IMG/VR virus record: IMGVR_UViG_3300046313_000259
Span: 1 to 28,145 of that record
Direction: 5' to 3' (one strand)
DNA: 28,145 bases
Source: a virus
Below the pieces are notes generated by a model that ran no database searches, had not been told where the DNA came from, and saw only the letters and a program-made list of their open reading frames with translations. Each line of letters opens with the position of its first letter. Positions within the stretch are counted from its first letter, which is position 1. Below are positions 1-28,145 of the stretch, piece after piece. The position numbers and the translations under genes are program-made.

Positions 1-2
1 TT

Positions 3-134
3 AGGAGTCAAGTCGCAGGAACGCTTATTTACATGGCATCTCGACCTGAAAAAAAACATCCTGACTTCTTCTGTAATAACGAAGAATCTATGGCTTCCAT
101 TAAAGCTGATTATTTTGAAAAGAAAGGCGACTAA
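3..134 (+). CDS. 3' end of an unrecognised gene, cut by the window edge
   Basis: The frame that ends at TAA 132-134 is open back to the left edge of the window, so only the last 43 codons are visible and the true start lies outside or at ATG 33. The visible peptide is mostly hydrophilic, with an aromatic and cysteine patch (DFFCNNEES) and a Lys-rich end (FEKKGD). I do not recognise it. The next gene starts two bases after this stop, and its ribosome-binding site (AAAGG) lies inside the last codons, so the two are probably translated together. It is the first visible member of the plus-strand small-gene cluster. Confidence 0.5.
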   Translation, partial: RSQVAGTLIYMASRPEKKHPDFFCNNEESMASIKADYFEKKGD

Positions 135-135
135 A

Positions 136-381
136 ATGCAAGAAATAATCATCGGAATACTGGAGAGGCTAGGCTTTCCTACGAAGAACGCTAAGCGAAT
201 GCTCCCTTTGATTGAAGGGCTTAATCATGAAGAAATGCTAGCTTTGAGCATCGTGACAAATGACACGGAAATCATAGGCACCTCCGATGGCTTTACGATT
301 AAGCTGATCAAAGGAGGCACAGTTAGAATGTGTGCGTTGGGCGGTCAATTATCGGCACGATTGAAAGGCGGTGAAGGGTGA
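136..381 (+). CDS. small hypothetical protein, 81 aa, plus-strand cluster
   Basis: I chose ATG 136 over the TTG at 115. AAAGG sits at good spacing before it, and the start follows directly on the TAA of the preceding gene. The product is a soluble protein of about 81 residues. Its N-terminal half looks helical (EIIIGILERLGF, then KRMLPLIEGL), and a short beta-like stretch follows (IIGTSDGFTIKLIKGG). No family is recognised. It ends in KGGEG, encoded by a 20-bp repeat that also carries the ribosome-binding site of the next gene and overlaps its GTG start by four bases (GTGA). The same ending recurs in the next two genes. Confidence 0.6.
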   Translation: MQEIIIGILERLGFPTKNAKRMLPLIEGLNHEEMLALSIVTNDTEIIGTSDGFTIKLIKGGTVRMCALGGQLSARLKGGEG

Positions 382-599
382 GCGTAAAAGTAACAAGTTT
401 AAGTCTTGAGCTATACAAAGGGATGATGCCTGTTCTTAGGGCAGGCATGGAATCATCAAGCGGTTTTACCTTCTATAAGAAAGCCAATACAACCGCATCA
501 AAAAGGGCGGTGGAGCTACTGCGTGACTTGATAACGCAGATTGAAAAAGACTCGTTGGAATTATTGCAGGAAGACTTTAAGAAAGGCGGTGAAGGGTGA
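378..599 (+). CDS. small hypothetical protein, 73 aa, plus-strand cluster
   Basis: It starts at GTG 378 inside the GTGA overlap with the previous gene, with AAAGG eight bases upstream in the repeat. The product is soluble and probably helical; the stretch ASKRAVELLRDLITQIEKDS looks amphipathic. No transmembrane segment, metal site or known motif is visible, and I do not recognise the family. Like both neighbours it ends in KGGEG from an exact copy of the 20-bp junction repeat (581-600), which implies translational coupling to the membrane protein that follows. Function cannot be inferred from the sequence. Confidence 0.6.
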   Translation: MSVKVTSLSLELYKGMMPVLRAGMESSSGFTFYKKANTTASKRAVELLRDLITQIEKDSLELLQEDFKKGGEG

Positions 600-793
600 G
601 TATACTTACTAAGCTTATTAAGTTTATAGCGTTGTTATTCTTCTGTATAACCGTTGCCTGTTTTGCACATTTGCTTGGTTCATGGTATGGGTACTACATG
701 ACCGTACATCCTACATTATGGTTTCTTGTGGGGTTAGGGATGTTTCAATTTTGGGGAATGTTTATGAGTGATAAGAAAGGCGGTGAAGGGTGA
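596..793 (+). CDS. small membrane protein, 65 aa, two predicted membrane helices
   Basis: It starts at GTG 596 in a four-base overlap with the upstream stop. Two hydrophobic segments are clear, about residues 9-27 (IALLFFCITVACFAHLLG) and 38-55 (PTLWFLVGLGMFQFWGMF). They are separated by a short polar loop (GYYMTVH), and the tail is basic and polar, ending KKGGEG. This shape fits a small inner-membrane protein. A holin would be possible, but the gene lies apart from the endolysin on the other strand, so that role is not assigned. The third copy of the junction repeat couples it to the next short gene. Confidence 0.6.
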   Translation: MSILTKLIKFIALLFFCITVACFAHLLGSWYGYYMTVHPTLWFLVGLGMFQFWGMFMSDKKGGEG

Positions 794-918
794 GTGAATG
801 TAAAGAATATCTTAAATCTATTGGGGTGCTTGCACTGGCTGTATTTGCACTCTCTTTTGCCTTATTATCAAGTCTGACATTGTCATTCTATTTGTTCCAT
901 TTTTTAATGGGTATGTAA
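790..918 (+). CDS. very small membrane protein, 42 aa
   Basis: It starts at GTG 790, the fourth start set by the 20-bp junction repeat, and ends at TAA 916-918. After about ten polar residues (MSECKEYLKS) nearly all of the rest is hydrophobic (IGVLALAVFALSFALLSS, then TLSFYLFHFLMGM). That predicts one long or two short membrane helices. It is the last gene of the coupled cluster and is followed within 15 bases by a rho-independent terminator. The family is unknown. Its size makes it easy to miss, but the ribosome-binding site, the four-base coupling and the terminator support it. Confidence 0.5.
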   Translation: MSECKEYLKSIGVLALAVFALSFALLSSLTLSFYLFHFLMGM

Positions 919-932
919 AATAAAAGCAACAC

Positions 933-975
933 ACGCACCCGACCTCTCAACGATGTAGAAAGGGGTGCGTTTTTG
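933..975 (+). terminator. rho-independent terminator after the plus-strand cluster
   Basis: ACGCACCC (933-940) pairs with GGGTGCGT (963-970). A partial inner stem (CCTCTC with GAAAGG, one mismatch) extends it, and a T tract follows directly (970-974). The poly-T lies on the plus-strand side, so it ends transcription of the genes at 136-918. Confidence 0.75.
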
Positions 976-995
976 TTGAGAAAGAAAGGTGAATT

Positions 996-1181
996 ATGAT
1001 TGACGAATTGACACAAAGGCTCATTGTAAGCCAAATAACACAAGACGTAATAAGTTACGAAGAATGGCTTGCTTTGCATGAAGAGGCACGCAATGGAACA
1101 CTAAAGCTTGAAGTTTATTTATCGCCTCAAGAATACGCTAAGCAGTACCTAGCAAAGTCGAAGCAGACATATTTTTGTTAA
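996..1181 (+). CDS. small hypothetical protein, 61 aa
   Basis: It starts at ATG 996 with AAAGAAAGG at good spacing. The product is helical-looking and rather acidic (DELTQRL, SYEEWLALHEEARNG), with a C-terminal half containing SPQEYAKQYLAKSK; no family is recognised. It lies beyond the terminator that closes the preceding cluster, yet I see no clear promoter of its own, so it may depend on read-through. Its TAA overlaps the TAA of the endolysin on the opposite strand in the palindrome TTAA (1178-1181), so the two genes meet tail to tail with no spacer. Confidence 0.55.
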   Translation: MIDELTQRLIVSQITQDVISYEEWLALHEEARNGTLKLEVYLSPQEYAKQYLAKSKQTYFC

Positions 1182-1648
1182 TACGTCCACGTCCGCTCGT
1201 CGCCTAAGTCGATGTGGACAAAGTCCACCCAACCGTCCTTGTTGTAATCGGCTCTTGCAAGTCCCCCTACATGAAACTCGTTTAAGCGTGCCATTTGGTT
1301 TCTATCGAACGGTACGCCTTTTACGTTGAAGTCCACCGCAAGCCCTGTTAGGTGCATGGACTTAGACGCTCCACCAATACGCTTATTATGGCTAGGAACC
1401 CTTAACCATGACGTGATCGCTATAGGCTTCCCGAAGTAAGTCCGAAGCTTCTCAAGGTACAACGCCATACGCAAGGCATTTTCTAGCATGGCTTTAGTAA
1501 CTTCTTTCCACTCGTTAGGGTGAATCCCTACAAACACTTCACCCCATTTAAAGTTTGTGGTGATGTTTTCTCTCACTAGCAAGTCATAGTCTTTTGACTT
1601 AATGAGCGAATAGGCGGATGAAATCGTCAATAGTTTTTTAGCGTTCAT
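1178..1648 (-). CDS. M15-family D,D-/L,D-peptidase endolysin
   Basis: This is a predicted cell-wall-cutting endolysin of 156 residues. It carries the zinc-peptidase pattern of the peptidase M15 C-terminal family: an Arg in the ITSWLR strand (about R83), SMHLTGLAVDF with ligands H99 and D106, and FVHID with H145. The family cleaves peptidoglycan peptide cross-links. No signal peptide or cell-wall-binding domain is visible, so release would need a holin. I chose ATG 1648, which has AAAGGG upstream, over a GTG at 1681 that lacks a ribosome-binding site. A terminator separates it from the upstream late genes, but a promoter-like pair (TTGACC-18-TATAAT) lies there and could drive it alone. Confidence 0.85.
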   Translation of the reverse strand: MNAKKLLTISSAYSLIKSKDYDLLVRENITTNFKWGEVFVGIHPNEWKEVTKAMLENALRMALYLEKLRTYFGKPIAITSWLRVPSHNKRIGGASKSMHLTGLAVDFNVKGVPFDRNQMARLNEFHVGGLARADYNKDGWVDFVHIDLGDERTWTY

Positions 1649-1707
1649 TGTGATTTTCCCTTTGAAATTACATTCAAGCACAGCTTCATTGTACTTTTTA
1701 GCGTGAA

Positions 1708-1737
1708 ATTATAATAAAGAAAAGGGGGCTAGGTCAA
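1708..1737 (-). promoter_or_regulatory. candidate endolysin promoter overlapping a terminator
   Basis: On the minus strand TTGACC (plus 1732-1737) and a perfect TATAAT (plus 1708-1713) are 18 bases apart. The -35 box spans the loop and edge of the terminator hairpin and the -10 box follows its T tract. Transcription would start near 1701, about 50 bases before the endolysin ATG. Confidence 0.5.
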
Positions 1738-1743
1738 GCCCCC
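1712..1743 (-). terminator. rho-independent terminator between late operon and endolysin
   Basis: GGGGGCT (1724-1730) and AGCCCCC (1737-1743) form a seven-pair GC-rich stem with a six-base loop. Read on the minus strand the stem is followed by TTTTCTTTATT. It lies just after the 47-codon gene, ending the long late transcript before the endolysin. Confidence 0.8.
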
Positions 1744-1762
1744 TGTCTGCTTTGCTCTTCTA

Positions 1763-1906
1763 CTAAAACTTCAAGCCTTTTAAAATGGTGACGAGTGCTT
1801 TTACGGCAATATCATCAAAAGGGTTTTTCGTATTTTCAGCTATTTCTTCACCATACTTTTCAAGCACACTTAATAAACCGAACGATACCACTTTCCATAA
1901 CAACAT
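1763..1906 (-). CDS. small lysis-region protein, 47 aa
   Basis: The frame runs from ATG 1906 to TAG at 1763-1765. A very strong ribosome-binding site (GAGGAGG) lies inside the end of the upstream gene, whose stop is three bases away. The N terminus is hydrophobic (LLWKVVSFGLLSVLEKYG), followed by an acidic stretch (EEIAENTKNPFDD) and an amphipathic end (IAVKALVTILKGLKF). Short phage proteins of this layout are common beside endolysins, but I cannot name a family. A small holin or membrane-associated lysis factor is possible on position alone. A terminator follows within 20 bases. Confidence 0.55.
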   Translation of the reverse strand: MLLWKVVSFGLLSVLEKYGEEIAENTKNPFDDIAVKALVTILKGLKF

Positions 1907-1909
1907 AAT

Positions 1910-2089
1910 CTAATCCTCCTCTATTGTGTAAACGTGTTCTAACTGTTCACGATCTAAAAGCGAATAAGGCACTCCCTCAATATCGATGAACTCTACCTCT
2001 GCCTTTTGAAAAAGTATCATTTCAAGCCCTTGTAAAAAAGCAATCGTCGTAAAAATACAAAGTCGCATGATTGATTTAACTTCTCTCAT
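1910..2089 (-). CDS. small lysis-region membrane protein, 59 aa
   Basis: The frame runs from ATG 2089 to TAG at 1910-1912, with AAGGAG at good spacing. A short basic N terminus precedes a hydrophobic segment, about residues 8-27 (MRLCIFTTIAFLQGLEMILF), suggesting a signal anchor. An acidic tail follows (VEFIDIEGVPYSLLD, ending TIEED). No convincing lipobox is seen, so an outer-membrane spanin is not supported. It sits between a coiled-coil membrane protein and the 47-residue gene, and its 3' end contains the latter's ribosome-binding site, so the two are probably co-translated. Function is unknown; a lysis role is inferred from position. Confidence 0.55.
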   Translation of the reverse strand: MREVKSIMRLCIFTTIAFLQGLEMILFQKAEVEFIDIEGVPYSLLDREQLEHVYTIEED

Positions 2090-2098
2090 AATCGCTCC

Positions 2099-2404
2099 TT
2101 ACTTTTTAACGGCGTGTATCCTTGCCTGTGCCTTGTCTTCATTACGCTTTACCAAACCTTTAAGAAAACCTAATTCCTCTTTAACGTCTGCTAAAGTCTT
2201 TAATAGGTCAATCATGGTTTCTTTAAGCTTCACGTTTTCTTCCTCACAACGCTTTGCTTGATCGGATAAATGAGCTTCAAACTTGGCAAGCTTGTCGTTT
2301 TGATACCGCCACATGATGCCTATACCAACCCCTAGAACGCCGATACAGGTGGCTCCCATTTTGATGATGTCTAAATCGGCTGGTGACAAGTGAATCCCCC
2401 CCAT
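2099..2404 (-). CDS. membrane-anchored coiled-coil protein (holin- or spanin-like), 101 aa
   Basis: I chose ATG 2404, preceded by AAAAAAGG. A longer reading from 2551 would overlap the end of the upstream gene and adds a non-membrane basic stretch. The protein has a short outer N terminus, one membrane helix at about residues 14-30 (KMGATCIGVLGVGIGIMW), and a long charged coiled coil (KFEAHLSDQAKRCEEENVKL onward) with a basic end. That layout resembles inner-membrane spanins and some single-pass phage membrane proteins. Its place between the fibre genes and the endolysin supports a lysis role. The exact class cannot be decided by eye. Confidence 0.6.
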   Translation of the reverse strand: MGGIHLSPADLDIIKMGATCIGVLGVGIGIMWRYQNDKLAKFEAHLSDQAKRCEEENVKLKETMIDLLKTLADVKEELGFLKGLVKRNEDKAQARIHAVKK

Positions 2405-2462
2405 TGTTAGAATACCTTTTTTACGTTGTTTTTTAACTGATATATTTTCATTTTTAAATCTT

Positions 2463-3260
2463 TTAAGGTGGTGCTGATAAATAAGGGTGTCCACTGGGGA
2501 GGCTTGCTTGAATCCCCCAACGGTGAGCCAAGTAGCCCTCTGTTTTTTCACGGTCTGTTGTGCCTAGTGCGGTGTCTACAAAGATCCACTCACAATAGAT
2601 ACCATTCCATGTACGGTTTGCAACCGTTGAAATATAGCCGATGTTCCACGTCTGTGTTGTGTTGCCTGCGAATCTCAAAAGGCTAGCGGGCATAGGAAGC
2701 ACGGTGAAAGAAGGTGTCGCACTGGCATTTTCCCACACGTTTGAACTGTTGGCGTAGTTCGTGGAATCGCTGAATATGCTAGCCGTCCCCGAATTGCCAA
2801 TCATCCCTTTTGTCGCACCAAAAAACATAGCATCGAAAAAGTCAAACGTCGTATCGATACCGTCACTATACGCCATGACACAATATATTTCTTTCGCATT
2901 GAAACTTGGTAAGTCTAAACCCCTATCCGCAAACCATGTATTCCACCCAATAGCTTGACGACCGCCCACTCGTGAATCGGTGGCATAATAAGCGGGCTGT
3001 TTACCTGCGGTTGCCTGCACGGCGTGATTGTTATTGCCTGACTGGTCATTCCATTGTGAGACGTTGGAGCCATTGAGCGTAACGCCTGTATCGGCTTTAA
3101 GCCAACATTGAACGCCTGTTAAGCTTGAAGGCGTCCATAAAGAAGGAGGGGTTGAAGGCATGTCTATGTCTAAGGCATTCGAGCCTAGGTAAGCCCTCAT
3201 GACTGGATCCCCCCCGAGCTTCGTATTTCCTAGATTTGTCGTACCTATTTTCAGAGCCAT
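2463..3260 (-). CDS. tail fibre-associated LamG/concanavalin-like protein
   Basis: A 265-residue protein. About 35 N-terminal residues (IGTTNLGNTKLGGDPVMRAY) look like a fibre attachment strand. A Pro-rich linker follows, then a LamG-like jelly-roll domain. Its marks are LTGVQCWLKADTGVTLNGSN, VSQWNDQSGNNNHAVQATAG, and the typical ending EKTEGYLAHRWGIQASLPSG followed by HPY. Domains with this signature are common in phage and secreted proteins and are expected to bind carbohydrate. It is the last gene of the receptor-binding region, so it may be a distal adhesin. Ligand and assembly position are not known. Confidence 0.7.
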   Translation of the reverse strand: MALKIGTTNLGNTKLGGDPVMRAYLGSNALDIDMPSTPPSLWTPSSLTGVQCWLKADTGVTLNGSNVSQWNDQSGNNNHAVQATAGKQPAYYATDSRVGGRQAIGWNTWFADRGLDLPSFNAKEIYCVMAYSDGIDTTFDFFDAMFFGATKGMIGNSGTASIFSDSTNYANSSNVWENASATPSFTVLPMPASLLRFAGNTTQTWNIGYISTVANRTWNGIYCEWIFVDTALGTTDREKTEGYLAHRWGIQASLPSGHPYLSAPP

Positions 3261-3264
3261 TTTT

Positions 3265-3708
3265 CTAACTTTCTAAAAGTGCGATTGCGTTATTTTTCAT
3301 TGAAATTAGTTCAGCATCATCGCCTACTGGTATGTTCTCAATAACGCCCTTTGCAACATCTACATTGCCTGCATTTAAGGCAAGAAACACACCACTCATG
3401 CCGGAAGGCGACAATAAGGCGACTTGTTTGGTTTCGTTGAGCTGTGCCACTTGAGCAATTAAGGTATTCAATTTTTCAATAGGACTCAAAAGGCGAGCAA
3501 TAGGATTGACGGCGGTTATTAAAAGGGCGTTATCAAACGAAATGGAGCCATTGCTAGAAAAGAATCCGCCTATTTGTGAAGCGGTGTAGCCTGTATCCGT
3601 CGTGAAAGCTTCCCACGAATCGCCTTGCCATAATATCTCGGCTTGAGGGTCACTATGATAAAAATCGGCGATTTGTTGACCTGCGTTATTGTAAATATAC
3701 AGTTTCAC
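3265..3708 (-). CDS. small fibre-associated protein, paralogue of the gene at 6585
   Basis: A 147-residue protein clearly related to the one at 6585-7025. They share an N-terminal block (ADFY, then EILWQG and EAF...TG.....GGF), a central Lys/Gln-rich helix region, and a C terminus with ALNAGNV followed by a helix. I do not recognise a named family. Each copy follows a fibre gene, which suggests a fibre assembly factor or small structural partner. The start overlaps the last base of the upstream stop (TAATG), so it is translationally coupled. Whether it remains in the virion is not known. Confidence 0.6.
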   Translation of the reverse strand: MKLYIYNNAGQQIADFYHSDPQAEILWQGDSWEAFTTDTGYTASQIGGFFSSNGSISFDNALLITAVNPIARLLSPIEKLNTLIAQVAQLNETKQVALLSPSGMSGVFLALNAGNVDVAKGVIENIPVGDDAELISMKNNAIALLES

Positions 3709-4565
3709 TATAGAACCTCCTGCCAGTAAACAAGACTACCTGCTTTTGCCGTTATAGCTGAACTTAAAACCTCTGACGCAAATCTTAATATTAAACTACC
3801 GTTTGCTCCTGCGGTTACAAAACCTTCAATCCAACCGCTATTGTTTGTAAGATATGGACTCGTAGCGTTTGAAGTAGCGGGTAAATCTACCGCATTTAAT
3901 ACGTTAATCGTGTTTGTAGCCGTCGTTAAGGCATACTGTGACTGATAAGAAATAGCCGTAATAGAAGTAGCCCCTACTGTGTTTACCGTCCATCGTGAGC
4001 CTGTAGTACCTACCGCTGAGTCGTATTTGAAAACAAATCTAAAATAGTACGTCTTGCCTGTGTTGACTGGGAAGTTTAACCCTGTCACATCCTGCAAGGT
4101 GTTAGCCACGGCGTTGTTGTTGACCACATCCGAACCTAGCACAACGAGGTTTAAACCGCTTCCTATGGCATTTGAACCTTGGTTAATACTTTGCTTCAAT
4201 GCCCCTGCAGTTGTATAAACGCCCCAACCGTTTTTATCCGTGTATTGAATCTTCTCGTTAGGTGAAAGCGTGGCTCGGAACTGCTGTCTAAACGTACCGT
4301 TGCGGTTATACCGTACTGTTACAGTAGCGTTTACGGTGTCGTTGTTGAAAATACTCACATCGTCAATCACTCGTTGTGTTGACGCACTAGGAGCCGATAC
4401 AAGCGTCACCGCCGTCGCTCCGTTGGTGGAGATGTCCGATGTTCTAGGCTCAAAAGTGGTAGTGGTGGTTTCTCTAAATGAAGCGGTGCAATCTAGTTGG
4501 TTTGTTGTAATCGCTCCACCCAGCAAGACCTGTAAAGAGTCCGTTGTATTGTTCAAAATAAGCAT
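3708..4565 (-). CDS. probable tail fibre or receptor-binding subunit
   Basis: A 285-residue, Thr/Asn/Ser-rich, beta-predicted protein with few charged residues, as in phage fibre tips. The N-terminal part (about 1-115) contains SIFNNDTVNATVTVRYNRNG, a beta-sandwich-like pattern. The C-terminal part (about 150-285) has TGKTYYFRFVFKYDSAVG and ends in SLVYWQEVL, again consistent with a jelly roll. There is no catalytic motif. It overlaps its neighbours by single bases, and it lies between a long fibre and a putative assembly protein. The fibre assignment is from composition and position; no named domain is recognised. Confidence 0.55.
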   Translation of the reverse strand: MLILNNTTDSLQVLLGGAITTNQLDCTASFRETTTTTFEPRTSDISTNGATAVTLVSAPSASTQRVIDDVSIFNNDTVNATVTVRYNRNGTFRQQFRATLSPNEKIQYTDKNGWGVYTTAGALKQSINQGSNAIGSGLNLVVLGSDVVNNNAVANTLQDVTGLNFPVNTGKTYYFRFVFKYDSAVGTTGSRWTVNTVGATSITAISYQSQYALTTATNTINVLNAVDLPATSNATSPYLTNNSGWIEGFVTAGANGSLILRFASEVLSSAITAKAGSLVYWQEVL

Positions 4566-5362
4566 TATAATGCAAGCCTCATAACTTGTTGTTGTGTTAA
4601 ACCACCTGAAGAAAGTGTAATATCACCACCCCCTAAAAGTGTTGTGCCGTTGATTGTTTTAATGTTCGTCCCACTCACTAGCGTGTCTTGCTTTGAAGAG
4701 GCAAGCCCCGAATACTGCGAGTTCGTGGCATTGTCGCCTGTATTCGCACCGCTTGTATTACCTAAAACCGTTTGCTGTGCGTCTGTGATAAAACGCTTAT
4801 TGCTTGAATCGGTGATATTAGCGGTCGTCGTTGTATCCACGTTTGCAACATTGCTTAGTCCGACGGCTGTTTTATCAAGCGTCTGAAACGTCTTGTCACC
4901 TCGATAGTATTGTCCAGTTGTGCCTGCGGTTATGGTGTTTTCTTTAGTGGCTAGTCCGTTGGTCAATGCCGTGTTAGTGGCATAGTCACCTGTTGCTTGC
5001 TTGCCATCTAACGCCGTTTGCAAGCCTGTAACGGTTGAAATCGCCTGTTCGCCTGTGTGGTTTGCACGATTAAGCAAGGTCGCATCGCTACTATTCGCCG
5101 TCGCCCCTGTCGCCACGCCGTCTAGCTTGGTTTTGTCGCTAGGACTCATAAGCCCTGCGTTTGTGGATACTAGGGGAATCGTTGCATCCGTGCCTGTATC
5201 GCTTGTGACTATACCGTTAGTTGGTGAAGCGGTATAGGCTAGGTTTGTATTACCGCCTCCACCACCACCGCCTGTAATGAAACCACCACCTACCACTTGC
5301 ACGGTTTTATAATCGGCGGATACCCTCACCGTCTTTTGAGTGGTTGCAATTTCTACAGTCAT
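4565..5362 (-). CDS. tail fibre protein with glycine hinge and fibre repeats
   Basis: A 265-residue protein. A short N-terminal beta region leads to a run of glycines (GGGFITGGGGGGGN, about residues 25-38), probably a flexible hinge. Fibre-type stretches follow: NAGLMSPSDKTKLDGVATGA, LNRANHTGEQAISTVTGLQT and VGLSNVANVDTTT. Such motifs are widespread in trimeric phage side fibres. The C terminus (GGLTQQQVMRLAL) resembles fibre ends that form a helical trimerisation cap. The start overlaps the preceding stop by four bases. The receptor-binding tip may be supplied by the next gene. Confidence 0.75.
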   Translation of the reverse strand: MTVEIATTQKTVRVSADYKTVQVVGGGFITGGGGGGGNTNLAYTASPTNGIVTSDTGTDATIPLVSTNAGLMSPSDKTKLDGVATGATANSSDATLLNRANHTGEQAISTVTGLQTALDGKQATGDYATNTALTNGLATKENTITAGTTGQYYRGDKTFQTLDKTAVGLSNVANVDTTTTANITDSSNKRFITDAQQTVLGNTSGANTGDNATNSQYSGLASSKQDTLVSGTNIKTINGTTLLGGGDITLSSGGLTQQQVMRLAL

Positions 5363-5706
5363 TGTGAAATATCCCCCTCAATGGTGATAGTCCCCTTACA
5401 CCACGTTTCAATAATACCACCTTGATAAGTTACCTCTAAATCATAAATCCCTGTTGTCCATGTGACTAAACTCCAGTCATCAATAAGGGCTTGAATGGTA
5501 TTGTTTTCTTCATCAATCGTTAGGGGGAACTCGTAAATAACCGTGTCGGACTCAATCTCGTTTTTAACATCCATTTTAGCAGTAGCACCTGTTAGACTCT
5601 GCAAGTCCCCAGTAGAACGCTGAATATAGCTAAACGTAATAGGCTGTGTGTCGCCTCTGTAAATGATAAAATCGGCGGTGTCAGGTGTTAGGTCTAGTGT
5701 TGCCAT
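5359..5706 (-). CDS. small BppU-like baseplate/fibre adaptor, second copy
   Basis: A 115-residue all-beta protein paralogous to 6237-6584. Both begin MATLD.TP and share a central (L)TGA.A...V.N block and a C-terminal pattern W..G.YDL..T followed by G.I.I.GD. The pattern recalls the N-terminal domain of BppU-type upper baseplate proteins, which attach receptor-binding proteins to the baseplate; that family match is tentative. The copies flank a C1q-like gene, so each may be the adaptor for the adhesin that follows it. It is coupled to the next fibre gene by a four-base overlap. Confidence 0.55.
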   Translation of the reverse strand: MATLDLTPDTADFIIYRGDTQPITFSYIQRSTGDLQSLTGATAKMDVKNEIESDTVIYEFPLTIDEENNTIQALIDDWSLVTWTTGIYDLEVTYQGGIIETWCKGTITIEGDISQ

Positions 5707-5707
5707 A

Positions 5708-6244
5708 TTACCACCCCTTAACGCTTACAATACATGACGGTGTAGCTGGGCGTGCGGTTGATCCTGAACCACTCCCTGCCACATAGTCTAACACATATTC
5801 ACTATTCACACTAGCCTGTGCCATAAGCTCAATGTAATCATTAGCGACTAAACCTGTGATGATAGCCCCTACAACAACTCCTGTACTCCCTGTATGGTTG
5901 ACTTGGTAGGCTATTGAGCTATTAGGTATCGGCGTTGTGCCGTTTTTACGCATCCAAAAGTAAACATTGCTTGTATTGTTTCCAATACTTGTAACCTGTG
6001 GTTGAAAAATAAACTCATACGTTCCTGCTTGATTTACCACAAAACGGCTATTGTTTGTTACCGTGTCGTGGTCGATACTCCCCACGCTGTCAAAATCGTT
6101 AGTATTAAAGGGTATCGCCGTTGGTGTTGTCGTTAAAGAAACATCTACGCTATGACTAGCCGTCAATGCCCCTGTTATTGCCACTTGTTGAGAAGGGGCT
6201 TGAATAATCGGCAAGGTTACTTCAACCGTTCTAATATCAGGCAT
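5708..6244 (-). CDS. C1q/TNF-like jelly-roll fibre protein
   Basis: A 178-residue protein. After a short N-terminal beta arm (about 1-30) the rest fits a C1q/TNF-like trimeric jelly roll. TPTAIPFNTNDFDSVGSIDH is followed by SRFVVNQAGTYEFIFQPQVT, YFWMRKNG, GLVANDYIELMAQASV and a terminal CIVSVKGW. These are typical successive strands of that fold in phage and bacterial surface proteins. The likely role is a trimeric receptor-binding or decoration subunit on the fibre apparatus. It starts at ATG 6244 with AAAGGGG upstream and overlaps the preceding gene by eight bases. No catalytic role is suggested. Confidence 0.65.
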   Translation of the reverse strand: MPDIRTVEVTLPIIQAPSQQVAITGALTASHSVDVSLTTTPTAIPFNTNDFDSVGSIDHDTVTNNSRFVVNQAGTYEFIFQPQVTSIGNNTSNVYFWMRKNGTTPIPNSSIAYQVNHTGSTGVVVGAIITGLVANDYIELMAQASVNSEYVLDYVAGSGSGSTARPATPSCIVSVKGW

Positions 6245-6584
6245 ACGTTCTATCCCCTTTTATTTCAATTTTACCTTCTAAAACGGTTTTAACATCACCA
6301 CTACCAAATGTGATTTGTAAGTCGTAAAAACCTTCTGCCCATTTCCAAGTGTCGTATTCTTCCCTTAAAATGGAAATACGCACGGCGTTATCGGCTTCTA
6401 CAATTACTACTTGCAATGTGCCGATCAAAGCCCCTAGGCTGTTTCTCACTTGAGCGGATGCACTAGCCCCTGTTAAATCTACCACCACGCCTTGCACGTC
6501 TAAAAAACGCATCTCATACTGTGCGTCATCTCGCTTGTAAAGCTTTAAGTCATGCTTAGCTGGTGTGAAATCTAAAGTTGCCAT
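6237..6584 (-). CDS. small BppU-like baseplate/fibre adaptor, first copy
   Basis: A 115-residue beta-rich protein, paralogue of 5359-5706. The shared blocks are the MATLDFTP start, VDLTGASASAQVRNS in the middle, and WAEGFYDLQITFGSG with EGKIEIKGD near the end. It may adapt a receptor-binding subunit to the baseplate, by weak analogy with the BppU N-terminal domain. The downstream C1q-like gene overlaps it by eight bases, which supports joint production. The two copies differ widely in sequence, so the duplication is not recent. Confidence in the coding call is high; the role is inferred. Confidence 0.55.
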   Translation of the reverse strand: MATLDFTPAKHDLKLYKRDDAQYEMRFLDVQGVVVDLTGASASAQVRNSLGALIGTLQVVIVEADNAVRISILREEYDTWKWAEGFYDLQITFGSGDVKTVLEGKIEIKGDRTYA

Positions 6585-7025
6585 TTATGCCTCCAGTATC
6601 GCTAAAACGGCTTGTTTCAAAGCGTCAAGCTGTGCGTCGCCTTGCGTGTCGATAATGCTTACTACATAAATCGCTAGGGGAACATTGCCTGCGTTGAGTG
6701 CTGTTTCTACACCGCTTGACACTGGCAAGAATAAAGCCTGCGTAGGCAAGTCTAAACTACCCATAAGGGCTACAAGTTCACGGAGCTTGTCTTGTGGCGT
6801 TTGTGGGGCAACCTGTGGCACGTCGTGAGCGTCCTTTAAGGCTTGGCTGTAAACTAGTTTACCCTTTGTAAGCTTGAATCCGCCGAGTTGTGCGATTGAA
6901 AAGCCTGTCTCGGCTTCAAAGGCTTCTAGGCTTTCACCTTGCCATAATATCGTTTCACTTATTTGAGACTCGTAGAAGTCGGCTCGTTGTCTGCCTGTGC
7001 TGTCGTTGAAAATAAAATAGGGCAT
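6585..7025 (-). CDS. small fibre-associated protein, paralogue of the gene at 3265
   Basis: I chose ATG 7025, which has AAGGAAA at good spacing overlapping the stop of the upstream fibre gene. An extension to 7094 would run 59 bases into that gene. The 146-residue product shares with 3265-3708 the blocks ADFY, ETILWQGESLEAF, a GGF turn, ALNAGNV and a final helix. Both copies follow fibre genes, which is where tail fibre assembly proteins usually sit. Sequence alone does not place it in a named chaperone family, so the role is inferred from context. Confidence 0.6.
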   Translation of the reverse strand: MPYFIFNDSTGRQRADFYESQISETILWQGESLEAFEAETGFSIAQLGGFKLTKGKLVYSQALKDAHDVPQVAPQTPQDKLRELVALMGSLDLPTQALFLPVSSGVETALNAGNVPLAIYVVSIIDTQGDAQLDALKQAVLAILEA

Positions 7026-7035
7026 GATTGTTTCC

Positions 7036-8028
7036 TTATGCGAATACGACGATGTTGCCTCTGCTGTAACCCAAGTCTCCACCACTAGAGGCATTCAATG
7101 CGAAAACCCTGAAACTAATATCTGAAAAGGTATTGTCATTTGAAGAAGTTATCATTAGTTTTTCGTTGCCCCATGCTGTAAGCTCTTCGGACTCACCCAT
7201 TTTTACGCTATTTACATTGGGGGTAGGATTGATTAAATTAACGACTTGAAAGTTACCGCTGTCGTTGGTGTTTGCAGTAGGGACGTTTGCAACATTAGAT
7301 GAAATCATTATAGGTCTACGTCTAAGTGTGAGTGATGCAGGGGTCACAACATCTGCCCCAGCTAGTGCAATAGAAAAGTTGTTGGCATCCGTAACGGCTG
7401 TCACTTTATACCACGCACTGCTTGTAATGGTCCCTGTGAAAATAAAATAAGCCCAGTGATTGACTTTGTGACCATGACCAACAACATTGCAATTAACAAC
7501 ACCACCTGTCCTAGTCGCCGTGCCTGTTATGTTAGCGTTAATGGTATTATCATACAACACATAAGCATAAGCTCCAGTGTTTGCTCCCCAACTTGCATTT
7601 GAGCCGTCGGTCGTTAGCACTCTGCCACTATTGCCTGTTTGAGAGGGGAGGAGGCTGTTTAGCGTGGGGTACGCAGGCAAGGTAGATAATGTTAAAACTT
7701 TACTCCAGTTTACGTTTACATCTGTCGGTGTGCTGTTTGTGTTATTCACCAAGCATAACCATACCGCATTTGAATGTTGTACCACGTTACCCACTAAGTA
7801 AGCCGTCGTGTTGTTCCACTTACTACCACCATTTTGTAACACATGGTTTATTTTCTCGCCTAGTTGTTGATCGACGTAGTTCATCCACTCCGCAGGAGGT
7901 TCCTGTCCCCCTGTCCACCCTGTTTCAAATAACGTAGAAGGAGGCTCTATTACATTGTCAACGGGTGGATTATTCCCCCATGTTCTTAAAAGCGTTGAAG
8001 TGCCTATTTTTTGATATGATTCTGCCAT
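7036..8028 (-). CDS. tail fibre protein sharing its N-terminal module with the collar-domain fibre
   Basis: A 330-residue protein. Residues about 1-110 match the N-terminal half of the next upstream protein (8041-8811): GTS.LLRTW.., a P-rich turn, KINHVLQNG, then TTAYLVGNVVQHSNAVWLCL and a closing VNWSKV. That last part resembles a small carbohydrate-binding-type beta module. The middle (about 165-230) contains GHGHKVNHWAYFIFTG and VTDANNFSIALAGA, similar in form to a module inserted in the tail sheath. The C terminus (about 270-330) is a separate beta domain. This is a mosaic fibre; the shared N terminus is probably the attachment part. Confidence 0.7.
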   Translation of the reverse strand: MAESYQKIGTSTLLRTWGNNPPVDNVIEPPSTLFETGWTGGQEPPAEWMNYVDQQLGEKINHVLQNGGSKWNNTTAYLVGNVVQHSNAVWLCLVNNTNSTPTDVNVNWSKVLTLSTLPAYPTLNSLLPSQTGNSGRVLTTDGSNASWGANTGAYAYVLYDNTINANITGTATRTGGVVNCNVVGHGHKVNHWAYFIFTGTITSSAWYKVTAVTDANNFSIALAGADVVTPASLTLRRRPIMISSNVANVPTANTNDSGNFQVVNLINPTPNVNSVKMGESEELTAWGNEKLMITSSNDNTFSDISFRVFALNASSGGDLGYSRGNIVVFA

Positions 8029-8040
8029 TTTTTAAAGTCC

Positions 8041-8811
8041 TCAACTAATTTTAATCATGTAATGAAAGGCTATGTTCGTCGGCTTAATGTTCGTAACCGT
8101 ACCGTTACTTACTGCACTACCTATTGACTCTAAAGACTCGCCTATTTCACCCGCCCCTGTGGATGTTACCAATCGCCCAAATGCCCCTGCACCAAATGGA
8201 GCGTTGCTATTGCCCCAACCGTCCCTAGACATCGTGCCTGTTTCATTCTGTACCGTGCCTACTACACGCCCTGACCCTGCCCCTTGAATAAAGCGATTCT
8301 CCGTCTGTGGCAAGTTAAACGTCGTCGTACCGTCACCCACGCCGTACGTTGTGCCAATTTTAGCAAACAACACGCTGTAAGTTGCACGGCTTACCGCTTG
8401 TCCGTTACATAACGCCCACCCACTATCGGGCGTAGCGTATGATGTCATCTTAATGTCGCCGATACTTGATCCGAGTGTATCCGTGAATAACGGTATCGCT
8501 ACCCAGTTTGCATTTACTAAACTAGGTGTGCTATTTGTTGTGGCATTTAATGCCATATACAAACGCCCTGAATGGTTGACCGTTGAACCTACTATATAAG
8601 GTGTCGTTGCATTCCACAACGGAACGCCATTTAAAAGAATATGATTTATTTTAACATCCGCTTGATTTTGAAGAAAGTTCTGCTCCGAACTAGGGGGCTT
8701 CTCCGTCGGACTCCACCCTGTGTTTTTCTTTGCACCACTAGCTTCCGTCTTCGTTCCTGAAAACGCCCAAGCATCAATAAGGTTACTATTGCCTATTTCA
8801 ATTGTCATCAT
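8041..8811 (-). CDS. tail fibre protein with phage tail-collar domain
   Basis: A 256-residue protein. Residues 1-106 are the N-terminal attachment and small beta module shared with 7036-8028. Residues about 116-180 form a phage tail-collar domain, shown by GDIKMTSYATPDSGWALCNG, the SRATYSVLFAKIGTTYG stretch, and GDGTTTFNLPQTENRFIQGA. The C-terminal part is Gly/Ser/Thr-rich and ends FHYMIKIS, as is usual for this family. Collar-domain proteins are structural parts of short or side tail fibres. Two Met codons are adjacent at the start (8811 and 8808), and which one is used is undecided. Confidence 0.85.
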   Translation of the reverse strand: MMTIEIGNSNLIDAWAFSGTKTEASGAKKNTGWSPTEKPPSSEQNFLQNQADVKINHILLNGVPLWNATTPYIVGSTVNHSGRLYMALNATTNSTPSLVNANWVAIPLFTDTLGSSIGDIKMTSYATPDSGWALCNGQAVSRATYSVLFAKIGTTYGVGDGTTTFNLPQTENRFIQGAGSGRVVGTVQNETGTMSRDGWGNSNAPFGAGAFGRLVTSTGAGEIGESLESIGSAVSNGTVTNIKPTNIAFHYMIKIS

Positions 8812-8835
8812 CTCTTAATTCGTCCCCTCACAAGG

Positions 8836-9573
8836 TTATACTAATTCTATCATAGCACCGCCTACTATGCTAGTATTCTCACTACTTGAAAATCCGTCTA
8901 TATTTTCATAATACACAATTTCATTCGTGCCTACATCGTATTTTGAAAACCCAAAGGCTTTTCTATTTACTATAGGGTTAGTGGCTATTTGAACCCTAAT
9001 CCCCAAAACAATTGATAAACTCTCAAACACTACCTGTGTTGCTACACTATTTAAATAGTATGGAAACACAATTAAAAGACTCCCTACAAAAGGGAACACT
9101 TGGCAAGGACTACCAAAAACAATCGTTCCGTATTGTTCATAATCCGTTATAATGCCTCTACTGTTTCTCGCCCAAATATGCCCTTTTAACACTTTACGAT
9201 AGTCAATATCGTTCAACGCCTTTGCATCAAGCGTCCCTCTATCCCAACGCCCCCCTATTAAAGGGTTATCAATATCGCCGTAACCTAAATCTACGTCAAA
9301 CACTGGATTAGGATCGGCATTGCCTGCAAATTGAAAAATGCCCTCTTGAAACACATCCGCATCATTAAAGCTATCGGGTCTTGGTCTTCCTACAATTTCA
9401 CCTATCTTGTCAAGCTGTACCCCCTCGCTTATGTCAATATCATAAAGCGTTCGCAATACATCAGCCTTGACTTCTAAATCGGTATAGGGATTGTCAAATA
9501 ATGTTTCAAACAATGCTAAAAGCTGTGGAGCTTGCTTGTATTGCAATAGAAGACGTGCGAAACTACCGCTCAT
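8836..9573 (-). CDS. baseplate protein, DUF2612 family
   Basis: A 245-residue protein that follows the J-like gene with a one-base overlap, the usual position of the DUF2612 family in myoviruses with this module. Supporting motifs are LLEL-like N-terminal helices, ISEGVQLDKIGEIVGRPRP, and a tandem-like NDIDYRKVLKGHIWARNSRG block. In simple contractile baseplates this position is held by the wedge protein that joins the ring to fibres. The exact contacts are inferred from analogy with other phages, not from this sequence. Confidence 0.8.
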   Translation of the reverse strand: MSGSFARLLLQYKQAPQLLALFETLFDNPYTDLEVKADVLRTLYDIDISEGVQLDKIGEIVGRPRPDSFNDADVFQEGIFQFAGNADPNPVFDVDLGYGDIDNPLIGGRWDRGTLDAKALNDIDYRKVLKGHIWARNSRGIITDYEQYGTIVFGSPCQVFPFVGSLLIVFPYYLNSVATQVVFESLSIVLGIRVQIATNPIVNRKAFGFSKYDVGTNEIVYYENIDGFSSSENTSIVGGAMIELV

Positions 9574-10949
9574 TAAGGTGTCTCCGTTATCGTTATGTCT
9601 GCTTCACGAATAACCACTAACTCGTTTTTATCAATAGCTAACGTGCTTGTGCTACCGTTAATCGTCAACGTGTCCACTTGAAAACCCTGTACCACGTTTA
9701 TAGCACTAAAGACACGGCTATAAACCAAGTCTTGCCCCATTTGAAACAACTCGCCGTATGCGACTAAGGCTTGCTTAATTTGTGCTACGCCGTCCGCAGG
9801 AAACGTATTATCTTCCGTCAATGTGTACGTTATTACAAAAACTGGATTAACCTCTGTCGGTCTGTCAAAACGTGCCAATAATGGCAAGCCTGTGTAAGGG
9901 CTTGTAAACGTCCCACTTTGCAAACCTCTTGTGCCTATCCCCGCACTATTGTTTAAAACAATCGCTTCCACAATATCCGCCGTTGCTCCACCATTGACTA
10001 CCGCCCAAATGTGATGAGCAGGTGTACCGTCTCCGTCGGTTGCATCCGTGTTATTTTCAAAGACAATCGCTTGTTTTACATTCTCTATTTCTAACAACGC
10101 TTTTACAATGCTTCTCTCAAGACTTAACGTACGTCTTAAACGCAAGTCCTCATCTGTTTCTAAATCTTGTCCTTCAATGCCTACTTTTAAGTTATTGACT
10201 CTTGACCACCCACTAACTGGCGTTTGTATCGTGTCTATCGCTTCAATCGGTACATTCAACGAACCTTTTTCGAATGCCTCTACAAGCATGTTAGTGCCAA
10301 TCTCATCAAACGTCATATTGCCTGTAATCTCAACCGCAAAGCTCGTATTCAAATTGTACAAACGCAATACATCGCCGTTTACTTCTTTTGTTACATCGGG
10401 GCTTGTAATGGCTGTCTCTAAACCTACTGCAATACTGTTGAACGTCGGGCTACCTGTAGCTACATAACTATAGTTTACGCCGTTGACGGTTACCGTGTAT
10501 GTCCCTGTGACCTCTGCACTTGCCTTGACACTTACATCTCTTACGCTTGCCTTGTCAATCGTTATATCGGCTACACTTGCAAATGTTTTATTTCCTAAAG
10601 AATCTAAAACTTCTTGTCCTGCCTCTAAAAACGTACCTTGCACACCATAAGCAATAGCCTCTACGGTTGATGCTGTGGCTTGTTGTCTTGTTACGTTCGT
10701 CAACGCACACACACGATCTAAACTAATCCCACTGGCTGAATCGGGATAGGCATTTAAATAAATATCATTTAACCATGCCCACATATCCGCCCATATTTCA
10801 CTGGATATGCCTACAAGCTGACCAAACACACTTTGAGAACGCAAGTCAATATCAACACCAAAACGTGACTGTAGTTCTTGCTCAAGTTCTAGTTTTTGTT
10901 CTTCAAGCGTCTTAGGGTTAAAACCTTCGGGGGTTAATCCAAACGTCAT
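9573..10949 (-). CDS. baseplate J/gp47-like wedge protein
   Basis: A 458-residue protein of the baseplate J (T4 gp6/P2 gpJ-like) family. The N-terminal FGLTPEGFNPKTLEEQKLEL and the block DIDLRSQSVFGQLVGISSEI are typical, as are DSASGISLDRVCALTNVTRQ, then GQDLETDEDLRLRRTLSLER and DGDGTPAHHIWAVVNGG. J proteins form the dimeric wedge arms around the tail hub and trigger sheath contraction. It overlaps the gp25-like gene by four bases and DUF2612 by one, so the wedge genes are made together. Length is usual for the family in this type of phage. Confidence 0.9.
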   Translation of the reverse strand: MTFGLTPEGFNPKTLEEQKLELEQELQSRFGVDIDLRSQSVFGQLVGISSEIWADMWAWLNDIYLNAYPDSASGISLDRVCALTNVTRQQATASTVEAIAYGVQGTFLEAGQEVLDSLGNKTFASVADITIDKASVRDVSVKASAEVTGTYTVTVNGVNYSYVATGSPTFNSIAVGLETAITSPDVTKEVNGDVLRLYNLNTSFAVEITGNMTFDEIGTNMLVEAFEKGSLNVPIEAIDTIQTPVSGWSRVNNLKVGIEGQDLETDEDLRLRRTLSLERSIVKALLEIENVKQAIVFENNTDATDGDGTPAHHIWAVVNGGATADIVEAIVLNNSAGIGTRGLQSGTFTSPYTGLPLLARFDRPTEVNPVFVITYTLTEDNTFPADGVAQIKQALVAYGELFQMGQDLVYSRVFSAINVVQGFQVDTLTINGSTSTLAIDKNELVVIREADITITETP

Positions 10950-11299
10950 ACTGCTAATACCTCCGTTATAATGCCTTCCGTTGTTTCTACGGTAAACTCA
11001 AGCCTGCCCTTGCGAGTTTTCGCATCTACATTGAAAGACAAACTATTTAATTTTTCTACACCTTGCGTGTCAATAATCTCTCTAATATACAACTGTCTAA
11101 TTCTATCTTGCGTCGTTGCCTTTGTTAGAATCTCATCAAAATAAGGCAAGCCTACCGTCTCATCTAAAAACCATTCACCCCTTAGTGTAAGCAAGTTTTG
11201 TTTAAGCCGTTGTCGCACCAAATCCGCCCCACGCACTAATTCCAAGTCACGCCGTGTCAAAACTAAATCGTGTGTCTCTAAATCTAGCAATAAGTCCAT
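10946..11299 (-). CDS. gp25-like baseplate wedge protein
   Basis: A 117-residue protein between the spike and J genes, the standard place for a gp25/GPW-like wedge component. It has a short N-terminal beta region (LETHDLVLTRRDLELVRG), a helix (VRQRLKQNLLTLRGEWFLD), the characteristic GLPYFDEIL, and a C-terminal REIIDTQGVEKLNSLSF followed by beta strands. gp25-like proteins nucleate sheath polymerisation on the baseplate. The start overlaps the preceding stop by one base. The family call rests on the LRGEWFLD...GLPYF pattern, size and position. Confidence 0.85.
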   Translation of the reverse strand: MDLLLDLETHDLVLTRRDLELVRGADLVRQRLKQNLLTLRGEWFLDETVGLPYFDEILTKATTQDRIRQLYIREIIDTQGVEKLNSLSFNVDAKTRKGRLEFTVETTEGIITEVLAV

Positions 11300-11904
11300 T
11301 ATTGTGGGTTCCCTGTTACGCCTGCCCCTGTCTGTACACCGCTATGTTTATGGGTACTAAACGGAATACCGCCTATTGTAGCATCCCCTGTTATTGTAAC
11401 ATTGCCATTAAAGGTTGTCGAACTTGCATTTACCGTAATGGCGGTTGCATTGACGACAACGCCTGTTTCTGTCAATAAAACTTCACTTGTTCCATGCTTT
11501 AAAGAAAGCCCTACAAGGCTACCTTCTCGCAGTCCGTGCGTTTGTGGAAAGAATACCGCATCCGTCAAGTTGTGCCGTCTCTCCGATTGTGGCTCACTCT
11601 CATCAAGTTCTACCGCCCACTTGGCTATGTCCCAGTCACAAAATACCACCAATCCATAATCACCACGCTTTAAGGGAAACGTGACGCTTGTTGTCAATGT
11701 GGATAACCACATAACAGGTACACTTGTTATGACTGGTATCTCAAAAATGCTTTCATCTTGCCTTACTTGGGGGATCGCTATTTTCACATCCACTAGGCTT
11801 TTACTTGCGTCATAACTTTCCACCTTTGCAGGCATAGCAACACGCATATTTTCAAACACATTCGTATTGTTTCGTTTAATAAACTCTAAATCATTTTGAC
11901 TCAT
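11299..11904 (-). CDS. membrane-puncturing tail spike, gp138 family
   Basis: A 201-residue protein. An OB-fold-like domain (about 25-100) contains VDVKIAIPQVRQDESIFEIP, VTFPLKRGDYGLVVFCDWDI and RRHNLTDAVFFPQTHG, the pattern of the phi92 gp138 N-terminal family. A beta-helix of short strands follows (VVNATAITVNASSTTFNGNV). The C-terminal tip has GGIPFSTHKHSGVQTGAG; the HKH at 185-187 fits the metal-binding apex known from contractile spike tips. It should cap the hub and pierce the host envelope. No lysozyme domain is present. Confidence 0.85.
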   Translation of the reverse strand: MSQNDLEFIKRNNTNVFENMRVAMPAKVESYDASKSLVDVKIAIPQVRQDESIFEIPVITSVPVMWLSTLTTSVTFPLKRGDYGLVVFCDWDIAKWAVELDESEPQSERRHNLTDAVFFPQTHGLREGSLVGLSLKHGTSEVLLTETGVVVNATAITVNASSTTFNGNVTITGDATIGGIPFSTHKHSGVQTGAGVTGNPQ

Positions 11905-12736
11905 AAACGGTTGCCCTCGTTATGTATTCACCGCCTCTAGTGCTTCCTTGATGCTCCACTTCGTCCACTACAAACACACCACTAACAAAACGGCTTTGTA
12001 TCTCAATTTTATCAAAGGGGTTTAAGTTAGGTCTCATTAACATTGTAATCTGATACCCCTTTGGTTGAATGTTCTTTTTAACCACTCTCTCAGTTGTCGC
12101 CACTTCATCTAACACTTCGGGCTGTGCTAACAATCCATTTTCGGGGCTTATAATAAATTGAGGAGTGCCTATCCCCTCTCCACGCTTTACAATAATCAAC
12201 TCGTTATCGACAATGCCCCACGTTGCCTTTGCAATGCTTGTAAGGTCGTCTAACGCCCCTGTTAGCTTGCCTGAATGCGTGTAGCCTGACAATAAAGGAA
12301 TGTTTAAGCCTAGCCCTACCAATCTAATTTTTAACCCTGCTTGCTTAGCTATAATATCAATCCCACGCTTGACCGTTTGCTTTGGAGCTAAACTTACTTT
12401 AATCTCTCTATCCTTTAAGGCAATTAAGCCGTCTAGCCCTTCTATTCGTGTGACACTATCGGGAGGCTCCCACGTTGTCGCACGGCGTGATACATCCATA
12501 CGCATTACAAGCGTTCTCTCATCCTGATAGCCTGTCAATACTTCTACACGACTATTCGCCTTTATAAAGTTTCGGCTTGTTTCCCCTAAGTTCTTAATCC
12601 GTACACTGGCTTCATTCGGTGTCGTGCTTCTATCCTTACGGCAAGTAAACTCAATGTCTAGCTCTTCATTGATTAAAAGCGTGTCATTCTTGCCGATTAT
12701 TCTCACTTCAATATGGCGGTTAAACTGCTTCGTCAT
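11891..12736 (-). CDS. baseplate hub protein, gp27-like
   Basis: A 281-residue protein located directly before the spike gene, overlapping it by 14 bases. The N-terminal beta region has FNRHIEVRIIGKNDTLLINE and ASVRIKNLGETSRNFIKANS, followed by RVEVLTGYQDE. Later blocks are KQTVKRGIDIIAKQAGLKIR, DDLTSIAKATWGIVDNELII and a C-terminal beta part (NPFDKIEIQSRFVSGVFVVD). This is the common pattern of hub proteins in small contractile tails, which form the trimer between tube and spike. It also overlaps the upstream plug gene by 17 bases. Confidence 0.75.
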   Translation of the reverse strand: MTKQFNRHIEVRIIGKNDTLLINEELDIEFTCRKDRSTTPNEASVRIKNLGETSRNFIKANSRVEVLTGYQDERTLVMRMDVSRRATTWEPPDSVTRIEGLDGLIALKDREIKVSLAPKQTVKRGIDIIAKQAGLKIRLVGLGLNIPLLSGYTHSGKLTGALDDLTSIAKATWGIVDNELIIVKRGEGIGTPQFIISPENGLLAQPEVLDEVATTERVVKKNIQPKGYQITMLMRPNLNPFDKIEIQSRFVSGVFVVDEVEHQGSTRGGEYITRATVYESK

Positions 12737-13046
12737 AACACATTACCACCTTGCCACTTTTTAAATCATCGGGACTTGGATAATCACCTTCTATCGCACC
12801 CTGTGCCACAAAGAACAACACACCTTCTATGCTTTTAACACCTCTAAACGCATAACGTGTGCCTAGTGTTGCTCGCATCCCTATCTCCACTGGCGTATCA
12901 TCCGCAAGCAATAAGTCGATCATAAAATAAGGGGATACGTTCGGGGGACTCATTACACGCCCTTGTATCTTGTACGCTACATCGTCAAGCTCAATTTCAT
13001 ACTCCCACCTGTCTAAGTTAGGGAAAGGCAATGTCAATAACGCCAT
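12720..13046 (-). CDS. baseplate plug protein, Pam3 gp18-like
   Basis: A 108-residue beta-rich protein between the Dit-like and hub genes. FPNLDRWEYEIELDDVAYKI, the MIDLLLADDTPVEIGMRATL stretch, a YAFRGVKS turn and a terminal DDLKSGKVVMCYDEA are typical of small phage plug proteins from simple myoviruses such as cyanophage Pam3. They sit in the tail channel near the hub. The family assignment comes from size, position and this pattern. It overlaps the upstream gene by one base and the hub by 17, so the three are tightly coupled. Confidence 0.7.
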   Translation of the reverse strand: MALLTLPFPNLDRWEYEIELDDVAYKIQGRVMSPPNVSPYFMIDLLLADDTPVEIGMRATLGTRYAFRGVKSIEGVLFFVAQGAIEGDYPSPDDLKSGKVVMCYDEAV

Positions 13047-13627
13047 TATATACCTACTCCTTTTAACTTATCCAACACACTCCCTGCTACTTTTTCTACA
13101 CTATTATTTGCAATCGCTCCCTGTTTTCTACCTACATTTGAACGCTTGCTTTTGTTATTTTGAAAGACGCTATCCTTTGTTTCAATCTGTATCATATCCA
13201 CCGTGAAACGTAATGAATTACCGTCTTCTACTGTTCGTGGAATGGATATGTTCGTCACCAACATATTTGAAAATAATTCTAAACCAGTCACTACATCGAC
13301 TGGAGCTTTGCCCTTCCATAAATCTCTTAATGACTCATACGCATCTAAACGTGGGATAACAAATCGTGGGTCTGTATTCGGTACAATGTTCAAAACACGT
13401 CTTAATTGTCGCACTGGATCGCTATCACTTACAATCGCTTCAATTCTCAACTGCAACGGCTCATTATAAACGTGGTCTGTAATGCTTTCGCCTGTTTCAA
13501 TAGGGGACTGCGTTACGTTGCTTGACATCGTAATATCTTCACTCGTTACACAATCAAGCTCTAAAAAGCCTATCTTCTTGCGTTGAAGAAAACCAAATAT
13601 GTCTAAAATTGCTACTTTAATTGCCAT
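13046..13627 (-). CDS. Dit-like baseplate/tail protein
   Basis: A 193-residue protein immediately after the tape measure gene. It contains MSSNVTQSPIETGESITDHV and the stretch NEPLQLRIEAIVSDSDPVRQ. These are followed by YESLRDLWKGKAPVDVVTGL and MLVTNISIPRTVEDGNSLRF. This is the pattern of the Dit-like phage tail protein family, whose members join the last tube ring to the hub. The C terminus is basic and Asn/Lys-rich (VFQNNKSKRSNVGRKQG), probably flexible. Gene order (tape measure, Dit, plug, hub, spike) supports the call. Confidence 0.75.
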   Translation of the reverse strand: MAIKVAILDIFGFLQRKKIGFLELDCVTSEDITMSSNVTQSPIETGESITDHVYNEPLQLRIEAIVSDSDPVRQLRRVLNIVPNTDPRFVIPRLDAYESLRDLWKGKAPVDVVTGLELFSNMLVTNISIPRTVEDGNSLRFTVDMIQIETKDSVFQNNKSKRSNVGRKQGAIANNSVEKVAGSVLDKLKGVGI

Positions 13628-13628
13628 T

Positions 13629-15293
13629 TTATGTTTTCCCTGCCAGTGCTAAATCAAATGTTTTCTTAACGGCTTTCCCTGTAGCGATAGGGTCTTTTGA
13701 GCCGTTGACGTAAATAGAAACACTATTGTTTGTTGTTTTACTACCTGCTCCACCACCTACTTTCGGCATTAAAGGATTAAAGTTTCCTTTTCCGTATTCT
13801 TTTGGGGTATTTCTAGTCATGGGTTTGGCTGTGCCTGTTAAACCCTTTAGAGGCTTGACTTCCCCTCCACCAAACAATCCCTGTACCGCTCTCCAAGCGT
13901 CACCCATTGCTTTTATAGACTTAGTCACTAGATCAAACTTAACGACTAAGTAAGTAAGCCCTGCTATTAAGCCTAGTGCAATCCCTGCCCCTAATCCCCA
14001 TGGTCCGAGTGAAGCCCACATTGCTTGCCCCATTGCAATTAAAGCAGGAATTAAACCCCTTAAAATTGTGGGGATCATCATTATTTTCATAAGAGTAAAT
14101 ATGCCTAATAAGGCTGTGCTAAAACCTATTAAAATAGGCATTATAATTTCATCATTTGCTTTTATAAAATCAATAATACCTTGTGCATTTTTTAATGTCC
14201 CTATTACTAAATCAAGTCCACCGCTAAGGGTTGCGAATATACCTTCAATCACCTTGCCAACAATGGCTTTGTTCTTAATCAAAAAGTCACTTAAAAAGTT
14301 CATCTTGTTAAATAATTTATCAAAAAACTTGTTAGCAGGCTCTAATTGTTCCTCTAACGCAAGCCCTAAGTCCATAAAGGAGTTCATAAACTTGTTTTGA
14401 ATCCGCTGAAACGTAATAGGAAACTTCTCAAACGCCTTAGTCGCATCTTCTTCCGCTTTTAAAATAGCATCAAATAATTCACGTCCTGTAATAGAACCTG
14501 TTGTTTTAGCATTTTTAATAAAGTTTTGTAGCTTACTTGCCGTCATTCCCATTGACTTGGCTACTGCTTGATGAACCGCAGGCAATTGCTCCACAATAGA
14601 ACGATATTCATCGGCTTGCACCGTCGCACTCCCCAACGCTTGCCCTAATTGCAACAAGCCCCCTTGCTGTGAAGATGTCGGTGTACCGCCTAAAATAGCT
14701 AACTTGGAAACCGTCTTAACCGCTCGCATCGTGCTTTCAGGATTTGCCCCTAAGTCTTTAGAACTCATGGATATACGGTTATGAAGGCTTGTTACCGTTT
14801 CTACATCTTGCCCTGTTTCTGTTGATAAGGCTAGTAGCTCCTTAAATCGCCCTTTGGCTTGCTTTTGTGACCCACCTGTCGCCGTTTGAACCCTTGCCAC
14901 ACCCATATTGATACGGTCGTTTACTTTGATAATAGCAAACGCTACCGCCGAGAAAGCCACTTGGATCGCCGTAGCCACACCTATCGCTTTCATGCCAAAA
15001 TCTTGTAAACCGCTTACCCCGTCTCTAAATGCTTGCTTCTTGGCTTGATCTGCTTGTTGTTCTTTTTTTGAACGCTTACTTAATTCCTTATTCCACCAAT
15101 CAGAATAATTCATTTCTAATTTTTTACGTCTGTCGTGGGCGGTTTGTTTACTTTTAGTTATATCTTCTTCGTTTTTTTGAAATAGTTTTTTCTGTTTGCT
15201 TAAAATCTCATTAGTCTTAGCGGTGGACTTTTTCAGCACCGCATCGTCTATTTTAAACGCTATTTTTACGATTAACTCTCTAAGGGTTGCCAT
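13629..15293 (-). CDS. tail tape measure protein, 554 aa
   Basis: The N terminus has a charged coiled coil (about 20-95). A first hydrophobic segment lies near 100-123, and a tape-measure N-terminal-type domain spans about 125-300 (QADEYRSIVEQLPAVHQAVA, then GMTASKLQNFIKNAKTTGSI and GRELFDAILKAE). A long hydrophobic zone at about 345-450 (rich in Ile, Leu, Gly, Met) could enter the host membrane during ejection. No lysozyme or peptidase motif is seen. At about 0.15 nm per residue its length would suit a tail near 80 nm. It follows the tail-assembly chaperone and starts three bases after the frameshifted product ends. Confidence 0.9.
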   Translation of the reverse strand: MATLRELIVKIAFKIDDAVLKKSTAKTNEILSKQKKLFQKNEEDITKSKQTAHDRRKKLEMNYSDWWNKELSKRSKKEQQADQAKKQAFRDGVSGLQDFGMKAIGVATAIQVAFSAVAFAIIKVNDRINMGVARVQTATGGSQKQAKGRFKELLALSTETGQDVETVTSLHNRISMSSKDLGANPESTMRAVKTVSKLAILGGTPTSSQQGGLLQLGQALGSATVQADEYRSIVEQLPAVHQAVAKSMGMTASKLQNFIKNAKTTGSITGRELFDAILKAEEDATKAFEKFPITFQRIQNKFMNSFMDLGLALEEQLEPANKFFDKLFNKMNFLSDFLIKNKAIVGKVIEGIFATLSGGLDLVIGTLKNAQGIIDFIKANDEIIMPILIGFSTALLGIFTLMKIMMIPTILRGLIPALIAMGQAMWASLGPWGLGAGIALGLIAGLTYLVVKFDLVTKSIKAMGDAWRAVQGLFGGGEVKPLKGLTGTAKPMTRNTPKEYGKGNFNPLMPKVGGGAGSKTTNNSVSIYVNGSKDPIATGKAVKKTFDLALAGKT

Positions 15294-15296
15294 GTT

Positions 15297-15925
15297 CTAT
15301 TTCCTCTCAACCTCTTCGTGCATAATCGCTTCTATATCGTCTTGCATATCTAATAACGCATTTAAACGTAAACAGTCATCATAACTATAAATCGTTTGTA
15401 GCTCCTCTAAACTGGCTACCTTTTTCATCACTAAACGCCAAATGCACCACTCTTTTTGTAAGCTTTCATTAAGCTTCCCATACTCTTTGTCTGACGACTT
15501 CGGCGTTTTGTAAGCTAGCCAATAAGGCTCACCATTTCCAAAAAACGATTCGCTGTTATGACCTCCATGGTTGCCTCTGCAAGCTCGCCGTAATTACCGC
15601 CAAAATGGTCGTCAAACTTTTTCTTATTTAACGTATCGCCATTTACTTGCGTATATTTAAACAAGTCTAAAAGTAACGTCATGTTAGGGTCGTCTTTAAT
15701 CACTTTTTGACAAATAGAACCTGCTAGCTTCATCCCCACCAAAGGGTTTACTTCTTTTTTACCGTCTTCGTCTTCATTGAATAAACTAGCGTTACCTTGA
15801 ATCACGTCTAACAATGACCCAATTTTAAACGCTAGGCTTAACCCTTCAGTGGCTGGATGCGGTAAAATATCGTACTCGTTATTATCAATGGCGACTTTAT
15901 GTCGCCCTTCAAGAATACCTGCCAT
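15297..15925 (-). CDS. tail assembly chaperone, -1 frameshift fusion product, 209 aa
   Basis: The frame of the short chaperone (15515-15925) contains the heptamer T TTT TTG at 15545-15539, a canonical X XXY YYZ slip site, eight codons before its stop. Slipping back one base opens a frame of 80 more codons to TAG 15297-15299, three bases short of the tape measure start. The extension begins GNGEPYWLAYKTPKSSDKEY. It continues with an aromatic/helical block (LQKEWCIWRLVMKKVASLEE) and a highly acidic helical end. Many long-tailed phages make a G/GT-type pair in just this position, and the pair chaperones the tape measure. I predict the fusion from sequence only; the frequency is unknown. Confidence 0.75.
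15515..15925 (-). CDS. tail assembly chaperone, unshifted product, 136 aa
   Basis: This is a helical, acidic protein between the tail tube and tape measure genes. HKVAIDNNEYDILPHPATEG lies near the N terminus, followed by LIQ-type helices, DPNMTLLLDLFKYTQVNGDT, and a C-terminal FGGNYGELAEATMEVITANR. The position, size and slip site match the shorter partner of a G/GT-like tail-chaperone pair, which binds the tape measure and is normally absent from the finished virion. Translation that does not slip ends at TAG 15515-15517. The family is assigned by context more than by a recognised domain. Confidence 0.8.
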   Translation of the reverse strand: MAGILEGRHKVAIDNNEYDILPHPATEGLSLAFKIGSLLDVIQGNASLFNEDEDGKKEVNPLVGMKLAGSICQKVIKDDPNMTLLLDLFKYTQVNGDTLNKKKFDDHFGGNYGELAEATMEVITANRFLEMVSLIG

Positions 15926-15930
15926 AATGC

Positions 15931-16338
15931 TTATACTCCGCTATATGAATAAAGAACATCGACGCAACGGAACTTATACTCACGCCCTGTTGCTTCAAGT
16001 TGCCCACTCATTGCAGGCAAGGTCTCAATGTGCAACGTGCCTGTCGCAAAGGTATTGCTCAAGTTGCCGTCTTTCAAAAGAAAGTTGCCTGTTTGCCCTA
16101 CTTGCAAATAGGGATTAAGAAACGTGTTACTAGGTGAACCATTCTGTAACGTAAACGTCATCTCCCATGAAATGTTTGTATTCACATTATAAGTAAAACT
16201 CTTGTCTACACCCATTGACGTTGAAGATACGTCCGCCCCTGCGGTTAGCGTAATACCGCTTCCTTCTTGGTATTCTTCAATCGTTCTTCCGTCAATGATA
16301 AGCTTTACTACCTTCGGATCGTGTGTATAGCGTGCCAT
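15931..16338 (-). CDS. tail tube protein, DUF3277 family
   Basis: A 135-residue beta-rich protein just downstream of the sheath gene. It contains ARYTHDPKVVKLIIDGRTIE, DVSSTSMGVDKSFTYNVNTN, SWEMTFTLQNGSPSNTFLNP and a terminal FRCVDVLYSYSGV. DUF3277 proteins follow DUF3383 sheaths in this group of myoviruses and have the beta-barrel layout of tail tube subunits, which stack as hexamers inside the sheath. The family label is from pattern and order. The size is typical for a tube subunit. Confidence 0.8.
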   Translation of the reverse strand: MARYTHDPKVVKLIIDGRTIEEYQEGSGITLTAGADVSSTSMGVDKSFTYNVNTNISWEMTFTLQNGSPSNTFLNPYLQVGQTGNFLLKDGNLSNTFATGTLHIETLPAMSGQLEATGREYKFRCVDVLYSYSGV

Positions 16339-16349
16339 GATAAACCCCC

Positions 16350-17672
16350 TTAAACGGTTACTATGCCTCTGACTTCAATAAACTTAACCGCACCAGTTAA
16401 ACGTGCCGTAAACTTAACATCTTTCAATGTTCTGTTTGCTCTGTCCTCTGCTAGGGTGTCCTGTAACTTGGGAACCGATACCGTGTAATTAGAATCGATA
16501 AAATTACTATCAACCGCTAAGTTCAAACGGTTTCTCAACGTTTGCTCAACTTCAGCCAAACCGTTTACATCAAACGTAACTTTTTGTTGTAAATCGGCTT
16601 TTGTTGCTAACAATTGATAAAAATCTTCCCCTAATCGGGTTTTTAACCATGCTGTGCCGTGAATCACATCGCCCCACTCACCACCTGCCATTTTACCGCC
16701 AAGTGAACGAACGTTAGCACCGTCTGACTCAAACGCATCAGCATTTTTAGTGTTCAACGTGTTACGCTCGGTTTGTGTAAAGGCTCGTTTCCCACCAACG
16801 GGATTGAAGCTAGACGTAATGCCTACAACCTTCTGATTGTGCCAAGCGAAAGAACCTGCAGAGAACGTCGGCGTTTCTGTAATTGCTAAAATAACACCCA
16901 TGTAAGCCATTTCAGGGAATAAGCCTGTTATGTTTGTTCCGCTGTAAGTGTTGTAGTGATACGTCACATGAACATAATCGTTATCAACCGCTTTTAATAC
17001 GCTTGCAATATCCGTGCTGTTGCCTGCGTTTAGCGTGTTTGCGTCACTCGTACGGTAAAACGCAATCTTCTCACCTGCTAAGCCTAACACCGTTGTACCG
17101 AATGCTGTTTGTACCGATAAATCATCATTTTGAATAGCAATAGCGTAAAAGTCATCACGAATCGCACGAATTGCTGTTAAAGCTTGTGAATAAGACTCAC
17201 TCGACTTCTTGTATCCAATCATCAACGGATTAACATCGCCTTGAGAGAAGTAAGCTTGTGAAGCTAAGTATTCAGGGTCTGTCGTATCATAAACAACCGC
17301 TACTTCTTCAAGACTTGCATAAGAACCTACACGAATGACTGGAGCAAACGTAATGTTCCCAGTCGTGGTTAAAGAAGTCCCTGCCGTATAAGTAAAGGTA
17401 TTAGCTGTTGGAACTGTGGCTACCACATATTCTCCGTCAACCGCTGTACCTGTCAACGCATCTACTGAAATCTCTTGACCTACACTTAAACCATGAGCGG
17501 TTTTTGTAACCGTAACGGTTGTCGTTGTTTGTGAATAAGTACCGCCTGTAATCGGCGTGCCTGTCGGTAAGGTTTCACCAATAAATAAAGGCGTTCCAAA
17601 CCCTGTTCTTGGAATGAAGCTGGTTAAAAGCGTAATCTGTACGTTAATAAAGTTCTCAATTAAACTCGCCAT
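16350..17672 (-). CDS. contractile tail sheath protein, DUF3383 family, with an inserted domain
   Basis: A 440-residue sheath subunit. The DUF3383 core shows in RTGFGTPLFIGE near the start, RVGSYASLEEVAVVYDTTDP (about 114-133), a middle with YHYNTYSGTNITGLFPEMAY and WHNQKVVGITSSFNP, and the C-terminal handshake region ending KFIEVRGIVTV. Between GTPLFIGE and RVGSYASL lies an insert of about 75 residues (34-110). Its key part, TKTAHGLSVGQEISV then DGEYVVATVPTANTFTYTAG, looks like a small surface beta domain and resembles part of the fibre at 7036. Subunits of this kind wrap the tube and contract on infection. Confidence 0.9.
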   Translation of the reverse strand: MASLIENFINVQITLLTSFIPRTGFGTPLFIGETLPTGTPITGGTYSQTTTTVTVTKTAHGLSVGQEISVDALTGTAVDGEYVVATVPTANTFTYTAGTSLTTTGNITFAPVIRVGSYASLEEVAVVYDTTDPEYLASQAYFSQGDVNPLMIGYKKSSESYSQALTAIRAIRDDFYAIAIQNDDLSVQTAFGTTVLGLAGEKIAFYRTSDANTLNAGNSTDIASVLKAVDNDYVHVTYHYNTYSGTNITGLFPEMAYMGVILAITETPTFSAGSFAWHNQKVVGITSSFNPVGGKRAFTQTERNTLNTKNADAFESDGANVRSLGGKMAGGEWGDVIHGTAWLKTRLGEDFYQLLATKADLQQKVTFDVNGLAEVEQTLRNRLNLAVDSNFIDSNYTVSVPKLQDTLAEDRANRTLKDVKFTARLTGAVKFIEVRGIVTV

Positions 17673-17684
17673 TTATTTGTCCTC

Positions 17685-18221
17685 TTAATTCGTCAAAGTA
17701 TCTGATAATACCCAAGTTGCTATAGTGTCCTCTACTCCATTGTAAAGCATACTCTCAATTTCTACAATACCAATAACACCATTGTTATAGCTAAACCGTC
17801 GACTCGTGTTCCAACGCATTGCTATATTCCACCTTGGCTGATACTGTTTGCCGATTAAAGCCGTTATATCACTAGGGGGACTTAGGATTTGCTGAAAAGA
17901 ATAATTGCCGTTTGTTTCAAGTAAACGCAACGCATGGTTTTCTAAACCGTCTAAAATGTTATTAGCGATTTTCTCCGCTTCACTTGGATCTGACTCTTTA
18001 CCGTAAACGTTTAAATCTACCGTAAAATTAAAGTTACGTTGCATCGTAACCAATCCGTTGATGTCTACAGACTCTCTAAACGCCCCCTGTTGTTGAATAC
18101 TTTGTATATCAACCGTACAATAGGGAGCTTGTGGAGCTGGCACGTTCTGCTGTGGGCGGATACAAGTTACACCGCTTAATTCTTTAAAGTAAGGGATTAA
18201 GGCTACATAAATATCATTCAT
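17685..18221 (-). CDS. neck/tail terminator-like protein (LIC_12616-type)
   Basis: I chose ATG 18221, which overlaps the upstream stop in ATGA and has AAAGGG upstream; the reading from 18275 only extends into the previous gene. The 178-residue product has a helical start (NDIYVALIPYFKELSG), IRPQQNVPAPQAPYCTVDIQ, a beta core with FNFTVDLNVYGKESDPSEAE, and NGNYSFQQILSPPSDITALI. The pattern of an N-terminal helix, a Pro-rich loop and a beta sheet matches phage neck terminator proteins of the LIC_12616 group. It would form the ring closing the tail just below the neck, next to the sheath. Confidence 0.75.
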   Translation of the reverse strand: MNDIYVALIPYFKELSGVTCIRPQQNVPAPQAPYCTVDIQSIQQQGAFRESVDINGLVTMQRNFNFTVDLNVYGKESDPSEAEKIANNILDGLENHALRLLETNGNYSFQQILSPPSDITALIGKQYQPRWNIAMRWNTSRRFSYNNGVIGIVEIESMLYNGVEDTIATWVLSDTLTN

Positions 18222-18592
18222 AACATGACCCTTTGCACAATATACACAGAATGGTTGATTAAACCATTCTGCCACATACGCATCCCTTGCACTTCAAAGT
18301 CTCTCCCACTAATACTAACTAAATCACCTTGCTTCCCTGTCGTATCGTCGGCGATATTAAGCAACGTATCCGAATAAAGCAAGTAACTCTCTAACGTGCG
18401 TCTATTTTCAGGCAATGAAGAAAGCATCTGTCCCCCAATGGTTGTAATGCTATTACCCCCCACTGGTTGAACACTGGCTTTAATCGTGGTCGTTGTGCCT
18501 GTGCCTACAACTGCTAAACCTGACTCGTCATACGTTACGACACCACGCCGTTTAACTGTTAGGTTACGTCTGAACGCATTAAAAGGACTCAT
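18218..18592 (-). CDS. head-tail connector/head-closure-like protein
   Basis: A 124-residue, mostly beta protein: NLTVKRRGVVTYDESGLAVV, TTTTIKASVQPVGGNSI, SLPENRRTLESYLLYSDTLL, then QGDLVSISGRDFEVQGMRMW and a final beta strand (HSVYIVQRV). A beta barrel of this size between the DUF4054 adaptor and the terminator is the common head-closure (stopper) arrangement in tailed phages. The family is not named from sequence alone, so the role is an inference from fold-like pattern and order. Four-base overlaps link it to both neighbours. Confidence 0.65.
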   Translation of the reverse strand: MSPFNAFRRNLTVKRRGVVTYDESGLAVVGTGTTTTIKASVQPVGGNSITTIGGQMLSSLPENRRTLESYLLYSDTLLNIADDTTGKQGDLVSISGRDFEVQGMRMWQNGLINHSVYIVQRVML

Positions 18593-19053
18593 TTTTTAAC
18601 TACCTCAAAATCTATGACACGATACATTAAGCCTGTGTCAATCAAGGTTATGTCGCCTTCTTTTTGTTTTAATGTTGCTTTAGAGTTTGGAGGGGGGACT
18701 CTGCTTGTTATTTTTCCCCTAATCGCTTCTTTCATAATACGCCCTAATTCTTGCGTAACTTTAGAAGCCCCACTATTCTCGGTTATAATACTTTCCGCTC
18801 TATTGCTTATTGTATTAAACCAGCTTTTCTCTTTATCATCAAAGGTTGTCCTCAAAAAAGAACGCTCGGGAATGTTTTTAGTTCCAAACTCGTTAAAAAA
18901 GGCATAGTTTACAACCTTTTCTTTACCCTTACGGCTCTGATATTGTCCGACACGCTTGGTTATGCCTCCCTTGATTGAGACACCCTTCATCTGTGCAAGG
19001 TTGCGGACAAATGCTTGACTGTGGTCTGTATCCTTCTCAATCTTAAAATCCAC
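18589..19053 (-). CDS. HK97 gp10-like / virion morphogenesis neck protein
   Basis: A 154-residue protein. A central YAFFNEFGTKNIPERSFLRT is the most informative motif and is typical of HK97 gp10-like and related virion morphogenesis proteins. Helices follow (SWFNTISNRAESIITE), then KEAIRGKITSRVPPPN, and an end with GDITLIDTGLMYRVIDFEVV. Such proteins are needed to complete the tail or neck. The family motif is good, but which neck step it serves is unclear because several adjacent genes may share the job. It overlaps DUF4054 by 11 bases. Confidence 0.7.
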   Translation of the reverse strand: MDFKIEKDTDHSQAFVRNLAQMKGVSIKGGITKRVGQYQSRKGKEKVVNYAFFNEFGTKNIPERSFLRTTFDDKEKSWFNTISNRAESIITENSGASKVTQELGRIMKEAIRGKITSRVPPPNSKATLKQKEGDITLIDTGLMYRVIDFEVVKK

Positions 19054-19405
19054 TAGGCATTACCCCTGTTCTAAACGCAATACCGCCTAAACACTTTTTA
19101 ATTAAACGCTTGTACTGTTGACCGTATGATGTTGTCATCAATGGATCTTTAGACGCATCGTTACCTTCCTTATAGGCAATGTTCAACTGCCCTTCTTGCA
19201 TCGACGCAATCTCTCCACCAATACCGCCACGATTTGAAAGCGTCACGTTATGAGCGGTTAAATACGCCACAAGGTACGGTCTCAAGTCGGGGCATAAAGA
19301 AACACCCACTTCAAGCTCTGCTAGTGCTAACATATCCGCCGTTTGTTGACTGCTCGAGTCAATTTCAGGGGCTATGCTAGATAGTAAAAACTGTGAAGTG
19401 GGCAT
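19043..19405 (-). CDS. head-tail adaptor, DUF4054 family
   Basis: A 120-residue helical protein. The segment LRPYLVAYLTAHNVTLSNRG, followed by GGEIASMQEGQLNIAYKEGN and MTTSYGQQYKRLIKKCLGG, is the distinctive pattern of the DUF4054 family. The family occupies the first position after the major capsid gene in this type of phage and corresponds to a gp6-like adaptor ring under the portal. The N terminus (FLLSSIAPEIDSSSQQTADM) is helical. Overlap with the next gene is 11 bases. Confidence 0.8.
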   Translation of the reverse strand: MPTSQFLLSSIAPEIDSSSQQTADMLALAELEVGVSLCPDLRPYLVAYLTAHNVTLSNRGGIGGEIASMQEGQLNIAYKEGNDASKDPLMTTSYGQQYKRLIKKCLGGIAFRTGVMPSGF

Positions 19406-19424
19406 GAATTGCTTTTCTCTCTAC

Positions 19425-19595
19425 TTACTTTTTAGAAGGTTTTTCTTCTTCAATTTCTAAAATGCCTTGCTCAATCGCTAGTTTAGCGGTTTTCAATTTA
19501 AGCAAGTCTTCATCTGACACCTTGTTCCATTCAGGAAATAAAACAACGCCGTCATACTGAAAAACAGTCTCTTGGTTTAACTTAACTTTCGCCAT
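19425..19595 (-). CDS. small head-region protein, 56 aa
   Basis: The frame runs from ATG 19595 to TAA 19425-19427, with a strong TAGGAG ribosome-binding site eight bases before the start. The product begins with beta-like MAKVKLNQETVFQYDGVVLF, then PEWNKVSDEDLLKLKTAKLA and an acidic/Lys end (ILEIEEEKPSKK). It fills the gap between the capsid and adaptor genes. Similar short proteins of unknown role appear there in related gene clusters, but I cannot name a family. It is too hydrophilic for a membrane role; a minor head or assembly factor is possible. Confidence 0.6.
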   Translation of the reverse strand: MAKVKLNQETVFQYDGVVLFPEWNKVSDEDLLKLKTAKLAIEQGILEIEEEKPSKK

Positions 19596-19606
19596 GATGT
19601 AAACTC

Positions 19607-20530
19607 CTAGATACCGTATTTTTTAGAAAACGCAAGTGGGTAGTAAATAGCGACTCCGCCGTTACGCCCAATTGAATTGACTTTATACGCAAGGTTGACT
19701 TGCTCAGGAGCGGTTTCTTCATACACAATAGGAGCGATTAACTCAATGTGTGTAGAATCGTTACGTCCCAATAAGAAACCTTCAGTAGCTCCAGTAAAAG
19801 CCCCTGCTAATTCTTCAGCACCTTCAACACGAATCTCGGGATACATATTGTTAAATGCTGTCAAAATGCTATCGGATGAATCTGCACTCATGCGAGTACC
19901 ACGAAGTACATTTAAACGTCCTTCACTCAAAACAAGCAAGTTAGGACTTTCAACGCCTTTAGTAAGCGTCTTAATTTCCGTCACGGCTTGTGTTAAATCA
20001 CGAAGGATCTGAACAGGCGTTTTAGTCGACCATAAAGGGCTTGAGCCTGTACCGTCGGCGGTTACTTGAGCGTTAGGTACGGATGCGTGTGAAAGAATAC
20101 CCACAATGCCTGCCACCGTGTCACCCAACCAAAACAACTGGTTGTGACGTGCCATAATACCACGCTGTGTAGCCAATGCTTTACGAACACTTAAAGGTGT
20201 ACCTTGAATAGATGCACGTTTAATGTCCATAATGGAGTAAGCATAACTCAAAGCGATAGTTTCAATCTTAGAAGTAAAGGCTTTACCTGCTACTTCGACC
20301 GAAGGAATATCCGTCGCATAGTCGCTTACGATTTTAGCCAATCCACGAGCGTCATACTGATAGTATGTTTGCGTTTCTGCATACTCGGGGGTTGTGCCGT
20401 CAATAGGAAACAACTCAACCGCTCTTAGTTGACCTTGCTTAATATCATAGGTCTGGGTTTTAATGACTTCTAACTGACGACCAAAATAAGCCGTCTGGTT
20501 AGCGTCCAAATTAACTTGCTGTGCGTTCAT
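19607..20530 (-). CDS. major capsid protein, DUF2184/encapsulin-like
   Basis: A 307-residue protein with the layout of a compact HK97-fold capsid subunit. It contains TQTYDIKQGQLRAVELFPID, IETIALSYAYSIMDIKRASI, RHNQLFWLGDTVAGIVGILS, SPNLLVLSEGRLNVLRG and a C-terminal NLAYKVNSIGRNGGVAIYYP. The GD...GI.GILSH block and the late I.R.GG..I.YP stretch are typical of the DUF2184 family, the capsid of this phage group. It lies directly after the cement protein. No cleavage site is visible to me, so whether it is matured by the protease is undecided. Confidence 0.85.
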   Translation of the reverse strand: MNAQQVNLDANQTAYFGRQLEVIKTQTYDIKQGQLRAVELFPIDGTTPEYAETQTYYQYDARGLAKIVSDYATDIPSVEVAGKAFTSKIETIALSYAYSIMDIKRASIQGTPLSVRKALATQRGIMARHNQLFWLGDTVAGIVGILSHASVPNAQVTADGTGSSPLWSTKTPVQILRDLTQAVTEIKTLTKGVESPNLLVLSEGRLNVLRGTRMSADSSDSILTAFNNMYPEIRVEGAEELAGAFTGATEGFLLGRNDSTHIELIAPIVYEETAPEQVNLAYKVNSIGRNGGVAIYYPLAFSKKYGI

Positions 20531-20546
20531 TTGCTTGTGTCCCTTT

Positions 20547-20987
20547 CTACAAGTCTACGTCAAGTAATACAAGCGTATCAGTACCACCAGTTACAAACTT
20601 ACCCACAAGTAAGTTAGAACCTGCTGTCGCTGTAAACTTGCCTTGGTTTGCATCAACGGCAATTAAGCCATAAGCCAATGCACCCTGCGTTACGGCTCCA
20701 ACGGCTTGCACCCATACGCGCCCTTTTTTCAATACAGAAACATTTTGACCAGTCAAAATATCTTCCGCTTGATCGTTAGGCGTTTCGTGCGTAATAATAG
20801 CCACACCTTGAGGCACGCCTGCGGAGGCTGTCAAGCCTACTTGGTTATCAGACGTTACACGTTGAACTGCACGCCCAAAAGGGATGTTAGCAGTTGCTAC
20901 ACGGCTTTCGACCGTAAAAGGCACATCAGGAATTAACTGACCTGCGTATGCTTCAGCTGGGTAAATAGTATAAGCTGTTTGAGACAT
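20547..20987 (-). CDS. capsid decoration/structural cement protein
   Basis: A 146-residue, beta-rich protein of low charge between the protease and capsid genes. It contains YPAEAYAGQLIPDVPFTVES, IPFGRAVQRVTSDNQVGLTA, GVPQGVAIITHETPNDQAED, then VLKKGRVWVQAVGAVTQGAL and a final beta end (GGTDTLVLLDVDL). This matches the structural cement (DUF2190-like/gp24-like) pattern, in which trimers stabilise the capsid shell. Position and composition make it the strongest assignment. The start overlaps the previous stop by one base. Confidence 0.75.
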   Translation of the reverse strand: MSQTAYTIYPAEAYAGQLIPDVPFTVESRVATANIPFGRAVQRVTSDNQVGLTASAGVPQGVAIITHETPNDQAEDILTGQNVSVLKKGRVWVQAVGAVTQGALAYGLIAVDANQGKFTATAGSNLLVGKFVTGGTDTLVLLDVDL

Positions 20988-21499
20988 TAAGCCTTCCCTC
21001 CATGATATTTTTCATTTAACGATTGACGCAAGTCACCTTTAACGGCGGTATCGCTGTTGACGTTCTCCACGGCTTGCTTTTGCTTTGCTACGGCTTCATC
21101 TTCAACGCTAGGCAACGCTTCAATCAACGCATCAAAACGAGCGTTTACATAATCGTCACTTTTACCGTCTAAGTTAATCTCATGCTTTGCTTTAATAACC
21201 GCTTCTTTAATTAAACGGTCACTCTTGCCTTGCAAGCCGTCAACATTCACCACACGCTTAGCATTTTCCAACAAGGCTACACGTTCCGCTACGGCTTGAG
21301 CCATTGCTTCGTCGTTGTGCGTTGCTTTCACGGCTTCTAGCTGTGCTTTCAACTCGTCTACTTGCCCTTTTAAGGCTTCACTATCTAAGCGTGCTTGCTT
21401 TTCAGCTTGCGTCGCTTTCTCTAAGGCTTTAGCAATCTCGGCATCGGCTCGATAAGTCAAACCGTCCAAGTTCACCGCCTGCATTTCCTTTTCAGTCAT
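20987..21499 (-). CDS. candidate internal scaffold protein, 170 aa, nested in the protease gene
   Basis: ATG 21499 (M185 of the protease) has AGAGG eight bases upstream and begins exactly where the protease domain ends. Translation here would give only the helical, charged scaffold part. It carries three segments of the form VNLDGLTYRADAEIAKALEK, VNVDGLQGKSDRLIKEAVIK and INLDGKSDDYVNARFDALIE. Lambda C/Nu3 is the established example of a protease gene with an in-frame nested scaffold. That this phage uses the same device is inferred from the domain border and the ribosome-binding site. Confidence 0.5.
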   Translation of the reverse strand: MTEKEMQAVNLDGLTYRADAEIAKALEKATQAEKQARLDSEALKGQVDELKAQLEAVKATHNDEAMAQAVAERVALLENAKRVVNVDGLQGKSDRLIKEAVIKAKHEINLDGKSDDYVNARFDALIEALPSVEDEAVAKQKQAVENVNSDTAVKGDLRQSLNEKYHGGKA

Positions 21500-22051
21500 G
21501 CTGTCGTCCTCTTTGTCATCATGGTGTAACTGAACGGCTACTCCGTCCATATTGATCCGTGCCAATCGCCCTGCCCTTGCCTTTTCGACAATAGCCAAGT
21601 GATTGTAACGAACATTTGTCTGCCTGTGCGTGTATGAATCACCATTAAACACGCCAGCTTCCTCCACTAAGTCCAAGGTATACCCTAAACTTAATTCACG
21701 CTTTTTATTTGCTTTTATCTTTTCAACGGTTGATTTATCCGTTACGACAAAAGAAACGGCTATATTACCACCTTCGACTCGTACACTTTCACCAGTCATT
21801 CCCACTTGATAAACGCTTGCATTATCAGCATTCACTAACACACTAGGGTGATTATCCGTTACTGGCTTTAATTTTAAACTAGCCAAACTCACATCCACTA
21901 ACACGTCATCAGGATGACGTAATTCTTTTCTAATAGTACCGTCATTGTTCACATACTCGAAAACGCCAGTGCGTGTAGCAATAGCTTCTCCTGCAAGGTA
22001 ACCTTCAGGGGTTAAGGATGCTTTAAACTCTGCACGATCGCATCTAAACAT
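20987..22051 (-). CDS. prohead protease fused to scaffold, DUF2213 family
   Basis: A 354-residue protein. The N-terminal domain (about 1-170) has VTDNHPSVLV with H68, KRELSLGYTLDL with S121, and TNVRYNHLAIVEKARAGRLA with H151. This matches the DUF2213 family of phage maturation proteases with a His/Ser catalytic pair. The rest (185-354) is a charged helical scaffold (KATQAEKQARLDSEALKGQV, DELKAQLEAVKA) with repeated (V/I)N.DG segments. M185 has its own ribosome-binding site, so a separate scaffold may also be made. The catalytic residues are proposed by pattern only. Confidence 0.8.
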   Translation of the reverse strand: MFRCDRAEFKASLTPEGYLAGEAIATRTGVFEYVNNDGTIRKELRHPDDVLVDVSLASLKLKPVTDNHPSVLVNADNASVYQVGMTGESVRVEGGNIAVSFVVTDKSTVEKIKANKKRELSLGYTLDLVEEAGVFNGDSYTHRQTNVRYNHLAIVEKARAGRLARINMDGVAVQLHHDDKEDDSMTEKEMQAVNLDGLTYRADAEIAKALEKATQAEKQARLDSEALKGQVDELKAQLEAVKATHNDEAMAQAVAERVALLENAKRVVNVDGLQGKSDRLIKEAVIKAKHEINLDGKSDDYVNARFDALIEALPSVEDEAVAKQKQAVENVNSDTAVKGDLRQSLNEKYHGGKA

Positions 22052-22111
22052 CTATAAATTGTCCTTTTTATTCGTCTATACTAGCTTAAAGCCTATACTT
22101 GCCTTTGTCAA

Positions 22112-23008
22112 CTAATCTATGATTCCTAGCTCTTTAATCCAAGTCTCTCGCCCTTCTTTTCTAATCAAGTTACGCTCTACATTGTTTTCAGGTAATGCCC
22201 CTGTTATCGTATTCCCATTGCATCTACACCGCATCTCCATTCTTGGATGCTTGCTTGTCGCCCCTATTGTGCCTCTCCCCTGCCATTCGCTCGTAATGCT
22301 TGGCTTATAAATCGTTGAATCATCCCATGAACATATCATTCCCTCAATCGGTCTATGTGAATCCCTTACACGCTCATCTAACGCCGTATTCCACACATAC
22401 AGATTAAAGCCTGCACTTAATGCGTTTAACCGCTCAAGACTTCCGCTTAAATTGCCTATCTCATTCACCGCTATCAGCTTAGCTTTATTTACCCCACGCT
22501 TAAAGCCTTCTTGTATCTGCTTTTTTAACTCATTCAACGCCACGCCTGTTAAAAACCCCCTCGCAATCGTGCCTAGTAACGCCTGCTTCTCATCATTAAG
22601 CATCTTTTCAACCAATCGCACGTTTTCTTGCGTCCACGCCTGTATCATCGCTTGCCTATTGCCTATCGCCTCGTTATTGATACCCTGCCCATTCATTAAG
22701 GCACGTTCCGCTAACTGATTAAACTGTTCGATGCTTTGCAACCGTAACGCTTGAGCTTGCGTCAATACCTCTTTTGAAACCTTGGCTTTCTGTAGCAATA
22801 AATAAAGCACTAACGCCGTTTCTATTTCTTGCGTGGGATCGCTTGCAAGCTGTTCTTCATCCATTCGCACGGCGTATTTATCCAATATCGGCAATACCTG
22901 CGTCTGTACCTGTTTTTCAAAGTCATTGATTAAACCGATTAAAAACGCTCGGTACTTTCTGAAAACGGCGGTGGGGAATGTGGTCTTTTGAGTTATCAGC
23001 TTAGGCAT
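22112..23008 (-). CDS. head morphogenesis protein, Mu gpF / SPP1 gp7-like
   Basis: A 298-residue protein. The N-terminal two thirds is helical. The C-terminal Mu F-like domain shows VWNTALDERVRDSHRPIEGM (about 205-224), ICSWDD, and a Cys/His cluster with KHPRMEMRCRCN (about 253-264). These residues are the signature of the Mu gpF/SPP1 gp7 family. Members are minor head proteins near the portal and often travel into the capsid. ATG 23008 has AAAAGGA upstream. It is separated from the portal by an unusually long gap of 114 bases that contains a hairpin. Confidence 0.85.
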   Translation of the reverse strand: MPKLITQKTTFPTAVFRKYRAFLIGLINDFEKQVQTQVLPILDKYAVRMDEEQLASDPTQEIETALVLYLLLQKAKVSKEVLTQAQALRLQSIEQFNQLAERALMNGQGINNEAIGNRQAMIQAWTQENVRLVEKMLNDEKQALLGTIARGFLTGVALNELKKQIQEGFKRGVNKAKLIAVNEIGNLSGSLERLNALSAGFNLYVWNTALDERVRDSHRPIEGMICSWDDSTIYKPSITSEWQGRGTIGATSKHPRMEMRCRCNGNTITGALPENNVERNLIRKEGRETWIKELGIID

Positions 23009-23091
23009 TGCATATCCTTTTTAAATGTATTATGCTTCTGATAGTTTTTTTTGTTGGAATTATTTAGAAACTCATTTCTTTCTTTATCTGT

Positions 23092-23121
23092 CCCCTAGTT
23101 GTCAAACCCTAGGGGCTTTTT
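23092..23121 (+). terminator. terminator-like hairpin facing the plus strand inside the late operon
   Basis: CCCCTAG (23092-23098) pairs perfectly with CTAGGGG (23109-23115) around a ten-base loop, followed on the plus strand by CTTTTT. The surrounding genes are read on the minus strand, where no T tract follows. It may stop antisense transcription or act as an RNA stability or processing structure. The loop on the minus strand contains TTGACA, without a good -10 box. Confidence 0.5.
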
Positions 23122-23122
23122 A

Positions 23123-24484
23123 TTATTCCCCTACATCGACTGGCTCGATCCCTGTAATATCCGCCATAAACTCGTCCTGCCCTTTTACGCTATAGGACAA
23201 GTTGCGGTTAAATCCGCCCTTGTGTCGCATATCGAACATATAGCTCGGGTCTACTGCCTGTGCATCCATGTACACCTTGTCGCCTTGTGCAAGCTTCAAA
23301 CGCTCGTCCGCTTTCTCAAGGTCACTCATCGGTTTTAAGCCGTGCCATTCCCACTCGAAAGAATCGGGCTTATCTGTCCATTCGCTCTGTTTCTCAAGTA
23401 ATGTAATCAAATGCTCTAGCAATGGTTGCAACGTCAACGTCTGATAGCGTTCGACGCTCTTATACCACATACTTAAATCGCTTTCCCCTGTGCTGTTCAT
23501 TCCTTCAGGTGAACGCCCGTAAAGTAACGTCATCGGCATCCCTGCCTCAGCAGATACTAGCTCCATTGCCTTGTTTATAAGTGAGTCATACCCTGCGACT
23601 GGCACGCTTGAACGTTCAAAACCTTCACTTTCAGCGTCCAATAGTACGCTGTTCATTATCGAAGTTGAATAATCCACGTCTCTTAAACGCTTGGCTATCA
23701 GCTCCTCGTTCCCCTGTGCGTATGCTTCAAACAACCCTTCAAGCTTGAATAACTTCAAAGAAAACTCACTAGCTAACTTTCCTAAAAAGCCGTGCATGGC
23801 TAGGTAATTATTAAAGCTTTGATACACCCCTTGAATGCTCGACGCTCCCCAACCTTGATTATAACGCTTTAAATCGGGGGGCAAGTATTCGCCGTCTAAT
23901 CTTAAAATGCGTGTGTAGTGGATCTTCGCCTGCTTGCCGTCTGATAGCATCAAGCGATAGTATAAGTATTCGCCATAAGTGGGACTTAGTGGATCTTTGT
24001 CCCTATCCTCGTCTAGCATTAAAACGCTGTAGCGGTCAAACAAGCTTAGCTTCTCAATTCGCTTTAAACCGTTCTCGTTTAAAGGCTCCTCTAAATCCGC
24101 TTTGCCGTCCTTTGCTATCATCAATGCAACGGCTCCACCGTATAACCTAGCCATTGTTGCTAATTCTAGCAATACATGAAACACGTTTAAACGTTCAAGC
24201 TCGGTATAAAGCTCCTCTTCACACTCAATACCACGCCCTAGTGCCTCGTTTGGCATCAAGTCCACCAATCGCCTGCCAATACCGCTACCGCTAAAAACCG
24301 CCTGTGCCTGTTGCTTGTTTAATAAGCTTTCCTGCTGAAAGAAGTTACCTATTGACGCATCACGTCCACGTACGCCCAATCCGTTTATCACATTTACCAC
24401 GCCGTCACGATTAACGCTAGGCTTTACTTGCATTGCTTCAGGCGGTGGAGTAAATAGGGCTTTAATGTTGTTTAAAATCTGCAT
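23123..24484 (-). CDS. portal protein, DUF1073 family
   Basis: A 453-residue portal. Typical parts are GSGIGRRLVDLMPNEALGRG, FHVLLELATMARLYGGAVAL, the SIQGVYQSFNNYLAMHGFLG helix, and SAEAGMPMTLLYGRSPEGMN followed by STGESDLSMWYKSVERYQT. This is the DUF1073 portal family, related in name to sequences also grouped with Acb1-like proteins; nothing here suggests a nuclease function. Portals form the 12-subunit ring at the capsid vertex through which DNA is packaged. It lies directly after the large terminase, as usual. Confidence 0.9.
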   Translation of the reverse strand: MQILNNIKALFTPPPEAMQVKPSVNRDGVVNVINGLGVRGRDASIGNFFQQESLLNKQQAQAVFSGSGIGRRLVDLMPNEALGRGIECEEELYTELERLNVFHVLLELATMARLYGGAVALMIAKDGKADLEEPLNENGLKRIEKLSLFDRYSVLMLDEDRDKDPLSPTYGEYLYYRLMLSDGKQAKIHYTRILRLDGEYLPPDLKRYNQGWGASSIQGVYQSFNNYLAMHGFLGKLASEFSLKLFKLEGLFEAYAQGNEELIAKRLRDVDYSTSIMNSVLLDAESEGFERSSVPVAGYDSLINKAMELVSAEAGMPMTLLYGRSPEGMNSTGESDLSMWYKSVERYQTLTLQPLLEHLITLLEKQSEWTDKPDSFEWEWHGLKPMSDLEKADERLKLAQGDKVYMDAQAVDPSYMFDMRHKGGFNRNLSYSVKGQDEFMADITGIEPVDVGE

Positions 24485-24494
24485 GATGTATCCT

Positions 24495-25793
24495 TTATTT
24501 GAAAGCGTCTTTCGCTGTGTATTTCCGTTTAATAAGGGGCTGTACGGCGTAGCGGAGGCTGTCTAAAACGTGGTTGTGCTTGTCTACAATAGCCGTTGTA
24601 ATATCGCTTGTTCGTTGGTCTACCTTGTATGAGTATAATAATAACTCATTTATCGCCTCTTTACAACGTGGGTGAACTACTATACTTTTATAACCCCTCA
24701 GATGAGCGATACCGTCCTCAACGCTCCCTTTCCACTTGCTAACCGCCTGTATTCGGGGCAAGCCGTGACGTTTCAAGTAGCTAATGCTTTCAGGTCTAGC
24801 ACAATCGGCACGAATAACGCCATTCTCAATTTCAGGCATAGCCTCTTTAATGAAATCGGCGGTTTTGTCAACATCAAGCCCTATTTTGACGGCTTCTTTC
24901 TCAATGTAAAGCGTTTCGTCATGTATCCACACTTTCACGCACGCCGTCGGATCTTGTGAAAATCCAAAGTCCATACCGTACAAAGGCAAGCCCCATGACG
25001 GATCGTCTACCCATTCATACACGGGCGTTTGGGTCTGAACGAGTTCACCAGTGGCTAGCTGTTCGGTGTGTACGTTTGTTTGCACCAATCGCTGTACCTT
25101 ATTCGGGGTGAACTCTCTCACTTCCCACTTGTCTTTAAAAATTTGTGCATCGGTGTGTGTCAAACACTCCCCTAGCCAAATGTGATTATACAAAGCTGGG
25201 TCACGTTCAAGCATCAAACGTCGTTCTAACTCTAGCACTTGAGGGAAGTGGATGTTTTCGGTGTAATTTACTTTGAAGGTGTAAGCCTCTGTGTGCTTGT
25301 TAGCTATGAATAGTTTGTAGACTGGGTCTGATTCAAGGCGTGGGTTCATTGACATCCATATCTCAGAGTTTGGCTCTCTTATCGTCGGTATAAGTATATC
25401 TAGGCTTTCTTGGGAGATAGTCTGGGCTTCTTCTATCCAGCAAATGTTTATGCCCGCCGTCGACTTGATGCTTTCGCTGTTGTGACGCAACCCTTTAAAC
25501 GTGAACTCACTACCATTTTTCGATGTTATAGTGTCACGTTGTATCGTGAAAAACGCTGATAGCCCTAAGTCGTCTATACGCTTGCTTAATAGGCGGTGTA
25601 CACTATCACTTATTGAGTTTTGAAACTCCCTCGCACATAGCACACGCAAGCGTTGCGTTAATGCTCTCAATATCAAAGCATCTGTGAACGTATACGATTT
25701 ACCACTGCCACGACCACCGTAGGCTACCTTGTACCGCTTGGGGCGAAAAAAGTCTTGGCTCCAGTGGGGAAAGCTTAAATCCAGTTGTGGCAA
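24495..25793 (-). CDS. terL: terminase large subunit
   Basis: A 432-residue packaging motor of the PBSX-like Terminase_3 type. Walker A is GGRGSGKS (26-33) after KVAYGG. Walker B with the catalytic Glu is ICWIEEA (117-123), and the coupling region has WMSMNPR. The C-terminal RNase H-like nuclease shows D275 in YGMDFGFSQDP, D330 in VIRADCARPES and D411 in HNHVLDSLRYAVQP, the three expected metal ligands. It pumps DNA into the prohead and cuts concatemers. It follows the small subunit by 54 bases. Confidence 0.95.
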   Translation of the reverse strand: MPQLDLSFPHWSQDFFRPKRYKVAYGGRGSGKSYTFTDALILRALTQRLRVLCAREFQNSISDSVHRLLSKRIDDLGLSAFFTIQRDTITSKNGSEFTFKGLRHNSESIKSTAGINICWIEEAQTISQESLDILIPTIREPNSEIWMSMNPRLESDPVYKLFIANKHTEAYTFKVNYTENIHFPQVLELERRLMLERDPALYNHIWLGECLTHTDAQIFKDKWEVREFTPNKVQRLVQTNVHTEQLATGELVQTQTPVYEWVDDPSWGLPLYGMDFGFSQDPTACVKVWIHDETLYIEKEAVKIGLDVDKTADFIKEAMPEIENGVIRADCARPESISYLKRHGLPRIQAVSKWKGSVEDGIAHLRGYKSIVVHPRCKEAINELLLYSYKVDQRTSDITTAIVDKHNHVLDSLRYAVQPLIKRKYTAKDAFK

Positions 25794-25847
25794 AGGTTTA
25801 TCCCTTTTTACGTCTGATAATTTATATTATGGTCAAACCGTCGTAAA

Positions 25848-26240
25848 CTAGGTATCGCTAGGCTTGGCTTCGCTAAAGTTGACGGTGAAGCTTGGGATCT
25901 GTTCAAAGCCGTGCGTATTGTCGGTGGACTGCTTGTAACCCATTTTGCTATTCGCATAAAACTTAGTAGCATCCAGTGCAATCTTTGGATCATCGTGGAA
26001 AATGTGCCGTTTTAGCTGTCTAGCAACCCTTGCATCAAACAACGGTTTAACCGATTTAAGAAAGTCGCCGTAGTATTTATTAAGGGTGTCTTTGCACATG
26101 CCTAAGGCATCCGCCATTTGCTCCTTTGTTGCTCCATTCATAGCCATACCTTCAAGCAATTCAAGGTTTTCATCCGTCACTTGATGCGGTGCGGTCTTGC
26201 CACTTTTAGGCGTATTCCTAGACGGTTCGCTATAAGGCAT
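25848..26240 (-). CDS. terS: terminase small subunit
   Basis: A 130-residue protein and first gene of the late operon. The N terminus is basic and Pro/Ser-rich. A helix-turn-helix-like region follows (MAMNGATKEQMADALGMCKD, then TLNKYYGDFLKSVK), and a basic helical part with FDARVARQLKRHIFHDDPKI. This is the layout of small terminases, which recognise the packaging site. The call is supported by its place before the large subunit. The ATG is reached after a leader of about 20 bases from a strong promoter, with GGGGAAA as ribosome-binding site. Confidence 0.8.
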   Translation of the reverse strand: MPYSEPSRNTPKSGKTAPHQVTDENLELLEGMAMNGATKEQMADALGMCKDTLNKYYGDFLKSVKPLFDARVARQLKRHIFHDDPKIALDATKFYANSKMGYKQSTDNTHGFEQIPSFTVNFSEAKPSDT

Positions 26241-26265
26241 TCGAAAAGTTTCCCCTTTTTCCTCG

Positions 26266-26295
26266 ATTATGCCAAACTTTACCCCCTTTTGTCAA
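26266..26295 (-). promoter_or_regulatory. late-operon promoter
   Basis: On the minus strand TTGACA (plus 26290-26295) and CATAAT (plus 26266-26271) are 18 bases apart. Initiation near 26259 gives a leader of roughly 20 bases before the terminase small-subunit ATG. The same 18-base spacing is seen at the candidate endolysin promoter. Confidence 0.6.
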
Positions 26296-26307
26296 CCTCT
26301 AGGTGTA

Positions 26308-26323
26308 TGTAACGCATTGTAAC
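26308..26323. promoter_or_regulatory. helically phased direct repeat between divergent promoters
   Basis: TGTAAC occurs at 26308-26313 and again at 26318-26323, exactly ten bases apart (one helical turn). It lies 13 bases upstream of the -35 box of the minus late promoter. This suits an activator or repressor site, but no binding protein is known. Confidence 0.35.
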
Positions 26324-26339
26324 ATTAATCTACAGACTA

Positions 26340-26369
26340 TAGACTTATACTATAGTATAGGCTATACTA
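26340..26369 (+). promoter_or_regulatory. early promoter with overlapping palindromic operators
   Basis: TAGACT (26340-26345) and TATACT (26363-26368) are 17 bases apart, a plausible plus promoter for the genes from 26431. The spacer holds a 14-bp perfect palindrome (26346-26359). A second one, TAGTATAG-G-CTATACTA (26353-26369), covers the -10 box. A protein bound here would block RNA polymerase. Confidence 0.6.
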
Positions 26370-26430
26370 AGTTCATAAGGTTAATCAAACGAGACACCTT
26401 AGTTTAAATGAAAGAAAAGGATTAAAGATT

Positions 26431-26625
26431 ATGAAAGTTTTAATAGCTAAGTTTCAATACGATAGATATACCGTTGATAATATTTTTTACGTGTATGCTT
26501 GCATACACGATAAAAGAGATCGTGTCCTTTTCAGATGCTATAGAGGTGACTTCCCTTATGCAACATACGGGACACTAAAAGAAGTCCTAGAATCTTTTAA
26601 GGACTGCCACTTTTTAAAGGATTAA
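26431..26625 (+). CDS. early hypothetical protein, 64 aa
   Basis: It starts at ATG 26431 with the recurrent AAGGATTAAA motif 14 bases upstream, behind the early promoter. The product has an alternating aromatic/charged pattern (AKFQYDRYTVDNIFYVYACI, then DKRDRVLFRCYRGD) and a helical end (GTLKEVLESFKDCHFLKD); it is soluble, with three Cys. I do not recognise the family. Its last codons (AAG GAT TAA) are part of the next ribosome-binding motif, so the next gene is probably co-translated. As the first early gene it is a candidate for host take-over or counter-defence, but this is by position only. Confidence 0.65.
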   Translation: MKVLIAKFQYDRYTVDNIFYVYACIHDKRDRVLFRCYRGDFPYATYGTLKEVLESFKDCHFLKD

Positions 26626-26631
26626 ACCATT

Positions 26632-26883
26632 ATGTTTGAAACACTAAATCTGTACAAATGCACATCACACCGTTCTTATCACTACTTTCTTAAAGTAGCT
26701 AAAGATTGTAATGTAAAAAGCTATCGCATCACGAGAGATAGTGCCACGAGCTTTAAAGACTGGACGGTGGGAGGTTGCTCAACCTATTTTATCCACGTTG
26801 AAGGCACACTCCCCGATCAAGCGTTACAATATGCCAAACCGTACACCCTGCGGAAAGGATTTAAAGCCTCTGCTTGTTGGTAG
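26632..26883 (+). CDS. early hypothetical protein, 83 aa
   Basis: It starts at ATG 26632, 15 bases from the start of the AAGGATTAAA motif that overlaps the previous stop. The product has TSHRSYHYFLKVAKDCNVKS, YRITRDSATSFKDWTVGG, and a basic C terminus (YTLRKGFKASACW). It is soluble and rich in Tyr, Ser and Cys (four Cys). It shares the start MFE.L with the gene at 27026 but no clear further similarity. The family is unknown. Its 3' end takes part in the inverted repeats of the following intergenic region. Confidence 0.65.
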   Translation: MFETLNLYKCTSHRSYHYFLKVAKDCNVKSYRITRDSATSFKDWTVGGCSTYFIHVEGTLPDQALQYAKPYTLRKGFKASACW

Positions 26884-26936
26884 TACGGTTTACCACCTTT
26901 AAGGCTTTACTTTTTATTAACAGTAACGAAAAAGCC
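26836..26936 (+). other. structured gene end and intergenic region with competing hairpins
   Basis: Inverted repeat A pairs AAACCGTAC (26836-26844) with GTACGGTTT (26883-26891). Repeat B pairs TAAAGCC (26862-26868) with GGCTTTA (26903-26909), which is followed by CTTTTTATT. A third option pairs GGCTTT (26903-26908) with AAAGCC (26931-26936). A and B interleave, so they can form a pseudoknot or exclude one another, as in attenuators. Confidence 0.4.
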
Positions 26937-26962
26937 AAATTAACCGAATCCTTAGATTATTT

Positions 26963-26977
26963 TTATAGCCTATAAAG
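26963..26977. promoter_or_regulatory. second TATAG-S-CTATA operator, upstream of the gene at 27026
   Basis: TTTATAG-C-CTATAAA is a perfect 7-bp inverted repeat with a single central base. Its 11-bp core is the reverse complement of the core at the early promoter (26356-26366). TATAAA (26972-26977) could be a -10 box, but no good -35 box is seen. Confidence 0.5.
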
Positions 26978-27025
26978 CAATTTTTAAAAACCCACAAGCA
27001 TTAAGACTAGAAAAGGATTGAAATT

Positions 27026-27322
27026 ATGTTTGAAGCACTACATTACAAACTTGAAACTACAGTAGAAACCTATTGTAGTATAGACAAAAAAAGCTATACT
27101 TGCGATTCAGTGTATATATTCCCACCCCATGAATACATGACAAAAGGAGGCTATAAAAAGCCTATGCCCCGATTAAAGCTAAACAAAATAAAAAAAGTAA
27201 AAGAGATGCTTGCGTCTCGCCCCACGATTCAAGATTTAGTAAAATACGGCTATAACGTTGCAGCAGATTCAAAAGGTTTTTATTTTAGAGAAGAGGCAAG
27301 AATAACAGAAGAAATAAAATAA
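27026..27322 (+). CDS. early hypothetical protein, 98 aa
   Basis: It starts at ATG 27026 with AAGGATTGAA 12 bases upstream. The N-terminal half is aromatic and beta-like (FEALHYKLETTVETYCSIDK, then SYTCDSVYIFPPHEYMTKGG). A basic linker follows (RLKLNKIKKVKEMLASR), and then a helical or winged part with PTIQDLVKYGYNVAADSKGF. The last segment recalls the helix and turn of small DNA-binding proteins, but too weakly to assign. The protein is basic overall. It lies downstream of a palindromic operator copy, so it may be regulated apart from the first two early genes. Confidence 0.65.
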   Translation: MFEALHYKLETTVETYCSIDKKSYTCDSVYIFPPHEYMTKGGYKKPMPRLKLNKIKKVKEMLASRPTIQDLVKYGYNVAADSKGFYFREEARITEEIK

Positions 27323-27376
27323 AAAGGGATTTATTTACAAAAATCCTACAAGGATTAAATAGAAAAGGGTTAAACC

Positions 27377-27857
27377 ATGGTTACAATTCACGCCATACGG
27401 TGGAATTGAGGGGTTTTTATCTGATATTTTACACGAAAAGGAAATATTCATTGTGTTAAATAAATTTAATGATTTTTATTTTAGTCAAAAGAAAAATATG
27501 AAAAAGAAGGGGAAGTATTATCTTTTTTTATACAATAATGGCTACTCTACAGTAATGTTTGCATATTTTCTCGCGCCTTTTTACGAAGATATAATAAATA
27601 ATTTTACTCTTAACCAGTTTAAGCGTGAACAACGTTTTTCAAAAGTATCAATTGCTGGTATAGACCCCCTTGCTTTAGTACCTGCTTATTTTGGTTTAAA
27701 TGACTTGCTAAACTCACAAAAAGTGGATTTACAAAGTGACGGGGCTTTATATTTTGAGGGAGTTATGAATTATTTTGAGTTTCAGGCACTCAAAAAAAAT
27801 ATAGAGAAGTTTATAATAGATGAGCAATTAGCGGAGGAGTTTCTTATTTTTGATTAA
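27377..27857 (+). pseudogene. early hypothetical gene split by an apparent +1 frameshift, about 158 aa if joined
   Basis: ATG 27377 has the cluster's motif (AAGGGTTAAA) 12 bases upstream, the same spacing as its neighbours, but it runs only ten codons to TGA 27407-27409. One base out of register, an open frame continues without a break from 27363 to TAA 27855-27857. Between 27381 and 27452 it encodes protein-like sequence (LQFTPYGGIEGFLSDILHEK, then EIFIV) that flows into the body from GTG 27453. The body is AT-rich and aromatic (GKYYLFLYNNGYSTVMFAYF) and unknown. It may be a natural frameshift mutant, a sequencing error, a programmed +1 shift, or a shorter gene starting at GTG 27453 (134 aa). 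Confidence 0.5.
27384..27408 (+). other. strong hairpin over the split gene's start region
   Basis: CAATTC (27384-27389) pairs with GAATTG (27403-27408). With one bulged A, four more pairs continue inward to an ATAC loop. It spans the ten-codon frame and its TGA, and would affect translation there. A T tract follows only after AGGGG, so a terminator is less likely. Confidence 0.4.
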
Positions 27858-27965
27858 AGTTTATATCGACGATGTTGGTAGTTTAGATTGCCACCGTTAC
27901 AAAAACCCCCACAAGGATTAAAACTTTTTGAATCCCAAAAAGGATTAAACCCCAAAAAGGATTGT

Positions 27966-27975
27966 GCTATACTAA
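27966..27975 (+). promoter_or_regulatory. possible extended -10 promoter just before a terminator
   Basis: GCTATACTAA is identical to the -10 region of the early promoter (26361-26370), and TG stands before it in extended -10 style. The -35 region is poor (TTAAAC at 17 bases). A transcript from about 27980 would reach the terminator after about 45 bases. Confidence 0.35.
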
Positions 27976-27985
27976 AAACAGAATC

Positions 27986-28024
27986 AGGGGATCGGGCTTT
28001 TTAGCTGACTGCATCCCCTTTTTT
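27986..28024 (+). terminator. rho-independent terminator of the early region
   Basis: AGGGGAT (27986-27992) pairs with ATCCCCT (28013-28019), followed by a T tract to 28024. The 20-base loop can form a small inner stem. The orientation fits the end of the plus-strand early genes, or the end of a short RNA. Confidence 0.75.
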
Positions 28025-28145
28025 GTTGCATACCTTACACACGCCTCTCTAAGCTATCAAAATAGACTTCCCCTTGTCTATCTACCTAAAACGCATTTAA
28101 ACGCCGTGTAGTTGATGCTAGCCATTGCTACACGCATTATCTAAC

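Follow-up and report, generated by a model that had tools for sequence, protein, structure and literature searches.

Two near-identical palindromes lie in the early region of an uncultured tailed phage, one of them on a promoter, and they raise the question of whether a single dimeric regulator of early transcription binds both, as a preliminary description of this DNA proposed. The window analysed here is the whole of a viral record of 28,145 bases. One relative is 47 kb long, and the record is probably a fragment with part of the genome missing. On the minus strand the structural genes run as far as terL (24495-25793) and are followed by a terS-like gene (25848-26240), and from 26431 the plus strand carries small orphan genes without family hits. 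The first three of these early genes, at 26431-26625, 26632-26883 and 27026-27322, encode plus-strand products of 64, 83 and 98 amino acids with no family match, and a search of viral contigs returned no relatives of any of the three. Gene 27453, which is not preceded by the palindromic motif, has a homologue in the relative G002 (46% identity). Neither blastn of 26241-27025 against phage records nor an Rfam scan of 26250-28145 gave a match.

The 11-mer TATAGGCTATA occupies 26356-26366 (site 1), on the early -10 box, as had been described. The second copy, TATAGCCTATA, is present at 26964-26974 (site 2), one base to the left of the 26965-26975 first assigned to it. The two TATAGSCTATA cores are identical except for the central base. 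The preliminary description was also right that they sit in longer perfect inverted repeats with one central base: site 1 is an odd 17-bp palindrome, TAGTATAGGCTATACTA, at 26353-26369, and site 2 an odd 15-bp palindrome, TTTATAGCCTATAAA, at 26962-26976. A perfect 14-bp palindrome, TATACTATAGTATA, at 26346-26359 overlaps the 17-bp one. A scan of the record for TATAGSCTATA found no exact copy beyond the two sites and a single one-mismatch copy at 22087-22097, and a search of viral contigs with the 17-bp palindrome gave no match. The stretch at site 1 is the window's densest cluster of TATAG/CTATA.

The position of the early promoter can be read from relatives, which were taken as phages with TerL proteins of 75-84% identity, plus G014, a contig whose packaging and head block differs. 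Their early region begins with TTGACA, 17 bases, a TATAAT-like -10 box, about 5 bases and then (C)ATAAGGTTAATCAAACGAGACGCCTTAG, and TTGACA/T-17-(-10) stands at this same place, before a conserved leader, in seven distinct relatives. This homology, together with a promoter call, shows where the predicted early promoter of the window lies, and supports anchoring it at site 1: TAGACT-17-TATACT on the plus strand at 26340-26368, with the -35 box at 26340-26345 and the -10 box at 26363-26368. Its -35 box is weaker than that of every relative. The spacer holds the 14-bp palindrome, and the 17-bp palindrome runs from the last part of the spacer across the -10 box. The divergent terS/terL promoter, TTGACA-18-CATAAT on the minus strand at 26266-26295, carries no palindrome and has a similar counterpart upstream of the relatives' terS; it served as a control.

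Short palindromes as such are no rarity in this DNA. Odd 11-bp palindromes number 29 in the window against 31 in shuffles, with no excess, and odd 15-bp palindromes number 4, where shuffles give about 2. A pair of palindromes with a common core, each 15 bp or longer, arose in 0.1-0.6% of shuffled windows, such a pair within 700 bp in 0 of 1500 shuffles of each kind, and a core common to two intergenic regions of these lengths in 0.1% of shuffles (P ~0.001), but these shared-core tests were chosen after the motif had been seen, and the motif was picked by eye from the whole window, so the figures flatter it. When the promoter at site 1 was shuffled with its hexamers fixed, the 14-bp and 17-bp palindromes were both reached in 0 of 4000 shuffles, and the same fixed-hexamer test found nothing at the control terS promoter. 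Symmetry is above chance at site 1, while site 2 taken alone is near chance (P ~0.05). The double dyad at site 1 is thus more than chance.

We tentatively favour, at rather less than even confidence, an operator at site 1: a dyad particular to this lineage of tailed phage, placed on its early promoter and bound by a dimeric regulator. The early transcript would be initiated from 26340-26368 by host RNA polymerase of the sigma-70 type, and the regulator would bind the overlapping palindromes at 26346-26369 and, once bound, would block the polymerase, so that early transcription would be shut off or delayed. Site 2 may then be coincidental, or the same protein may have a further, weaker site there. 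The homology-anchored promoter, the double dyad, the dense TATAG/CTATA cluster and the blank control all argue for an operator at site 1, and so do the relatives that carry other dyads on the same promoter. In G010 the promoter has the dyads TAATATATAATATATTA and TATAATATATTATA, both together at P 0.0008 in fixed-hexamer shuffles, and in G003 the dyad TTATGTATACATAA (P 0.0125). The sequence TGTATACA, which covers the last part of the -10 box and the presumed start, is common to G005, G003, G002 and G014, which as related lineages count as one observation and not four; it has been lost in G001. Aligned promoters therefore point to dyads in some lineages, with a sequence that differs from one to the next, a pattern that lineage-by-lineage drift of operator specificity would produce. 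A match to TATAGACTATA in G005 was also considered as an operator and dropped, as it lies inside a predicted ORF.

Against an operator at site 1, TATAGSCTATA is kept at the early promoter of no relative examined. No notable palindrome lies on the promoter of G007 or on that of G001, and the G007 promoter also gave nothing in fixed-hexamer shuffles. A motif built from TATA favours palindromes at -10 boxes in any case, and the statistics were chosen post hoc. It is possible, if somewhat doubtful, that a promoter rich in AT and in TATA produced the palindromes as a side effect, with no protein binding them, and that the shared core is coincidental. The window's at- or near-chance count of 11-bp and 15-bp palindromes fits such an origin, as does a non-conserved motif in a promoter so rich in TATAG/CTATA. 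It fits less well with a double palindrome that beats shuffles in which the hexamers are held fixed, or with G010, which has the same trait in another sequence.

The proposal that one dimeric regulator acts on both sites, coordinating the early promoter with a second promoter for gene 27026, seems unlikely to us. The two sites do share the 11-bp core bar its central base, to an extent seen rarely in shuffles, and the palindrome centres of both lie 57-70 bp upstream of a start codon, where the start blocks are similar. Site 2, which lies between genes 26632-26883 and 27026-27322, also has a -10-like hexamer, TATAAA, in the same register of its palindrome as TATACT at site 1. However, it has neither a -35 box nor a called promoter, it occurs in no relative, and its palindrome taken by itself is close to chance. 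Its half-site GGCTATA also lies inside gene 27026 at 27149 and 27248, and a 12-bp half of site 2 recurs in that gene at 27148-27159, in each case as ordinary Gly-Tyr codons. Of the original proposal, then, the early promoter at site 1 stands, and the symmetry there is above chance; for site 2 no promoter was found, nor conservation, nor a regulator for the pair.

A regulator was sought among the relatives. The integrase family PF00589 was found in 0 of nine relatives' records and a Cro/CI-type HTH_3 protein in one, with none in the other eight; these records may be fragments, and the window's own genome is probably incomplete. A Pfam search of 45 mostly early proteins from two relatives gave HTH families with one member each. 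As a separate observation, an early-operon protein of G014 has a Cro/CI-type HTH (L062:3378-3803). The lack of a known repressor gene, of HTH_3 in eight of the nine records and of PF00589 in all of them weighs against an operator at site 1. A broader idea, that phages without a detectable integrase or CI-type repressor keep a lineage-variable dyad operator on the early promoter, with the regulator perhaps supplied from orphan early gene cassettes, is one we regard as quite improbable.

A structural role for the palindromes in DNA or RNA, as a cruciform or hairpin and not as an operator, is very improbable: the dyads are perfect, with 0 or 1 central base, but their short arms are rich in AT, a hairpin in RNA would be left with nearly no loop, and the transcript is presumed to start downstream of site 1. 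MerR-type regulators bind promoters with a spacer of 19-20, and spacer binding of that kind was dropped for a spacer of 17.

Cro/CI-type operators are symmetric sites on phage early promoters whose sequence varies by lineage, and site 1 resembles them in both respects. It appears to differ in that the divergent region holds no repressor gene, and the nine relatives' records, which may be fragments, have no integrase match and HTH_3 in one case only.

The operators of controller (C) proteins of type II restriction-modification systems offer a second comparison. C.Esp1396I is a small dimer on dyad sites that overlap promoter elements, and in its C-boxes GAC and GTC flank a central TATA (PMC3758141). 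Dyads with a central TATA overlapping promoter elements are common to both cases, but no C protein or restriction-modification system was identified here, and GAC-TATA-GTC boxes, compared by eye with those published (PMC3758141), are absent from 26330-26370. We do not claim membership of any known operator family for the palindromes.

The candidate control site is fairly ordinary, and may serve as a switch for the early genes. If so, the early promoter would be a handle on early-gene switching in an uncultured phage group, and bait for finding the regulator among the orphan early proteins. Otherwise, it illustrates how easily palindromes arise in TATA-rich promoters.

Two other features of the early region, its leader and the start blocks repeated before its genes, are better conserved than the palindromes. 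The leader, CATAAGGTTAATCAAACGAGACACCTTAG at 26374-26402 on the plus strand, forms the start of the presumed early mRNA. A near-invariant form, CATAAGGTTAATCAAACGAGACGCCTTAG, lies just past the early promoter (G005 29230, G014 40867, G007 7642 and others); it includes a short TAAGG/CCTTA stem and occurs in ten viral stretches, and it is kept despite unrelated packaging genes. In the window, the leader folds no better than expected by chance. An 18-base pattern of the leader core had six matches in genome contigs, roughly the number expected by chance in 257 Gb, and so no host was assigned.

A start block like TTAAAGAAAAGGATTAAAGATTATG is repeated before the early genes at 26409-26433, 26617-26634 and 27012-27028, and in relatives at G002 1926, 2431 and 2647 and G007 7047 and 7603, where it is often preceded by a hairpin of the GGGGGCTTAGCCCCC type. 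These blocks, unlike the palindromes, resemble the start-associated sequences of cluster K mycobacteriophages, repeated blocks before small non-structural genes, some with upstream inverted repeats (PMC3203893), though sequence and phage group differ. Genes 26632 and 27026 also have in common a 21-nt start (26629-26649 and 27023-27043, 90% identical), and a single cassette may be the source of their first codons.

At the end of gene 26632, overlapping inverted repeats at 26838-26915 (AAACCGTAC/GTACGGTTT and AAAGCCT/AGGCTTT) could give alternative hairpins, with folding only weakly better than chance. Further downstream, at 27960-28026, an extended -10 element, TGCTATACT, precedes 53 nt that fold into a strong hairpin (z -2.9) and end in TTTTTT, possibly a short RNA or a promoter-terminator pair.
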